This document shows, one piece after another, positions 1-64,000 of a DNA stretch of 64,000 bases; the stretch's first letter is position 1; the number at the start of each line of letters is the position of its first letter. The notes below the pieces were generated by a model. It was not told the origin of the DNA, did not search any database, and saw only the letters and a program-made list of their open reading frames with translations. The position numbers were made by a program, and so were the translations under genes. Source of the stretch: Persephonella hydrogeniphila (GTDB lineage Bacteria > Aquificota > Aquificia > Aquificales > Hydrogenothermaceae). The stretch is taken from positions 1 to 64,000 of the forward strand of contig NZ_OBEI01000004.1 in NCBI RefSeq assembly GCF_900215515.1, in the 5' to 3' direction.

Positions 1-50
1 TAGGCACGCCGCCAACGTTCGCGCTGAGCCAGGATCAAACTCTCCAAATA
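1..50 (-). rRNA. 16S rRNA, 5' end only
   Basis: The reverse complement of 24-43 is the conserved bacterial 16S 5' sequence (AGAGTTTGATCCTGGCTCAG), followed by the usual GCGAACG-GGCGGCGTGC stretch. The mature 5' end should lie near position 50, by analogy with E. coli numbering. The rest of the gene is outside the window, so only the first helices are visible. It is read leftward from the tandem promoters at 155-248. Confidence 0.95.
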
Positions 51-118
51 AATCTATCAAAACCTCTAAAAATCCCGCTTCCAGCTCCCTTATTCGCTAT
101 GCCAAGTAGCCTTTAGCT

Positions 119-137
119 CAGTCGCTTAAAGCGACTG
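119..137 (-). other. rRNA leader hairpin
   Basis: CAGTCGC and GCGACTG form a perfect 7-bp inverted repeat around a 5-base loop in the transcribed rrn leader, between P2 and the 16S 5' end. It has no T-run, so it is not a terminator. It could be part of the leader structure used in rRNA processing or antitermination; that role is inferred from position only. Confidence 0.5.
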
Positions 138-154
138 CCAAGTGACAGAGAAAC

Positions 155-183
155 AGTTTATTACTTTTTTAATCGATTGTCAA
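155..183 (-). promoter_or_regulatory. rrn promoter P2
   Basis: A second minus-strand TTGACA (178-183) is followed after exactly 17 bases by TAAACT (155-160). With P1, 65 bases upstream, it makes a tandem rrn promoter pair, a common arrangement for bacterial rRNA operons. Transcripts would carry a leader of roughly 100 bases before 16S. Confidence 0.72.
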
Positions 184-219
184 CTATTTGTTTTTGTTTC
201 TTTATCAAAGGCGGATAAT

Positions 220-248
220 AATATATACACACTGATTGAGGTTGTCAA
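220..248 (-). promoter_or_regulatory. rrn promoter P1
   Basis: On the minus strand a perfect TTGACA (243-248) is separated by exactly 17 bases from TATATT (220-225). This is close to consensus for the housekeeping sigma factor and points at the 16S gene. The -35 box begins only six bases beyond the cusA stop codon (255-257), so the promoter abuts the upstream operon with no terminator between them. Confidence 0.8.
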
Positions 249-254
249 GCCTTT

Positions 255-3200
255 TTACATAAGTTTTTGTTTTTTTAGTTCTATTTTCTTTGTGATTGCA
301 TAAATTGCAGGGATAATAAGCAGTGTTAATACTGCAGAAGACACTACTCCTCCTATCATAGGAGCTGCTATTCTCTGCATAACCTCTGAACCTACGCCTG
401 TTATATACATTAACGGGATAAGGCCGGCAAGAATTGTTATAACTGTCATCATTTTTGGTCTTACCCTTAGAACTGCTCCTTCATAAACAGCATCTAAGAA
501 AGACTTACTATCTAACTTTTCTTTTTCTTCTAATTTTCTTTTAACCGCTTCCTCCAGATATATAACCATAACAATTGCTGTCTCAGCAGCTACACCTAAC
601 AGTGCCAGAAAACCTACGACTACTGCTATACTGAGATTAAAGTTAAGGTAATCAAGATAAAGAAGCCCACCAATAAGAGCAAATGGTAATGAAAGCATAA
701 CGATAACTGTATTAATAATGCTTTTAAAGGTCATATAAACAAGCAGGAATATTATTAGAATTGCCATTGGTATGATGAATTTTAGCCTTTCTTTTGCATG
801 TTCCAGATACTGGCTCTGACCAGCCCACTCCATATAATAACCTTCAGGTAGTTTTATGTTAGCAAGTGCCTTTTTGGCAGATTTTAGATATTCATCTGGG
901 GTTATATTCTGATGGGGAGTTATATAGACAAAAAGAACTTTCATACCTTTTTCTGACTTTATCACAGATGGAGCTTCTGTGTAATATACATCTGCTATAG
1001 CCTTTAAAGGAATCTCTTTATTATCTGATACAGGTATATACAGATTTTTTAGCGATTCTAAATTATTCCTAAAATCCTGAGGATATCTCAGTAGAATTGG
1101 GTATCTTTCTAATCCTTCATAAAATGTAGATACAGGCATTCCTCCTATTGCTGTCTGTATAAATGTTTCTACATCATCTATAGATAGACCGTATCTTGAC
1201 AATTTTTCACGATCTATATCTATGTTCAGGTAGTATCCATTTGAGACTCTATCTGCAAAGACAGACATTGTTTCTGGAATATTTCTAAGTGTATTTTCTA
1301 TCTGGGAGCCTATTTTCTGTAATATGTTTATATCTTCTCCATAGATTTTTATTCCAAGAGGTGTTCTTATTCCTGTAAGGAGCATATCTATTCTTCCTCT
1401 TATTGGGTATGTCCAGCTGTTTGTTAATCCGGGGATCTGGAGAGCTTCATCCATTTCAAGCATCAGTTTTTCGTATGTCATACCTTCCCGCCAGTACTCT
1501 TTTGGCTTGAAGGTTATTATAGTTTCTATCATTGAGAGAGGGGCCGGATCAGTCGCTGTATCGGCTCTTCCTGCCTTACCAAAGACTGTATCTACTTCTG
1601 GAAATGAAGCTATTATTCTGTCTGTAATCTGGGTAAGCTCTTTAGCCTGTGTTGGGGATATACCGGGTGGCGTCACCGGCATATACATAAATGTCTGCTC
1701 GTTCATCATAGGCATAAACTCCCAGGGTATCTTTTTGTAGAGGGGATATATCGATCCTATTGCAAGTATAGCAATCAGTAATACAAGGTATCTCAGTTTA
1801 AGGGTTATTCTTATTATTGGAGAATAGGATTTTATAAGTATCCAGCTAAATGGATTCCTTTTTTCAGGAAGAATTTTTCCTTTAATAAGATAAATCATCA
1901 GTATAGGAACAAGTGTAACAGCGAGTATAGAAGCTGCAAGCATCGTAAAAGTTTTTGTGTAAGCAAGTGGTTTAAATAATAGTCCTTCCTGTCCAGTTAA
2001 AGCAAAAACTGGTAAAAAAGATATAACAATTATTAAAAGTGCAAAAAATACAGGCTTTCCTACCTGTTTTGAAGCTCTTAAAATAGCATCTATTCTGTCC
2101 TTCTCTGTTAGTTCCCCTTTTTCTTTTTTTATTCTTTCTATATGTTTATGGGCATTTTCTACCATTATAATTGCTCCATCAACAAGAGCGCCTATCGCTA
2201 TAGCGATACCACCGAGGGACATAATATTTGAAGTAATGCCTAACATTTTCATAAATAAAAATCCAGCTAAAACAGCTAAAGGAAGAGTTATTATAATTAC
2301 AAGTGAGCTTCTAAAGTGTAGTAGAAAAACACTGACTACAACAAGAACTATTAAACTCTCTTCAAACAGAGCTCTTTTTAAAGTCCCGATTGCTTTTTCT
2401 ATAAGTTCTGATCTATCGTATGTTGTGATTATTTTTATATCTTCCGGAAGATTTTCTTTTAGTTCGTTTAATTTTTCTTTTACTTTCTGTATCACTTGAT
2501 AGGCATTTTCTCCAAATCTCATCACTACTATTCCACCAACAACTTCCCCAAGACCATTGAGATCGGCAATACCTCTTCTTCCCATAGGGACAAGCTCAAC
2601 TGTTGCAATATCTTTTATTTTTACAGGAATGCCATTTTCCAGTGTTCTGACTGTAGTGTTTCTGATATTTTCAAGATTTTTCATATAACCTAAACCCTGT
2701 ATTATAAACTCAAAACCATTTTTCTCTATTATTCTTCCTCCAGTATCATCATTATTTTCTCTGACTGCTTTTAAGACTTCTTTTATTGATATTTTGTACT
2801 CTCTGAGTTTTTCTGGCTTGAGTGTTATCTGATATCCTTTTACAAAACCTCCGATAGATGCAACTTCTGCAACTCCATCAACACCAAGAAGCGCATATCT
2901 CAAATACCAGTCCTGTAGAGATCTTAACTGCCATAGATTTTTTTTATCAGAGTAGAGGGCGTATTCATAAACCCATCCTACTCCTGTAGCATCAGGTCCA
3001 ATTGTTATCTCTGCTGAACGGGGTAATTTATCTTTTATCTGGGATAGATACTCTAAAACCCTGCTTCTTGCCCAGTATATATCAGTCCCTTCCTTGAAAA
3101 TAACATAAACAGCAGAGGTTTCAAAAGAGGATACACCCCTTACCGTTTCTATTTCTGGAGCAGAAAGAAGCATGCTGACTATCGGATAGGTAAGCTGGTC

Positions 3201-3386
3201 TTCTATTACCGAAGGTGACTGTCCAGTCCATTTTGAGTAGATAATAACCTGTGGAGGGGAAAGATCAGGGATAGCATCAAGTGGTGTTTTTTTCAGTGCC
3301 CATATCGATGCTCCAAAAATAAGGAGTATTACGGATAAAACTATTATCTTGTTTCTTACAGACCATTCAATTATTCTTTCTATCAT
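255..3386 (-). CDS. cusA: CusA-type Cu(I)/Ag(I) efflux RND transporter
   Basis: This is a 1043-residue heavy-metal-efflux RND protein, the proton-driven inner-membrane pump of a tripartite Cus complex. TM1 spans about residues 13-31, and the TM4 proton-relay Asp is D403 in GALVDG. All three methionines of the CusA periplasmic Cu/Ag site appear conserved: M569, M619 (in DPAPLSMIET) and M668 (in RIDMLLTG), each offset by four from E. coli M573, M623 and M672. This supports monovalent metal (Cu+/Ag+) rather than Zn/Co specificity. It is the last gene of the operon, and its stop lies just before the rrn promoter. Confidence 0.93.
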   Translation of the reverse strand: MIERIIEWSVRNKIIVLSVILLIFGASIWALKKTPLDAIPDLSPPQVIIYSKWTGQSPSVIEDQLTYPIVSMLLSAPEIETVRGVSSFETSAVYVIFKEGTDIYWARSRVLEYLSQIKDKLPRSAEITIGPDATGVGWVYEYALYSDKKNLWQLRSLQDWYLRYALLGVDGVAEVASIGGFVKGYQITLKPEKLREYKISIKEVLKAVRENNDDTGGRIIEKNGFEFIIQGLGYMKNLENIRNTTVRTLENGIPVKIKDIATVELVPMGRRGIADLNGLGEVVGGIVVMRFGENAYQVIQKVKEKLNELKENLPEDIKIITTYDRSELIEKAIGTLKRALFEESLIVLVVVSVFLLHFRSSLVIIITLPLAVLAGFLFMKMLGITSNIMSLGGIAIAIGALVDGAIIMVENAHKHIERIKKEKGELTEKDRIDAILRASKQVGKPVFFALLIIVISFLPVFALTGQEGLLFKPLAYTKTFTMLAASILAVTLVPILMIYLIKGKILPEKRNPFSWILIKSYSPIIRITLKLRYLVLLIAILAIGSIYPLYKKIPWEFMPMMNEQTFMYMPVTPPGISPTQAKELTQITDRIIASFPEVDTVFGKAGRADTATDPAPLSMIETIITFKPKEYWREGMTYEKLMLEMDEALQIPGLTNSWTYPIRGRIDMLLTGIRTPLGIKIYGEDINILQKIGSQIENTLRNIPETMSVFADRVSNGYYLNIDIDREKLSRYGLSIDDVETFIQTAIGGMPVSTFYEGLERYPILLRYPQDFRNNLESLKNLYIPVSDNKEIPLKAIADVYYTEAPSVIKSEKGMKVLFVYITPHQNITPDEYLKSAKKALANIKLPEGYYMEWAGQSQYLEHAKERLKFIIPMAILIIFLLVYMTFKSIINTVIVMLSLPFALIGGLLYLDYLNFNLSIAVVVGFLALLGVAAETAIVMVIYLEEAVKRKLEEKEKLDSKSFLDAVYEGAVLRVRPKMMTVITILAGLIPLMYITGVGSEVMQRIAAPMIGGVVSSAVLTLLIIPAIYAITKKIELKKQKLM

Positions 3387-3397
3387 CTCTTTACCCT

Positions 3398-4558
3398 TCA
3401 GTGATGGTGCATCATTTTCATTGGTTTTTTATCTTTTGAGTACTTTCCTTTTAACTGGGCATCTGCATCAAGTAAAAAAAGTGCAGAGTTTGCAACAACC
3501 ATTCCCGGATGAACACCCTCTAATATCTGGTAATACCCGTCTGTATAAACTCCTAACTTTACAAACACAGGTTCAAATACACCTTTTTCTACCTGAACAA
3601 ATACAACCTTTTTCTTACCTGTGTTGAGGACAGCGGTTTCTGGAAGTACCATACTTTCTCCTAAAGGAACTTTTAATACTACTTCTCCGTACATTCCAGG
3701 GAAAAACATCTTTTCTGAGTTATCTACTACAACTCTAACCTTTAATGTTCTTTTCTTTTTATCCATCATCGGATAGATATAATCAATCTTGCCTCTTATC
3801 GTCCTCTCTGGATATGAAACAAAATAGAACTCTACTTCCTGACCGTCTTTTACGAATCTTATGTCTTCTTCATACAGGTTAGCTATTAACCATAGATTTT
3901 TATGCTTTGCTATTCTCATAACAGGTTTACCTTCTTTTACCTCAGAACCGAGATAAACAAATTTTTCCATCACCCATCCATCATAAGGAGAGTAAAGGGT
4001 CATGGTTTTCTGAACTTTACCGGTTTTTTTCAGATTTTCGATCTGCTGATCTGTTATATCCCAGTATTTAAGTCTTTTATACGCTGCACTGTATAGATCT
4101 TCAGCACTTTTTCTCAATACTAGGTCAGGAGAATTTTTCATACTCTCATAGTATCTGTAGGCTCTTAAAAACTCCTCCTGAGCCGAAACAAGCTGTGGAC
4201 TATAAACAGACAGTAAAGGTTCTCCCTTTTTGATATATTTACCTGTAAAATCTGCATATAATTTTTCTACATAACCAGAGATCTTAAATGTTATATCTTT
4301 CAGGTCGTTTTCCGGATGCTCCAGTGTGCCGTAGGCTCTGATATTTTTGTAAAGAAACTTTTTTGTAACGATAGTTGTATCAATATTAAAAAGCTGGTGT
4401 ATACCTTCTTTAGAAACAGGCGGGGGTTTAGGGAGCTCAGCAGACTGAACGGTATAACTTTTGTTATTTTTTAAGAAGTTAAAATTTTCTCCAAAAATGA
4501 AAAATGTAATTCCTCCACCTATAATCAGACCTATTATCAAACCTGCTAAAATTCTCAT
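3398..4558 (-). CDS. cusB: CusB-type periplasmic adaptor (membrane fusion protein)
   Basis: A 386-residue HlyD/CusB-family adaptor linking the RND pump to the outer-membrane channel. The N-terminal segment (about 4-23) is a hydrophobic anchor. A long helical hairpin lies around 120-190, with lipoyl and beta-barrel domains on either side. The N-terminal metal-binding methionines of E. coli CusB are not evident. Instead the protein ends in a Met/His tail (KPMKMMHHH), a plausible Cu(I)/Ag(I) ligand cluster. The start ATG overlaps the cusC stop as ATGA and is preceded by AGGAGAG. Confidence 0.9.
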   Translation of the reverse strand: MRILAGLIIGLIIGGGITFFIFGENFNFLKNNKSYTVQSAELPKPPPVSKEGIHQLFNIDTTIVTKKFLYKNIRAYGTLEHPENDLKDITFKISGYVEKLYADFTGKYIKKGEPLLSVYSPQLVSAQEEFLRAYRYYESMKNSPDLVLRKSAEDLYSAAYKRLKYWDITDQQIENLKKTGKVQKTMTLYSPYDGWVMEKFVYLGSEVKEGKPVMRIAKHKNLWLIANLYEEDIRFVKDGQEVEFYFVSYPERTIRGKIDYIYPMMDKKKRTLKVRVVVDNSEKMFFPGMYGEVVLKVPLGESMVLPETAVLNTGKKKVVFVQVEKGVFEPVFVKLGVYTDGYYQILEGVHPGMVVANSALFLLDADAQLKGKYSKDKKPMKMMHHH

Positions 4559-5751
4559 CTTATCTCTCCTGTTAATCTCTCTATATCTTTTACTGCTATG
4601 TTATAGCCTGTTATCTCTTCAATAATTTTCATTTTTACAGAAAGTATCTGGTTTATCGCCTTTATCACGTCAAAAATATTCTTCTTTCCGACCTGATACT
4701 CTGAGATAATACTTCCATACACCGCTTCTGTTTGAACAAGCATTGTATCTTTTAAAAGATGGTATACCTCTTTATGGGAAACAGCTTTATAAAAGCTTTC
4801 CTGTATTTCAGATTTTATTTTTTGGACTGCGTCTGTGTAAATTTTTTCTGTTTCCTGTTTTAAGTAAAGCTGTTCTATTACTTTTTTGTCCTGTCTGTTC
4901 TTTTTCCACAATGGTATATTAAAACTTACCCCCACCGAGATATAATCCCTGAATCCATCTCTGTAAGAGTAAGAACCGAAAAATCTGAAATCCGGTTTAT
5001 AATCTAATTTTGCAAGCTTGATTTTGTAATCTTCTAATTTTATTTTCTCTTTAATAGATAACAGATATGGGTTGTTCTTTGATGCTTTTTTTATTAAACT
5101 GTCCAAACTCTCTATATCTGCAGGTAGTTCTGGTTTTATATCTATCTTTTTCTTGGAAAAGTACAAAAGTGTAGCTAAAAGCTCATCTTTTTTACCTTTC
5201 AGGAATATCTCCCTTTCTATAAGATTTGAGTAAAAGTACTGAATATCAAAAACTTCTGACTGGGAGACTTTACCTACAGAGTACAGCGTATCTGTTAACT
5301 TAATAAGGTCTTTAGCTAACTTTTTATACTCATCTATTATTTTCAGTTTTTCCTGTATCTCCCATATCTTATAAAGAGTTGTGTACAAACTGTACATTAG
5401 CTGCTGCTTTTCAGAAATTAGTTTGTAGTAAAGAGCATCTTTTTTCTTTAAAAATATCTGTTCTCTTTTTTCTCTCTTTTTAGGAAGTGGAAAAAACTGT
5501 GATATACCTATCTCTACAGCCTGCATGGGCTCAAGGCCTCTATCAAATGGCTGATATGAAAAGTGTATATCTTTTACAGATATACTCAGTACAGGATCTG
5601 GCAGGGATTTTTCGTAGATTGCTCTGTTTTCGTAAGATTTAAGTTTTTCTTGTATAGCTCTTATTTTTGGATGGTTTTCTATAATCTCTTCTATACTCTG
5701 AGAAAATGCTACAATATGTAGTAACAAAAAAGAAAAAATAATAAACCTCAT
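4555..5751 (-). CDS. cusC: CusC/TolC-family outer-membrane efflux channel
   Basis: A 398-residue outer-membrane efflux protein with a signal peptide (MRFIIFSFLLLHIVAFS) and the long heptad-rich helices of the TolC fold (OEP repeats at about 60-210 and 225-390). The ATG at 5751 is chosen over an in-frame TTG at 5766. It overlaps the preceding stop as TGATG and has GGAG eight bases upstream. It forms the exit duct of the Cus pump with the two downstream genes. Confidence 0.87.
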   Translation of the reverse strand: MRFIIFSFLLLHIVAFSQSIEEIIENHPKIRAIQEKLKSYENRAIYEKSLPDPVLSISVKDIHFSYQPFDRGLEPMQAVEIGISQFFPLPKKREKREQIFLKKKDALYYKLISEKQQLMYSLYTTLYKIWEIQEKLKIIDEYKKLAKDLIKLTDTLYSVGKVSQSEVFDIQYFYSNLIEREIFLKGKKDELLATLLYFSKKKIDIKPELPADIESLDSLIKKASKNNPYLLSIKEKIKLEDYKIKLAKLDYKPDFRFFGSYSYRDGFRDYISVGVSFNIPLWKKNRQDKKVIEQLYLKQETEKIYTDAVQKIKSEIQESFYKAVSHKEVYHLLKDTMLVQTEAVYGSIISEYQVGKKNIFDVIKAINQILSVKMKIIEEITGYNIAVKDIERLTGEIR

Positions 5752-6536
5752 CACATAACTCCGCAAAAACAGGTTCTGTATATAAATGTTATTATAAATA
5801 AAACCAGAGGAATCATTTGGATCACAAATACAGCTTTGTTTATCTCTATGTTTTCATCTTCAAACAGATAGTTAAGTCTCTCTTCTATAAAGGATGCACC
5901 TTGAGGGTAGTTATTTTTTATCTCTTTCAGCTTTAATACCGCATTAAACAGCTCTTTTTCTGGAACCTTTTCGAGGGCAGATCTGTCTGCATAAAATTCT
6001 GAGAAGACGATAAGCTGGTGTTTAATAATCTTTTTGATGCTCTCAGGAAGTACAGAGAGAAGTATATCTCCAAGTAAAAATTTTATACTGTCGTAATTTT
6101 TCAGATGAGCTAATTCGTGATAAAAAATAGCTTTCTTTTCTTTTTTGTTGAGATTTTTTATAATGGAATCAGATAGAACTATTCTGTTAAAAAATGCAAA
6201 GGATAGAGGAATATCTGAATCAACAATAAGTAACTTCTTAAATGATCTCTTTTTTAATTTATTCAGGTCTCTATTTAAGAAAAAGATATCTTTCACAGCT
6301 TTAAAAATTGCAAAAATCATTTTTGTCAGTCCATAGCTCATTATCAGAAAAGCAGACAGATACACAAAGATGTGTATATGATTGACAAAAAAACTTAGTA
6401 ATCCCATTACAGAGTAGCAGGAATTTATATCATTAATCCATATACTCAACTGCTCAAACATAAATATATAGAGGAATATGTAAGAAAAGAAAAATAAACT
6501 TATAAGAAAAAACAAAACATTACTTTTTTTTCTCAT
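5751..6536 (-). CDS. M56 (BlaR1-like) membrane metalloprotease
   Basis: A 261-residue polytopic protein with hydrophobic segments near 7-27 and 50-75 and a C-terminal one near 237-255. The zinc-protease motif HELAH (H140, E141, H144) is followed by a probable third ligand Glu in SEFYAD (E180), the M56/BlaR1 layout. It lacks the large extracellular penicillin-binding sensor of BlaR1. It lies directly after a BlaI-type repressor, so it probably cleaves or inactivates that repressor in response to a metal or envelope signal (inference). The ATG at 6536 is preferred to the upstream TTG at 6554; it overlaps the blaI-like stop. Confidence 0.82.
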   Translation of the reverse strand: MRKKSNVLFFLISLFFFSYIFLYIFMFEQLSIWINDINSCYSVMGLLSFFVNHIHIFVYLSAFLIMSYGLTKMIFAIFKAVKDIFFLNRDLNKLKKRSFKKLLIVDSDIPLSFAFFNRIVLSDSIIKNLNKKEKKAIFYHELAHLKNYDSIKFLLGDILLSVLPESIKKIIKHQLIVFSEFYADRSALEKVPEKELFNAVLKLKEIKNNYPQGASFIEERLNYLFEDENIEINKAVFVIQMIPLVLFIITFIYRTCFCGVM

Positions 6537-6957
6537 CTTTTGTCTTCTTTTCAAGTAGTTCTCTCAGTCTGGAAATTTCTTCATCAGACAGTTCTTCTAC
6601 AATACCTTCAAAAGCAGCTACAGCAGTTGAAGGATTATTTTTCAGCATATCTTTAACAACTTTTTTTGCTACTTCCCTCTCAAACTCATCCTTAGTAATA
6701 ACAGGGTAGTATCTGTATCCTTTTCCTTCTCTCTCTCTCTTTAGTATCCCCTTTTTAAAAAGTCTGTCCATGACAGTCATCACAGTTGTATGGGCAAATT
6801 TACCTTCTCCAAGATACTCCCTTACTTCTTTAACAGTTCCATTTCCCTTTTTCCACAGATACTCCATTATCTTCTCTTCCAAGTCGCCAAATGGAGAAGG
6901 TTTTTGTTTTTTGAATTTTAATGTTTTAAATCCTTTTTTGAAAAACTCTATCATCAT
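6520..6957 (-). CDS. BlaI/MecI/CopY-family transcriptional repressor
   Basis: A 145-residue winged-helix repressor. The N-terminal domain (about 22-92) contains the family pattern LEEKIMEYLWKKG, VKEVREYL, FAHTTVMTVMDRLFKKGIL and GKGYRYYPV. The C-terminal helices (about 95-145) would mediate dimerisation and carry the usual protease-sensitive region. The family represses beta-lactamase (BlaI) or copper (CopY) genes. The CopY C-terminal Cys motif is absent, so direct metal sensing is unlikely and the adjacent M56 protease is the likely inducer. Two consecutive ATGs (6957 and 6954) follow GAGG; either may be the start. Confidence 0.88.
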   Translation of the reverse strand: MMIEFFKKGFKTLKFKKQKPSPFGDLEEKIMEYLWKKGNGTVKEVREYLGEGKFAHTTVMTVMDRLFKKGILKREREGKGYRYYPVITKDEFEREVAKKVVKDMLKNNPSTAVAAFEGIVEELSDEEISRLRELLEKKTKDEKKK

Positions 6958-6962
6958 CTACC

Positions 6963-7349
6963 TCACAGGTTAAAACCAAATTTTAATTTTTCTTCTTCTC
7001 CATTTCTATTAACATAAATCGTAATCTGCCATGTGCCACCCATAGACAGATTAACATCCGATTCATAAGTATCCCCTGATCTTTTCACAGGGTAATCGAA
7101 ACTCATCTCCGGCATTCCAGGCATAGGCGGCATATATCCGTTTATCTTAACTTCTGCGTCATTAACAGGAGTTCCATTCTTAAAAACTTTTATCTTCCAT
7201 TTGTTAATGCCAACATGGGGAGGCTGGTCTGATACAATAACTACTTTAAACTTCTGTCCTGTCAGCTCCTTTTTAAAACCTTCCTTTTGTGTACAGGCGA
7301 AAAGAACAAACCCTGTTATTACCAGCAATAAAGCTGTTAATTTTCTCAT
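6963..7349 (-). CDS. YtkA-like lipoprotein, Met-rich
   Basis: A 128-residue lipoprotein. The signal peptide ends at the lipobox LFAC (Cys19). An Ig-like YtkA/FixH-type domain follows (about 33-127). The loop MPPMPGMPEM is methionine-rich and, with the nearby His of PPHVG, could bind Cu(I). It is the first gene of the efflux operon, five bases before the repressor gene, with AGGAGA ahead of ATG. A periplasmic copper chaperone or buffer is inferred from the residues and the Cus genes; the family itself is poorly characterised. Confidence 0.75.
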   Translation of the reverse strand: MRKLTALLLVITGFVLFACTQKEGFKKELTGQKFKVVIVSDQPPHVGINKWKIKVFKNGTPVNDAEVKINGYMPPMPGMPEMSFDYPVKRSGDTYESDVNLSMGGTWQITIYVNRNGEEEKLKFGFNL

Positions 7350-7362
7350 CTCTATCTCCTTC

Positions 7363-7379
7363 TACTATAGTGTGTAGTA
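7363..7379 (-). promoter_or_regulatory. BlaI-like operator over the efflux operon promoter
   Basis: On the minus strand TACTACACACTATAGTA is an imperfect dyad (TACTACA / TATAGTA) close to the BlaI/MecI consensus TACTACA-N2-TGTAGTA, with a three-base centre and one arm mismatch. It lies 14 bases upstream of the lipoprotein ATG. It covers a likely -10 (TATAGT), with TTGAAT about 15 bases upstream as a weak -35. Repressor binding here would block the operon and autoregulate the blaI-like gene. Confidence 0.62.
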
Positions 7380-7426
7380 TTAGTATTCAAATAAAAAAAA
7401 GAAAGAAAAATGATTTATATCATAAA

Positions 7427-7444
7427 GGCAGCCCTAAGGCTGCC
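7427..7444 (-). terminator. Terminator after korB
   Basis: GGCAGCC and GGCTGCC form a perfect 7-bp stem with a 4-base loop, six bases beyond the korB stop. On the minus strand it is followed by TTTAT, a short T-run. It separates the kor genes from the downstream efflux operon promoter. Confidence 0.7.
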
Positions 7445-7450
7445 CTCTGA

Positions 7451-8374
7451 TTAAGGTCTATACTTTGCAAGTATCTCATCCCAGTTCACTTCACCGGAAG
7501 GAGGTGCAAACTTAGATTTGAGCTGAGCTACTCTTTCTTCGAATGTTTCTTTTTCTGTTTTAAAGAATATACCTATAGGTCTTTTTCCTTTAAAAGGTTC
7601 TGCATCTTCAAGCTCAGGGTTGTCAGCATCAAGAGCATGAGATGCAAGCTCAAGAGCTGCTTTCATATCTGAAGGGTCATGCCCCAACTCCTTGTTTATG
7701 TCGATAAGTCTTCCTTTGTAGTACTTGAATGTATCAACTTTGTTAAACGTTGGACATGGAGAGAGAACATTAACAAAAGAAAATCCTTTGTGCTCTATAG
7801 CAGCCTGAACTGTTTCGGCAAGATGTTTAGGATTTCCGGAATAAGACTGAGCAACAAAGGTAGCCCCTGAAGCTATAGCAAACTTTATCACATTAAATGG
7901 ATCTTCTATATTTCCGTACGGATTAAGAGAACCTTTGTACCCATGTCTTGATGTAGGTGATGTCTGGTTTTTGGTAAGGGCATACATTCTGTTATCCATA
8001 ACAATGAGAGTTATATCGAAATTTTTTCTTGCTGTATGAGGAAAATGTTCCATACCTATAGAGAAAATATCACCGTCTCCTGCTGTAACAACAACAGGTA
8101 TATCCGGTCTTGCAAGCCTTGCACCAACAGCTGCTGGTAGAGCTCTACCGTGGGCTGTATGTATTCCAAAAGCATTCATCCACAGTGGAAGTCTTGAAGA
8201 ACATCCTATTCCTGATGTAAGTGTGATAGCTGTTGGATCTAATCTCTCTTCAGAAAATGCTTTTGTGAGGGCTGTAACCACTCCAAAATCCCCACAACCT
8301 GGACACCATGTAGGCTCGATATCACTTCTGTACTCCTTTGGGGGAAGCTTTTCTTCTAATCTGATATATTCCAT
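7451..8374 (-). CDS. korB: 2-oxoacid:ferredoxin oxidoreductase beta subunit
   Basis: A 307-residue thiamine-diphosphate-binding subunit. WCPGCGD (C24, C27), GIGC (C58) and C207 match the four Cys that hold a [4Fe-4S] cluster in this family. The ThDP/Mg motif is GDGD (99-102) with DN at 127-128. The two-subunit form with fused korA matches 2-oxoglutarate:ferredoxin oxidoreductase. In the reductive TCA cycle this carboxylates succinyl-CoA using reduced ferredoxin. Pyruvate or another 2-oxoacid cannot be excluded from sequence alone. The start has AAAGGAGG upstream. Confidence 0.88.
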   Translation of the reverse strand: MEYIRLEEKLPPKEYRSDIEPTWCPGCGDFGVVTALTKAFSEERLDPTAITLTSGIGCSSRLPLWMNAFGIHTAHGRALPAAVGARLARPDIPVVVTAGDGDIFSIGMEHFPHTARKNFDITLIVMDNRMYALTKNQTSPTSRHGYKGSLNPYGNIEDPFNVIKFAIASGATFVAQSYSGNPKHLAETVQAAIEHKGFSFVNVLSPCPTFNKVDTFKYYKGRLIDINKELGHDPSDMKAALELASHALDADNPELEDAEPFKGKRPIGIFFKTEKETFEERVAQLKSKFAPPSGEVNWDEILAKYRP

Positions 8375-8416
8375 GATATACCTCCTTTTCTTAGTTTAGT
8401 TAATTTTTATGGAAAA

Positions 8417-8432
8417 AGGGCTTTAAAGCCCT
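8417..8432 (-). terminator. Hairpin between korA and korB (possible attenuator)
   Basis: AGGGCTTTAAAGCCCT is a perfect palindrome giving a 6-bp stem with a 4-base loop. On the minus strand TTTTTCC follows, as in an intrinsic terminator. It lies 12 bases after the korA stop and 43 before the korB start. It may cause partial termination or stabilise the korA message 3' end. Confidence 0.6.
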
Positions 8433-8443
8433 GATATAAATCA

Positions 8444-10246
8444 TTATGCACTTACTTTTTCTCCTAAAAGCTCAAGGATTTTCTCTTCTATCTCCTTAGG
8501 AATAAATGGCTCTCCTCTGTAGATATTGTACTGAACGATCTTTTCCTGAGGAATATTTGTAAACATCTTCATGAATCTTGCAAAATGCCCGAGATATGAA
8601 GCTTCAGGAACAAGTATTTTATCTGCCATAGATGCCAGTTTCTCAAGGGCATTCTTAGGAACAGGGTAGAGAAGTTTTGGATAAAGTGCTGCTATCTTGT
8701 ATCCTTTGTCTCTCAATCTTTTTACAGCTTCCTGCGTAATAGATGCTGTTAATCCCCAGGCTACAACAGCTATATCAGCTTTGTCTCCCTCTTTTAGATC
8801 TCCAAGATCCCACTCAACAAGGTGTGGATTCTCCTGTTCGATATTTTTGATCTTTCTGAATCTTTTGTCCATCATCACAGTTCTTTCGTTTGGAGTTGTT
8901 CTTGGTCTTGAGTTCTCAGCGTGTTCGAGACCTGTAGCTGTGTATGGTTTTGGAGATACTCCAGGTACAAAAACTGGAGATATACCACTCTCAGTTATTG
9001 CATATCTGAAAAGGTTTTCAAGTTCTTCAGGTTTTACTTCTTCCTTCTTAACAACAGGTCTTTCTATAAGATTTTCTTTAATTTTCTTTATGTCTGGAGT
9101 TGGTATAGCTTCAGCTCTGAGGGAGAGAGAACCATCTGTAAGAAGCAGAACAGGAAGCTGGTATCTTTCAGCAAGATTAAATGCTTCTATTGTAAGATAA
9201 AAGTTTTCTTCGACATTCTTAGGTGCAATTACTACCCTCTGGTCATCACCGTGACCTCCCAGTGCTGCTGCAAAGAGGTCAGCCTGTTCGTGTTTTGTAG
9301 GCATTCCTGTTGAAGGTCCTGCTCTTTGAACATCAACAACAACAACAGGTAATTCTGTCATAGAAGCAAGATCAATAAGTTCCTGCATAAGGGATATTCC
9401 AGGTCCAGATGTTGCTGTCATAGCTTTTACACCTGCGAAGGATGCACCTATTATAGCAGCCATTGAGGATATTTCATCTTCCGACTGGTAAACAAAACCA
9501 CCTGTTTTCAGTATTATTGGAGACAGGTAGTTACCTACCGTTGTAGCAGGTGTAATCGGATAAGCAGCAAAAACTTTTACTCCTGCTACAGCAGCACCAA
9601 GGGCTATAGCTTCATTACCTTCCACAATGATAACATCTTTCTTAGGTAAAGGTCCTGGAACTTTGTAAGGATCTATCTTCTTTATATGCTCTTTTATGTA
9701 GTTCTGGGCAACTTCTATAGCCTTAAAGTTAAGGTTAACAACATCCTCACCTTTCTTAGAGAACTTCTTAACTATTTCCTGCTTGAGAACTTCCATAGGA
9801 AAACCAAAAAGCTCAAAAACAGAAGCCATAGCTATAACGTTTTTTGTGATATAAGCTCCTACCTCCTCTTTCGCCAGTTTAGACATAGGAACTGCATAAA
9901 CAAATACCCCCATTTTTTCAAGCTCTTCTAAATCAGGCTCAAAATCTCCACCTTCTGGACCATCCCATATAAGTACCTTTCCCTTTTCGAGAAGCGGTTT
10001 GTTTACCTCGTAAGCCTCACCATTAAAAGCAACAAGTATATCGAAACCATCTCCCTGTGAAAGTATTTTCTCATCAGACATTCTGACCTGAGAAAGAGCA
10101 TAACCTCCCTTAATCTCAGCCGGGAAAGATTTGAAGGTTACAACCTCATAACCTAAGTTTGAAGCAGCTCTCATTGTAAAATCTCCGGCAGAGATAACAC
10201 CTTCTCCACCTTCACCGGCATACTTTACTGTTAAATCAAATGCCAT
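8444..10246 (-). CDS. korA: 2-oxoacid:ferredoxin oxidoreductase alpha subunit (gamma-alpha fusion)
   Basis: A 600-residue fusion. The gamma domain (about 1-190) has GEGGEG at 11-16 and a Rossmann-like core; the alpha pyrimidine-binding domain (about 200-600) has the hallmark YPITP at 229-233 and SGPGISLM. This is the KorA architecture of two-subunit 2-oxoglutarate:ferredoxin oxidoreductases, working with KorB in ferredoxin-dependent CO2 fixation. The ATG at 10246 is preceded by AAAGGAGG. A 68-base spacer holding a hairpin separates it from korB. Exact substrate is inferred from architecture and from nearby mdh-fum-suc genes. Confidence 0.88.
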   Translation of the reverse strand: MAFDLTVKYAGEGGEGVISAGDFTMRAASNLGYEVVTFKSFPAEIKGGYALSQVRMSDEKILSQGDGFDILVAFNGEAYEVNKPLLEKGKVLIWDGPEGGDFEPDLEELEKMGVFVYAVPMSKLAKEEVGAYITKNVIAMASVFELFGFPMEVLKQEIVKKFSKKGEDVVNLNFKAIEVAQNYIKEHIKKIDPYKVPGPLPKKDVIIVEGNEAIALGAAVAGVKVFAAYPITPATTVGNYLSPIILKTGGFVYQSEDEISSMAAIIGASFAGVKAMTATSGPGISLMQELIDLASMTELPVVVVDVQRAGPSTGMPTKHEQADLFAAALGGHGDDQRVVIAPKNVEENFYLTIEAFNLAERYQLPVLLLTDGSLSLRAEAIPTPDIKKIKENLIERPVVKKEEVKPEELENLFRYAITESGISPVFVPGVSPKPYTATGLEHAENSRPRTTPNERTVMMDKRFRKIKNIEQENPHLVEWDLGDLKEGDKADIAVVAWGLTASITQEAVKRLRDKGYKIAALYPKLLYPVPKNALEKLASMADKILVPEASYLGHFARFMKMFTNIPQEKIVQYNIYRGEPFIPKEIEEKILELLGEKVSA

Positions 10247-10297
10247 AGCGGATTCCTCCTTTATATTTTTTGGCTTTACCTTTTAATCGGTTAATAA

Positions 10298-10327
10298 AAT
10301 ATAACACTGTTTGATTTTTTAAATCAA
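10298..10327 (-). promoter_or_regulatory. korA promoter region with dyad element
   Basis: On the minus strand TATATT (10298-10303) is a good -10, with TTGATT (10322-10327) 18 bases upstream as a weak -35. Between them lies an element also found before mdh: plus-strand 10303-10321 matches 21151-21169 at 18 of 19 positions. Here the dyad is imperfect (TATAACA-C-TGTTTGA). An AT-only inverted repeat TTGATTTAAAAAATCAA also overlaps the stop of the upstream RND gene and may weakly terminate it. Confidence 0.5.
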
Positions 10328-13300
10328 GTGAAAAGGAGTTTTACTCTCTCTCTGATTTTGAACAAGAAGTAGTAGAGAAGTGGAACATATATTAAAGTGA
10401 GGAACGTTCCAACAATCAGGCCACCTATGGCAACAGTACCAAGAGGAGCGAGCCTCTCAAGACCAAGAGCCCATCCAAGTGCTATAGGAATCATCCCAAC
10501 AGATGTACCAAATGCTGTCATAAGAACAGGTCTTGTCCTGATCTTGATGCTATCTATAATAGCTTCTTCAAGGGACTTTCCTCTATCTAATGCCATATTT
10601 ATAAAGTCTATAAGTAGAATAGAGTTTTTAGTTATTATTCCTGCAAGAAGAACAATTCCCATAAGTCCCGGCATGGACTGGTGGTATCCCATACCAAGTA
10701 TTGACCATGCTGCTCCAATTAGAGAAAGGGGAATTGCAAAGATTACCGCAATTGGAGCAAGGAATGAACGGAAGGGAGGTGCAAGTGCAAAGAAAAGAAG
10801 AACTATCCCTATACCGATAGCTTTAAACATCCTCAGCATTGCATCCATCATCTGTTTTACATCACCTTCCTGTGACATCTCATAACCTGCAGGAAGTTTT
10901 TCTTTAGATTTTTCCATAACATTTTTGAAACTTTCCATTATATGGGATATTGCTGCTTTTTCCCTGTACCCTAAAATATCTATTGTGTATCTTAATCCCT
11001 GTCTTGTTATTACGGTAGGTTCCAATCTTTTTTCTATTGTAGCTACAGCTGATAGAGGTACTTTTCCTTTTGGGGTATCCAGATACATAGAGTAAAGATC
11101 AATATCTGAATCTCTCTGTTTTTCTCTATATACAAGACGAACGAGTAAACTTTTCTCATTAGGAATGTTGTAAAGGGCAACAGGAACTCCTTTTATTTTT
11201 GCTCCAAGCTGTGATGCCACGGTATATGGAGTAAGTCCATAGTACAGTGCCTTTTTGTGATCTATTTTTAGGTTATAAACAGTTTTATCATAATCCCACG
11301 ATTTGGAGACAGATACCAGCCCTTTTACACTATAGGTTTTTTCAAGAATAGCCGTTCCTATACTGTCTAATATTTTCAGATCATCACCACTAATCATTAC
11401 ATCAAGGTTTCCCTTTATTGTAGAAAGGGGAGTGGCTCCGTAATCAAATATGTGGACGTACTTTAGGTCTGGAATTTGCCATATTTTTCTTCTAAGCTCT
11501 CTTTCTATATCCCATATACTCTCCTTCCTGTGAAATCTATCTATGTAATGGATGGTAAGGCTTATAGTTTGCGTACTCAAAGCTTTTCCCATGGTAAGAA
11601 CACCCGGTTCTGAGCCTACAGCGATTGAATACATCTCTACTCTTTTATCTTTGTTCAAAATCTCAGAAATTTTCCTGACTATCTCCTCTATCTGATGAAT
11701 TGAAAGATTGCTGTCTGTGATCACTGTTCCTTTTACAATTCCTGTATCCATTGGAGGCATTATTTCTCTACCCACTACAGGAATAATAACTTTCAAAGAT
11801 ACAATGAACATCGCTATTATAAAAACAAATAGAGGAATTGCAGGAAATTTTTTGTTGAAAACTATTTTTACAACACCTACATAAAAGTTTTTTAGTGGTC
11901 TAAGGAAAAATTCTGAAATTTTGTATGTAAGCTGTTCAAGTCTATTTTTTTTATTTGTTTTTTTCAGCAGATAGGGAGCTATTAAAGGAATAAAGGTTAT
12001 AGAAACAAAGTAAGAAACTATAACAGCTATCAGAAGAGTTCCTGCAAGTGGTCTAAATATCTGCTGGGGATAATCCCCTACAAATAATAGGGGAAGTAAA
12101 ACAACAGATGTTGCTATAGTCCCTGCCAAAACAGCAAAAATAACTTCTTTTGTTCCGTTTATAACGGCATCCCTTGTAGGCTCTTTCAGTTCATAAAGGT
12201 GTCTCTCTATATTCTCTAAAACGACAACAGCGTCATCAATAAGCATACCAAGAGCAAGTATTATCGCTGTAAGAGTAACTATATTAAATTCCATTCCAAG
12301 AAGCCACATTATCGCTATAGTAATTGCGTAAACAAAGGGTATTGATAAACCTGCTATAATCATCTGTCTGAGATTTGCAAGGAAGAAGAATATAACTACA
12401 GCAGTCATCACAATTGCATCTCTCAGTGCTTCAAGCATATTCAGATTACTCAATCTTATGATTTTTTCCTGAGTATCAGATATCTCAAAGTTTAGAGCTG
12501 GAAACTCTATTTTTAGCTGGGGTATCAATCTTTTTACAGCATCAATTGTTTTGAGAGCATCTCCTGTAGGCTGTCTCTGGACTGCAAGGGCTATCGCTTT
12601 CTTTCCATTTCCGTAGTACAGGGATTTGTTGGTGTAATAGTCGTATCTCACATCTGCTATGTCCGAAAGTCTGATATCTTTAGTTATCTGGATATTTTTT
12701 ATCTGTTCAATGTTTCTCCCTTTATTCAAAGATTTTATAAGAAACTCATTTTCACTGTTTATCAGAAGACCGATAGGCATATCTACATCAGCCTGCTGTA
12801 TCTTTGCAATCACAGTAGATATGGAAAGTTTATATCTGTTTAGTTTTTCTCTGTCTATCTCTATAAAAACTTCCTTGTTATAACCACCAAAAACATCAAC
12901 ATTTGCCACTTCTGGAAGTCTGATTAATCTGTTTTTTATCTGGTTTTCTGCTATCTGTCTGACATCTGCAAGTGAGATATCAGGTTTTTTAGGGTAAACC
13001 GAAAGAACAATTACAGGAGGAGTAGCATCTGTTATTTTGTATATCTGGGGTTCTTTAATATTTTTAGGTAGAACTGAACGGATCTTCGACAGTTCATTCT
13101 GAACATCTGTTGCAGCCTCTCCTATATCCTTTTCATACTCAAACTCAACTGTTATTACAGAGACTTCATCCTTCGAGGTGGATTCTACTTTTCTTACCTT
13201 ATCAAGTGTGTAAAGCCTTCTTTCTATAGGAATTGCAACATTCTCTGCCATGTCTTTTGCAGAAGCTCCCGGTTCAACAACAACAACGGCAATCTGAGGT

Positions 13301-13431
13301 CTATTTACATCTGGGAAAAGCTTCTGCTTTATATTAAATAGCCCTATTACTCCCAGTATAGATAGGGCAAAGATTACTGAAAGAATAAAGTGGGGTCTTT
13401 TAAGTGTCAGTTCTATCAAATTTTTTCCCAT
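10324..13431 (-). CDS. RND efflux pump, AcrB/MexB-like inner-membrane subunit
   Basis: A 1035-residue proton-driven RND transporter. TM1 is near 13-33, and GMLIDDAVVVLENIER in TM4 carries the two adjacent Asp of the hydrophobe/amphiphile (HAE) group proton relay. A second TM cluster occupies the C-terminal half (about 865-1030). It lacks the CusA methionine triad, so organic substrates or lipids are more likely than metals. It is the last gene of the tolC-adaptor-RND operon, three bases after the adaptor stop. No substrate can be read from the sequence. Confidence 0.88.
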   Translation of the reverse strand: MGKNLIELTLKRPHFILSVIFALSILGVIGLFNIKQKLFPDVNRPQIAVVVVEPGASAKDMAENVAIPIERRLYTLDKVRKVESTSKDEVSVITVEFEYEKDIGEAATDVQNELSKIRSVLPKNIKEPQIYKITDATPPVIVLSVYPKKPDISLADVRQIAENQIKNRLIRLPEVANVDVFGGYNKEVFIEIDREKLNRYKLSISTVIAKIQQADVDMPIGLLINSENEFLIKSLNKGRNIEQIKNIQITKDIRLSDIADVRYDYYTNKSLYYGNGKKAIALAVQRQPTGDALKTIDAVKRLIPQLKIEFPALNFEISDTQEKIIRLSNLNMLEALRDAIVMTAVVIFFFLANLRQMIIAGLSIPFVYAITIAIMWLLGMEFNIVTLTAIILALGMLIDDAVVVLENIERHLYELKEPTRDAVINGTKEVIFAVLAGTIATSVVLLPLLFVGDYPQQIFRPLAGTLLIAVIVSYFVSITFIPLIAPYLLKKTNKKNRLEQLTYKISEFFLRPLKNFYVGVVKIVFNKKFPAIPLFVFIIAMFIVSLKVIIPVVGREIMPPMDTGIVKGTVITDSNLSIHQIEEIVRKISEILNKDKRVEMYSIAVGSEPGVLTMGKALSTQTISLTIHYIDRFHRKESIWDIERELRRKIWQIPDLKYVHIFDYGATPLSTIKGNLDVMISGDDLKILDSIGTAILEKTYSVKGLVSVSKSWDYDKTVYNLKIDHKKALYYGLTPYTVASQLGAKIKGVPVALYNIPNEKSLLVRLVYREKQRDSDIDLYSMYLDTPKGKVPLSAVATIEKRLEPTVITRQGLRYTIDILGYREKAAISHIMESFKNVMEKSKEKLPAGYEMSQEGDVKQMMDAMLRMFKAIGIGIVLLFFALAPPFRSFLAPIAVIFAIPLSLIGAAWSILGMGYHQSMPGLMGIVLLAGIITKNSILLIDFINMALDRGKSLEEAIIDSIKIRTRPVLMTAFGTSVGMIPIALGWALGLERLAPLGTVAIGGLIVGTFLTLIYVPLLYYFLFKIRERVKLLFT

Positions 13432-13434
13432 CTT

Positions 13435-14610
13435 TTACCTCTGTAATACCAGTTTCCCTTTTTTTCCTGTAGACAGAATTCTAAGTTTGTTTTCCTCAGC
13501 AACAGCAACAGGAGTTCCTTCTGATATATCTCCTTTAATAATGGCATTTCCTTCATCTTCAGCCACGATTTTTACAGGTATCTTTACAAATCTACTGTCC
13601 TTAACAGTCAGGATATAAGTACCACCTGTCATATGAAAAATCGCATTTCTGGGGACTATCAGGCCTTCTTTTTCTGACACTATGAAGTCTACATTTATTA
13701 AAGAACCAATCTTTATATCTTCAGGAAGTCTATTTAGTCTTATTTCTGCTGTATAAAGACTATTTTTATCTGTTTCAGGATAAACTCTGTTTATTTTAGT
13801 TTTTATCACAGAATTCTCTGTTTTTAAAAACACCTGTGTTCCTTCTTTTAATAAAAGAGGAAGTGAAACGAGAATTTTATAATTTCCTGTTTTTTGTATA
13901 ACAGCTATAGGTTTTCCTTTTCCTGCGTAATTTCCTTCTTTAAGTAAGATCCTTGAAACAACGCCATCAACAGGAGATTTTATGTAAAGATAATTCAGGT
14001 CATTTTGACGGATTTTTATTCTGTTTTTTGTTTCTTTTATCTTGTCTTTAGTAGACTGTATATTGGACAATACAGCTTCATAAGAAGCCTTTGCTTTTTC
14101 ATAGTTTGTCTGGGATATTTCTAACTTTTCTTTTGAAATGGCTTTCTTTTTAAAAAGTCTTAGATCTCTTTTGTATATATTTTCTGCAGTTTTTAATGCT
14201 ATCTCTGTAGCTTCTTTCTGGACTGTTAAAGCTTTAAGCTGGTTCTTTAAGATATCTATGTTATGTTTAAGATTTTGTATCTCCAGATTTACAGGGGTAG
14301 GATCTACAGTTGCTATTATCTGTCCTTTTTTTACTTTATCTCCTTCGTTTATCTTTACGCTCTTAATATATCCTCCAAACTTTGTTGATACCTTTACCTC
14401 GTTATCTGAGTATACTTTTCCTAAAAATGTCCTTTTTACAGTTATCTGCCCTTTTTTTACTATAGCTCCCTTAACTACATAAACAGGTATTTCAGGTGTC
14501 GGTAGATTAGAAAGTTGAGCCTTGCGTTTTTTTAGCAGAGAGACTGCCCCAAAAGCAATTAAACCAATTACAACAGCAGTTATAACAATTTTTAGTATTT
14601 TCTTATTCAT
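13435..14610 (-). CDS. RND adaptor (membrane fusion protein)
   Basis: A 391-residue HlyD/AcrA-type periplasmic adaptor. An N-terminal anchor spans about 5-26. The split lipoyl domain (VDPTPVNLE and YIKSPVDGVVSRI regions) flanks a coiled-coil hairpin at about 110-205, and beta-barrel and membrane-proximal domains follow. The start overlaps the tolC-like stop by eight bases, indicating coupled translation. It joins the outer-membrane channel to the downstream RND pump. Confidence 0.87.
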   Translation of the reverse strand: MNKKILKIVITAVVIGLIAFGAVSLLKKRKAQLSNLPTPEIPVYVVKGAIVKKGQITVKRTFLGKVYSDNEVKVSTKFGGYIKSVKINEGDKVKKGQIIATVDPTPVNLEIQNLKHNIDILKNQLKALTVQKEATEIALKTAENIYKRDLRLFKKKAISKEKLEISQTNYEKAKASYEAVLSNIQSTKDKIKETKNRIKIRQNDLNYLYIKSPVDGVVSRILLKEGNYAGKGKPIAVIQKTGNYKILVSLPLLLKEGTQVFLKTENSVIKTKINRVYPETDKNSLYTAEIRLNRLPEDIKIGSLINVDFIVSEKEGLIVPRNAIFHMTGGTYILTVKDSRFVKIPVKIVAEDEGNAIIKGDISEGTPVAVAEENKLRILSTGKKGKLVLQR

Positions 14611-15874
14611 CTTTATACTCCTCTAACAGATATCTTAGATAAGAGATAGCTATTTCCCTGTTGTATAAAGCCTGATAGTACTGGCTTTTTGCAATATAAA
14701 ACTGACTTTTTGCATATAAGTAATCGTATAGTTCGGAAACACCTTCTTCGTATTTTGCCTTTTCTATCTTTTCTACTTCTTTTGCAAAAGAAACCTGTTT
14801 TTCTTTAGCTTTTATCTGGGCTTCTGCTGTCTTAATCCTGTTTACTGCTTCTTCTATCCTTGAGATAAGGGACAGTTTTACAGTTCTTTCCTGTTGTTTT
14901 GTTTTAGAGAGCTCCAATCTGCTTGCTATATACGACTGCCTTCTTTTACCAAAATCAAAAAGGTTATACTTAATATTGAGACTCACCTGCCATAGGTCTT
15001 TATACTCATCATTCCCCATATTTCTCTGTACTGATGCTTTTAAAAACACTTTTGGGAAGTACTCTCCCTTGGCAATCTGAACCTTCCTTTTATCAATCTC
15101 TTCTTTCAGATAAATCTGTTTAAAGGTATCTAAATTATTTATTAGTTGGAAATTATTTGCCTCGGGATAGCTCTTGCTGAAACTGATATCCTCTAATTCT
15201 GACAGGTCTAAATCTTCTATACCAGATAAAGATCTAAGTGCAGCCTTTAAAGAGTTTATACTGTTTTCGATCTTTTGAATTGTTGCTTCTACATTTTCTA
15301 AATCATATTTTACCTTAAGCAGATCCACTTCCGGTTTTCTTCCGACCTCGACCATCTCCTTAATATTTTTATAAAGCTCCTGAAGGGAATTTTTATAAGT
15401 TTTAAAGGCTTCTCTCTGTTTTTGAAGAGATAAAATTTTCATATATATCACTTTGATGTTGTAAATAATCTCATTCTTTGTCAGTCTGTACTGGATTTCC
15501 TTTATTTTTTTTCCTATATTTGCAACTTCTATGCTTTTTTCTATTTGAAAACCGGTAAAAATCGGTACAGAGTAAGAAATTCCTCCAATAAATTGATTTT
15601 CTGCTCCGATTATACTGCGAGGATTAACTGGAGCTGATATAGGGTATAGAATTCTCTTTCCCTCATACCTGTTGTAAGCTCCAAAAATATCTATCTCTCC
15701 GAATCTTTCTGCTTTCTTTCTCTTTTCTGTAGCTTGCTGTATTTTTATCTCTATAGATTTTTGTTTAAGAACAGGGTTATTCTCTTTTGCTGTCTGTATT
15801 ATTTCCTGTAAAGATACGGCATAAACCGAAGAAGCTACTAAAAGCCATGTTAACAGGATTTTTTTGAAAAACAT
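14603..15874 (-). CDS. TolC-family outer-membrane channel
   Basis: A 423-residue outer-membrane efflux protein with a signal peptide (FFKKILLTWLLVASSVYA) and two OEP repeats rich in heptad helices. It is the first gene of the second RND operon. Its promoter overlaps a candidate TetR operator, and the tetR-like gene is divergent, so substrate-induced derepression is likely. Confidence 0.87.
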   Translation of the reverse strand: MFFKKILLTWLLVASSVYAVSLQEIIQTAKENNPVLKQKSIEIKIQQATEKRKKAERFGEIDIFGAYNRYEGKRILYPISAPVNPRSIIGAENQFIGGISYSVPIFTGFQIEKSIEVANIGKKIKEIQYRLTKNEIIYNIKVIYMKILSLQKQREAFKTYKNSLQELYKNIKEMVEVGRKPEVDLLKVKYDLENVEATIQKIENSINSLKAALRSLSGIEDLDLSELEDISFSKSYPEANNFQLINNLDTFKQIYLKEEIDKRKVQIAKGEYFPKVFLKASVQRNMGNDEYKDLWQVSLNIKYNLFDFGKRRQSYIASRLELSKTKQQERTVKLSLISRIEEAVNRIKTAEAQIKAKEKQVSFAKEVEKIEKAKYEEGVSELYDYLYAKSQFYIAKSQYYQALYNREIAISYLRYLLEEYKDE

Positions 15875-15891
15875 ATCAACCCCTCAAATTT

Positions 15892-15930
15892 TATAGTTAT
15901 AAATATATAACCATATTCTTAATAAGTCAA
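15892..15930 (-). promoter_or_regulatory. tolC-operon promoter with overlapping TetR-type operator
   Basis: On the minus strand TTGACT (15925-15930) is exactly 17 bases from TATATT (15902-15907). A 24-bp near-perfect dyad at 15892-15915 (core GTTATAAATATATAAC, outer TAT/ATA arms) covers the -10. The size and symmetry fit a TetR-family dimer, and binding would block the promoter. It lies in the intergenic region shared with the divergent tetR-like gene. Confidence 0.65.
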
Positions 15931-15988
15931 ATAGCATAAAAAGAAATTTTCATTTAAATTAAATATAAACAGTAAAGAGAGGGTTGTC

Positions 15989-16576
15989 GTGAGGAAAAGA
16001 AAAAGTATTGAAGAAAGAAAAGAAGAGGTTTTTCTTGCAATATCCCAGATAATAGCAGAAAGAGGTCTTTCTGAGGTTTCAACTGTAGAAGTTGCAAAAA
16101 GACTGGGGGTCTCCCAGCCAGCTATTTACAAGTATTTCAAAAATAAAGATGAGATGATTGTTTACTTTTTGAAGCACCTAAAAAAACTTCTTGACGATAT
16201 ACTGAAGAAAGCTGAAGAAGGAAAGACAGCAAAAGAGAAGTTAGAGATTATATACAAAGAGCATTTTAAATTACTTGAAAGAACCAAAATTCTCCCAAGA
16301 GTCGTGTTTTCTGATGTTGTTCATATAGGTAATCCTGAGAAGAAATCAAAACTAAGAGATGCCGTTTTTCAGTACAGGGAAGGCATAAAAAAAATTATAG
16401 AAGAAGGAATAAAAAAAGGAGAAATTAAGGAGATAGACCCTGAGTTTGGTGTCAGGATTTTTATAGGAAGCATTCTGTCTACAACCCTTGTATGGATGCT
16501 TAAAGATATGGGTTACAGAGTTGTTGATGAGATTGATATGCTTATGGAAAATTTAGAAAAAACATTATTTAAGTAA
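15989..16576 (+). CDS. TetR-family transcriptional regulator
   Basis: A 195-residue one-domain regulator. The N-terminal helix-turn-helix (about 10-58: STVEVAKRLGVSQPAIYKYFKNKDEM) is typical TetR, and the C-terminal alpha-helical ligand domain (about 70-195) is variable. The start is GTG with AGAGAGGG upstream. Divergent orientation to the tolC-adaptor-RND operon, with a dyad over that promoter, makes it the probable local repressor of the pump. Its ligand is unknown. Confidence 0.87.
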   Translation: MRKRKSIEERKEEVFLAISQIIAERGLSEVSTVEVAKRLGVSQPAIYKYFKNKDEMIVYFLKHLKKLLDDILKKAEEGKTAKEKLEIIYKEHFKLLERTKILPRVVFSDVVHIGNPEKKSKLRDAVFQYREGIKKIIEEGIKKGEIKEIDPEFGVRIFIGSILSTTLVWMLKDMGYRVVDEIDMLMENLEKTLFK

Positions 16577-16598
16577 GCCCCAGAAGGGGCTTTTTTTT
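16575..16598. terminator. Bidirectional terminator between tetR and sucD
   Basis: AAGCCCC and GGGGCTT form a 7-bp stem with a 4-base loop, followed on the plus strand by a run of eight T. The stop codons of the convergent tetR-like gene (16576) and sucD (16597) flank it, so it serves mainly tetR and could also act on the opposite strand, where the T-run is weak. Confidence 0.8.
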
Positions 16599-17472
16599 AT
16601 TTCAGGACTTCAGCAACAGCATCTCCTATGAAAGATATATTTTTCACAGTCTTTGCTCCTGCAGACTCAAGAGCTTTGTATTTTTCTTCAGCTGTTCCTT
16701 TACCACCTGCTATAATAGCTCCGGCGTGTCCCATTCTTTTTCCTGGAGGTGCTGTAACTCCGGCAATATAAGCAACAACTGGTTTTGTTACATACTCTTT
16801 TATAAATTCTGCAGCTTCTTCCTCTGCAGTTCCTCCAATCTCTCCTATCATGACTATAGCCTCTGTTTCAGGGTCATCCTGGAACCATTTTAGGACATCA
16901 GCAAAAACTGTCCCCGGAACAGGATCTCCTCCTATTCCTATAACGGTAGACTGTCCAATACCTCTATTTGAAAGCTGAAATGCAGCTTCGTATGTTAAAG
17001 TCCCTGATCTTGAGACAATACCGACATTTCCTCTCTTGAAAATATGCCCCGGCATAATACCTATTTTAGCTTCATCGGGAGTAATAACTCCTGGACAGTT
17101 AGGACCTATCAAAACAGTATCAGGGTAGTATGTTTTTATGTAATTTTTAACAGGTATCATATCATTAACAGGTATTCCCTCTGTTATACATATAACAGTT
17201 TTTATACCAGCATCTACAGCTTCAAGAACAGCATCTGCAGCAAATGGAGGAGGAACAAATATAAGAGAGCAATCTGCACCTGTATTATCAACAGCCTCTT
17301 TTACAGAGTCAAAAACAGGGATTCCTTCTACATCTTGTCCTCCCTTTCCTGGGGTAACACCTCCTACAACCTGTGTTCCATAAGCTTTACACTGTATTGC
17401 ATGGAAAGAACCTTCTCTTCCTGTTATTCCCTGTACAATCACTTTTGTATCTTTATTTACCAGTACACTCAT
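16597..17472 (-). CDS. sucD: Succinyl-CoA synthetase alpha subunit
   Basis: A 291-residue protein of normal family length. The N-terminal CoA-binding Rossmann domain (about 1-125) contains [13 protein letters not shown] and IGPNCPG. The phosphorylated active-site His is H249 in [10 protein letters not shown]. With SucC it interconverts succinate and succinyl-CoA. In a reductive TCA cycle it runs toward succinyl-CoA, the KorAB substrate. It is the last gene of mdh-fumAB-sucCD, 12 bases after sucC. Confidence 0.94.
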
Positions 17473-17484
17473 TTTATTCCTCCT

Positions 17485-18654
17485 TTACTGTGCTTTCTTT
17501 GCAAGTTCTACCGCTTTCTGGGCTCCTTCCCACATTGTATCTGCAGGAATAAGGTCAAGCCCAGACTCAGCAAGCATTTTCTTTCCAAGCTCAACATTTG
17601 TTCCTTCCATTCTTACAACAATCGGAACGTGAGGTTTTACTTCTTTAGAAGCCTGTATTATCCCTTCTGCAAGCCTGTCACATCTGAGAATACCACCGAA
17701 GATATTTATAAAAATAGCCTTTACATTAGGATCAGAGAGTATGATCTTAAAAGCATTTGCTATCTGCTCAGCATTTGCTGAACCACCAACATCTAAGAAA
17801 TTAGCAGGTTCTCCTCCGGCAAGTTTTATTGTATCCATTGTTGCCATTGCAAGACCTGCACCGTTTACCATACATGCAATATTTCCATCTAATTTTATAT
17901 AGTTTAGGTTATACTGTTTTGCTTTAACCTCGAGTTCAGACTCCTGTGTTGGATCTTCCATTTCCATAATATCTGGATGTCTGAAAAGTGCATTATCATC
18001 AAAATCTACTTTTGCATCTAAGACGACTACATTTCCTTCCTTTGTAAGAACAAGGGGGTTTATCTCCACCATTGATGCATCTTCTTTAATATAAACGTCG
18101 TAAAGCTTTAGAAAAACTCCTGCTACTTTATTTATCAGATTTTTAGGAAATCCAAGCTTAAGGGCTATATTTCTTGCCTGAAATGGCCTAAGACCTATAA
18201 AAGGATCTATCTCTTCTGTTATGATAGCTTCTGGATTTGTAGCAGCAACCTCCTCTATCTCCATTCCACCTTCAGCTGATGCCATTATAATTAGCTTTGA
18301 TTTGCTCCTATCAAGTGTTATTGCCACATAGTACTCTTTATCTATATTTGTTCCTTCTTCAATATAAACTCTGCTAACTGGAAGTCCCTCAGGTCCTGTC
18401 TGAAATGTGACGAGTGTTTTTCCTAAAAGTTCAGCTGCGTATTTCTGAACCTCATCAAGACTATTAGCAAGCTTTACACCACCGGCTTTTCCTCTACCTC
18501 CTGCATGTATCTGTGCTTTAACAACAACTGGAAAACTTCCAAGTTGCTGAGCAGCTTCCACAGCTTCTTCTACTGTAAATGCCGGATATCCTTTAGGAAC
18601 AGGCAATCCATATTTTGCAAATATCTCTTTTGCCTGATGTTCATGTACTTTCAT
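17485..18654 (-). CDS. sucC: Succinyl-CoA synthetase beta subunit
   Basis: A 389-residue subunit with an N-terminal ATP-grasp nucleotide-binding region ([20 protein letters not shown] start, [16 protein letters not shown]) and a C-terminal ligase domain ([22 protein letters not shown]). Length and motifs match the bacterial family. AGGAGG precedes the ATG. It pairs with SucD immediately downstream. Confidence 0.94.
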
Positions 18655-18664
18655 CCTGTCCTCC

Positions 18665-19234
18665 TTATGGATCTATTTCTAATTTTCTGTATTTTTTTTG
18701 ATACTCTTCAAAAACATCTCCACCGTACATATCGTTTGCTACTATCACGGGGAAATCCTCAAAATACAGCTTTCTTATTGCTTCAGGGCCTAAATCCTCA
18801 TAGGCTATTATCTCAGAAGATTTAATATGCTTTGATAAAAGAGCCGCCGTTCCTCCATAGGCGGCAAAGTAAACAGCTCTGTATTTTTTTAGTGCTTCCT
18901 TAACCTCTGGCCCTCTCCATCCTTTCCCTATAGTTCCTTTCAATCCAAGCTCGTGAAGTTTTGGAGTGTATTTGTCCATCCGGTATGCTGTTGTCGGTCC
19001 GGCAGAGCCTATAACCTGCCCTGGTTTTGGAGGGGTAGGACCGACATAGTAAATTACCTGACCTTTTATATCAAAGGGAAGTTTACCTGTTTTTTCGTAT
19101 TCTTCTAACATTCTTTTATGGGCTGCATCCCTTGCTGTATAAACATAACCGCTAAGGAGAACTCTATCTCCAACCTTTAAATCTTCAATAATTTCATCGG
19201 TAAGAGGTGTTGTTATCCTTTTTACTTCTGACAT
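18665..19234 (-). CDS. Class I fumarate hydratase, beta subunit
   Basis: A 189-residue protein matching the C-terminal domain of class I (Fe-S) fumarases. [20 protein letters not shown], the TTAYRMD segment and [11 protein letters not shown] are family signatures. Two-subunit class I enzymes are typical of archaea and deep-branching bacteria, whereas E. coli FumA is a fusion. The enzyme dehydrates malate to fumarate in the reductive direction. It starts 12 bases after the alpha subunit. Confidence 0.9.
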
Positions 19235-19246
19235 TCTTTTTCCCCT

Positions 19247-20092
19247 TTATATTTCTATCTCATTGTGTCTGTTTGCATGGCATTGAATATTTACTGCCAC
19301 AGGAAGTGAAGCTATATGAACAGGTGCAATCTCTATCTTTACATCAACTGCCGTTACTGTTCCTCCAAAACCGAGGGGACCAACACCAAGCTGATTTGCA
19401 AGACCTAAGAGTTCCTCTTCAAGCATAGCTATTCTCGGATCCGGGTGTCTTTCTCCTATAGGTCTGAAAAGGGCTTTTTTTGCAAGAACTGCAGAATAAT
19501 CAAACGTCCCTCCAATACCAACACCTACTGTAAAAGGTGGACAGGCATTTGGACCGGCATTTGCTATAGTCTTCAGGACGAATTTCTTAACACCCTCAAG
19601 CCCATCTGCAGGCTTAAGCATTGCCTGTCTGCTCTGGTTTTCTGAACCACCACCTTTTGCGGCAAATTTTATCTTTATTTTATCTCCCGGTACAATGTCA
19701 AAATATATAAGGGCAGGGGTGTTATCTCCTGTATTTTTTCTCTCAAAAACAGGATCAAAAGCGAGGGATGCTCTCAGATAACCTTCCTTTGTTGCCTGTC
19801 TTACACCTTCATTAATAGCATCTTTTATACTTCCACCTGTTATATGTACATCCTGCCCTATCTCCACAAAAAAGACAGGGTATCCTGTATCCTGACAGTA
19901 GGCAACTTTTTCTGTTGATGCTACTTTTGAGTTCTCAAGAATTGTGTTTATTATCTCTTTACCTACAGGAGATTCTTCAAACTCTTTTGCTGTCTCAAGT
20001 GCTTTTACAAAATCCTCAGGCAGGTTATACTCTGCATCCATAACCATTTTTTTAACTTTTTCTGTGATCTCACTTACATTTATCTCTCTCAT
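19247..20092 (-). CDS. Class I fumarate hydratase, alpha subunit
   Basis: A 281-residue subunit carrying the [4Fe-4S] cluster. The three expected Cys are C66 (VAYCQDTG), C184 (NACPPFTVGVG) and C271 (VNIQCHANRH). KGGGSENQS is the conserved substrate-region motif. L(+)-tartrate dehydratase alpha subunits are close relatives, but the mdh and sucCD neighbours favour fumarase. It begins one base after the mdh stop. Confidence 0.9.
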   Translation of the reverse strand: MREINVSEITEKVKKMVMDAEYNLPEDFVKALETAKEFEESPVGKEIINTILENSKVASTEKVAYCQDTGYPVFFVEIGQDVHITGGSIKDAINEGVRQATKEGYLRASLAFDPVFERKNTGDNTPALIYFDIVPGDKIKIKFAAKGGGSENQSRQAMLKPADGLEGVKKFVLKTIANAGPNACPPFTVGVGIGGTFDYSAVLAKKALFRPIGERHPDPRIAMLEEELLGLANQLGVGPLGFGGTVTAVDVKIEIAPVHIASLPVAVNIQCHANRHNEIEI

Positions 20093-20093
20093 C

Positions 20094-21092
20094 TTATATC
20101 AGCCCCAGTTCCTTTATTCTTTCTATCCCTGATTTTACAGACCTAACAGAAGATTCCCACAGCTTTTTCTCTTCTTCTGTAAAATCAAGTTTTATTACCT
20201 CCTCAACACCATGGGCTCCAAGTTTTACAGGAATTCCTATACATACATCTTCTACATGGTAATGCTCTGCAGCTTCTCCCTCTAAGAATACTGAGCAAGG
20301 GAGTATCTCTTTTTTATCTCTGAGAATCGCATCTACCATTTCCACCACAGATGCTCCAGGGGCATGGTACGCAGAAGTTCCCATAAGGGAAACAATCTCA
20401 CCACCACCAAATTTTGTTCTTTCTACTATCTCTTTTAATCTTTCCTCAGAAATCAGTTTGGTTAAAGGTTCTCCTCCTACATTTGATACAGATAAGAGAG
20501 GAACCATATCATCCCCGTGACTACCTAAAACATAGGCATTAATATTTTTTACAGAAACTTTAAGTTCCATAGACAAAAACGCCTTGAATCTCGCTGTATC
20601 GAGAACTCCAGCCATTCCCATGACTCTTTCTTTAGGAAACCCTGTTATTCTGTATGCAGCATATGTTAAAACATCTACAGGATTTGAAACTACTATAACA
20701 ATAGATTCAGGAGCATACTTTGCAATTCTTTCTGATATTGTTCTTATTATTCCTACATTTTTAGATAAAAGGTCATCTCTACTCATTCCTGGCCTTCTGG
20801 GAAATCCGGCAGTCACTACAACAATATCAGAACCTTCAAGTGATTCGTAACCTTCTCCTTCTGGCGTTACAGTAAAGCCTTCAACCTCAACATCACAGTC
20901 AATGGCTGCAGCCATCTGTTTTATATCAAGGGCTTTTCCTTTAACTACCTCATATACCTTATCTCCTTCTTTCCTTGCAAGGTCAAACATCCTCACATTT
21001 GCTATCTCTTTAATAGCTATAAGATTAGCAACATGCTCCCCAACATTTCCAGCCCCCACTACAGATACAACAGGTCTTTTATACTCTCCCAT
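20094..21092 (-). CDS. mdh: Malate dehydrogenase (LDH-like)
   Basis: A 332-residue NAD(P)-dependent dehydrogenase. The nucleotide motif GAGNVG is at 13-18 with an acidic D37 favouring NAD. The mobile-loop Arg lie in FPRRPGMSRDD and the catalytic His is H192 in LGSHGDD. The two Arg of the loop support malate/oxaloacetate over lactate. It is the first gene of the reductive-TCA operon. The start follows GGAGG. Confidence 0.92.
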   Translation of the reverse strand: MGEYKRPVVSVVGAGNVGEHVANLIAIKEIANVRMFDLARKEGDKVYEVVKGKALDIKQMAAAIDCDVEVEGFTVTPEGEGYESLEGSDIVVVTAGFPRRPGMSRDDLLSKNVGIIRTISERIAKYAPESIVIVVSNPVDVLTYAAYRITGFPKERVMGMAGVLDTARFKAFLSMELKVSVKNINAYVLGSHGDDMVPLLSVSNVGGEPLTKLISEERLKEIVERTKFGGGEIVSLMGTSAYHAPGASVVEMVDAILRDKKEILPCSVFLEGEAAEHYHVEDVCIGIPVKLGAHGVEEVIKLDFTEEEKKLWESSVRSVKSGIERIKELGLI

Positions 21093-21104
21093 GGCCGCCT
21101 CCGG

Positions 21105-21132
21105 TTGTTTATTGACTAAATTAGTCTATAAT
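21105..21132 (+). promoter_or_regulatory. Promoter for fliJ-motE genes
   Basis: TTGTTT (21105-21110) is 16 bases from a perfect TATAAT (21127-21132) on the plus strand. Its -10 overlaps the divergent mdh -10 (21123-21128) by two bases, so RNA polymerase could not occupy both promoters at once. The predicted transcript starts about 40 bases before the fliJ-like ATG. Confidence 0.55.
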
Positions 21133-21169
21133 TTATCAAAAACTTTGTCAAACAGTGTTTGATTTTTTA
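21123..21169 (-). promoter_or_regulatory. mdh-operon promoter with perfect dyad
   Basis: Minus-strand TTGACA (21146-21151) and TAGACT (21123-21128) are 17 bases apart. A perfect 15-bp dyad TCAAACACTGTTTGA (7-1-7 arms; plus 21148-21162) overlaps the -35. The stretch 21151-21169 is almost identical to one before korA at 10303-10321. A shared regulator of the two reductive-TCA units is the simplest reading; the protein is unknown. Confidence 0.58.
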
Positions 21170-21180
21170 TTATTAATAAG

Positions 21181-21582
21181 ATGGATGTATTGCAGGGATT
21201 TATAAAAAAACTTACCCACGAGATAAATAAAGAAAGACAGAACCTTTCTTTAATAGAGGAAGAGATAGCCCAGCTTAACAGGAAAAAGAACGATCTTTTA
21301 CAGAGATATTCGGAAATTGAAAACACAGATTTTTCAGATGCAATCTCTGTATCTCTAAAATTCAGGAGCCTTTCTCAGATACTCAAGGATATAAAACAGA
21401 TAGAAACCAAAATTGAAAAACTCCAGAATGATGCAGATAATATCCGTTTAAAAATAAAGGAAAAAAATGCCGAAAAAAAAGCAATCCAGAATTACCGGAA
21501 AAAACTTAAAAAAGAGAAAGATATTGAGGAACTCAAAAAAGAAACACAGCTTATTGATGAGATTTTTAATAGGAAACGTTAG
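21181..21582 (+). CDS. FliJ-like coiled-coil protein
   Basis: A 133-residue, highly charged, nearly all-helical protein with heptad patterns throughout (two helices, about 5-55 and 60-130). Size and composition match FliJ, the stalk-like chaperone of the flagellar ATPase FliI. FliJ is poorly conserved, so the call rests on the overlapping motE-like gene, an arrangement seen next to fliI in other bacteria. Here fliI is in another operon. The start has only a weak ribosome-binding site. Confidence 0.6.
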   Translation: MDVLQGFIKKLTHEINKERQNLSLIEEEIAQLNRKKNDLLQRYSEIENTDFSDAISVSLKFRSLSQILKDIKQIETKIEKLQNDADNIRLKIKEKNAEKKAIQNYRKKLKKEKDIEELKKETQLIDEIFNRKR

Positions 21583-22024
21583 TTTATTACTTTTGTTCTC
21601 CATAGCAAAGGGAGAAACCAATACCGTATCTCCTTCAAAGCTTGAGATAGATAGAGAGATCAAAAGATTGGAAAAATTAAGAGAAGAGATAAAAAATCTT
21701 ATTTCAAAAAATCAGAAACTGCTGAAAAAAATAGAAGAAGAAAAGAAAAAGCTTGCAGAAGAAAGGAAAAAATTTGAAGAAGAGCTAAAAAAAATAGAAA
21801 AGGAACGATACAAAAAACTTGCAAAAGTGTTTGAAAAAGCCGTTGATGAAGATCCTGAACTTGCTGCAGAAAGAATATCAAAAATGGATCCTGTAAAAGC
21901 GGCATACATCGTTTACAATATGAAAGAATCAAAAGCAGGAGTCCTTATGGATTATGTAGATCCAAAACAGGCGTCAAAAATTGTAAAAATCATCTCTCAA
22001 ATCAAAAAAAGAAATAAAAATTAA
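21557..22024 (+). CDS. MotE-like periplasmic coiled-coil protein
   Basis: A 155-residue protein. The ATG at 21557 gives a signal peptide or anchor (MRFLIGNVSLLLLFSIAKG); an earlier in-frame start would bury it behind 30 basic residues, so it is rejected. A lysine/glutamate coiled coil (about 35-95) leads to a C-terminal MgtE-N-like helical domain (about 100-150: AERISKMDPVKAAYIVYNM, VDPKQASKIVKII). This is the MotE/COG3334 layout, a stator or motor-associated protein. It overlaps the fliJ-like gene by 26 bases in another frame. Confidence 0.7.
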   Translation: MRFLIGNVSLLLLFSIAKGETNTVSPSKLEIDREIKRLEKLREEIKNLISKNQKLLKKIEEEKKKLAEERKKFEEELKKIEKERYKKLAKVFEKAVDEDPELAAERISKMDPVKAAYIVYNMKESKAGVLMDYVDPKQASKIVKIISQIKKRNKN

Positions 22025-22066
22025 TAAAAATCTGATAGAATTAACAAAAAAAACTGGAGGAACAAG

Positions 22067-22597
22067 ATGGCCTACATAAAACTTCCTGAATTAGAAGATA
22101 TGGATCCAGAAATACAAAAACTTGCCAGAGAAATTCTTGAAAAAACAGGGAAATTAGGGGAGATTTTCAAACTTCTTGCCATAAGAAAAGATATTTACTT
22201 TATGACAGATAACTGTGTTAAAACCCTTTTACTTAATGAAACGGAGCTTCCTTACTCTACAAAAGAAAGAATCGCCCTTTTGATATCAAAAGAAAATAAC
22301 TGTCCAATGTGTGTAGATGTTCATAAAAATATAGCTAAAATGTTAGGAATGTCTGAAGAGCAGATTGAGGAAACACTGAAAGGGGTTGATTATATAAATG
22401 CATCAGAAGAGGAAAAAGAGCTGCTCAGGTTCTGTATAAGGGCATCTAAAAAAGATAATTATAAGATAACAAAAGAGGAGTTAGATAAAGTTTTAAACTT
22501 AGGTTACTCAGTAAGTCAGGTATTTGAGGCTATAACAATTACAGCTTACTTTAATTACATAAACACACTTTCTAATGTTTTTGGATTAGGAAAGTAA
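22067..22597 (+). CDS. AhpD/carboxymuconolactone-decarboxylase-like protein
   Basis: A 176-residue all-helical protein with the AhpD core CPMCVDVH (C79, C82, H86), the CxxC plus His pattern of peroxide-reducing AhpD-like enzymes. This supports a thiol-based peroxidase or disulfide reductase role rather than aromatic decarboxylation. GGAGG precedes the ATG. The last 12 bases overlap the 3' end of flhB on the other strand, so convergent transcripts would be antisense there. Substrate is unknown. Confidence 0.78.
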   Translation: MAYIKLPELEDMDPEIQKLAREILEKTGKLGEIFKLLAIRKDIYFMTDNCVKTLLLNETELPYSTKERIALLISKENNCPMCVDVHKNIAKMLGMSEEQIEETLKGVDYINASEEEKELLRFCIRASKKDNYKITKEELDKVLNLGYSVSQVFEAITITAYFNYINTLSNVFGLGK

Positions 22598-23641
22598 ACC
22601 TTTCTGCTTATAAATTCTGGCAAGGATTTTTGCTATGGCTACATAAAACTTTTCCGGTATAAAATCTCCCACCTCGACACTTGCATACAGAGCCCTTGCC
22701 AGAGGTGGATCTTCTACTATAGGTACATCATGTCTTTTGGCAATCTCTTTTATCTTTTCTGCAATCAGATTTTTTCCTTTGGCTACAACCTTAGGGGCAT
22801 TCATTTTCCCTTTTTCGTATATAAGAGCCACAGCATAGTGATCAGGGTTAGTTATAACAACATCTGCCTTGGGCACTTCTGCCATCATCCTCATCATCGC
22901 CATTTCCCTTTGTTTCTTTCTGATGGCAGCTTTTATCTGAGGGTTTCCCTCATACATCTTTCTCTCTTCTTTAATCTCATGTTTTGACATCTTTATATTC
23001 TCTTCATACTCCCACCTTCTATAAATAAAATCAATAACGGCAATCGGTATAGAAACAAGAGCAAAAGCAAGAACAAGCATAAGCGTGTATTTAAAAAGAA
23101 AATATATCTCGTGGGTTATAGGTATAAAAGACATGTTGAAAGACTCGTTTATTATCTTCATCACCAGAAAATAACCTACAGCAGATGCAAATAGAAGTTT
23201 CAAAAGATTTCTTACAAGCTCAAAAGCTGTTTTTAGAGATACAAGCCTCCCTAATCCTTTTATAACATCAAGTCTTTCAATTTTAGGGGTAAGAGCCTTA
23301 CTGGAAAATAAAAAACCAAACTGAGCTACATTAGAAAAAATACCTACAGCAAGAAGAACAACGAAAACAGGAGACAGGAGTATCAGAATAACCTTTATTG
23401 TATACGAGACAAAACCACCATTCTCCTCAGGTAGTAAATACAATGGATCAGAAAATGTATGTCTGAAATATTCAGAAAGTATATTGTAAGAGTAAGGTAT
23501 GTATGCGATAAGAACGAGAAATGTGACAAAAAGTGTTGCAGCAATTGGGATATCCTGACTTTTTGCTACCTGCCCCTCTTCCCGTGCTTTTTGGCGGCGA
23601 CGGGGCGTCGCCTTTTCCGTTTTACTCGGATCTTTTGCCAT
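22586..23641 (-). CDS. flhB: Flagellar export switch protein FlhB
   Basis: A 351-residue export-gate component. The N-terminal TKTEKATPRR-like start (KDPSKTEKATPRRRQKAREEGQ) and four membrane segments (about 31-53, 83-105, 145-165, 183-205) precede the cytoplasmic domain. The autocleavage site is NPDH at 265-268, where most FlhB have NPTH; the essential Asn-Pro is kept. It controls the switch from rod/hook to filament export. It is the last gene of the fliK-flhB operon, and its ATG adjoins the fliR stop. Confidence 0.93.
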   Translation of the reverse strand: MAKDPSKTEKATPRRRQKAREEGQVAKSQDIPIAATLFVTFLVLIAYIPYSYNILSEYFRHTFSDPLYLLPEENGGFVSYTIKVILILLSPVFVVLLAVGIFSNVAQFGFLFSSKALTPKIERLDVIKGLGRLVSLKTAFELVRNLLKLLFASAVGYFLVMKIINESFNMSFIPITHEIYFLFKYTLMLVLAFALVSIPIAVIDFIYRRWEYEENIKMSKHEIKEERKMYEGNPQIKAAIRKKQREMAMMRMMAEVPKADVVITNPDHYAVALIYEKGKMNAPKVVAKGKNLIAEKIKEIAKRHDVPIVEDPPLARALYASVEVGDFIPEKFYVAIAKILARIYKQKGLLS

Positions 23642-24418
23642 CTATTTTCCCATTATACCGATAGCTTTTATATAGTTTTCGGCAAAATGGTTTATAACTG
23701 AAACAGAGAAATAAATTACAAGTGATGTTCCTACAGCAAGGGTAGCAAGTCCAACAAAAATCTGGAGGGGAAGACCTACTATAAAGACATTTATCTGGGG
23801 TATAAGACGATTTATCAGAGCAAGGGCTACATTAACCATAAACAGAATTAGAACAAAGGGAAATGCCATTTTGAATGCAAGATAAAAAAGAAGCGGGGCT
23901 TCCTTCAGAAGGTAGACAAATATATCCACATTGAAAGAAGTCTGCCCAACAGGAATTAATTTAAAACTCATTACCATACCACCAATTACCATTTTGTAAG
24001 CTCCGGTGACGAAAAAGAGCAGGTAAAACAGAAGTATGAAAAATCTATCAAGAACAGAAATCTGACCAAAAGTAGGATCAAAAACATTAACAATGGTAAA
24101 ACCCATAAAATAGCTTATCAGTTCTGCCGCATAAGAAAAAGCAGCTATAAAGATATTTACAACAAGCCCCAGTAAAAATCCTATTAAAAGCTCCCGCAAC
24201 ACAAGAAGGGTGTAATGAAGAAGAGAGAAGTTTTCTACAGGAAACTTCAGATCAAAGATAGACATAAAGAAAAATGAAAAGGCTATAACAAGCATAATTC
24301 TTATGTTTAACGGGATAAGGGCTGTATTAAGAAGTGGAAATCCCAAGAATATACCAACAACTCTTGACATAACAAGACCAAGTGCAACAGCCATATCAGG
24401 AGTAATTAGAGGATTCAT
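23642..24418 (-). CDS. fliR: Flagellar export protein FliR
   Basis: A 258-residue protein with about six hydrophobic segments, of normal FliR length. Recognisable features are the N-terminal GLVMSRVVGIFLGFPLL and the LRELLIGFLLGLVVN segment. FliR joins FliP and FliQ in the export gate inside the MS ring. It lies between fliQ and flhB with gaps of four bases or less, the conserved order. Confidence 0.92.
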   Translation of the reverse strand: MNPLITPDMAVALGLVMSRVVGIFLGFPLLNTALIPLNIRIMLVIAFSFFFMSIFDLKFPVENFSLLHYTLLVLRELLIGFLLGLVVNIFIAAFSYAAELISYFMGFTIVNVFDPTFGQISVLDRFFILLFYLLFFVTGAYKMVIGGMVMSFKLIPVGQTSFNVDIFVYLLKEAPLLFYLAFKMAFPFVLILFMVNVALALINRLIPQINVFIVGLPLQIFVGLATLAVGTSLVIYFSVSVINHFAENYIKAIGIMGK

Positions 24419-24422
24419 CTTT

Positions 24423-24692
24423 CTACGATATATACACTATCAGATTTTTTAAAAGTTCCTGTGTAAAATCAACGAGTTTTCTGAAAATCCACGAACCAAA
24501 TATTATCAGAGCTAAGATGGTAGCAACAATCTTGGGGATAAAAGTGAGGGTCATCTCATGTATCTGGGTTGCAGCCTGAAATATACTTATAAGAAGACCG
24601 ACTATAAATGCAATCAGTATAACCGGAGCTCCAACTATCAAAGCTGTGTAAAGCATCTGCTGTACAAGTGTTATACTCTGATCTAAACTCAT
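24423..24692 (-). CDS. fliQ: Flagellar export protein FliQ
   Basis: An 89-residue protein with two transmembrane helices (about 14-38 and 50-74). GAPVILIAFIVGLLISIFQA and ATQIHEMTLTFIPKI are the typical FliQ signature. It is a small helical-hairpin subunit of the export gate, one base after fliP. Confidence 0.94.
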   Translation of the reverse strand: MSLDQSITLVQQMLYTALIVGAPVILIAFIVGLLISIFQAATQIHEMTLTFIPKIVATILALIIFGSWIFRKLVDFTQELLKNLIVYIS

Positions 24693-24693
24693 C

Positions 24694-25410
24694 TTACCAC
24701 CTGTACCCCTGTATAAGTGCCTTTGTTAAAAGCTCAAAACCATCAGCAAGGACAAAAAGTATCAATTTAAAAGGAAGAGATATAAGCATAGGAGGAATCA
24801 TCATCATACCCATAGACATAAGAATGCTTGCAACAAGAAGGTCTATTATCAAAAACGGCAAAAATATTATAAAAACTATCTCAAAGGCTGTTTTAATCTC
24901 ACTTATCATAAATGCAGGTATCAGAGAGATCATACTGACATCTTCAGGTTTCGCAGGTTTTTCCCCTGCAATATCTAAAAATAATTTCAGATCTTCTTTT
25001 CTTGTATTGTTAATCATAAATTTCTTTACAGGCTGTTTTGCTTTTTCTAAAGCTTCCATATCTCCTATCTCTTTTTTTAGATAAGGCTGGAGGGCATTTT
25101 TGTTTATATCCTCAAAAACAGGCTTCATCACAAAAAAAGTAAGGAAAAGAGACAGAGCTACAATAACCTGATTTGGAGGTGATTGGGGAATACCAAGGGC
25201 ATGCCTGAGAAGGGAAAGAACAATAACTATTCTGACAAAAGATGTAAGGGCTATCAGTATAGAAGGTGCAAGACTGAGTATGGTTATAAGAAAAAGTATT
25301 TTCAGTGTTATATCAAGGTTATTTAATTGGGCAAGTGTGTCGGAAACAGCATCTGCATAAGATACCTGTGAAAAAAGTATAAAACTAATTACCGTCAGAA
25401 ATACTTTCAT
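24694..25410 (-). CDS. fliP: Flagellar export protein FliP
   Basis: A 238-residue protein from the ATG at 25410. It starts with a signal peptide (KVFLTVISFILFSQVSYA), as FliP characteristically does, and contains LTSFVRIVIVLSLLRHALG and PPMLISLPFKLILFVLADG. A TTG 30 bases earlier is in frame but would add a basic extension before the signal. Export-gate core subunit. It overlaps the fliO-like gene by 26 bases. Confidence 0.93.
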   Translation of the reverse strand: MKVFLTVISFILFSQVSYADAVSDTLAQLNNLDITLKILFLITILSLAPSILIALTSFVRIVIVLSLLRHALGIPQSPPNQVIVALSLFLTFFVMKPVFEDINKNALQPYLKKEIGDMEALEKAKQPVKKFMINNTRKEDLKLFLDIAGEKPAKPEDVSMISLIPAFMISEIKTAFEIVFIIFLPFLIIDLLVASILMSMGMMMIPPMLISLPFKLILFVLADGFELLTKALIQGYRW

Positions 25411-25693
25411 TTTCAGCTTTAATATCTCCCTCTTCTTCAAGCCTGTCCCATTTCTCTATTATACTGAGATTTTTATCATCAAAAGACAGAAAGTAATACT
25501 TACTATTTGCCCTCACTACAGCAAGACCTTTATTTTTCCCAATATATCTGATCTCTTTAATCTGTATTAAACCTTTTTGACCTGGTAAAATTCCTTTTCC
25601 ATATCTGTTGATTATGTAGTAGATAGAGTATATAAGAACTATAACTATTACCAGCGATGATAAAACTCTGAGAAAGTCTGAGTACTCAAGCAA
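25385..25693 (-). CDS. FliO-like flagellar assembly protein
   Basis: A 102-residue protein with one N-terminal transmembrane helix (about 8-29) and a small basic cytoplasmic domain containing YIGKNKGLAVVRANSKYYFLSF, the beta-rich pattern of FliO. FliO helps assemble the FliP ring. The gene lies between fliN and fliP, its standard place, overlapping both. Sequence alone would not be decisive; position raises confidence. Confidence 0.72.
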   Translation of the reverse strand: MLEYSDFLRVLSSLVIVIVLIYSIYYIINRYGKGILPGQKGLIQIKEIRYIGKNKGLAVVRANSKYYFLSFDDKNLSIIEKWDRLEEEGDIKAENESISDGN

Positions 25694-25964
25694 GGTCTAC
25701 CACCCGAATTGCGTATTTTTCATTAACTACAACAAGCTCACCGATGGCAAATAACTGTCCTCTCAGGTATATCTCCAGATAATCCTCAATATGCTTGTCT
25801 AACTTTATGATATCCCCTTCTTTTAGTCTGAGTATGTCTATGAAATTTTTTGTAGTTCTCCCCACTTCTCCGGTAAGTTTAAGGGTTATATCGTGAAGAA
25901 AGGATATATCCAGTTCTTCCTCAACCGTACTATTAAGCTGTTTTTCATCTTTTTTTTCTTCCAT
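25686..25964 (-). CDS. Short FliN-type C-ring protein (SpoA domain)
   Basis: A 92-residue protein. After an acidic N-terminus (1-20) comes a single SpoA domain (about 22-91): FLHDITLKLTGEVGRTTKNF, ILRLKEGDIIKLDKHIEDYLEIYLRGQL and IGELVVVNEKYAIRVVDL. This is FliN-like but minimal. A second, longer FliN follows fliM at 47014-47571, so the genome has two FliN paralogues. It sits where fliN or fliMN usually sits, between fliL and fliO. Confidence 0.82.
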   Translation of the reverse strand: MEEKKDEKQLNSTVEEELDISFLHDITLKLTGEVGRTTKNFIDILRLKEGDIIKLDKHIEDYLEIYLRGQLFAIGELVVVNEKYAIRVVDLA

Positions 25965-25966
25965 CT

Positions 25967-26476
25967 TTAAGCTGTCTGTATCACAAAGTCCGTAAAGTAA
26001 ACATTTTTAACTCCCCCAAGGGGAAGAATAGCGTTGACACGTCTGAGTATCTCTTCCTTTAGTCTCTCTACTCCCTCTGCTGTTCTCAACTCTCTGGAAG
26101 TTTTTGTGAGAAGAAGGGTGGTAATACTGTCTTTTATCTGGGGAAGCCTTTTTTCAACTTCCTGTTTAACCTGTTCATTCTCTATTTCCAGAATAACTGT
26201 TACCTTCAGGTATCTATCTGCATCCTTGTCTGCCAGATTAACAACAAATGTACCAACCTCAAACATTATTCCTATATTTTCAACGTTCCTGATCTCTTCC
26301 TGTATTTTCTCTGCCTTATTCTCTTCCTGTTTTTCTTTCTGTTTATCAAGAACGAGAAATTTGTAAGCTGCTCCTCCTCCACCACCAATAAGAAGTAAAA
26401 GAACAACCAAAAGGATGAGGAGCTTTTTCTTCCCTCCTTTCGGCTGTTCTTCCTGTTCTTTTGTTTCTTCTGCCAT
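25967..26476 (-). CDS. fliL: Flagellar basal-body protein FliL
   Basis: A 169-residue single-pass protein. A charged cytoplasmic N-terminus leads to a transmembrane helix (about 18-40), a charged linker and a periplasmic stomatin-like domain (about 68-169: LADKDADRYLKVTVILEIE, RLPQIKDSITTLLLTKTSREL). FliL rings the stator and supports torque. It begins 38 bases after flgE and ends two bases before the short fliN. Confidence 0.9.
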   Translation of the reverse strand: MAEETKEQEEQPKGGKKKLLILLVVLLLLIGGGGGAAYKFLVLDKQKEKQEENKAEKIQEEIRNVENIGIMFEVGTFVVNLADKDADRYLKVTVILEIENEQVKQEVEKRLPQIKDSITTLLLTKTSRELRTAEGVERLKEEILRRVNAILPLGGVKNVYFTDFVIQTA

Positions 26477-26514
26477 TCAGTTCTCCATGGAGGCTTTTTT
26501 TACATTATAAACGG

Positions 26515-28092
26515 TTATCTCTTGATATTCATTGTTTCTTGTAAGACCTGATCAGATGTAGTTATTGTCCTTGCGTTTGCCTGATATGCTCTTTGAGCTG
26601 TTATCAGGTTGATGAACTCCCTTGATATATCCACATTAGATAGTTCTAAAAATCCACTTCTTATCTTAGAAATAACCCCTCCAGGAACGATAATCGGGGT
26701 ATATGTCTGACTGTTTGGAAGATATAAATTGTTTCCTTTTCTGACAAGTATCTCCTTATCTTTAAATGTTGCTATAGCTATTCTTGCAATATCTTTAACC
26801 TGACCGTTAGAGTAGACACCTTTCACTATACCATCCTCACTGACAGCAACAGACAGTAAATCTCCTTTTGCATATCCGTCCTGCTGTGCGTAAAAGATAA
26901 AGTCTGAAGCAACCTGACGTATTTCTTTAAAGTTCTCTGTTGTTGTAAGAGGTACCGCTGCACCGTTGTTTGGGTCATAGCCTGAGAAGGTAACCTGTGT
27001 AGGATCAACAGCAGCCATGGCAGCTGTCTCATTGTACAGATAATCTACAGTTATCTGGTCTGTATTATCTGTGTCTTCGAGTAATGGGATTCTTATCTGT
27101 CCAGTGGTATAGTCTATAGATCCAACCACTTCTCCATTTTCATCTATAATATTACCTGCACCATCATCATGCCAGTTGACTATATATGGAGTACCACTAT
27201 CAGAGTACGATTTTATATGAACACTTCCTCTAACAGGTAGGTTTGACAGCGTGAAATAACCGTCTGTAGCTGTATCTCCCTGTGTTTCATTGGAAGCAAG
27301 GGAAACCTGTGTATCGGCATATATATTATTAACATCCAGAGTTCCATCTGAGTTGAAGCTCAGTCTGACTGATTTGTACAGTGTTCCTCCCACATCTACA
27401 GGAGATATTGTTCCATCTATCAGTTTATACACATTCCATGTATTTGTTCCTGTTCTCTGGAAGTAGTAAGATGTGATATGTGGATTTCCAAGGGAATCAT
27501 AGGTTGTGAAAGAGTTTACATAGTTAAATGTTGTAGAATCTCCCGGATTAAACGGTGCAGATATAACATTTACCCTTGAGTCAAGGTTAGTAGGTTCTTT
27601 GAAAGCTATCTGTGTTGTCTGTGCAGGTTCCATAGAGTTAGGCACATTAATACTTCTTATGGCACCTGATATATTTCCGTTTCTGTCAAGCATCCATCCC
27701 AGTAGCTTCTGTCCATTAAGATTGATCAGATCTCCTTCTGCATTCGTTCTGAACTGTCCAGCCCTTGTATAGTAAGTCAGTCCCTGATTATCCTGAACCA
27801 TGAAGAATCCTTCTCCATCAAGGGCAAGATCTGTAGGTGTGTTGGTGTTCATCAGCGAGCCCTGTGAAAAATCCTTTGTGGTAGAACCTACAAAACTACC
27901 TCCACCTATCTCGTAGTTCTTGGGAGAGCCGTTGGCAAATGTGGTAAGACTTTTAGAAATCAAATCTTCAAAATTTGCCCTCTCTGCTTTAAAACCGACA
28001 GTGTTAACATTTGCTATATTATCCGATATAACCGAAAGCCATTCCCTGTTAGCTCCAAGACCTGCATTCCCTGTGTAAAATGATTGAATCAT
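26515..28092 (-). CDS. flgE: Flagellar hook protein FlgE
   Basis: A 525-residue hook subunit. The N-terminal rod-type helix ends in SDNIANVNTVGFKAERANFEDL (about 28-50), and the C-terminal helix contains LELSNVDISREFINLITAQRAYQANARTI (about 483-511). The central variable domains are surface-exposed beta structure. The length exceeds that of E. coli FlgE (about 400). It follows flgD, the hook cap gene, by four bases. Confidence 0.93.
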   Translation of the reverse strand: MIQSFYTGNAGLGANREWLSVISDNIANVNTVGFKAERANFEDLISKSLTTFANGSPKNYEIGGGSFVGSTTKDFSQGSLMNTNTPTDLALDGEGFFMVQDNQGLTYYTRAGQFRTNAEGDLINLNGQKLLGWMLDRNGNISGAIRSINVPNSMEPAQTTQIAFKEPTNLDSRVNVISAPFNPGDSTTFNYVNSFTTYDSLGNPHITSYYFQRTGTNTWNVYKLIDGTISPVDVGGTLYKSVRLSFNSDGTLDVNNIYADTQVSLASNETQGDTATDGYFTLSNLPVRGSVHIKSYSDSGTPYIVNWHDDGAGNIIDENGEVVGSIDYTTGQIRIPLLEDTDNTDQITVDYLYNETAAMAAVDPTQVTFSGYDPNNGAAVPLTTTENFKEIRQVASDFIFYAQQDGYAKGDLLSVAVSEDGIVKGVYSNGQVKDIARIAIATFKDKEILVRKGNNLYLPNSQTYTPIIVPGGVISKIRSGFLELSNVDISREFINLITAQRAYQANARTITTSDQVLQETMNIKR

Positions 28093-28096
28093 AGCT

Positions 28097-28741
28097 CTAA
28101 CCTCCTATCTGAACAATAGAATTTAAGTCTACTTCATTGTTATTTACATTAACTTTTATTCCTTCATCTGTCTTTAAAACCGTTTCGACAATTCCTTCAC
28201 TTATTAAAGTGGCTTTTACATCCCTTTCTCCATTTTTTGCTTCTACATACACGGTGTAATAACCATCTTGAAGCTGGGGATTATCTATCTCAAAAGGATA
28301 TTCCTTATTTCCTTCAAGATTTGAGAAGCTTTCCTGTTCAACTACATTTCCGTTTTTGTCCATCACTGTAACATTAACAATCTGGGCATTGTCTTCTAAT
28401 TTAAACTTAACTAAAGATTTTCCATTTTCAACATAGGTACTCTGACCTTCATAAAATATTTTTTTCCCGATAAGATTAGAAGCATATACGAGAGAGTTTG
28501 CTTCATTAGCCTGTTTAAGCAGTTCAACAGTTTCCTGAAAGTCATTAAGGACTTCCATCTGTCTGAGCTTCACTGTGTTGTTTATAAAATCAGAAATATC
28601 TTTGGCATTTAGAGGATCCTGCCACGCCAGGTCTGCAAGAAGAACCTTTAGAAAATCCTCATTTTTCATCTTAGAATTATCGTAACCTGCCTCTACTATC
28701 TGCGGCTTTTTTAAAAACTCACTAACTCCAGTTAATTCCAT
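28097..28741 (-). CDS. flgD: Hook-capping protein FlgD
   Basis: A 214-residue protein. The N-terminal scaffold motif is KNEDFLKVLLADLAWQDPLN and FINNTVKLRQMEVLNDF (about 27-66), and a C-terminal FlgD Ig-like domain lies at about 105-190. It caps the growing hook so that FlgE can polymerise. The start overlaps fliI by 20 bases. Confidence 0.92.
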   Translation of the reverse strand: MELTGVSEFLKKPQIVEAGYDNSKMKNEDFLKVLLADLAWQDPLNAKDISDFINNTVKLRQMEVLNDFQETVELLKQANEANSLVYASNLIGKKIFYEGQSTYVENGKSLVKFKLEDNAQIVNVTVMDKNGNVVEQESFSNLEGNKEYPFEIDNPQLQDGYYTVYVEAKNGERDVKATLISEGIVETVLKTDEGIKVNVNNNEVDLNSIVQIGG

Positions 28742-30047
28742 AACTTAACCCCTTATTTTTGATTTTTTCAGCAAGTTGCTCAAGGGCGTTTATACTTTCT
28801 TCAAAACTGATTTTTTCGTTCATATCCTGTTTTATAAACATCTCTATCTCCGGATGTATATCTATCGCAAGGTCTATCTTTGGTGTTGTTCCCTTTTTAT
28901 ACAGCCCTAAATTTATCATATCCTCAGACTCCCGATATGTAGATTCCATATCCATAAAAATCGATTGGTACTTTAATATTTCGTCATCTACAAGCTGAGG
29001 CATTAATCTGCTAACGCTTTTTAGAATATCTATAGCGGGAAATATCCTTTTATTTGCCAGATTACGGGAAAGAACTATATGACCATCCAAAAATCCCATT
29101 GCAGCATCAGCGACTGGATCCATACTGATATCATCCCCTTCTACTAAAACTGTGTATATACCTGTTATGCTTCCTCTACCTACAAAATTTCCTGCCTGTT
29201 CTATGAATTTCGGCAGGAGAGCAAATACTGAAGGTGTATATCCTTTTGTAGTGGGAGGTTCACCTATAGCAAGTCCGATCTCTCTCTGTGCCATAGCAAG
29301 CCTTGTCAATGAATCAACCAGAAAAAGAACATCTTTTCCTGTATTTGAAAAATAGTTTGCTATTGCTATAGCTGTATATACAGCTCTTATCTTTGCAAGA
29401 GGTGGCTGATCTGAAGTGGCAACAACTACTACCGATTTCCTTAAACCTTCTTCCCCCAAATTGTCCTCTATAAACTCTCTGACTTCTCTTCCTCTTTCTC
29501 CTATCAGTGTAATAACATTAACATCTGCTTCTGTAAATCTTGATATCATCCCAAGAAGAGTACTCTTACCAACTCCAGCTCCAGAGAATATTCCTATCCT
29601 CTGACCTTTCCCGATGGTCAAAAGTGCATTTATTGCTCTGATTCCTACATCTAAGGGTTCTGTTATTCTTGCCCTTTCAAGGGGATTGACTATTTCGTTT
29701 TTTAGGTAATACTGCTGGGATGGTTGAAAATTATCTTTGTTTAAAGGTTTTCCAAAAGGATCTACCACACAACCTAAAAGCTCTTCTCCGACTCCCACAC
29801 TGACAGGTTCTTGCCGCGACTCTATCCAGCTTCCTACAGATATTCCTTTTGTGTCGTCATAGGCCATAAGGAGTGTTTTGTTATCTTTAAATCCTACGAC
29901 TTCGGCTTCTACTCCATTTTCCAGTTTACAAGAGTCCCCGATGGAAACTTTTGGAAGAAAAGCTTCTATAATTGGTCCTGTAACACCTGTAATTCTTCCT
30001 TTAATCTTATATCGGGGAATTCTTCTTAATCTCTCTTTTAATTTCAT
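28722..30047 (-). CDS. fliI: Flagellar export ATPase FliI
   Basis: A 441-residue F1-beta-like ATPase. The Walker A motif GAGVGKST is at 156-163; Walker B is near VLFLVDSLTR; LAIGEPPTTKGYTPSVF is the FliI/type III signature. It energises the flagellar type III export with FliH and FliJ. The start overlaps fliH by 41 bases. FliJ is probably encoded apart, at 21181. Confidence 0.94.
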   Translation of the reverse strand: MKLKERLRRIPRYKIKGRITGVTGPIIEAFLPKVSIGDSCKLENGVEAEVVGFKDNKTLLMAYDDTKGISVGSWIESRQEPVSVGVGEELLGCVVDPFGKPLNKDNFQPSQQYYLKNEIVNPLERARITEPLDVGIRAINALLTIGKGQRIGIFSGAGVGKSTLLGMISRFTEADVNVITLIGERGREVREFIEDNLGEEGLRKSVVVVATSDQPPLAKIRAVYTAIAIANYFSNTGKDVLFLVDSLTRLAMAQREIGLAIGEPPTTKGYTPSVFALLPKFIEQAGNFVGRGSITGIYTVLVEGDDISMDPVADAAMGFLDGHIVLSRNLANKRIFPAIDILKSVSRLMPQLVDDEILKYQSIFMDMESTYRESEDMINLGLYKKGTTPKIDLAIDIHPEIEMFIKQDMNEKISFEESINALEQLAEKIKNKGLSYGINWS

Positions 30048-30681
30048 CTTTTAAAATATTCACTTTTTCTTTAAATCTATTTTCAAACTGGACATTTTCA
30101 ATCTTTACAGTAAAATCTCCTGTTTTAAAATCATCCCTTTCAACAATTTTTATGTTGTCTCCTGTAAACTGTATGTAAGGTTTTATATCTGGAGAAATCT
30201 CGATCGTTATTTCTGGAGATTGCTTCAGATCATCTACTATTCTTTTGATTTCCTCTGATATGTATTTTGCATTTTCAGGGTTTATATACAGGTACTCCAT
30301 AATTTCTTCTAAAACAGACAGAATAAGTTCATCTACAAACTCAACATGCTCTTTGTATCTCTGGTAAAGCTCTTCTAAAATAGAGCCTATCTCTCCTTTT
30401 AACTGGGTGTATTTTGCAGATAGTTTCTCTTCCTGCTCTTTTAAAGCTTTCTGTATTTCTTCCTGAAAGCTCTCTGTTAATCTTTTTTCTGTTTCCTCTA
30501 CACCTTTTTCGTAACCCTCTTTTACTCCCTGCTGGTAAACCTGTTTTAGCTTTTCTTCATACTCTTTCTGTATTTTTTTTATCTGGTTCTGGTAGAAACT
30601 TTCTATCTGTTCTTTTGACATCTCTTCAGAGTTGGGTTTCTGGAAAGACTTTCCAAAATCTTCTATATTAAGGGAAGGCAT
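30007..30681 (-). CDS. fliH: Flagellar export regulator FliH
   Basis: A 224-residue protein with a long charged coiled coil (about 18-110; Glu/Lys/Gln-rich with GVKEGYEKGVEE) and a C-terminal V/A-ATPase-E-like globular domain (about 115-224). FliH forms a dimer with FliI and docks it to FliN in the C ring. It sits between fliF and fliI; there is no fliG here, as that gene is in the second operon. Confidence 0.87.
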   Translation of the reverse strand: MPSLNIEDFGKSFQKPNSEEMSKEQIESFYQNQIKKIQKEYEEKLKQVYQQGVKEGYEKGVEETEKRLTESFQEEIQKALKEQEEKLSAKYTQLKGEIGSILEELYQRYKEHVEFVDELILSVLEEIMEYLYINPENAKYISEEIKRIVDDLKQSPEITIEISPDIKPYIQFTGDNIKIVERDDFKTGDFTVKIENVQFENRFKEKVNILKDEIKREIKKNSPI

Positions 30682-30682
30682 C

Positions 30683-32272
30683 TTACTTACCTTCTTCTTT
30701 TAGCCATTTACTTACAAGATCCGCTATTAATTCAGGAGACTCTTCTGCAATCTCAACAAGCTTCTGAAATACAGGTTCTTTCTCTAATTTAAACTCTTCC
30801 ATCTCTTTTTCATGTAAAGCATATACTCCTGCTGCCATCTCCGGTGTAACTCCCGGAGGAAGAGGAATCTCTTCTTTCTTTTTCTTTCCTTTTAATGTTT
30901 TTAGAACCATAAATGTAGCAACAGCAAGGATAAGAACAACTAAAAATGCTATTCCTCCTATCAAAATCCAGTTTGTGACAGCAGGTTTTTCTTCTACAAC
31001 TTCAGGTTTTGTTTCAAAGGGAACACTTGCAACAGTAATCTGATCTCCCCTTTTAGGATCATAACCGATAGCGCTTTTTATCAGATTCTCATATGTTTTT
31101 ATCTCCTCAGGGGAGCGGGGTATAAATTTGTATGTTACCTTTCCTTCTTTATCAACCTGCTTTTCATACTTACCGTCTATAAGGACACCAACACTTAATC
31201 TTTTTATTTTGAAAACATTTCTGTCTGTACTTATATAGGATTTTGTTACTTCATAATTTTTAGTCTGGTCTTTCTTAGATTTGTCTCTGTTTACTACTGT
31301 CTGTGTTCCCTGCATCACAGGTGGAACGTTTGTTGGTGTACCTGGTGGAGTTACTGCGGGGGTTTCTGTCTCCCTCAGCTTTTCTTGAATTTTCCTTTCG
31401 CTAACAACAGCAACTTTGTCGGGGTCTACAATCTCATCTTTCTGTCTTACCTTTGCTATCTCTAATTCAACAGAGGCTCTGACTACAACTTTATCTGAGC
31501 CGAGGGCTTTGGCAAGCATTGTCTGTATATTTCTTTCTATCTGTCTTTCTAATTTCTTTTTCAGCTGAACAGTCTTATCCGTAGCTGCAAACTGTGATTC
31601 TTCATCTAAAAGGTCTGAAAGAACTCTTCCCCTGTTATCTACTACAGTAACATTATCTGGTTTTAGTCTCGGTACTGCATGGGATACCAGAAAAACTATC
31701 GCTTTTACCTGTTCTTTTGAAAGGTCTTTTCCCGGCCACAGCTTTACAACGACAGATGCTTTAGGTTCTTCCTCTTCTCTAACAAATATAGATTCTTTAG
31801 GAAGTGCGATATTCACCCTTACATTTTGAACAGGATCTAACTGCCTTATAGTTCTGGCAAGCTCTCCTTCAAGAGCCCTAAGGTAGTTGACATTCTCCTG
31901 AAATTGGGTAATTCCCATTTTTGGCTCTTCAAATATCTCAAACCCAACTGTCTGGCTGGAAGGAAGACCTTTTGCAGCCAATTTAAGTCTTATATCGTAT
32001 ACTTTGTCTTTAGGAACCAGTATGATACTTCCTCCCCCTTCAACCTTGTAAGGGATTTTTTCTTCCTGAAGCACCGTAAGAATTTTTCCTGCATCGTCTG
32101 GCGATAGATTAGTGTATAGAACAGCATACTCGGTAGTAGAAACAGATCTGTAAGCAACATAACCTAATATGGAAATAAGCAAAAAGCCAGCCAGTAAAAT
32201 AGCTATATTTCGCGGTGTAGCAAATCTTTTTCCTAAATCTAAAGCCCTTTCCTTAAGTTGATTTATATCCAA
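30683..32272 (-). CDS. fliF: MS-ring protein FliF
   Basis: A 529-residue protein with two transmembrane helices (about 22-42 and 434-456) enclosing the periplasmic ring-building domains (NLSPDDAGKILTVLQEEKIPYKV, ALEGELARTIRQLDPVQNVRVNIALPKESIF). The C-terminal tail that binds FliG has FQKLVEIAEESPELIADLVSKWL. The start codon is TTG, preceded by AGGTG and only one base after the fliE stop. Confidence 0.93.
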   Translation of the reverse strand: MDINQLKERALDLGKRFATPRNIAILLAGFLLISILGYVAYRSVSTTEYAVLYTNLSPDDAGKILTVLQEEKIPYKVEGGGSIILVPKDKVYDIRLKLAAKGLPSSQTVGFEIFEEPKMGITQFQENVNYLRALEGELARTIRQLDPVQNVRVNIALPKESIFVREEEEPKASVVVKLWPGKDLSKEQVKAIVFLVSHAVPRLKPDNVTVVDNRGRVLSDLLDEESQFAATDKTVQLKKKLERQIERNIQTMLAKALGSDKVVVRASVELEIAKVRQKDEIVDPDKVAVVSERKIQEKLRETETPAVTPPGTPTNVPPVMQGTQTVVNRDKSKKDQTKNYEVTKSYISTDRNVFKIKRLSVGVLIDGKYEKQVDKEGKVTYKFIPRSPEEIKTYENLIKSAIGYDPKRGDQITVASVPFETKPEVVEEKPAVTNWILIGGIAFLVVLILAVATFMVLKTLKGKKKKEEIPLPPGVTPEMAAGVYALHEKEMEEFKLEKEPVFQKLVEIAEESPELIADLVSKWLKEEGK

Positions 32273-32273
32273 T

Positions 32274-32558
32274 CTACACCTGCATTCTCATTATTTCTTG
32301 ATAACTTTCAAGAGCTTTATTTCTTATTTCTGTAATCAGTCTTAACGATATATCTGATTTCGCAATCTGGTACAGGAGATTTTCAAGGTTTTCCACTTTA
32401 CCTTCGGCTATCAGTTTTTCTGCCTCTTTTGCGTTTTTCAGGTCGGCGTTTACATCGGCTACAAATTCCTGCAGTACATCGCCAAAGGATTTCACTTCCT
32501 TTTGCTGTTTTTTCTGTGTTGTTAACTGTCCAAAGTCCTGCAGACCTTCAATTCTCAT
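32274..32558 (-). CDS. fliE: MS-ring/rod junction protein FliE
   Basis: A 94-residue helical protein. FGDVLQEFVADVNADLKNAKEAEKLI and SDISLRLITEIRNKALESYQEIMRMQV are the FliE signature. It links the MS ring to the rod. The gene order flgB-flgC-fliE-fliF is the conserved cluster. Confidence 0.93.
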   Translation of the reverse strand: MRIEGLQDFGQLTTQKKQQKEVKSFGDVLQEFVADVNADLKNAKEAEKLIAEGKVENLENLLYQIAKSDISLRLITEIRNKALESYQEIMRMQV

Positions 32559-32575
32559 AATCTCACCACCCTATT

Positions 32576-32980
32576 TTATACTTTAATTAATTCAAGACTT
32601 TTAATAAGCATATCTTTATGGGTGTTAAATGCTGTAAGATTTGCCTCATAAGTTCTTATCGCTGACATCATATCAACCATTTCTCTTAATGGATCAACAT
32701 TTGGGAGCCTTACATAACCGTCAGGTCCTGCATCTGGATGTTTTGGATCGTATTTCATCTTAAATGGAGAGGGATCTGGTATAACCTTTGCAACCCTTAC
32801 CTGATAAACTTTAGATTCTTTATCTAAAACAGCCTGAAAAACAGGAACTTTTCTTCTGTAGGGTTGTCCATTTTCTGCTCTGGTTGAGTTTACATTTGCA
32901 AGATTAGATGAAGATATATCTATCCTTATTCTCTGGGCTGCCATTCCTGTAACTGAAGTTTCAAGACCTTTAAAAATCAT
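32576..32980 (-). CDS. flgC: Proximal rod protein FlgC
   Basis: A 134-residue rod protein. The N-terminal helix has SSSNLANVNSTRAENGQPYRRK, and the C-terminal helix has NVDPLREMVDMMSAIRTYEANLTAFN. YDPKHPDAGPDGYVRLPNV is a classic FlgC segment. It follows flgB by 11 bases. Confidence 0.94.
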   Translation of the reverse strand: MIFKGLETSVTGMAAQRIRIDISSSNLANVNSTRAENGQPYRRKVPVFQAVLDKESKVYQVRVAKVIPDPSPFKMKYDPKHPDAGPDGYVRLPNVDPLREMVDMMSAIRTYEANLTAFNTHKDMLIKSLELIKV

Positions 32981-32991
32981 TTAATCCTCTC

Positions 32992-33369
32992 CTATCTTCC
33001 AGATATTGCATACTTCAGTTTTGCCATCTCTTTTTTCATTGATTCAAGTAATGTTTTGTACATAATTGAACTCTCTGCAAGTTTTGCAAGTTCCTCTTCA
33101 ACATTTACTCTGTTTTGATCATAACCAACAAAATTCTTAACTTCAAACTTTTCTATTTTAACTTTTTTCTCAGGGAAAGGATCCATATGCTTTGGGTTTG
33201 TTCTTTTTAGTTTTACCTGTTCCGTCAGCACCTTCTCAAATTTCAAGTCGACAGGTCTGTAAAACGGTGTATCTGCGTTTGCTATATTCCCCTGTATAAC
33301 TTTTGTTCTTTCTAAGAAAAAAGATGCTTTTTCTTCTAATATGTCTATATGGGAAAATAGTTCACTCAT
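32992..33369 (-). CDS. flgB: Proximal rod protein FlgB
   Basis: A 125-residue rod protein. The N-terminal motif is TKVIQGNIANADTPFYRPVDLKF (about 22-44). A short variable middle leads to the C-terminal helix (NVEEELAKLAESSIMYKTLLESM). It overlaps the end of the upstream TPR gene by eight bases, so that gene is translationally coupled to the rod genes. Confidence 0.92.
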   Translation of the reverse strand: MSELFSHIDILEEKASFFLERTKVIQGNIANADTPFYRPVDLKFEKVLTEQVKLKRTNPKHMDPFPEKKVKIEKFEVKNFVGYDQNRVNVEEELAKLAESSIMYKTLLESMKKEMAKLKYAISGR

Positions 33370-35335
33370 TTTTTAGACCTCTGATTACTTGGTAGTCTTC
33401 ATAAATATTTTTTGCTATAAGGCTCCATTCTGTATTACACTGCTGAATTCTCTGCCTGTATTTTTCAATAAGTTTTTCCATATCTGTCCTCACAGCAGCT
33501 ACCAGCACCCAGCTATTTATATCACAGTCCTTTTTTAGCCTTTCGGACAGGGGTATTAATATCTTTAGAGCTTGTTGGTAAAGTTCTTTTTCAAATAACA
33601 GGTAAACAATTTTCCTTATGAACATCTTTCCTATAACAGTTTTTGTATAGTAATCAGGAAGTTTGTCTGTCACAGGTTCAACAGTTTTAAAAGCTTTCTC
33701 TACCTGTCCGTTCTCTAAAAATAGATAGGATATTACCACTCTTTTCTCTACACTCTCTTTTTTACATCTATTTTTTATTCTATCTATAAGCGATATATCC
33801 GCTTTTTTCAAAAAGATATAATTTTTTGACAGAAGTATATAATACTGACAGTTTTTATTTTTTATCTTTTTTAAGATCTCGACTGATTTTTTATATTTTT
33901 CTAAAGAGTAATAAGCATCCGCCAAAAGTAAAACTGCTCTATCATCTTTCCATTTGTTGTACAGAAAGTTTGCTATATCAAAAGCCATTTTTAGTTTACC
34001 GCACTTTTTTAAATTTGAATAAAAATGCTCAAGCATTTTTCTGTCAAAAACTGTATAAAAAAATTTTTCATTTGAAGAGAAAAGCTTACATACTCTCATA
34101 TAGTTCAGTCTGTACAACTCAGGTTCCCACAACTCCCTTATATACTCTATATGCTCATACTTCATACGGCTGATATTAACAAGGGAAAGTTCGTGTACAA
34201 GTTTGTCAAACAGCTTTTCTGATTTTGAGCCAAGAACCATAAACCCAAAATCTGCAAGTGCAAAGAAACCAACATAGTTGTTTCTGTTCAGAACAAGCGC
34301 CTTTAAAATAAAACCAAGGGGATCTTTAAAATCCTTATCCTCTGAAGTTAAAAGCCTTATCTGAATATCTCTATCTCTTTTGCCGAGGGCTATTAGTTTT
34401 AGTTTTGCTATTACAGCCTCATCTGTGTCTGGATATTTCTTTACTACCTCATAATAATAATTCATCGCCAGAATTTTATCACCTTCTTTAAGGGCTATAT
34501 CACCCAGTCGCAGTAAAGCTTTTCTTATAACAGATTCATCTTTTACTATACTTATAATTCTTTTGAATATCTTTTTTGCAAAACTGTAATCTCCAAGCCT
34601 GTAGGCATTCTCTCCTACAATCAGGTAATAATCAGGGTTTTCTATAAGGTACTCTTCATAAGTTTTATATACTGGGATAAGGTATTTTATAGCCTCTTTA
34701 TAGTTTCCCTTCTCAAACTCTACAAGACCTTTTACAAACTCAAACTCTTTTTTCTCTTTTTCTGAAAGCTCAGAAAGGTTCACAAGTATAATATACCTTG
34801 TGATTATATCCATCCTTTTCAGCCATGCAGCTACTCTGAGGATAGCAACTACTGTCTTAAACTGCTTTTTTGGAGTATCAGCCATAGAAAAGGCTTTTTT
34901 ATACATAGCCAGTGCCCTTTCATACATGTAAAGGTTCTCATAGATATTACCTTTTGTGTAGTAAAATTCCCAGTCAAACGGATTTTCTACAGAGTATGAG
35001 TATGTGTTTAGATAATACATCGCCTTCTGTATGAACTCTTTAAGACCTGTTTTTCTACCAAGATGAAGGTATATCTTTGCCATAAGGAAAAGGGCTTTGC
35101 CGTAAAAGGGGTTATTCCTGTCCCTTACAAGTTTTGACAGTACATTTAATGCTGTGTAATAAGAACCTCTCCTGTACATCTGGAGAGCAAGTCTATAATC
35201 TTCCTCTAACTGCTTTATCTCTTCAGGTGTGTATACTTTTTCTGTTTTTTTCTCAGGGACAGGTTGATTCTCCTGTGATACGGCAAATCCATAGAAAAAA
35301 AATAAAAGCAAAAGGATTATCTTAAACCTTAACAT
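33362..35335 (-). CDS. Predicted periplasmic TPR protein in flagellar operon
   Basis: A 657-residue protein with a signal peptide (LRFKIILLLLFFFYGFAVS, cleavage near 20) and many tetratricopeptide-like helical repeats across about 45-330 (LALQMYRRGSYYTALNVLSKL, YYTKGNIYENLYMYERALAMY, ENAYRLGDYSFAKKIFKRI) and again about 440-620. No enzymatic motif is visible. It lies between fliK and flgB and overlaps both (14 and 8 bases). An envelope scaffold around the motor, comparable in role to the TPR proteins PflA/PflB of Campylobacterota, is a hypothesis from location and fold; homology is not shown. Confidence 0.75.
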   Translation of the reverse strand: MLRFKIILLLLFFFYGFAVSQENQPVPEKKTEKVYTPEEIKQLEEDYRLALQMYRRGSYYTALNVLSKLVRDRNNPFYGKALFLMAKIYLHLGRKTGLKEFIQKAMYYLNTYSYSVENPFDWEFYYTKGNIYENLYMYERALAMYKKAFSMADTPKKQFKTVVAILRVAAWLKRMDIITRYIILVNLSELSEKEKKEFEFVKGLVEFEKGNYKEAIKYLIPVYKTYEEYLIENPDYYLIVGENAYRLGDYSFAKKIFKRIISIVKDESVIRKALLRLGDIALKEGDKILAMNYYYEVVKKYPDTDEAVIAKLKLIALGKRDRDIQIRLLTSEDKDFKDPLGFILKALVLNRNNYVGFFALADFGFMVLGSKSEKLFDKLVHELSLVNISRMKYEHIEYIRELWEPELYRLNYMRVCKLFSSNEKFFYTVFDRKMLEHFYSNLKKCGKLKMAFDIANFLYNKWKDDRAVLLLADAYYSLEKYKKSVEILKKIKNKNCQYYILLSKNYIFLKKADISLIDRIKNRCKKESVEKRVVISYLFLENGQVEKAFKTVEPVTDKLPDYYTKTVIGKMFIRKIVYLLFEKELYQQALKILIPLSERLKKDCDINSWVLVAAVRTDMEKLIEKYRQRIQQCNTEWSLIAKNIYEDYQVIRGLKNE

Positions 35336-37325
35336 TTATTTCTCTACTGATATCCTTTTTATCGGGAATTTTTTTGATCTCAGATGTATATCTGACCTCT
35401 TTCTCTTTGTTCTTAATTCTTAAAAAATAATTTTCAATACCGCTTTCATGTATTATCTGGGATATTTCATGTCTTAGAGAGTACAAACTATCAGTTGTGA
35501 TATTTTTTACCATTAGATGCAGGTTTATGCTGTTTCCTGTAAATCTTGCTCTTAAGGCAAACTCTCCGAATTTGAGATTAAAACTCAGATGTCTGCTGAA
35601 TCTGTTATCTGTCTGTGTATCCTCTCCTTTATCAGTATAGCTACTATTTCCTGTATTAGACTGACTGTCTGAAAAGCTATCTTTTCCGTTCTGAAGGTTA
35701 TCTGAGAAATAATGGGTAGTGACTGTATCTGAACCGTGTTTATAGCTCCCTGACAACTTATCTGAATCTGTTTTTTCCACAGCTTGAGTTCTAAATATAT
35801 CTACTTTTTCCTGCAAGTTAGGTTTTCCCTGTACCTCTACATCTGTCTTCTGGTAGCTCTCTTTATCCTCTCTATGTTTTTGTGTTGTTTTACTATCCTT
35901 GTTATGTACTATTTCTTTCATACGTTTAAAGTCTACTGGATGCTTGGTTGTTTCATAAACAGAATTTTGTTTTATGTGTCTGTCTTCTACAGAAGGAGAG
36001 GACTGTTTTTCAGTATTATTATACACAGTTTCGTGCTGAACTTTATGCTCATCAAGTTTATTACCTAAGTGTTTAGAGCTTTCGGTATGAAGTGATATCT
36101 TCCTGTTAAAAGGTGAATCTACAGCAGATCTGAATGGGATTTTCTCTGCTGTGGGTCTGTCTTCCGCTTTCTCTATTGGAACTTTTTTTGGATCTTCTTT
36201 TTTAGAATCTTCTTTATCACTTTTTATCTCAGAAAAGTTATATTTTTCTGATTTTTTTGTATTTATAGTTGCATAGTTCTTATCTATAAGATGAAAACGG
36301 TCTTTTTCAGGAGCGCCTGTTTTAGAATAGTGGTAAACAGTTTGGGTCTGAATATCCCTTTCTACAGGAGGTTTATCTCTTAATGGCTTACCTTTTAATA
36401 AATCAGGTTGTTTTTCTATTTCCGTGAAGATTTCTGCTACTTCTGATCTGTTCTTTATGCTCAGGTCTAAGATTTTTTTCTGAACTGATTTTTTCACGCT
36501 GATTTTTCTATCTGGCTGTATATGTGGCTCAGAAAATTGAACAGTTTTTTTATCTGAATATGTCTCTAAAATGGAAAGAGATTTTTTTTCTTTAACTACT
36601 CTCTGTACATTACTTGCTTTTATATCCTGATAGAGATGAGCTGAATTCTGGTGCACAGTTTTTTTGGCCGGTGGTATTTCAGGTTTTACATACTGCTGGA
36701 CTGGAGGGTTTATTTTTTGACCTGCAGAATTATGTAAAAATGGTTTAACATCCTGTTTTTTAGCTGTTTTCTTTAAATTACTCTCTGTAGCTGGCGTATG
36801 GACAGACTGTTTTTTTATGATTCTCTTTGTCTGGGTGATAAAAAAGAACTCTTTTTTAAAGGAGTTATTGTAAGGAGTATTTTCTGTTGGCTGTTTAACA
36901 GGTAGTTCTAAAACGGGAATATTTATAGGACTGTTAGGAAGATACTCTTTTTTCATGCTTTTCTTTGGGATATCACCGGTTTTTGACTGAAAATTACTAT
37001 CAGAACAGTCAGTTATTAAGCCTGAAAAATCTGATTTATTCTGCTGTGGGAATACAGCAGGTTTCTGGTTTGGTTTTGGACTAAATTTCAGACCGGTGAA
37101 AAGATATACTGGAGGAGTATGTTTTTTTATGATCTGATTTTTATCTAAAACTCTGTGGGGGTAATACTGGTTCAGCAGATCGGTTTTGTTTTTTTTATGA
37201 GTACCTTTTTTATTCTGGGTTTTAAAACTTTCAAAAATCTGGGCAAAAATATCCCCTTTCCTTTCTGACTTTTTTCCTTTCCTATAAAAAAGTTTTTCCA
37301 GACCAGTTGCTTTAGCTACAAACAT
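35322..37325 (-). CDS. FliK-like hook-length control protein
   Basis: A 667-residue protein from the ATG at 37325, which has AAAGGAA at good spacing; an in-frame TTG at 37370 lacks one. About 550 residues are low-complexity Lys/Ser/Thr/Gln/Asp sequence, as expected for a molecular ruler. The C-terminus (about 575-645: LSFNLKFGEFALRARFTG, NLHLMVKNITTDSLYSLRHEI) resembles the FliK hook domain that triggers the FlhB switch. It is the first gene of the large rod/hook/export operon. Sequence conservation is weak, so the call leans on domain shape and position. Confidence 0.72.
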   Translation of the reverse strand: MFVAKATGLEKLFYRKGKKSERKGDIFAQIFESFKTQNKKGTHKKNKTDLLNQYYPHRVLDKNQIIKKHTPPVYLFTGLKFSPKPNQKPAVFPQQNKSDFSGLITDCSDSNFQSKTGDIPKKSMKKEYLPNSPINIPVLELPVKQPTENTPYNNSFKKEFFFITQTKRIIKKQSVHTPATESNLKKTAKKQDVKPFLHNSAGQKINPPVQQYVKPEIPPAKKTVHQNSAHLYQDIKASNVQRVVKEKKSLSILETYSDKKTVQFSEPHIQPDRKISVKKSVQKKILDLSIKNRSEVAEIFTEIEKQPDLLKGKPLRDKPPVERDIQTQTVYHYSKTGAPEKDRFHLIDKNYATINTKKSEKYNFSEIKSDKEDSKKEDPKKVPIEKAEDRPTAEKIPFRSAVDSPFNRKISLHTESSKHLGNKLDEHKVQHETVYNNTEKQSSPSVEDRHIKQNSVYETTKHPVDFKRMKEIVHNKDSKTTQKHREDKESYQKTDVEVQGKPNLQEKVDIFRTQAVEKTDSDKLSGSYKHGSDTVTTHYFSDNLQNGKDSFSDSQSNTGNSSYTDKGEDTQTDNRFSRHLSFNLKFGEFALRARFTGNSINLHLMVKNITTDSLYSLRHEISQIIHESGIENYFLRIKNKEKEVRYTSEIKKIPDKKDISREINVKV

Positions 37326-37341
37326 AATTTTCCTTTGGATA

Positions 37342-37370
37342 AATTTAAATAATTTTTCGACAGATTGCAA
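37342..37370 (-). promoter_or_regulatory. Possible promoter of fliK-flhB operon
   Basis: On the minus strand TTGCAA (37365-37370) is 17 bases from TAAATT (37342-37347). The predicted start of transcription falls almost on the ribosome-binding site, leaving a very short leader. That makes the match doubtful despite good hexamers. No other convincing promoter is seen in the 105-base gap before fliK. Confidence 0.35.
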
Positions 37371-37373
37371 AAC

Positions 37374-37400
37374 TTAATTAGAGATTGAAAAAAACGATAA
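37374..37400 (+). promoter_or_regulatory. Sigma-28-like promoter for the YYK-repeat gene
   Basis: On the plus strand TTAA (37374-37377) is followed after 15 bases by AACGATAA (37393-37400). The flagellar sigma-28 consensus is TAAA-N15-GCCGATAA, so the -10 matches at six of eight positions, including the whole CGATAA core. It lies 30 bases upstream of the repeat-protein ATG. FliA, the sigma factor that would read it, is encoded convergently next door. Confidence 0.5.
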
Positions 37401-37430
37401 TAGAAAGATATTTAAAATAGGTGGTTGATG

Positions 37431-37739
37431 ATGGAAAACAAAGGTTTGATTGTCGTTTTGCTTGTTTTAACTCTCAGTATAGGAGGTTTGGCATACTTCC
37501 TATATGAAAAGGTGTATAAAAATGAGTACAGGTATTACAAAGGTGAGATAAGGAAAACTCCAAAATATTACAAAGCAAAGCCTGAAAACGCTCCCAATTA
37601 CTACAAAGGATCTTTAAATAAAGTTCCCAATTATTACAAAAAAAATGTTGAAGATATGCCTAACTACTATAAACCTAAAGGAAGCGTAAAGGAAAAAGAC
37701 AGGGCAAATCTTATAAGAAGTATTAAAGAAAACTGGTAA
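37431..37739 (+). CDS. Small membrane-anchored protein with five 11-residue YYK repeats
   Basis: A 102-residue protein with no recognised family. An N-terminal hydrophobic helix (about 6-25) is followed by five repeats with Tyr-Tyr-Lys at residues 35, 46, 57, 68 and 79, an exact 11-residue period. The consensus is about PNYYKxxxxxx. A short charged tail (82-102) ends in Trp. Repeat copies differ in synonymous codons (tattacaaa, tactacaaa, tactataaa), suggesting selection on the protein. The ATG at 37431 is best spaced from AGGTGG; ATG 37428 and TTG 37425 are alternatives. It sits alone, opposite in strand, between two flagellar operons. Confidence 0.72.
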   Translation: MENKGLIVVLLVLTLSIGGLAYFLYEKVYKNEYRYYKGEIRKTPKYYKAKPENAPNYYKGSLNKVPNYYKKNVEDMPNYYKPKGSVKEKDRANLIRSIKENW

Positions 37740-37740
37740 A

Positions 37741-38358
37741 TCAGTATACATAGACAGACTTTAGTTTTTTTATAGCTTCTGATTTTATCTGTGAAACCCT
37801 TGAAACAGATACATTTATCTCTTCTGCAACCGCTTTAAGATCCTTTTCCTCAAAGTACAGCATCTGGAGAACTTTTTTTTCTTTTTCTGAAAGTAGTTCT
37901 AAAGCTTTTAAAAGCTTCTCCTTCTGATCCTCTTTTATAACCTCTTCTTCCGGTGTTTCTCTACCGGAAACCAGAGTGTCTATAATCTTGAAACTCTCAT
38001 CTGAAGATAGAGCTTTTTCTATACTTACCATCACAGCTGTGTTAGAAAGGGGTACAGGTTTTCCTTCTTCTAATGGAGGTTCTTTTTTTATCTTGTCTCT
38101 TACTGTTCTCGGAACTATATCAAGGCTTCTAAGATAGTCTAATATCTCTCCTCTTATTTTTATGTAGGCATACGTTGAAAATCTGGCTTTATCTTTGTCA
38201 TACTTTTCTATGGCTTTCATAAGACCTATTACGCCTACATTTACAAGATCATCAAACTCTATATCTCCTTTAGGCAACCTGTAGTAAATCTTACTTGCCA
38301 CTTTTTTAACAAGGGACAGATTGTCAAGAATCAGTTTTTCTCTTTCTTTTTTATCCAT
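37741..38358 (-). CDS. fliA: Flagellar sigma factor FliA (sigma-28)
   Basis: A 205-residue sigma-70-family factor. Region 2 (about 10-80) includes GDIEFDDLVNVGVIGLMKAIEKYD and FSTYAYIKIRGEILDYLR. Region 4 (about 150-203) includes LLSEKEKKVLQMLYFEEKDLKAVAEEINVSVSRVSQIKSEAI. It is a little shorter than the usual 230-240 residues. It directs late flagellar and chemotaxis transcription. It is the last gene of a 21-gene operon, two bases after flhG. No FlgM anti-sigma gene was recognised in the window. Confidence 0.92.
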   Translation of the reverse strand: MDKKEREKLILDNLSLVKKVASKIYYRLPKGDIEFDDLVNVGVIGLMKAIEKYDKDKARFSTYAYIKIRGEILDYLRSLDIVPRTVRDKIKKEPPLEEGKPVPLSNTAVMVSIEKALSSDESFKIIDTLVSGRETPEEEVIKEDQKEKLLKALELLSEKEKKVLQMLYFEEKDLKAVAEEINVSVSRVSQIKSEAIKKLKSVYVY

Positions 38359-38359
38359 T

Positions 38360-39211
38360 TTAATCTTTCTTCAGAAAGTTTATTACCTTTTCCCAGAAAC
38401 TTTCCTTTAATGGTGGAGGAGGTTCTCCAAGTTCTTCTGCAGCTATTTTTTTCAATTGAAGAACAAATTTATCTGAAGGATAAACTTCTGATATTATCTG
38501 CTTCTTCTTTACTGTTTTCTGTATATTTTTTGTAGCCGGCAGTATTCCGGCAAGTTTTATATCCATATTGAGAAACTTATTGATAGAAGCCTTTAGCCTG
38601 TCAAAAGTGTCTACTCCTTCCTCTTCGCTTTTTGCCATGTTCACAACCACTTTAAAATCAGAGTAATCGTACAGCTTCTTCATAGACTTTATCAGAGCAT
38701 AGGCGTCCATTATTGCTGTTGGCTCCGGGGTCGTAATTACATATGTTTTTGAAGAAGCTCTTATAAAAGATATAACTTTGTTATCTATACCTGCAGCTGT
38801 ATCAATTATTATATAGTCATAGTTTTCAGACACATCATTAAGATTCTGAACAAATCTGAGAACTGAGCTGTCGTCTACCTCATTTATTGCATCAATACCG
38901 GAAAATCCCGGGAGTATGTCTATACCCCGTGTAGAAAATATTATGTTTTCTATCTTTTCTCCGTTAAGAATATCTTTTAATGTTTTTTTGGTATTTACAT
39001 TTACCAGAATATGAACATTCGCCATTCCTATATCTGCATCTATAAGAAGAACTTTCTTGTTAAAATCATTTGCAAGTATGTACGAAAAATTAACAGCAAA
39101 GTTTGTCTTTCCCACTCCGCCTTTCCCACTTGCAACAGCCAAAAACTTGGTGTTTTTCTCTAACTTTTTCTCATTTATCCGTTTAAGCAGTCCTTTTGCC
39201 TGTTCTTCCAT
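38360..39211 (-). CDS. flhG: FlhG/FleN (MinD-like flagellar number ATPase)
   Basis: A 283-residue ParA/MinD-type ATPase. The deviant Walker A is GKGGVGKT at 29-36, and the second motif is LLIDADIGMANVH. The N-terminal MEEQAKGLLKRI resembles the DQA-type helix by which FlhG activates the FlhF GTPase. The C-terminus has a short amphipathic helix (FWEKVINFLKKD) for membrane binding. The ATG at 39211 has GGAGG upstream; the GTG at 39223 lacks it. Confidence 0.9.
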   Translation of the reverse strand: MEEQAKGLLKRINEKKLEKNTKFLAVASGKGGVGKTNFAVNFSYILANDFNKKVLLIDADIGMANVHILVNVNTKKTLKDILNGEKIENIIFSTRGIDILPGFSGIDAINEVDDSSVLRFVQNLNDVSENYDYIIIDTAAGIDNKVISFIRASSKTYVITTPEPTAIMDAYALIKSMKKLYDYSDFKVVVNMAKSEEEGVDTFDRLKASINKFLNMDIKLAGILPATKNIQKTVKKKQIISEVYPSDKFVLQLKKIAAEELGEPPPPLKESFWEKVINFLKKD

Positions 39212-39222
39212 AACAACCTCCA

Positions 39223-40365
39223 CTAAGAACCTAATATATAGGAAGCTATAACTTCAGGTGTAAGGACTTTAAGATCTTCAGGTACCCTCTGTCCAGTACT
39301 GACGTAAGAAACTGGAAGTTTTGTTTCTACAGGAAGATTAACAAGAAGCCCCGGCTTTAATGTTTCGTCTATCTTTGTAAAGAACAAAGAGTGTACAGGG
39401 AAAAAAGTCTGGTATTTATTCACGACCTCTAATGCATCTTCATTCTTGTAATTACAGCTTATCGTAAGCACATGGTTTATACTTTCTTCAAGACTGCTTA
39501 AAATCTCTTTTATCTCTCCTAATCTCCAGTAATCGTAATGGCTTCTTCCTACTGTATCTATCAGGATAAAGTCAAAATTTTTCAGCTCTTCAACTGTGTT
39601 TTTCAGTTTTTTAGATTCAGATATAGAATAAAAAGGAATATTCAAAATATTTGCATAAGTCCTTGCTTGCTGTGAAGCTCCCACTTTGAATGTATCTGTA
39701 CTGATCACAGCAACTTTTTTCTTTTTATCTATCACAAGCTGTGATGCTATTTTAAATAAATTAGTTGTCTTCCCAACACCGGTAGGTCCTATGAAAGCAA
39801 AAATCTTTAATCCCTGATTTTCTTTATCAAAAGCTCCTGTAAATCTTATATGCTTTTTTATCCCTTTTATAAGAGCTTCCTTTTCTGTAACTGTATTTAG
39901 ATCCCATTTATTTGTATCTATATCGAGGCCACATCCCTCCATAACGATCTTTTTGGCTATATCAGGGGATATATCTTTATCAAGTAGCTGTTCTACAAGG
40001 TGGAGGGCATCTCCTGTAAACTCATTGAAAACGGTTGTTGAGGGCTGAACTTTCTGAATATGGGATGGAAGGTTCTCAGGGTTTGCCATTCCCTGAGCAA
40101 CCTTTGGAAGGGTCATTTTAATCTTTTTGTCTATTAGATCCTCTACTTTTTCAAGCAGTTCTTCAAACTTTATTACAGGTTCTGTAAGCTCTTCCTCATC
40201 TACAGGTTCCACAAACAACCTGTACTTTTTCTTTCCTTTAAAAAATAGAAATCTTTTTTCCTCAACAGTTTCATAATGAAGTATTTTTATATCATCCCCA
40301 AGTTCTTTTTTAGCCTTTTCTATAAGCTCTTCAAGATTATTTCCTTCATAAATCTTAATCTCCAT
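39223..40365 (-). CDS. flhF: FlhF, SRP-type GTPase for flagellar placement
   Basis: A 380-residue protein. The N-terminal basic B domain (about 1-90), N domain helices (about 115-180) and a G domain with GPTGVGKTT at 193-201, TDTFKVGASQQARTYA and LIDTVGRSHYD mark an FlhF of the SRP-GTPase family. It sets flagellar position and number together with FlhG. It overlaps the end of flhA by 11 bases. Confidence 0.93.
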   Translation of the reverse strand: MEIKIYEGNNLEELIEKAKKELGDDIKILHYETVEEKRFLFFKGKKKYRLFVEPVDEEELTEPVIKFEELLEKVEDLIDKKIKMTLPKVAQGMANPENLPSHIQKVQPSTTVFNEFTGDALHLVEQLLDKDISPDIAKKIVMEGCGLDIDTNKWDLNTVTEKEALIKGIKKHIRFTGAFDKENQGLKIFAFIGPTGVGKTTNLFKIASQLVIDKKKKVAVISTDTFKVGASQQARTYANILNIPFYSISESKKLKNTVEELKNFDFILIDTVGRSHYDYWRLGEIKEILSSLEESINHVLTISCNYKNEDALEVVNKYQTFFPVHSLFFTKIDETLKPGLLVNLPVETKLPVSYVSTGQRVPEDLKVLTPEVIASYILGS

Positions 40366-42445
40366 ACGGATCTACCACTCCTAAAACATTTACTTTAACT
40401 TTCGGTTCTATCTCTGCGTAGGATAACACAACATAGTCAGGAAGATAAGGCTCTATAATTTTCCTTACGAATCTTCTTGTAGCAGGTGATGTAAGCAGAA
40501 CAGGAGTTGCCTGATGGAGAACAAACTGCTGTGCTTTTTCTGTAAGCTGATTGACAAGTTTTTGAACAAAGGTAGGCTCAAAAGGAGGCAAAGAGCCTCC
40601 ATTTTCCTGAACTTTTTCCATTATGTAATTCTCTGTTTTAGGACCGAGGGTAAGGGCATATAATGTGTTATCTTTCTGGTACATTGAAGTAATCATTCTA
40701 CTGAGGGATTGTCTCACAAACTCAGTAAGTATCTCAGGATCGTTTGTTTTTGTTATATTATCTGAAAGGGTTTCTATTATTGTAAGCAGATCTTTAACAG
40801 GAATTCCTTCTTTAAGTAGGTTCTGTAAAACTCTGTGAACAATGTTAAGAGGTACCTGCTCAGGCACTATCTCTTTGACAACAGGGTATCTTGCAGAAAG
40901 GGAGTTAATTAGCTCTTTGGTCTCCATTCTTCCAAGAACTTCATGGGCGTGTTTCTTAATAATCTCGGACAGATGGGTTATTACTACTGTCGGTATGTCT
41001 ACAACTGTGTATCCCAACATTTTTGCCCTGTCTTTTAAGGATTCATCTATCCAGTATGCATTAAGACCAAAAGCCGGCTCCTTAGTACGTATTCCTTCAA
41101 TCTCTCCCTTTGTAGTTCCTGTATCTATAGCAAGAAGTTTATCTGGATATATTTCCCCTCTTCCAACCTCTATGTCCCTTATGAGTATTCTGTACTCTCC
41201 CGGTTTTAACTCAAGGTTGTCTTTGATATGAATAAGAGGAATTATAATACCTAACTCTTTAGAAAGCTGTTTTCTTAAAGATCTTATTCTTTTTACTATC
41301 TCACCGTTCTGGGATTCATCTACGTATGGGATAAGAGCATATCCTATCTCAAATGTTATAAGCTCTGGTTGAGGCAGCATTTCTTCTGGTTTTTCCTCTT
41401 TCTCTTCAGCTGTCTTAAGCAGTTCCCTTGCCTGTTCCTCAGCTTTTTCAACCTCTTTTTTCTTAAGCATCTGATTCATCAAAAATGCTGCCACTCCTAT
41501 TACAGCTGAAAAAAGCATAAAAGGGACAAAAGGCATCCCAGGGACTATTCCCATAGCAAATATAGAAAAAGACGCCATATAAAGAGCCTTTGGAAATCCT
41601 GTAAGCTGCTGGAAAACTTCTTTACCTAAGTTTTCCTCAGATACAGCCCTCGTTACCATAAGACCTGCAGCTGTTGAAGTAACAAGGGAAGGAATCTGGG
41701 AAACAAGTCCATCACCAACAGTTAGAAGGGTAAAATTCTTGAGGGCTGTCTGCAGATCCATGTGGTGCTGTAATATCCCTATTGCAAGACCTCCTATTAT
41801 GTTAACAATGGCTATTATGATGCCGGCTACAGCATCCCCTCTGATAAATTTTGACGCACCGTCCATAGCCCCATAAAAATCAGCCTCTTTCTGTATCTGC
41901 ATCCTTCTTCTCTGTGCTTCTTTCTCATCAATAATTCCAGCGTTAAGGTCTGCATCTATAGCCATCTGTTTACCAGGAAGAGCATCAAGTGTAAATCTTG
42001 CTGCAACCTCTGATATCCTTTCTGTTCCTTTAGTTATAACTATGTAGTTAATAGTGACAAGAATTACAAAGACTATCGCTCCTACAATATAACTGCCTCC
42101 GACAACAAACTCACCAAATGCCTGTATAACATGTCCAGCTGCATCAGGGCCTTCATTTCCGTGAAGTAGGATTCTTCTTGTTGTTGCCACATTGAGAGAA
42201 AGTCTGAAAAGTGTTGCAAGCAACAGCAAAGACGGAAAGGAAGAGAGCTGTAGAGGATTCTGAACATAAAGAGTAGTCATAAGTATAACTATAGAGAATG
42301 TAATACTTGCTGTAAGAAGGATGTCTAAGAGGAAAGGAGGGACTGGAAGAACCATAGCTCCCAGTATAGCAACAATAAGAACGACAATAATAGCATCTGA
42401 GTACTGGTTTAACCTGCTAAAAAAAGCGTTAAGGGTTTCTCCCAT
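40355..42445 (-). CDS. flhA: Flagellar export-gate protein FlhA
   Basis: A 696-residue protein with about eight transmembrane helices in the first 320 residues. The conserved loop between them includes RFTLDALPGKQMAIDADLNAGIIDEKEAQRRR, the FHIPEP-family signature. The cytoplasmic C-terminal nonameric ring domain (about 350-690) docks chaperone-substrate complexes. It heads the flhA-flhF-flhG-fliA block, directly adjoining the flgJ-like stop. Confidence 0.95.
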   Translation of the reverse strand: MGETLNAFFSRLNQYSDAIIVVLIVAILGAMVLPVPPFLLDILLTASITFSIVILMTTLYVQNPLQLSSFPSLLLLATLFRLSLNVATTRRILLHGNEGPDAAGHVIQAFGEFVVGGSYIVGAIVFVILVTINYIVITKGTERISEVAARFTLDALPGKQMAIDADLNAGIIDEKEAQRRRMQIQKEADFYGAMDGASKFIRGDAVAGIIIAIVNIIGGLAIGILQHHMDLQTALKNFTLLTVGDGLVSQIPSLVTSTAAGLMVTRAVSEENLGKEVFQQLTGFPKALYMASFSIFAMGIVPGMPFVPFMLFSAVIGVAAFLMNQMLKKKEVEKAEEQARELLKTAEEKEEKPEEMLPQPELITFEIGYALIPYVDESQNGEIVKRIRSLRKQLSKELGIIIPLIHIKDNLELKPGEYRILIRDIEVGRGEIYPDKLLAIDTGTTKGEIEGIRTKEPAFGLNAYWIDESLKDRAKMLGYTVVDIPTVVITHLSEIIKKHAHEVLGRMETKELINSLSARYPVVKEIVPEQVPLNIVHRVLQNLLKEGIPVKDLLTIIETLSDNITKTNDPEILTEFVRQSLSRMITSMYQKDNTLYALTLGPKTENYIMEKVQENGGSLPPFEPTFVQKLVNQLTEKAQQFVLHQATPVLLTSPATRRFVRKIIEPYLPDYVVLSYAEIEPKVKVNVLGVVDPYGD

Positions 42446-42742
42446 CTATTCTCCAGATGAATATTTTTCATAAGCTTTTATAGCATCAAGTATATACTGC
42501 TTTAGTCCAAGCTGATCAGAAGATGAAATAGCTTCAGCGATCTGCATATCAAACATATCTGTATACATTTTATATGAAAATGAGTTGGAAAATATACCAC
42601 CGTCTAAACTTTTTCTAAACTCTTTCATCATAATTCTGACAAACATTGTTTCAAATTCTTTTGCTACCTCTTCAGGAGTTTTCATCTGTGATAGATCTTT
42701 AACATCCCAGTAAGCTCTTATTCTCATATCCGGATCAAACAT
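42446..42742 (-). CDS. FlgJ-type rod-binding protein (N-domain only)
   Basis: A 98-residue protein matching only the rod-cap domain of FlgJ: EEVAKEFETMFVRIMMKEFRKSL and SNSFSYKMYTDMFDMQIAEAIS. The C-terminal muramidase of enterobacterial FlgJ is absent, as in many non-gamma-proteobacteria, so another enzyme must open the peptidoglycan. It lies between flgI and flhA. Confidence 0.85.
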   Translation of the reverse strand: MFDPDMRIRAYWDVKDLSQMKTPEEVAKEFETMFVRIMMKEFRKSLDGGIFSNSFSYKMYTDMFDMQIAEAISSSDQLGLKQYILDAIKAYEKYSSGE

Positions 42743-42756
42743 AATTTATCCCTCTT

Positions 42757-43848
42757 TTACATAATTACTATTTTTGCATGTAGTTTTCCTGTATTTTTTA
42801 TAGCCTGTATTATAGCTATAAGATCCCTCGGAGACACACCTATATCATTCAGAGCTTCAACAAGATCCTTTAATTTTGGAGACTCTATAGCAAATATTCT
42901 TCCTTTTTCTTCTACTACTGTTGTCTGTACCTGCTGTGTCTCTACAGTCTGTCCCTGAGAAAGGGGAGGAGGTTGTGAAACAACAGGTTTTTTTTCTACA
43001 GCAACATATATATTTCCGTGGGAAACATAGATAGGGGCATCTATCTTAATATCTCCGCTCATTATCACTGTTCCTGTCCTCTCGTAGATAACAATGGTAG
43101 GTTCCGAATCTGTCTGAATTTCAAGATTGAGAATCTCTCCTGCCATCTGAACAGGGTCTTTACCTTTAACAAAATTTACGGTTACTGTAGTAGCATCTAA
43201 AGCTCTGGCTATCTTTTTTCCGTAGTAATTATTTATGGCGTCCTGTATTTTGATAGCTTTGGCAAAATCAGGTCTTTTTAGTGTGAGAATAAGTTTTTTC
43301 ATCCTGGAAAACTCAAACGGCAGGTCTTTTTCAACTATACCTCCTTCAACGATAACTCCGGTTGTAGGGAAGTTTTTTACAACTTTTCCTCCTTTGTTTG
43401 ATTCTGAAAAACCTCCTCCTGTAGAGACTGAACCCTGTGCAAAACCGTATACTTTTCCGTCAGGTCCAAAAAGAGGCGTTCTTATCAGAACTCCGTTTCC
43501 TATATCTTTAGCATCCCCCATTGAAGCAACAGTTACATCAAACCTCATTCCAGATTTTGCAAAAGGAGGCAGTTTTGCAGTAACCATAACAGCTGCAGAG
43601 TTTTTCGTCTTTACCTGTGCAGGGTCTATATATATGCCCATTTTCCTGAGCATATTGGCTATACTTATCAGGGTGTATCTTGTTGTGGTTCCATCTCCTG
43701 TTCCTTTAAGACCTACAACTATCCCGTAACCGATAAGGTAGTTAGGCCTTAATCCCATTATATCTGCTTCTTCTCTGATTTTTACTTTATTTCCGCCGAA
43801 GGATATAGAAAAAATTATAAGAAGTAATAAAAATATATATCTGACCAT
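42757..43848 (-). CDS. flgI: Flagellar P-ring protein FlgI
   Basis: A 363-residue periplasmic protein with a signal peptide (VRYIFLLLLIIFSISFG). LIGYGIVVGLKGTGDGTTTRYTL, AVMVTAKLPPFAKSGMRFDV and the C-terminal LVEALNDIGVSPRDLIAIIQAIK are family hallmarks. It forms the peptidoglycan-level bushing around the rod, which implies a diderm cell, as does FlgH upstream. Confidence 0.95.
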   Translation of the reverse strand: MVRYIFLLLLIIFSISFGGNKVKIREEADIMGLRPNYLIGYGIVVGLKGTGDGTTTRYTLISIANMLRKMGIYIDPAQVKTKNSAAVMVTAKLPPFAKSGMRFDVTVASMGDAKDIGNGVLIRTPLFGPDGKVYGFAQGSVSTGGGFSESNKGGKVVKNFPTTGVIVEGGIVEKDLPFEFSRMKKLILTLKRPDFAKAIKIQDAINNYYGKKIARALDATTVTVNFVKGKDPVQMAGEILNLEIQTDSEPTIVIYERTGTVIMSGDIKIDAPIYVSHGNIYVAVEKKPVVSQPPPLSQGQTVETQQVQTTVVEEKGRIFAIESPKLKDLVEALNDIGVSPRDLIAIIQAIKNTGKLHAKIVIM

Positions 43849-43857
43849 ATCCTCCTC

Positions 43858-44556
43858 CTAAAAAGGCCAGATTTTTGCAAGGAATTGTGCAAGCCATCCA
43901 GGACGCTGGTTATCAGCAATAAATCCTTTTCCATTGTACTCTATATACATATCAGATATCTTTGATGAAAGTATAGAGTTATCCTGATCTATATATGTAG
44001 GCTCTACTATTCCTGATATTCTCAATATCTGCTCATCTTCATTTATTTTTATTATCTTCTTGCCTACAATAAATAAATTGCCGTTAGGGTATACCTTTAC
44101 TACCCTTGCAGATATCGTTGCCACAAGCCGTGCTTTTCTGTCTGTTTTCCCTGTTCCTTTAAAAGAGTTCTTTGATCCTGCCTTTGCACCGGCTATTGGA
44201 GTTTTATTAATAAGAGGCTTTCCCATTAGCGTAGGAGATGGAAAGTCGTACTCTACAGATGTATCCCTTCCTGACTGACTGTTGGCACTTCCTGATCCGC
44301 TTATATTTTCTATAACTTTTATCGTAATAACATCTCCTACCTGATAAGCTTTATCATCGGAAAACAGATTTGTAGATGTTACTTCTGTAAACAAAGATCC
44401 AGGGGGAGATTCAGGCTTTTGAGATACTATCTCAGGAGGTTGTGGATTAAAAGGTTTTAAAGCCTGTTTTTTCTCTGAACAGGAAACAAAAAGCAGAAAC
44501 GGTACTACTAATAACCACCTATAAACAAGACTGTATCTTTCCCTATTACTTTGCAT
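43858..44556 (-). CDS. flgH: Flagellar L-ring lipoprotein FlgH
   Basis: A 232-residue lipoprotein with lipobox LFVSC (Cys near 26). SLFTEVTSTNLFSDDKAYQVGDVITIKVIE and VVKVYPNGNLFIVGKKIIKINEDEQILRISGIV are FlgH motifs. It forms the outer-membrane ring. The start overlaps flgA by 49 bases in another frame, and GGGAAGA precedes it. Confidence 0.92.
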   Translation of the reverse strand: MQSNRERYSLVYRWLLVVPFLLFVSCSEKKQALKPFNPQPPEIVSQKPESPPGSLFTEVTSTNLFSDDKAYQVGDVITIKVIENISGSGSANSQSGRDTSVEYDFPSPTLMGKPLINKTPIAGAKAGSKNSFKGTGKTDRKARLVATISARVVKVYPNGNLFIVGKKIIKINEDEQILRISGIVEPTYIDQDNSILSSKISDMYIEYNGKGFIADNQRPGWLAQFLAKIWPF

Positions 44557-45458
44557 GACAGTATCTTCCCTGTTGAGCTGTTTTTTACTTTAATAACCTG
44601 TCCCTTCTGCCCGTTTTCCAGAGCTATTCCAGTGATCTCTATCTTTATTCCATTTCGGTCATAAATCACTTTAACATAACTTTTTCTTTTTACAGGATAA
44701 TCAGGTTCTATCATAGTCAGTTTTAATGGAGAACCCTTTTTTATCAATGTCCTTACTTTTGCTCCGATAACAAGATCAGGATCTGTTATATAGTTGTTTT
44801 TTACAGGTAATTTTTTTAGTTCAATATCATCTTCTGTTATCAGCTCACCCCTTAATAAATCTTTTTTTGCTACTATAACATCTGCTACTTTCTGGTATTT
44901 TACTGTTGCATTCAGTTTTCTTATTTTTTTTCCATTCTGGAGAATATACACACTAAGATATATGTATCTATTACTTTTTGATCTTTCTTCTATTTTTAAT
45001 GTAAAAGGCTTATTAAGTTTTTCTGTTTTTAAAGATACCCTTATATCTTCTATTTGTATATCCGGATACCTTTTTAGATACTCTGTTATCTTTTCTTTTA
45101 TGATTTCTGGAGAGAGGATTATCTCTTTTCTTTTTATTTTTACTTTTTCTCCTTTAATAACTACAGAATCAGGATTTACATAGTTGTTTTTTAGAATTTT
45201 TAAGATCTGATTTTTTCTTAATTCTTTTTCCTCTCCTGCTTTAAGCCCTTCTATAACAGTAATTCCTGACAGAAATGTTAAGAATCTTTCATTGTCTGTA
45301 TTTATCACTGATATATCAGAAAGTGTCAGCTTGCTTTTTTCCGTCTCTACATAACTTTTTAGTTTTATTACTGTCTTACTGTAAACTGGAGAAAAAAGAA
45401 GCAAAAATATCAGTAAGATCTTAACTTTTGAGGGAACCGACGGTTCTGAGCATCTCAT
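44508..45458 (-). CDS. flgA: P-ring assembly chaperone FlgA
   Basis: A 316-residue protein with a signal peptide (VKILLIFLLLFSPVYS, after an 11-residue lead). The C-terminal SAF/FlgA domain (about 190-316) holds VIVAKKDLLRGELITEDDIELKKL and VKVKNSSTGKILSCKVIG. It is a periplasmic chaperone for FlgI. The only good ATG overlaps flgG by 38 bases, so the N-terminal lead before the signal is unusual. Confidence 0.88.
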   Translation of the reverse strand: MRCSEPSVPSKVKILLIFLLLFSPVYSKTVIKLKSYVETEKSKLTLSDISVINTDNERFLTFLSGITVIEGLKAGEEKELRKNQILKILKNNYVNPDSVVIKGEKVKIKRKEIILSPEIIKEKITEYLKRYPDIQIEDIRVSLKTEKLNKPFTLKIEERSKSNRYIYLSVYILQNGKKIRKLNATVKYQKVADVIVAKKDLLRGELITEDDIELKKLPVKNNYITDPDLVIGAKVRTLIKKGSPLKLTMIEPDYPVKRKSYVKVIYDRNGIKIEITGIALENGQKGQVIKVKNSSTGKILSCKVIGKDTVLFIGGY

Positions 45459-46221
45459 CTGCTGTTATTATACCTTTTGAGTTAATTTCGTAAGCTCTCT
45501 GAGCAACGATAAGATTTACCATCTCTTCCACAATGTTTACATTGGAAGCTTCTAAAAATCCCTGTGCAAGCTTACCAAAACCATCAGTGTTCGGATCTCC
45601 CTCGATAGGATCTCCTGATGCGTCAGTCTGGACAAACAGATTTTCTCCTATAGCTTTAAGACCTGCAGGATTAATAAATTTGTAAAGTTTTATATCTGTT
45701 AACTCCTCTGTTGTTTGCTGACCTCCTTCATTTCTGACAAGATACACTTTGCCGTTAGGGCTTATGTTTATACTGATAAGTGTCTCAGGAGAAGATATCT
45801 GGATATTTGGAGATAATTTGTAACCGTTAGGTGTAACTACATACCCTTCGTTATCTACCTGAAAATTTCCGGCTCTTGTGTAAGCTTCTCCTCCTCCGGG
45901 AAGTTCTATCTTAAAAAATCCTTCCCCCTGAATCGCTATATCTAACTGCTTATCTGTTTTTATAAGACTGCCCTGTGAAAAAATCTTTGATACATCAGAC
46001 AGTTTCACCCCTAGACCTATCTGTATTCCTGATGGAACTCTGGTTTCGTTGGAACTCATAACTCCGGGATCTTTTATATCCTGATATATAAGATCTTCAA
46101 AGTTAGCTCTGCTTCTTTTGAAACCTACAGTGTTTACATTTGCTATATTGTTTGATATGACATCAAGGTTTGTCTGTTGTGCCTGCATACCTGATGCTGA
46201 TGTCCACAGTGCTCTAATCAT
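45421..46221 (-). CDS. flgG: Distal rod protein FlgG
   Basis: A 266-residue rod protein. MIRALWTSASGMQAQQTNLD and ISNNIANVNTVGFKRSRANFEDL occupy the N-terminus, and the C-terminal helix has QGFLEASNVNIVEEMVNLIVAQRAYEINSK. Length and motifs are those of FlgG. It follows flgF by 15 bases. Confidence 0.95.
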   Translation of the reverse strand: MIRALWTSASGMQAQQTNLDVISNNIANVNTVGFKRSRANFEDLIYQDIKDPGVMSSNETRVPSGIQIGLGVKLSDVSKIFSQGSLIKTDKQLDIAIQGEGFFKIELPGGGEAYTRAGNFQVDNEGYVVTPNGYKLSPNIQISSPETLISINISPNGKVYLVRNEGGQQTTEELTDIKLYKFINPAGLKAIGENLFVQTDASGDPIEGDPNTDGFGKLAQGFLEASNVNIVEEMVNLIVAQRAYEINSKGIITADEMLRTVGSLKS

Positions 46222-46236
46222 AGCTCTTCACCTCTC

Positions 46237-46962
46237 TTAAGCTCTTCCTATTTCATTGCTTTTTTGTTCCATCTGATCTAAACTTCTCATCAAATTGCCG
46301 TAAATCTCAAATCTTCTCTGGGCATTTATAAGTTCTATCATGGCCTCAATTCCATTCACATTAGATTGCTCCAGATACCCCTGCTTAATTTGGTATTCTG
46401 CCGGTATCTCCTGAGCATTATTGTCAGGTATATAATAACTTTCCGAATCTGGTCTTACAGATGAGAAGTTCCTTACCATAATTTTTCCGACTACTTCATT
46501 ACCACTGTAAACAGTTCCATCATCCAAAATATTAATCGGTTTTGTTATATCTGTTATCCGAATTCTTTTCCCCTGTTCATTTAACAGGTAGTTCCCGTTA
46601 GAATCCACAAGAAACCCTTCTCCATTCCGAAGAAAGTGGCCGTTTCTTGTGTACTTAATACCGTTTGGTGTTTCAATACCAAAAAATCCCTTTCCAAAGA
46701 TCGCAAGATCAAAGGGGGCATCTGTTTTTATAAGATTTCCCTGTGTGTTTATAACAGGAGTATCATTAAATCTTGGGAAAACAAACAGATGGGAAGAATC
46801 CCCTTTGTTTTCTGGAAGGTACTGGCTCATCTCTCTAAGCAACAGTTTTTTAAATCCTGGTGTGTTTACATTGGCAAGGTTATTGGTTACAACATTCAGG
46901 TTTTCCAGAGCTCTCTCTCCACCGGAAGCAAGAATGTATATAGGCTGAAAGTTCAGAGCCAT
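46237..46962 (-). CDS. flgF: Proximal rod protein FlgF
   Basis: A 241-residue rod protein of the FlgF/FlgG family. The N-terminus has LENLNVVTNNLANVNTPGFKK, the middle DAPFDLAIFGKGFFGIET, and the C-terminus GYLEQSNVNGIEAMIELINAQRRFEIY. Position before flgG, shorter length and divergence from FlgG support FlgF. A 51-base gap before it holds a weak sigma-28-like site. Confidence 0.88.
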   Translation of the reverse strand: MALNFQPIYILASGGERALENLNVVTNNLANVNTPGFKKLLLREMSQYLPENKGDSSHLFVFPRFNDTPVINTQGNLIKTDAPFDLAIFGKGFFGIETPNGIKYTRNGHFLRNGEGFLVDSNGNYLLNEQGKRIRITDITKPINILDDGTVYSGNEVVGKIMVRNFSSVRPDSESYYIPDNNAQEIPAEYQIKQGYLEQSNVNGIEAMIELINAQRRFEIYGNLMRSLDQMEQKSNEIGRA

Positions 46963-46989
46963 TTCTTCTCTCCGTTTTATTTTGTATGT

Positions 46990-47016
46990 ATTTCGGAAAA
47001 AACAGGATTATCTTTA
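46990..47016 (-). promoter_or_regulatory. Weak internal sigma-28-like site before flgF
   Basis: On the minus strand TAAA (47013-47016) is 15 bases from TCCGAAAT (46990-46997); the consensus is TAAA-N15-GCCGATAA. The -35 is perfect but the -10 matches at only five of eight. It lies in one of the larger gaps inside the che-fliA operon. This could give extra late expression of flgF onward. Confidence 0.3.
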
Positions 47017-47571
47017 GGACTCTTCTTCAGTAAGGAGTTTCATCCTTTCCTGAACTGTTATTATACTGGTTATCTTTACTCCAAAATTATTCTCTACCGT
47101 GTAAAGCTCCCCTTTTGCTATCAACTTTCCATTTACTTTTATATCTATCGGCTGGTTTATATACCTGTCTAACTCTACTATACTGTTTGGGTTTAGTTTC
47201 AGAACTTCTTCAAGGGGCATTGTTGTACTTCCTATCTCGACAGATATCTCAAGGGGTATGTCCATTAACAGATCTAATTTTTCTTTCTCTAAAAGTTCTG
47301 TTTCCTCCGGTTTGTGTTCAGCTGTACTTACTGCTTCTTCCCACTGCTTTGCAAGCTCTTCCTGATCTGCCCCTGTCTCCTCTTCACCACCCTCACCTTC
47401 AGCCATCTTAGCCCATTCCTCTGCCAGTTTTTCCTGATCTACTTCCTCTTCTCCTTTTTCTTCCTCAGGTTGTGACTGTTCAGCCATCTTAGCCCATTCT
47501 TCTGCAAGCTTCTCCTGATCTACTTCTTCATTTTCCTGTGGTTCATTTTCCTTTTTTTCTTCTTCTGACAT
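47014..47571 (-). CDS. fliN: FliN C-ring protein with triplicated N-terminal motif
   Basis: A 185-residue protein. The SpoA domain (about 98-180) has LLMDIPLEISVEIGSTTMPLEE, LNPNSIVELDRYINQPIDIKVN and GVKITSIITVQERMKLL, close to classical FliN. The acidic N-terminus contains three copies of a DQEKLAEEWAKMAE-like motif (about 17-31, 44-58, 68-82), similar to the single LWAEAL-type motif in E. coli FliN. The ATG at 47571 overlaps the fliM stop as TGATG. It builds the switch C ring with FliM and FliG. Confidence 0.9.
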   Translation of the reverse strand: MSEEEKKENEPQENEEVDQEKLAEEWAKMAEQSQPEEEKGEEEVDQEKLAEEWAKMAEGEGGEEETGADQEELAKQWEEAVSTAEHKPEETELLEKEKLDLLMDIPLEISVEIGSTTMPLEEVLKLNPNSIVELDRYINQPIDIKVNGKLIAKGELYTVENNFGVKITSIITVQERMKLLTEEES

Positions 47572-48533
47572 CACTGTTCCTCTTCAAAAACAGGTTTTGT
47601 AATCATTGCAGCATATTTGTCGTTATACTTGCCGAATCTTGCATAAAACTTTAATTTATCCTCAACATAAAGAGGAAATTCTTCATCTGAAGAAACAAAT
47701 AAATTCAGTTCTGTGCCTTCCTCCCAGTCGAGAATATCTTTTACTTTCATTCTCATTTTCGTAAGCTCAAAAGAAAGCTTGACATTTATTTTACGAACTT
47801 TTTCCTCTATATTTTTTTTCCAGACCGGATCCTCAGCAAAAGCAACCTGTGAGTACACTATTTCCTTTATCGGTAGAAACATACTTTGAGGAAAACAGAA
47901 ATAAAAAGGAGCCTCATAACCTTCAATATCCATCTTACACTCGACTATTATAACCTTTTCATTTGGAGAAACAATTCTTGCGAGACTGGGGTTCAGCTCT
48001 ATAGACCTGATCTCTACCATCACAGGATAAAAAGAGTCCCATACCTGTTCAAAGGTTCTCAAAGCTGCATTTATGAAATCTTCTATCACTCTCATCTCAA
48101 GTTTTGTAAACTCTCTTCCTTCTACTTTAAATGGCTTTGCAGGTCCTCCAAACAGTACACTTATTACTGTAAAAACAAGCCTTGAATCTATCACGAGAAG
48201 AGCACTTTCCTTTAGGGGTCTCATAGAAAATATTGTGTAACTGGAAGGAAGGGGAATTTTCAGCATAAAATTCTGGAAACGGGATATATATATATTTTCT
48301 TTAGTTATCATATTTATCTGTGGAAGAAGTTTTCTTGCCTCTTCTCTGAAGGCTTTGATCCATCTCTCGAATATAAGCTCAAATCCGGGAAGTCCACCTT
48401 TTTTGATATGTTCTACTTCTGAAAAATCAAAGGGGGCTACCTCTGCCTTCTCCTCTTCTACTTTTTCTTCTTCTTTGGTGCCTCCACCTAATAAAGCATC
48501 TATCTCTTCTTGAGACAGAAATTCGTCAGACAT
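47571..48533 (-). CDS. fliM: Flagellar switch protein FliM
   Basis: A 320-residue protein. The N-terminal CheY-P-binding peptide is LSQEEIDALLGGG (6-18). The CheC-like middle domain (about 45-235) and C-terminal SpoA domain (about 245-315) follow. It transmits CheY-P binding to rotation reversal. It follows fliG by ten bases and is coupled to fliN. Confidence 0.94.
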   Translation of the reverse strand: MSDEFLSQEEIDALLGGGTKEEEKVEEEKAEVAPFDFSEVEHIKKGGLPGFELIFERWIKAFREEARKLLPQINMITKENIYISRFQNFMLKIPLPSSYTIFSMRPLKESALLVIDSRLVFTVISVLFGGPAKPFKVEGREFTKLEMRVIEDFINAALRTFEQVWDSFYPVMVEIRSIELNPSLARIVSPNEKVIIVECKMDIEGYEAPFYFCFPQSMFLPIKEIVYSQVAFAEDPVWKKNIEEKVRKINVKLSFELTKMRMKVKDILDWEEGTELNLFVSSDEEFPLYVEDKLKFYARFGKYNDKYAAMITKPVFEEEQ

Positions 48534-48543
48534 AACAGTACCT

Positions 48544-49572
48544 CTAAATCATTTCTTCCCCTGCACCGTACTCTATAACTCCTTTTTCTATCAGGCTCTT
48601 TATCGTTGCTATAATCTTTTTCCTTGCATTCTCAACTTCCGATTTCTTTACTGGTCCCAATATTTCCATATCCTCAAGGAACATCTGGGCAGCCCTTTTT
48701 GACATATTCGATAAGAATTTGTCCATAATCTCCTGAGGAGCTCCTTTAAGGGCGATTAACAAGTCATTCTTGTCAACGACCTTCAGTATTTCAATAATAG
48801 CTCTGTTATCCAACTTAACAATATCTTCGAACTTGAACATCTTCTCTTCAATCGTATCTGCAAGGGAAGGGTTCTCCTTCCTAATCTCTTCGAGAATTTC
48901 TTGCCCGAGCTCCTTAGGAAGTACATTAACAATTTCGGCAGCTATATCAACACCGCTTAATGTTTCTTCTTTACCTGCTCCGATAGTAAGCAGTTCTTCC
49001 TCAAGCGTGTTTGCTACCATCTTGAGCATATCACTGGATATCTTTTCTATAGAGGCTATTCTTTTTATCACCTCTTCCTGAACATTCGTTACACCAAGTC
49101 TTTTTGGTAGATACTGGATTATCTCTGCTGCTTTTACAGGTTTTAACTGGGAAAGAATCAGCGCAATAACCTGAGGATGCTCGTTCTGTATTATATTGGC
49201 AACAAATTTAGGATCCATTTTCTCAAGCTCTCTGAATATAGCTTTTCCTTCCTCAACAGTTAATGTTTCTGCAAGAAGTTTCTCAAGTTTGTCAGGAGGA
49301 AGAGCCTGCTCTAAAATCTTTTTAAGCTTATCTGGTGCTATTTTAACAGGAGCTATCTCCTTTAAAGATTCAAAAGCTTCTTCTAATATCTGCTTTGCGA
49401 TCTCTTTTTGTGGTGGCGGAGTGGCTATAATCTGTTTTATAAGTTTTTCTATCTCATGCTCTTTCAGATGCTTAAAAATAGATACTGTTGCTTCTTCAGG
49501 CAGTAGAGATAGTAGTATAGCTGCTTTCTCTGGTCCCTTAAGATTAGCAGTTTCTTTCTTTTCTTCAGGCAA
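48544..49572 (-). CDS. fliG: Flagellar rotor protein FliG
   Basis: A 342-residue protein with armadillo-type domains: KGPEKAAILLSLLPEEATVSIFKHL near the N-terminus, ENEHPQVIALIL-type motif (QNEHPQVIALILSQLKP) in the middle, and the torque-generating C-terminal domain (KEVVDKNDLL region, MDKFLSNMSKRAAQMFLEDME) with the charged helix that contacts stators. The start appears to be TTG at 49572, one of several TTG starts in these operons. Confidence 0.94.
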   Translation of the reverse strand: MPEEKKETANLKGPEKAAILLSLLPEEATVSIFKHLKEHEIEKLIKQIIATPPPQKEIAKQILEEAFESLKEIAPVKIAPDKLKKILEQALPPDKLEKLLAETLTVEEGKAIFRELEKMDPKFVANIIQNEHPQVIALILSQLKPVKAAEIIQYLPKRLGVTNVQEEVIKRIASIEKISSDMLKMVANTLEEELLTIGAGKEETLSGVDIAAEIVNVLPKELGQEILEEIRKENPSLADTIEEKMFKFEDIVKLDNRAIIEILKVVDKNDLLIALKGAPQEIMDKFLSNMSKRAAQMFLEDMEILGPVKKSEVENARKKIIATIKSLIEKGVIEYGAGEEMI

Positions 49573-49575
49573 TTT

Positions 49576-50223
49576 TTATCCCAGCTCATTAATTATTTCT
49601 TCCGATACTTTAATATATTTCTTTATTATGTAATTTATCAAGTTTTGATTTGAGTTTTTTACTCTTCCCCCGATAAAATCGTATCTCCCTCTGTTTTCGG
49701 CATGGATCACCTCTACAGTTGCTTCAAGACTGTCATCTTCACTCTTTACTGTTATCAGATCGCCTTTTTTTACAGAATCTATACAGGGGTTTAGTATTCC
49801 CATTCCTGATCTGCTCAGTTCATAAACACAGGCATTTTCACATAGCACCGAGTTGTTTTTTTGTATACTGAAGTCTCCTAAATCCTTACAGCAGAAATAG
49901 AATCTGTGAAACCTTCTCTTTTCTTCGTCAATAGAACTTTTTTCAGGATAAAAGATAATACCGTCCTCTTCTGTTTTTTTGACTGTACATTTTACGTTGT
50001 ACACTGTATGATTCTGGGTAAGGAAAAGGGTAAACTCTTTCTTTTTCTTAAAAATCCTTGTTACCTGATAGGGGTTGATAGAATGCATTCTAAACAGATC
50101 TTTGTCTACGCTTTCAACAGTTCCACTGAATACAAGATTAAACACCATATCCAATCCAAATTTGTGGCAGTACCTTTCTATCTCTATCTCCCCAGAGTAT
50201 CTGACACCTGCAGGTATGTCCAT
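49576..50223 (-). CDS. PilZ-domain (YcgR-like) protein
   Basis: A 215-residue protein. An N-terminal YcgR-N-like beta domain (about 1-95) is followed by a PilZ domain (about 100-205) with the c-di-GMP-binding RxxxR (R103-R107) and ELSRSG (135-140) where the usual motif is (D/N)xSxxG. The Glu substitution may weaken binding. Placement just before fliG suggests a c-di-GMP-dependent brake or switch modulator acting on the C ring, as YcgR does. Confidence 0.78.
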   Translation of the reverse strand: MDIPAGVRYSGEIEIERYCHKFGLDMVFNLVFSGTVESVDKDLFRMHSINPYQVTRIFKKKKEFTLFLTQNHTVYNVKCTVKKTEEDGIIFYPEKSSIDEEKRRFHRFYFCCKDLGDFSIQKNNSVLCENACVYELSRSGMGILNPCIDSVKKGDLITVKSEDDSLEATVEVIHAENRGRYDFIGGRVKNSNQNLINYIIKKYIKVSEEIINELG

Positions 50224-50224
50224 A

Positions 50225-52018
50225 CTACTTTCCTTCTAATTCTTTTTTTATTCTGTTAAATATCTCCAACAGAGATATACTTTTATCCTTTATTATCCTG
50301 TATATTTTGTCTTTTTCTGAAGAAGAAACCTTTTCTCCAAACAGTTCTTCTACTACACTGTCTATATCTTCGATTATACCCATTATCTCTTCGTAGTATT
50401 GGTGAAATCCTTTCTTCTCAATGAATTTTTTAAACTCAGTGTTTAACCAGCTGAAAAACTCTGTTTCTCCAATTCTTACCGGCTCATTTTTTTCTACCAT
50501 ATTTGGAAGAGATAATAACCAGCTCATAAACAGAATTCTTCCTCTATCTATCTTTACAACCTCTCCTATATTAAACTCAAACAATCTTTCCATCATGCTA
50601 TCTATAGCTTTTTCTGCTGTGATGGAACTGTCCTCCAACTCTTTAAAAATAGCACCGAATCTGTCTATATACTCACTTACAGAAATAACTTCCTCTTTAA
50701 CTACATTTAAAGACTCCCTCTGCTCTTCCATAAGTTCTGATATCTCTCCAGCTATCTCTGTAATCACCTGAATACTGGACTTTATTTCATCTATTGTCTC
50801 ACTGGACATCTCCATACTCTTTTGGACTTCTGATGCTCTTTTTGATTTTTCCTGAAGCTGACGGGCAAGAGATTTCATAGAATTAGATATATCATCAACA
50901 ATATCTTCTATCTCCTCGGTTGCCCTTTTTGTTTTTATAGCCAGCTGTCTTACCTCATCTGCCACAACAGCAAAACCTTTTCCAGCCTCTCCTGCCCTTG
51001 CTGCTTCAATGGCTGCGTTCAGAGCAAGAAGATTCGTCTGTTCTGCAATAGATTTTATTGCACCGACAACTTCCTGAATCTTTTCTGACTGATCTGTTAG
51101 TATCTCAACATTGCTTCTTAATGCAACAACCTCCCCAGTCAGTTTTTTTACCTCTTCTATAGAAGAAAAGATAATATCTGAACCCTGTACGGCTTTTTCT
51201 TCTACTGTTCTTACAGTAGAGTACACATTATGGACATGTCTGTTCACATTATCTACAGATATAGACAGTATCTCAGATGAAAAAGCAAGCTGTAGCACTT
51301 TTTTCTGCATGGCTATATTTTTATCTTTGGTTGCTGTAAGATCGGTAAGTAAAACTGTTGAGCTTTTAGATATATCTTCTGTCATACTGTTTATCTGGAT
51401 AAATGTACTTCTTATCCAGTCTATAAGAGTATCAAACTCTTTACCAAGATCTCCAAGTTCGTCTCTTTTTCCTATATATATCTTAGCTGTTAAATCTCCA
51501 TTTCTTACCTTTGATATAGCTTCAAGCATTTTCTTTACAGGATAGATTACACTTCTATAGGTTGTGTATGCCCCTATCCCGATTATTATCAGGCTAAACA
51601 GAGGTATTAAGACAAGAACAGTAATTCCTTTATTAAGAGCGTTTTCTGACTTTTTCTCTATCTGATCTAAAAAGGATCTTAATCTATCTCTAAAAGAGAT
51701 CAGACTTTCTGTATCTCCTGTAGAAATAGAGTTGTAAGCATCAGAGATAATACCCTTCAAAACTTTTCCGTATTCGTTTTCAGGTATGTAACTGGTAGAA
51801 TTTCTCAGCTGGATAGCAAAACTGTTTTTATCTATACTACTACCGCTTTCTAAGATAGCTATAGCACTGTTCAGAGCATAAAGGTAGTTTTTTCCGGCAT
51901 CTTCAACTTTCTTTAGCTGAAGATACCGGCTTATATCCCTGTACACAAACTCTGTAAGCAGAAATATAACAAGAACTTCTATAACAAGAGAAGCTATAAG
52001 TTTTCCTTTTATGCTCAA
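50225..52018 (-). CDS. Membrane chemoreceptor (MCP) with atypical C-terminal domain
   Basis: A 597-residue methyl-accepting protein. TM1 is about 8-25, a small periplasmic helical sensor about 30-128, TM2 about 131-152, HAMP about 152-205, and the signalling hairpin tip [19 protein letters not shown] at 326-344. A C-terminal helical extension (about 490-565) resembles a CZB domain in layout but lacks its zinc-binding His and Cys. The start is TTG with AAAGGA upstream. Its ligand is unknown. Confidence 0.88.
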
Positions 52019-52020
52019 TA

Positions 52021-53862
52021 TCAGTCCTTTTTAGCCTTTATAACCATATAGTATAGTTTAATAATATCATCTGCTATCTCTCTGGAAAGTTTAACCATAT
52101 CATCTATCTTCTCTCTGGCTTTCTCGTAATTGTGTTCTTTTGAGTATCTTACAGCTTCTATTCCTGCCTGATGGAATTCTATATGAGCTTTTTCAAGTTT
52201 TTTCATAAGTTCTACAGCTTCAGAACCTATCTCCTGAGCTTTCAATAGACCTTCTGAGTAGAACCACTTACCAAGGTTACACTGTGTATGGTCAGGGGGA
52301 GTAAATGTGGTTTCTCCTTCTATTGCTTTCACCGTCTCTTCCACAAACTCAGCATGTTCTATTATTCTTGTAAGAAGATTGAATGCTTCATCTTTTCTTA
52401 ATTCAGTAAACATCTTCCACAGATGTTCTCCACTTCTGAATGTTGAAGAAGCTATATCATCAAGCTCAAGGGCTATATCTAAGATATCCTGTATTCCTTC
52501 TGTAAGGGATTTTGCATTTTCTGAAACGGTCTTTATCATCTGTGACTGTTCTTCTGTTGATGCTGTCTGCTGCAGTATCATCTCTGTCATTTTTCCTATA
52601 GCCGCTTTTATCTTTTCAAATATCTCATCTATCTCTTCAGAGTACTCAGCCCCTTCATTTATAATATCACGGACATTTCCAACTTCTACTTCTGTCTTTT
52701 CCATCTCCTCCATGATAGATGTAACCACCTCTCTTATCTCATTTGCACTTTTCGAGGTTTTCTCAGCAAGTTTTCTTACTTCGTCAGCAACAACAGCAAA
52801 TCCTCTTCCAACCTCTCCTGCCCTTGCTGCTTCAATGGCTGCGTTCAGAGCAAGAAGGTTTGTCTGCTCTGTAATCTCAAGAATCACATCAAGAATATGC
52901 TCAATACCAGAAATTCTCTTCTTCAGTTCAGCTGTTGAGTCTGTAAGTCTTGTGATAACATCTACAGTCTGTCTTATATTAGAAACAGACTTGTCTATTG
53001 ATTGGGCTCCTTTCTGTACAAGTTCGTTTATATTTTCCTGTGCTTTCTGTACGTCTAAAACTGCCGACGCCAGCTCCGAAATAGAGTCGCTTATCTGATT
53101 AACAGAGTCTACTATCTCCTCAAGATTCTTCTTAAAGTCATCCATCTCTGTTCTTATTTTGTATGTACTGGCGCTTATCATAGAGTTCTCATATATATTT
53201 GAAGCAAGCTGTGGAGATGCTTCAGTAAGTATCCTGTCTATAAATCTTTCAGCTGTTACATCCTTCCACGTAGATGCATACCCTATTATATTTCCCTGAT
53301 TGTCTGTTACAGCAAATCTGTAGGACTCAATAATATGCTTTCCTACTACAATGTCTGCGTTTTTCTTAACCTCTCCCGGTCTTAAAGATTTAAGCATTTC
53401 TTTAACTCTTTCTGGGTCTTTGTGAAATCTATGGATAGATATACCCAGAGGGTTTTCCCAGTTAACGCTGAAACCGTATGTTTTATTGATATCTTCCCCT
53501 AACTCCCTCAGTATGTCCTTTCCCCTCTTGTTTACGTATATAAGCTCGTTGCCTTCTTTACCCGGTTTGAATTCAGGAGAGGCAATAAAAACACCCTCTT
53601 CCTGCAGATAATCCAGTATCTCCCAACCTTCATTTGCTTTATCTTTCAGTTCATTTAACTGGGATTGTATCTTAGACAGCTCAGATTGAACCTGAGATAG
53701 GCTTGCATCTTTTTTCTGGAGTTCTTCTTCTAATCTGTGAACTTCTGCGTCTTTTTCTTCAAGTGCCCGCTGGAGTTCAGAAATCTGCTTTTCTTTTCTG
53801 TCAAGTTCATCTTTTAGTTTGTCTACCATCTCATAAACATCTTTACATCCAAAAAGTCCCAT
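52021..53862 (-). CDS. Cytosolic PAS-CZB chemoreceptor
   Basis: A 613-residue soluble receptor with no transmembrane helix. An N-terminal coiled coil (about 10-75), a PAS domain (about 85-205: [12 protein letters not shown] to [16 protein letters not shown]), the signalling domain with tip [19 protein letters not shown] (332-350), and a CZB domain (about 495-575) with candidate zinc ligands H503, C528 (in CNLGKWFY), H560 and H564. CZB receptors are linked to zinc, pH or oxidant sensing in other bacteria; energy or redox taxis is plausible here. Confidence 0.9.
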
Positions 53863-53878
53863 TTTTAGCCTCCTGACA

Positions 53879-54274
53879 CTATTTTTTCATGGCAGAGAAT
53901 ATCTTCTCTATCTTTTCTTTCAGAACTTCGGCAGTGAAAGGCTTAACAATATAATTGTTTACACCGGCCTTTATCGCCAGAAGAACGTTCTCTTTTTTGG
54001 CTTCAGCTGTAACCATCAAAACAGGAAGATGTTTCAGTTCTGGGTCTTTTCTTATCTCCTGTACCAGCTCTAATCCTGTCATGTTAGGCATATTCCAGTC
54101 TGTTATAACAAAATCATATTTTCCTGTTTTTAATTTTTGCAGGGCTACTTTTCCGTCTTCAGCCTCATCTATATTTTTAAAACCAAGCTGTTCAAGAAGC
54201 CCCTTTATTATCCTCCTCATCGTTGCCATATCATCAACAACAAGAATCCTGATATTCGGGTCAGGTAATGCCAT
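53879..54274 (-). CDS. cheY: Chemotaxis response regulator CheY
   Basis: A 131-residue single REC domain. The acidic pair is D14-D15, the phosphoacceptor D59 ([10 protein letters not shown]), T89 and K111 (YIVKPF). Phospho-CheY would bind FliM at its EIDALL peptide. It lies between cheV and the receptors. Confidence 0.93.
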
Positions 54275-54275
54275 T

Positions 54276-55250
54276 TTATTCCTCCTGTTTTTTCTTTATT
54301 GCGTATTTATGTACAAGCTTAAGCAGATCTATAGCATCAAATTTTACGAGATGGGCATCAGCATTAACAAATTTGGCTTTATCTACAGTAGCTTTGTCAC
54401 TCAGTGATGTGTTAATTATCACAGGGATTTTACTAAACTCTGGGTGCTCTTTTACTTTCCTTGTAAAAGTAAGACCGTCCATTCCGGGCATCTCAATATC
54501 GGATACTATAAGCTGTATAAAGTCTGTTATATCTTTACCTTCTTCGTTTGCCTTTTGGAGATAGTTGTTCAGTATATCAAGCCCTTCAAGACCGCTTGAA
54601 GCCTCTATAACTGTATGACCGTCTTTCTCCAATATCCTTCTTATTATCTTCCTCGCTACAGGTGAGTCATCTAACACAAGAATAGTAAACTTACCTTTTC
54701 TTTCTAACTCTTCTGATGGTACTTCTTCCTCTATACCAAATATTTTTATCATACCAAGTTCATCTAATATTCCTTCAAAGTCTAAAAGAAGAAGTAGTTC
54801 ACCGTTCTCTATCTCTATAACACCAACAATCTTACCTCCTAACCTCTCTTCTATGCTGGGAGGAGGTTTTCTGATATCTGCCCATTTTATTCTTCTTATC
54901 CTCTTTGCCTCATGAACAATGACTCCAACTACTTCCCTTAAAAACTCCATAACGATAACATACTTTCCTGCACCTTCTGGCTCTCTAATTTTCATCCATT
55001 TGGCAAGATTAACAATAGGAACTATCTCTCCTCTTATCTTGGCGATCCCTTCTACTTCCGGAGGAGATCCGGGGGATTTGACTATACTTTCCGGTCTTCG
55101 TGTAACTTCCCTGACTTTAGCGACATTCACTCCCAAAATCCATTCGTAAATCTCATTATTGTCAAGAAGCTCGTACATTCTGAAATCTATTATCTCAAGT
55201 TCATTTGCTCCTGTCTCTAAAATCTTTGGAAGATAATCTTTTTTAGCCAT
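54276..55250 (-). CDS. cheV: CheV, CheW-REC coupling protein
   Basis: A 324-residue fusion of an N-terminal CheW domain (about 15-170: [41 protein letters not shown]) and a C-terminal receiver (about 188-315) with D194-D195, phosphoacceptor D251 (SDIEMPG) and K in HLVKF. CheV couples receptors to CheA and can serve as adaptation or phosphate sink. Confidence 0.92.
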
Positions 55251-55265
55251 TAAAAATCCTCCGGT

Positions 55266-55763
55266 TTATAAATTCTCAGGTCTGAATATCTTTTTAATAT
55301 TTAAGAGTGTCAACAACTCTTTTTTCCCTGATTCATTTTCTATCATCACGACTCCATCTATAAACTCTGGATCTATTCCTATAGAGTTCATCGGTGGAGG
55401 CTGTATCTCTTCTGGATCTATATTAATAGCTCCTTCTACCTTGTCTACGGTAATCCCTATATGCCCAAGTTCTGTTTCTACAACCACAATCATAGGATGT
55501 TCTATATTGTCTTCTCCATCTAAATTGAATTTCTTTTTAAGACTGACAACAGGTATGATGTTTCCCCTGAGGTTCATAACTCCCAGTATGTAATCTTTTG
55601 TCTTTGGAACTGGTGTGATATCAATATCTTTTGTTATTTTTATAACATCTTTTATATTTACACCTACAAGCTCATCATTAAGATAAAAAGTGATAAGCCT
55701 TTCCTCCCTGCTCACCTCCTTTTCAATCTCTCGCATTCCTAAAACTTCAATTTCTGACATCAC
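55266..55763 (-). CDS. cheW: Chemotaxis coupling protein CheW
   Basis: A 165-residue CheW-domain protein: ITFYLNDELVGVNIKDVIKITK, YILGVMNLRGNIIPVVSLKKKF and GITVDKVEGAINIDPEEIQ. It bridges receptors and CheA. The start overlaps cheA by four bases. Confidence 0.93.
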   Translation of the reverse strand: MMSEIEVLGMREIEKEVSREERLITFYLNDELVGVNIKDVIKITKDIDITPVPKTKDYILGVMNLRGNIIPVVSLKKKFNLDGEDNIEHPMIVVVETELGHIGITVDKVEGAINIDPEEIQPPPMNSIGIDPEFIDGVVMIENESGKKELLTLLNIKKIFRPENL

Positions 55764-57730
55764 AGCACCCCTACAAGTTGTGATTTTTTATCATTGATTA
55801 ATGAGTTTGTGTCAACTATAAGGACAACCTTTCCATCTCCTGTTATTGTTGCCCCTGCTATACCCTGAACATTCTCAAGGAGTTTTCCAAGAGGCTTAAT
55901 AACTATTTCTTCTTCTCCAAACAGCTCCTCTACACTTATAGCTATATTTTTTTCTCCTACCCTGACTATAACGATAAACTGTTTTTCCCCTTCATCTGGC
56001 ATATCAAAAAGCTCATTCAAGCTAAATAAGAGGTAAACCTCTTCCCTTAGCATAAATGATTTAAACTGACCTATATTCTTCACCTTGTCTGGTTCATATC
56101 TTACTATCTCAACTACCGAGTACAGCGGGATAGCAAATATTCTGTTACTTGCCCCTACCATAAGCGTTCTTATGATAGCTACTGTCAGAGGAAGCTTCAT
56201 TATAAATTTTGTTCCTTTACCAAGTTCACTCTCTACTTCTATAGTTCCTCTCAGGGAATGGATAGTCGATGCCACAACATCCATTCCAACTCCTCTGCCT
56301 GATACATCACTGACCTGTTCTGCGGTAGAGAATCCCGGCATGAACAGAAGCTCAAACGCCTCTTTATCGCTCATATTTTCTGCCTGCTCTGGCGTGATAA
56401 GACCTTTTTCAACAGCTTTTTTCTTAACTTTTTCTACATTTATTCCTCTGCCGTCATCTTCTATAGCTATAATAATCCTGTCTCCCTCCTGATAGGCAGA
56501 CAGTTTTATAGTCCCTACCTCAGGTTTCCCTGCCATCACTCTCTCTTCTGGAGGCTCAATACCGTGATCTATAGCATTTCTAACAAGATGTATTAAAGGA
56601 TCTTCTAATTTGTCTAAAATAGATCTGTCTATCTCTGTATCCTCACCTTCAAGAATCAGGTTTACTTTCTTGTTCAGCTTTTTGGCAAGATCCCTGACAA
56701 TTCTTGGAAATTTACTGAATATCTTTTTAACAGGTTGCATTCTAAGTTTCATAACCGCATCCTGAAGATCACTAACAGTCCTGCTCATTCCAGTTATCGA
56801 ATCTATCAACTCCTCCACAGTTTCTGTACTTTCACATGATGTTTCTATACCAGATGCAAGCTTAACAATTCTGTTTCTATCAAGAACAAGCTCTCCAACA
56901 AGGTTCATAAGAACTTCTACCCTCTCAACATCAACACGGATAACCTCTTCTTTTTTCTCTGTTTTTTTCTTTTTGACAGGCTCTTTTTGCTGTGTTTTTT
57001 GTGGTTTTTCTTCCTGAGGCGCAGGCTTTACTTCCTGCTGGGTTTCAGGCTGGGGCTCTTCTTTTTTTTCTTCTTTTTTTTCAACAGGTTTTATAAGATC
57101 TTTTACATCTTTGCCTTCTGCTATTATCTTTTCCAACTTTTCTATTACTTCAAGAGGAGGTCTATCCTCTGGAGGAAGGAGTATTATCTCTTCTAATATC
57201 TCTCCTAAATCCTTTCCCGGATACTGTTTTATTAGATTTTTTATATCTTCATCAACACCTTCAACAAACTCAAACTCTTCTTCGCTATTATCTTCGTTGT
57301 TTACAACTTCGGCTTCTACCACTTCTCCTCCGGACAAAATATTGTCAAGCTTTGAAAGTAAACCTTTTATCTCATCTTCGTCAGGTATCTCTTCACTTTC
57401 TTTTATCATATCAATCGCTTCTTTTAGCTTATCAACCCCTTCAAAAATCACATCCATCATTTCGGATGTGAGTTTCATCTCATCGTTTCTCAGTTTGTTA
57501 AATATATCTTCAATCTTGTGGGCTATCTCCACAATACTGGTAAGCCCTAAAAATCCAGCACCTCCTTTGAGGGTGTGCATTCCCCTGAAAATACTATTGA
57601 GAAGATCTTTATCTTCTGGATTTTCCTCAAGCTCAATAAGTTCCTGATCAAGATTAGACAGAATTTCTTCTGCCTCTATTAGGAACTCTTCTAATATCTC
57701 TTTCATATCATCTGAAAAATTCAGCTTCAT
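55760..57730 (-). CDS. cheA: Chemotaxis histidine kinase CheA
   Basis: A 656-residue kinase. P1 (about 1-115) carries the phosphorylated H52 in RGMHTLKGGAGFL. The middle is a weakly conserved acidic/Lys-Gln-Pro linker (about 135-260) without an obvious P2 domain. P3 dimerisation begins at RVDVERVEVLMNLVGELVLDRNRI, the ATPase domain has VRNAIDHGIEPPEER and GRGVGMDVV, and a CheW-like P5 (about 520-650) completes it. It follows cheZ by 21 bases. Confidence 0.95.
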   Translation of the reverse strand: MKLNFSDDMKEILEEFLIEAEEILSNLDQELIELEENPEDKDLLNSIFRGMHTLKGGAGFLGLTSIVEIAHKIEDIFNKLRNDEMKLTSEMMDVIFEGVDKLKEAIDMIKESEEIPDEDEIKGLLSKLDNILSGGEVVEAEVVNNEDNSEEEFEFVEGVDEDIKNLIKQYPGKDLGEILEEIILLPPEDRPPLEVIEKLEKIIAEGKDVKDLIKPVEKKEEKKEEPQPETQQEVKPAPQEEKPQKTQQKEPVKKKKTEKKEEVIRVDVERVEVLMNLVGELVLDRNRIVKLASGIETSCESTETVEELIDSITGMSRTVSDLQDAVMKLRMQPVKKIFSKFPRIVRDLAKKLNKKVNLILEGEDTEIDRSILDKLEDPLIHLVRNAIDHGIEPPEERVMAGKPEVGTIKLSAYQEGDRIIIAIEDDGRGINVEKVKKKAVEKGLITPEQAENMSDKEAFELLFMPGFSTAEQVSDVSGRGVGMDVVASTIHSLRGTIEVESELGKGTKFIMKLPLTVAIIRTLMVGASNRIFAIPLYSVVEIVRYEPDKVKNIGQFKSFMLREEVYLLFSLNELFDMPDEGEKQFIVIVRVGEKNIAISVEELFGEEEIVIKPLGKLLENVQGIAGATITGDGKVVLIVDTNSLINDKKSQLVGVL

Positions 57731-57751
57731 CTTACATACCCCGTAGTTTTT

Positions 57752-58276
57752 TTACATTCCAAACTGTCTTAAAATATCATCAACATCTTCCTGGGATACC
57801 TCTTTTTTCCATTCCAACTCTTCTAATTTCTCTTTAAGCTCTTCTTTTTTCTCTTGGGATTTTTCTTCACTTATTCCGAACAGCAGTAAAATTTTTAGCA
57901 CCTCTTTTTCAAAATCGGTTATAAAGTTAGATATTTTTAATAATCTCTGGGAGAGAATATCCTGAAACTCTAACAGTGTTAAAGATTCAGTCAGTATTCC
58001 TAAAACCTTTTCCATATCACTTTTTATAGAGCTTTTCAGATCTGGATTGTCTATATCTTCTATTCTTTTAATTAAATTCTGGATAACCTTTGTTGATTCA
58101 AGTATGTTGTCGATAATTTTTTTGGTTGCTTCTTCGCTTTCTTTTATCGCCAGTTCAAGATGTGTATTGACACTTTTTAATCCTTCTCTTTTACTTCCGA
58201 GGGATTCTACATCTTTTTTGTATTTTTCTACTATCTCCAACAGTTTTTTCACTTCCTGAAACAGGCTCTCTGTCAT
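57752..58276 (-). CDS. cheZ: CheZ-like CheY-P phosphatase
   Basis: A 174-residue helical protein. FQDILSQR (104-111) places D106 and Q110 four apart, matching the CheZ catalytic pair in its FQDLTGQ motif. The C-terminus QEDVDDILRQFGM (162-174) resembles the CheY-binding tail of CheZ (VDDLLDSLGF). It is shorter than E. coli CheZ (214). The ATG at 58276 has a strong AAGGAGG; the upstream TTG would lie before it. It is the first gene of the che-fliA operon. Confidence 0.82.
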   Translation of the reverse strand: MTESLFQEVKKLLEIVEKYKKDVESLGSKREGLKSVNTHLELAIKESEEATKKIIDNILESTKVIQNLIKRIEDIDNPDLKSSIKSDMEKVLGILTESLTLLEFQDILSQRLLKISNFITDFEKEVLKILLLFGISEEKSQEKKEELKEKLEELEWKKEVSQEDVDDILRQFGM

Positions 58277-58314
58277 ATTAACCTCCTTATTCAATTATTA
58301 ACATATATAATCAG

Positions 58315-58341
58315 ATTATATGACTTATTCTATAAATACAA
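58315..58341 (-). promoter_or_regulatory. Promoter of the cheZ-fliA operon
   Basis: On the minus strand a perfect TATAAT (58315-58320) lies 15 bases from TTGTAT (58336-58341). The short spacer makes the -35 doubtful, but the -10 is consensus and sits 38 bases upstream of the cheZ ATG in the only sizeable gap. It looks like a housekeeping rather than sigma-28 promoter, although the operon itself encodes FliA. Confidence 0.5.
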
Positions 58342-58368
58342 GTACTTTTACTTTTTCGTACATTGCAG

Positions 58369-58383
58369 AGCTAATAATTAGCT
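58369..58383 (-). terminator. AT-rich hairpin after cheR
   Basis: AGCTAATAATTAGCT is a perfect 7-1-7 inverted repeat immediately after the cheR stop. It has no T-run and an AT-rich stem, so it is a weak terminator or processing site at best. cheR may read through into the che operon. Confidence 0.35.
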
Positions 58384-59151
58384 TTATCCCATCTTCCTGT
58401 AGAATGTAAACCTTCCCTTCCTCTCTGCCCTAAAATACGGAAGCCCATCTAACGGAAGCTTTTCGATAGGAGAAAGAACGAGTATTCCATCCTTTTTCAA
58501 TCCTCTGTGGAAATTATAAAGAGCATATTTTACGGTTTCCCTGTCAAAATATATAAGAACATTTCTGCAGAATATAACATCAAAGTAACTCTGAGGTATA
58601 GAACTTCTATCCAAAATATTCCCTTCAGAAAAAGATGTCACTGACCTGAGTTTTTCACCGATAATCAATTTATTTTCTTTTACTTCCAATAAACTCCTGT
58701 ACCGAACAGGGATATGTTTCAGATCGTCTAAACTGTATACTCCTCTTTTAGCCACAGAAATAGCCTTTTTGCTTATATCTATACCATAAACCACCTTCCC
58801 ACAGGTATCTTTGTCTACATCAAAACATAGCATCCCTAAGGTGTAGGCTTCTTTTCCTGTTGAGCATCCTGCACTGAGTATTTTTATATTTTTAGTGTAT
58901 ATACCTCTCAGGTACAGTTCCTTAAACTCATTTAGCTGGTCTTTATGTCTGAAAAAGTAGGTTTCATTAACTACTATAGAATCGATAAAGAGGGATTCTA
59001 TCTCAGGATCATCAAAAATCTCTTCTATACTAACTATCCTGTATTTCCCAATAAAATTTAAAATTTTTTTCCTGAGAATCTCTTCTCTTGTTTTATCGAA
59101 ATAATTACCGGTCTGTTTGTATATTTTTTCAATTATTTTATTAATATCCAA
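58384..59151 (-). CDS. cheR: Chemoreceptor methyltransferase CheR
   Basis: A 255-residue AdoMet-dependent methyltransferase. The N-terminal helical domain includes NETYFFRHKDQLNEF; the AdoMet motif is ILSAGCSTGKEAYTLGML; FDVIFCRNVLIYFD is the CheR signature. The likely start is TTG at 59151, six bases after AGGG; a TTG at 59169 is in frame but lacks a good ribosome-binding site. It methylates the receptors. No cheB methylesterase gene is in the window. Confidence 0.92.
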   Translation of the reverse strand: MDINKIIEKIYKQTGNYFDKTREEILRKKILNFIGKYRIVSIEEIFDDPEIESLFIDSIVVNETYFFRHKDQLNEFKELYLRGIYTKNIKILSAGCSTGKEAYTLGMLCFDVDKDTCGKVVYGIDISKKAISVAKRGVYSLDDLKHIPVRYRSLLEVKENKLIIGEKLRSVTSFSEGNILDRSSIPQSYFDVIFCRNVLIYFDRETVKYALYNFHRGLKKDGILVLSPIEKLPLDGLPYFRAERKGRFTFYRKMG

Positions 59152-59178
59152 AATAAACCCTAAAAACAATTTAAATAT

Positions 59179-59206
59179 TTGATAATATTAAATATTACTG
59201 TAAATT
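59179..59206 (+). promoter_or_regulatory. Possible promoter for EAL-HDOD gene
   Basis: TTGATA (59179-59184) is 16 bases from TAAATT (59201-59206) on the plus strand, ahead of the ATG at 59229. The 77-base divergent gap is extremely AT-rich, which raises the chance of a false match. No clear cheR promoter was found on the other strand. Confidence 0.4.
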
Positions 59207-59228
59207 TAAACTGAAAATCTATAGGAAA

Positions 59229-60431
59229 ATGTTAAGAGGATTTTATATAGCTAAACAGGAAATATACGACATAAATGGGAATGTTGTAGGTACTGAACTT
59301 CTGTTTAGGAAAAAACTTGTCCATTATGCTCAAGTAGACAATAATTTCTACTCGACTATTTCCGTATTAGATACAGTAGTGAATAGTATCGGGGTAGAAA
59401 ATATAATACCAACAGGTTTTATTTTCTTGAATGTAGACAAACATTTTATCGAAAGTGAGATTAGCGAGATGCTACATCCTGAAAGGATAGTCTTTGAACT
59501 TGTTGAAAATATTCCTCCAGAAAAACAAACTATCAGGAAATTACAGATACTAAAAGATAAAGGGTTTAAACTTTCTATTAATAATTTCAATTTAGAAAGA
59601 CATAAAAGTTTTCTTCCATTCCTTGATTTTGCCAAGGTAAATATCGTAGATACCAAAGACACAATACAGGCTATTGATGTACTGTTAAAAAACGAAATTA
59701 AATCTATAGCATTTAAAGTAGAAAACGTAAATTTCTTTAAAATCGCTAAAAGCTTGGGGTTTTCACTTTTTCAGGGATATTACTTCTCAAAACCGTGTTT
59801 TGTTTCAGGGGACAATTTTAGGCATAACAAATATGTAATAATCAAAATTTTAGATTCATCTTTAAAAAGAGAAGATATAGATAAAATACAGGAATACTTT
59901 AAAGCCAATCCAGATATTGCTATAAAACTTATTAAGTTTATAAACTCTCCTTTTTTTGGACTAAGAAAAAATATCTCTTCAATTAAAAAAGCTCTACTAC
60001 TTTTAGGATACGAAAACTTAAGCAAATGGTTATCTTTGCTGTTATTTCTATCAGAAGATAGGAAGGGAAATACTTTAGAAAAAGCTACTTTTAGAGGAAA
60101 AATGATGGAGCAGATCTTATCTGATATAAACAAAGATCTGTCGGACAAAGCTTTTTTGACGGGTATTCTTTCATATATAACAGATTTTCTAAAAGACCAA
60201 GATATAATAAAAAAGCTAAGTCTTGATAAAGATATAAAAAATGCTCTCTTGAACAAAAAAGGTATCTTGAAAGATATTCTTGATTTACTTAGATTCATAG
60301 AAACAGATAGATTTGAAGAAGTAAATATGCTTATGGAAAAGTATAATTTATCAGCAGCTAAAATAATCAACTATGAATTAAAATACTTTGAGTGGTTTAA
60401 CAGTATCAAAGATGAACTTGGATTACATTAA
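59229..60431 (+). CDS. Degenerate EAL-HDOD signalling protein (YuxH-like)
   Basis: A 400-residue protein. An EAL-like domain (about 1-195) starts with YIAKQEIYDINGNVVGTELLFR (E23-R27 in place of ExLxR). The usual DDFG is replaced by NNFN (in LSINNFNLERH), so metal-binding Asp residues are missing and phosphodiesterase activity is unlikely. An HDOD domain (about 205-395) has KLIKFINSPFFGLRKNISSIKKALLLLGYENLSKW. Such proteins act as regulators, some in c-di-GMP networks. It overlaps the next gene by 20 bases. Confidence 0.82.
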   Translation: MLRGFYIAKQEIYDINGNVVGTELLFRKKLVHYAQVDNNFYSTISVLDTVVNSIGVENIIPTGFIFLNVDKHFIESEISEMLHPERIVFELVENIPPEKQTIRKLQILKDKGFKLSINNFNLERHKSFLPFLDFAKVNIVDTKDTIQAIDVLLKNEIKSIAFKVENVNFFKIAKSLGFSLFQGYYFSKPCFVSGDNFRHNKYVIIKILDSSLKREDIDKIQEYFKANPDIAIKLIKFINSPFFGLRKNISSIKKALLLLGYENLSKWLSLLLFLSEDRKGNTLEKATFRGKMMEQILSDINKDLSDKAFLTGILSYITDFLKDQDIIKKLSLDKDIKNALLNKKGILKDILDLLRFIETDRFEEVNMLMEKYNLSAAKIINYELKYFEWFNSIKDELGLH

Positions 60432-61572
60432 CTATTTAAAAAGCTTACTTCTTTCAAAAAACTACCGTGAACTTCTGAAAGAGATAGAAGATGCCGATAG
60501 ATCAGTACTTAATATATTTCTAAAAAATGCTGAACTTTCTAAATATATATACGACAACGCAGAGGTTATATTTGGGGATTTTTTGCAAAAATATTATCTA
60601 ATAAAAAATAGAATTTATGTTAATAAAACTTTATCAAAAATATTGAATGAAGAAAACGGCAAATATATAAACGTATATTATTTTTCAAATAAGTATGGAT
60701 ATATACCAACCATAAATAGCCATCACAGTTTTTTATTAAGAAGTTACCTTTTCTATCGAGTGAAAAAATGGCTCATCCCGTTTCCTGAGAATAAAGCTAT
60801 ATTTTTTGAAAAAAAGATAGACATTCCTCTACATTCTTTTAGCACATTAGTAGATATTTTTACCAATATAAAACTTTTTGATTTTAAAGAATGCATTTTT
60901 GTACCTTTTAATAAAGAAAAACGGGAAATGTTTAAAAAAATAGATATTTTCAGTTGGGATGTATTTGTGGGTATTTGCAATCTATACCTTGCAGGAAAAA
61001 CAGAGATAAAAATTGCAGATTTTTATAGATTTTTAAAAGGAAAATCAACAAAGCCAACATCAATAAATCAATTAAATCCTTTAAGAAGAAGATTAAAAAT
61101 TCTATCAGAAGATGTAAAAACAAAAATCGACAATAAAAATATACAACTTTTAGATAAAAGTAATATTACCAGTAAATTTTCTTCCTATTTCTTGATTCCT
61201 TATGAATTTTTTACCGTAGATCCAAAATTCAAAATACAGAAAAAGATAGCTTATTATCTTTTATTTATAACTCAGGTAAAGTATATAAGGAAAGATAAAA
61301 AAACTATTAAAATTGGATCTATACTTACCGGTACTGGCTTAAATACTGAAGAAATTTACAAAAAAAGAGGCTTTTTTTATATTGAAGAAAAGTTCTGGAA
61401 TGCTTATGAACTAATAGAAAAGTTCACGGAAATAAAAATTAACACAAAATACTCCTGCATAGAAACATTTATAGATGCACCTTTAATGCTTAAACCAACA
61501 AAGGAGTATATAAAATTTATTCATAAATGCATTAATGGGGAAAATTCCTCTTATAATCCTTCAAAAATATAG
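60412..61572 (+). CDS. Unknown AT-rich protein, possibly winged-helix
   Basis: A 386-residue protein from ATG 60412 (a TTG at 60388 is also in frame); no family was recognised. It is rich in Lys, Ile, Phe and Tyr. Two segments look like helix-turn-helix modules: about 190-245 (SWDVFVGICNLYLAGKTEIK, IADFYRFLKG, LRRRLKILSED) and about 275-345 (KKIAYYLLFITQVKYIRKDKK, KIGSILTGTGLNTEE). That two-module look recalls plasmid replication initiators, but no homology is shown. It overlaps the EAL-HDOD gene, so the two are probably co-expressed. Confidence 0.6.
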   Translation: MNLDYINYLKSLLLSKNYRELLKEIEDADRSVLNIFLKNAELSKYIYDNAEVIFGDFLQKYYLIKNRIYVNKTLSKILNEENGKYINVYYFSNKYGYIPTINSHHSFLLRSYLFYRVKKWLIPFPENKAIFFEKKIDIPLHSFSTLVDIFTNIKLFDFKECIFVPFNKEKREMFKKIDIFSWDVFVGICNLYLAGKTEIKIADFYRFLKGKSTKPTSINQLNPLRRRLKILSEDVKTKIDNKNIQLLDKSNITSKFSSYFLIPYEFFTVDPKFKIQKKIAYYLLFITQVKYIRKDKKTIKIGSILTGTGLNTEEIYKKRGFFYIEEKFWNAYELIEKFTEIKINTKYSCIETFIDAPLMLKPTKEYIKFIHKCINGENSSYNPSKI

Positions 61573-61632
61573 ACTTTCCAATTTAAATAAAGATTACAAA
61601 ATCAAACATGTTATAAAATTTATTAATCATCC

Positions 61633-61650
61633 TCCCCAATTAATAGGGGG
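61633..61650 (+). promoter_or_regulatory. Hairpin over the ribosome-binding site of the GGDEF-EAL gene
   Basis: CCCC (61634-61637) can pair with GGGG in the GGGGG stretch at 61646-61650, leaving an 8-base loop, with one extra G-U pair possible. The GGGGG is the gene's ribosome-binding site, seven bases from ATG 61657. Pairing would hide it. The stem is short, so any effect is speculative. Confidence 0.3.
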
Positions 61651-61656
61651 CTTAAA

Positions 61657-64000
61657 ATGACTTTACGAAAATTTCTGATTATTTATCTATCTCTTATGGT
61701 TCTGGTCGTTCTTCCCTTTTTATATCTCTCAATAATGAAAGTTCATCAGAACATCATCTATAAAAAAACAAAAACAGACACAGAGTTAATAGCAAAACAG
61801 ACATTTAATGCTATGTTCCAAATTATGAAGAAAGGCTGGCAGAGAAAAGATCTCCTTGATTTCCTCAAAAGTATAAGAAAAGATCTTCAAAACAGTCCGT
61901 ATACCCTGGACATTTATCGAACCCAGAAAGTAGAAAAAATATTTGGTAAAGTTGAGCAACCTCCCTTTACCGAAGATGTATTAACTGCTATAAAACAAAA
62001 AAGACAGCAAATTACAGAAAAATCTGGAAAAATTGAGTATATCTTTCCCGTTATAGCAAAAGATGTATGTATAAAATGTCATACCAATGCACAATCTGGG
62101 GATGTTCTCGGAGCTATAAGAGTCAGCGCAGATGTACAGTCAATTATTTCCGAAACCAAAAAAGATTTTTCAAAAACCCTTCTTTCAATAATTACGATTC
62201 CTCTATCTATTGCTCTCATACTGGGTATTTACCTAACAAAGAGGGTTAGAACAGGTATAGACAAACTTTATAAAGAGATACAAAAGATATCAACAATGAA
62301 AGACTTAGAAAAAATCAGAAAAGAAAAATTTAGTTTTCCTATTCAGGAATTTAATCTTATTTTTGAAGGTATCAAAAAAATTGTGGACAAAATGTCAAAT
62401 ATTGCCGTTGATAAAGAAATACTGGAAATGGAGATCGCCTTATTAGAAAAATTTATTATAACTTCTGATGTAATAAAAAACTGGAAAGATTATATAAATC
62501 TTCTCTTAAAAGAGATAAATCAGGTTATGAGAATTTACACTATATTCTCTGTTTTTAAAATAGGAGACAATCTGTTTGAAATAGAACTTTTCTGGTACTT
62601 TTATCCAGAAGAAAAGATGAAAAAAGATATGGAGAAACTTATAAAAGAGAAACTTGTAGAGACGTTTTCAGTTGATTATGAAGAAATTACATTACATATA
62701 AATCATAACGTATCTTCTAAAGAAGCATGCGTTATAAGATCTGTATTCAAAGATATAAAACTACAGACAAAAAGTCTCATACTAGAAAGACCTTCTATTG
62801 GAGGAATAATTGGTGTTGGAGTTGGCTCAGACTCTTTAAGTGACAAAACAAAGATTCTTGTTATAGAAAGTATCCTTTCCACCCTCTTAAATGTTGTAGG
62901 TTCAATTAAAGCTATATACAGATATACAAAAGATCTGGAGTATTACGCAACAAGAGATCCTCTAACAAACCTTTACAATCAGAGGGTGTTCTGGGAACTT
63001 ATTAATTACGAGGTTAAAAGAGCCTCCACACATAAGTACAAATTCTCTTTACTTGTTATTGATCTTGATAACTTCAAAGCTATCAACGATAGCTACGGCC
63101 ATAAATTTGGGGACAAATTTTTAATTGAAGTTGCGAACTTATTGGAACAATCAATAAAGCCCGGTGATATTGTTGCAAGGTACGGAGGAGATGAGTTTGT
63201 AATTGTTCTTCCTGAAACAGATGCAGAAAAAGCAAAGATTGTAGCTAAAAGAATAGTAGAGACTGCAAACAGCTTTTATATTAATACCCCAGATGGAAAA
63301 AAGATAAACCCTCAGTTTTCTGTAGGGATTGCCACCTTTCCTGACAATGCAGACAACGAAAAAGATCTATTTACTATAGCTGACTCAATGATGTACAAAG
63401 CCAAAATGTCTGGAAAAGGGCATGTTAGATTTCCTACAGAAAGCGATATGCAAGAGATCATTAAAAAAGAGCAAGAAATAAATCTTCTGTTAATAGATTC
63501 TATAAATAAAGGAAATGTGATACCTGTTTTTCAACCGATAATAAATAATAAGACAGGTGATATTTTTGCCTATGAGGTTTTGAGCAGATTAAGAATCAAT
63601 AACAGACTTATTCCTGCCTCTAAATTCATTGAAGTAGCGGAAAAAACTGGACTTATTCATAAGATGGATCTTATTTCTATAGAAAAAGCTTTGAAATATC
63701 TTAAAGATAGCAATAAAAAAATATTCATCAATCTCAATCCCAAATCTTTTACAATCCAGGATTTCTTCAAAAATATAAGAAGTATAATGGAAAAATACAG
63801 GATCCGTACAGAAAGAATAGTCTTTGAAATAACAGAAAGAGATACTGTGAAAAATTTTTCCCTCTTGCAAAATCTTATAAATGAACAGAAAGAGCATGGT
63901 TTTTATTTCGCTATAGATGATTTCGGGAGTGGCTTTTCATCGTTTTATTATCTGAAACAGCTTCCCATTGATTTTATAAAAATAGAAGGTGAATTTATCA
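61657..64000 (+). CDS. GGDEF-EAL protein with haem-c-type periplasmic sensor (3' end missing)
   Basis: The gene is open to the window edge; 781 codons are visible. TM1 is about 5-26. A periplasmic domain (about 30-170) resembles Tll0287-like/DUF3365 sensors and holds the haem-attachment motif CIKCH (C138, C141, H142). TM2 is about 173-194. A long linker (about 200-430) precedes GGDEF at 510-514 (RYGGDEF), where the inhibitory RxxD site reads KPGD, and an EAL domain beginning EVLSR (E640) with FINLN, FEITE and DDFGSG. Both catalytic domains look intact up to the cut. It is probably a redox- or gas-sensing c-di-GMP enzyme. Confidence 0.88.
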   Translation, partial: MTLRKFLIIYLSLMVLVVLPFLYLSIMKVHQNIIYKKTKTDTELIAKQTFNAMFQIMKKGWQRKDLLDFLKSIRKDLQNSPYTLDIYRTQKVEKIFGKVEQPPFTEDVLTAIKQKRQQITEKSGKIEYIFPVIAKDVCIKCHTNAQSGDVLGAIRVSADVQSIISETKKDFSKTLLSIITIPLSIALILGIYLTKRVRTGIDKLYKEIQKISTMKDLEKIRKEKFSFPIQEFNLIFEGIKKIVDKMSNIAVDKEILEMEIALLEKFIITSDVIKNWKDYINLLLKEINQVMRIYTIFSVFKIGDNLFEIELFWYFYPEEKMKKDMEKLIKEKLVETFSVDYEEITLHINHNVSSKEACVIRSVFKDIKLQTKSLILERPSIGGIIGVGVGSDSLSDKTKILVIESILSTLLNVVGSIKAIYRYTKDLEYYATRDPLTNLYNQRVFWELINYEVKRASTHKYKFSLLVIDLDNFKAINDSYGHKFGDKFLIEVANLLEQSIKPGDIVARYGGDEFVIVLPETDAEKAKIVAKRIVETANSFYINTPDGKKINPQFSVGIATFPDNADNEKDLFTIADSMMYKAKMSGKGHVRFPTESDMQEIIKKEQEINLLLIDSINKGNVIPVFQPIINNKTGDIFAYEVLSRLRINNRLIPASKFIEVAEKTGLIHKMDLISIEKALKYLKDSNKKIFINLNPKSFTIQDFFKNIRSIMEKYRIRTERIVFEITERDTVKNFSLLQNLINEQKEHGFYFAIDDFGSGFSSFYYLKQLPIDFIKIEGEFI

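What the first reader, a model, noticed from the sequence alone, without database searches (positions are those of the whole stretch)
37393..37739. YYK-repeat membrane protein behind a sigma-28-like promoter
A 102-residue protein has a membrane helix followed by five YYK triplets at residues 35, 46, 57, 68 and 79, an exact 11-residue period with Pro-Asn before most copies. Synonymous codon differences suggest the repeat is kept by selection. It lies alone between two flagellar operons on the other strand, with a CGATAA-type -10 and fliA convergent to it. I recognise no family. A Tyr/Lys repeat could bind peptidoglycan, polysaccharide or a filament, or stack as a short solenoid.
Basis: partly seen in the sequence, partly recalled or inferred. 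Interest (0 to 1): 0.7.

Follow-up and report, generated by a model that had tools for sequence, protein, structure and literature searches.

The report
Orphan tyrosine-lysine-repeat small membrane protein
A real, selectively conserved 102-residue membrane protein with five Tyr-Tyr-Lys repeats, found only in a few related heat-loving bacteria; it belongs to no known family, and its apparent link to the flagellum is only a matter of where the gene sits in one genus.

Summary
The ORF is real: 37431-37739 (+), 102 aa, with one hydrophobic helix and YYK exactly at residues 35, 46, 57, 68 and 79. It has orthologues in 11 of 14 genomes of its own genus and 7 of the other 27 genomes of its family (three further genera), and no convincing one elsewhere among 136 genomes of the phylum. 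The repeat segment is the most constrained part (pN/pS 0.15, against 0.51 for the helix), with 4-5 units and a near-constant 74-86 residues after the helix. No Pfam, NCBIfam, PHROGs or PDB family matches. AlphaFold gives a helix, a disordered repeat arm and a short C-terminal helix.

The flagellar reading fails. Outside this genus the gene lies in three other, non-flagellar places, and several flagellated genera lack it. True sigma-28 promoters of this lineage (16 of 16 flagellin genes) read CTAAAAAA...CGATAAT; the proposed site scores -7 against 34-46, and its CGATAA is absent from 9 of 11 species. A sigma-70-like TTGAAA-N18-TATTTA is better conserved.

Best guess: an orphan inner-membrane-anchored, extended, cationic/aromatic arm, probably periplasmic, that binds an anionic or sugar polymer of the envelope and docks by its C-terminal helix. 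The mechanism is inferred, not shown.

The parts
37431..37739 (+). YYK-repeat membrane protein gene, 102 aa (in-frame ATG also at 37428)
   Evidence: orthologues
37446..37502 (+). codons of the most hydrophobic 19 residues (6-24), membrane helix; AlphaFold helix 2-30
37527..37691 (+). codons of five 11-residue units, residues 33-87 (YYK at 35, 46, 57, 68, 79)
37692..37736 (+). codons of residues 88-102, C-terminal helix ending in conserved W (F or L in distant members)
37419..37424 (+). AGGTGG, likely ribosome-binding site
   Evidence: sequence
37385..37414 (+). sigma-70-like TTGAAA-N18-TATTTA; both hexamers kept in 4 of 11 species, near-kept in a fifth
   Evidence: one search scores a shifted version as no better than chance
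37741..38358 (-). fliA (sigma-28), tail-to-tail neighbour in this genus only

Best explanation
A lineage-restricted (orphan) single-pass inner-membrane protein that is not part of the flagellum. Shown: one N-terminal hydrophobic helix, a near-constant-length Tyr/Lys/Pro-rich arm of 4-5 units of about 11 residues under strong purifying selection, and a conserved C-terminal end. Predicted only: that the arm is unfolded and the end a short helix. Inferred: the N-terminus stays inside and the arm lies in the periplasm; the evenly spaced Tyr-Tyr-Lys 'stickers' bind an anionic or sugar polymer of the envelope (peptidoglycan, LPS or exopolysaccharide) while the C-terminal helix docks on a partner, so that the protein tethers or spaces the inner membrane and that layer. 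An arm of about 55 residues could reach roughly 15-17 nm if fully extended (about 0.3 nm per residue).
For: Orthologues with the same layout in four genera. pN/pS is 0.15 in the repeats, 0.30 in the C-terminal part and 0.51 in the helix. The length after the helix is 74-86 residues in all 16 members, with a net charge of +10 to +15. N-flanks are 2-11 residues with net charge +1 to +7, counting the amino terminus. AlphaFold: confident first helix, low-confidence repeats, C-terminal helix 88-101/104, in two predictions with different lead sequences. Four unrelated gene neighbourhoods argue against a role tied to one pathway.
Against: Topology is undecided: C-flank charges (+1 to +3) about equal N-flank charges in most members, so a cytoplasmic arm is possible. 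No ligand, partner or localisation data. The C-terminal helix is not clearly amphipathic in the window's own genus. The gene is absent from most other genera of the family, so the role is dispensable across the family.
Confidence: 0.38

Rival explanations
1. The arm faces the cytoplasm: a short N-terminus outside, the Lys/Tyr-rich tail inside, binding nucleic acid, ribosomes or acidic lipid head groups at the membrane.
For: Net charge of the tail is +10 to +15 and charge flanks are about balanced; in g3 and g4 the gene lies directly downstream of a DHH/tRNA nucleotidyltransferase gene.
Against: The N-flank is not negative in any of the 16 members and is strongly positive (+6, +7) in two, which favours N-inside; the neighbourhood is not conserved.
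Confidence: 0.25
2. A small accessory subunit of one membrane complex (respiratory, transport or sensor), the repeat wrapping round a partner.
For: In G024 (g5) the start codon overlaps the end of a CNNM/CorC gene and in g3/g4 the gene is embedded before a two-component pair; repeats and C-terminus are conserved.
Against: No neighbour is shared by all genera; the DHH-regulator pair exists without the gene in G000, G017 and G020.
Confidence: 0.2
3. One reading: a flagellar accessory protein expressed from a sigma-28 promoter.
For: It sits between flagellar genes, tail-to-tail with fliA, throughout the window's genus; a CTTAA-N17-CGATAA string with correct spacing is present.
Against: The string is not conserved, scores -7 against 34-46 for flagellin promoters, and matches of this quality are no commoner than the control; synteny is lost outside the genus; flagellated genera lack the gene.
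Confidence: 0.07
4. A regulatory locus rather than chiefly a protein: its transcript runs antisense into the end of fliA and damps sigma-28.
For: Stops are 0-1 nt apart in the five species where the distance can be read exactly, so convergent transcripts probably overlap.
Against: Protein-level constraint is strong and the gene lies elsewhere in other genera.
Confidence: 0.05

Closest known systems
Plant extensins (Pfam PF02095 Extensin_1)
   Same: Pro/Tyr/Lys-rich short repeats; two distant members give weak Pfam scores (best E 0.0012).
   Different: No poly-Pro/hydroxyproline blocks; a weak compositional match in 2 of 16 members only, none for the window protein; bacterial and membrane-anchored. 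An analogy, not homology.
TonB/TolA-like membrane-anchored periplasmic arms (from general knowledge)
   Same: N-terminal membrane helix followed by an extended segment that could cross the periplasm.
   Different: No matching Pfam domain, no C-terminal globular domain, far shorter, different repeat.
11-residue-repeat proteins such as synucleins and LEA proteins (from general knowledge)
   Same: An 11-residue period and lysines in each unit.
   Different: A Pro in nearly every unit forbids a continuous amphipathic helix; AlphaFold shows none.
Sigma-28-dependent flagellar genes
   Same: Position beside fliA in this genus.
   Different: Promoter not of the lineage's sigma-28 type; linkage not conserved.

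Membership tests
Sigma-28 (FliA) regulon | promoter like the lineage's flagellin promoters CTAAAAAATT...CCGATAATAAA | tested here: not met
   PWM score -7.1 against 34-46; 150 better-scoring positions in the window
Sigma-28 (FliA) regulon | promoter conserved in orthologues | tested here: not met
   CGATAA in 2 of 11 species
Sigma-28 (FliA) regulon | expression lost without FliA | not testable with these tools
   needs a mutant or transcript data
Flagellar accessory protein | synteny with flagellar genes across genera | tested here: not met
   only in the window's genus
Flagellar accessory protein | present in flagellated relatives | tested here: not met
   flagellin but no YYK gene in g2, g6, g8, g10 and G034
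Extensin-like (PF02095) | Pfam match over the gathering score | tested here: not met
   no match for the window protein; best E 0.0012 in two other members
Any Pfam/NCBIfam/PHROGs/PDB family | significant profile match | tested here: not met
Signal-anchor periplasmic protein | N-terminal helix with positive-inside bias | tested here: inconclusive
   single helix clear; charge bias near zero in most members

The most novel reading that the evidence does not exclude
A new kind of envelope tether or ruler: a membrane-anchored, unfolded periplasmic arm in which evenly spaced YYK stickers on an 11-residue pitch hold an envelope polymer at set intervals, with constant length selected for, restricted to one clade of thermophiles and carried by a gene that changed place at least three times.
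Probability: 0.15. Interest if true: 0.5.

Novelty: new variant of a known kind. Interest (0 to 1): 0.3.

Why it matters
It is a clean, testable example of a taxonomically restricted small membrane protein with a precise short repeat kept by selection and no named family. If the arm binds an envelope polymer, it would give a minimal Tyr-Tyr-Lys binding module from a thermophile. It also shows that a gene lying among flagellar genes need not be flagellar.

Tried and rejected
Sigma-28 promoter (PWM from 16 flagellin promoters, alignment of 11 upstream regions, genome pattern counts): rejected. Flagellar synteny outside the genus: rejected. Recent internal duplication: rejected, since units share 14-21 of 33 nt. 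Homologues in family f2 of the same order: the pattern hits there were an unrelated protein of about 65 aa without a membrane helix (YYKLPINVPSVYYK; six translated). The hit in G038 (E 1.3e-4) is part of a 196-aa protein with another layout and was rejected. Plasmid and viral collections: nothing. Fold search not run, because the model is low-confidence outside the first helix. Rfam: nothing meaningful. Literature: no paper with 'YYK repeat', nothing useful on Persephonella. A C-terminal amphipathic helix as a membrane binder: not supported for the window protein (hydrophobic moment 0.27, 53% of shuffles as high). The listing was incomplete; the counts were used.

Full report
The thing itself. 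The ORF at 37431-37739 (+) encodes 102 residues. A likely ribosome-binding site, AGGTGG, lies 6 nt before the ATG at 37431. Residues 6-24 form the only strongly hydrophobic stretch. YYK stands at 35, 46, 57, 68 and 79, and 200,000 shuffles of the tail never gave five. The five units are far apart at the DNA level (14-21 of 33 nt shared), so they are old.

Is it a gene? Yes. Orthologues were found in 11 of 14 genomes of the same genus; the three without it are only 55-74% complete. Seven more lie in three other genera of the family (g3: G015; g4: G023, G029; g5: G017, G024, G030, G108). Records named Persephonella came up among the closest. In 136 genomes of the phylum there was no other credible match. 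Other phyla were reached only by the close-relative pattern scan, which found nothing beyond Persephonella-type records. Across 11 genus members pN/pS is 0.27 overall, 0.15 in the repeats, 0.51 in the helix and 0.30 in the C-terminal part. pS values of 0.6-0.8 are near saturation, so the ratios are rough, but the ranking is clear.

Anatomy of the family. All 16 aligned members have a short N-flank, a helix, 4-5 Tyr-containing units at about 11 residues and a C-terminal stretch ending in W, F(K) or L. The length after the helix is 74-86 residues in all. AlphaFold, run twice with different lead sequences, gives a confident first helix, low-confidence repeats and a C-terminal helix. No Pfam, NCBIfam, PHROGs or PDB family matches.

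The promoter. Sixteen flagellin genes from the family share CTAAAAAATT...CCGATAATAAA (two have ACGATAAT) about 37-47 nt before the ATG. With the bare core CTAAA-N17-CGATAA the site is one mismatch off, but such matches number 58 in the genome against 79 for the reversed control. In the alignment of 11 upstream regions CGATAA is present only in the window and in G007; TTGAAA-N18-TATTTA is intact in the window, G011, G010 and G002 and nearly so in G007. The other six species have different start-proximal sequences, so neither promoter is kept genus-wide. A simple scan finds no excess of sigma-70-like sites here, so the alternative promoter rests on conservation alone.

The neighbourhood. In the window's genus the gene lies between the divergent gene at 35322-37325 and fliA, tail-to-tail, with stops 0-1 nt apart in the five species where it can be read exactly (G000, G001, G005, G006, G009). 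In g3 and g4 it lies between a DHH/CBS/poly(A)-polymerase-head gene and an OmpR-type regulator with its kinase; in three g5 genomes (G024, G030, G108) after a CNNM/CorC gene; in G017 near a hypB-like gene. In G000, G017 and the g8 genome G020 the DHH gene is followed directly by the regulator, without the YYK gene. The gene has therefore changed place at least three times. FliA is present in 26 of 28 genomes tested and flagellin in 25 of 28, including g2, g6, g8 and g10, which lack the YYK gene. On a FliA tree the YYK label needs two changes (bootstrap 2-3), far fewer than shuffled labels (8.6), so presence follows descent with few losses.

What it probably does. Everything beyond the anatomy is inference. 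A membrane-anchored, probably unfolded, Lys/Tyr/Pro-rich arm of nearly fixed length suggests a tether. A short N-terminus that is never negative, and strongly positive in g4, tilts the topology towards a periplasmic arm, but the charge difference is small. Tyr-Tyr-Lys at an even pitch could bind an anionic or sugar polymer, as extensin-type repeats are thought to do in plants (general knowledge; the weak Pfam score is compositional). A cytoplasmic arm, or a subunit of some complex, cannot be excluded.

Verdict.

Noticed in passing
window 37341-37385: A block of about 45 bp conserved in all 11 genus members between the divergent gene and the YYK gene; on the minus strand it reads TAAT-N17-CGAAAA, with sigma-28-like spacing, and may be the promoter of the divergent (fliK-like) operon.
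   Followed up: partly
window 37739-37741 and fliA ends in L088-L095: Tail-to-tail packing of YYK and fliA with 0-1 nt between stops in five species; convergent transcripts must overlap or end inside the opposite gene.
   Followed up: partly
L196, L197, L201, L204, L207: A DHH/tRNA nucleotidyltransferase gene followed by a response regulator is conserved across several genera, and the YYK gene is inserted between them only in g3 and g4.
   Followed up: yes
   Followed up: partly
L058-L078 upstream of flagellin: A sharply conserved sigma-28 promoter in 16 flagellin genes of the family, useful as a lineage-specific matrix.
   Followed up: yes
L114-L132: A conserved protein of about 65 aa with YYKLPI..P(S/G)VYYK in family f2 of the same order, unrelated to this finding; function not examined.
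   Followed up: no
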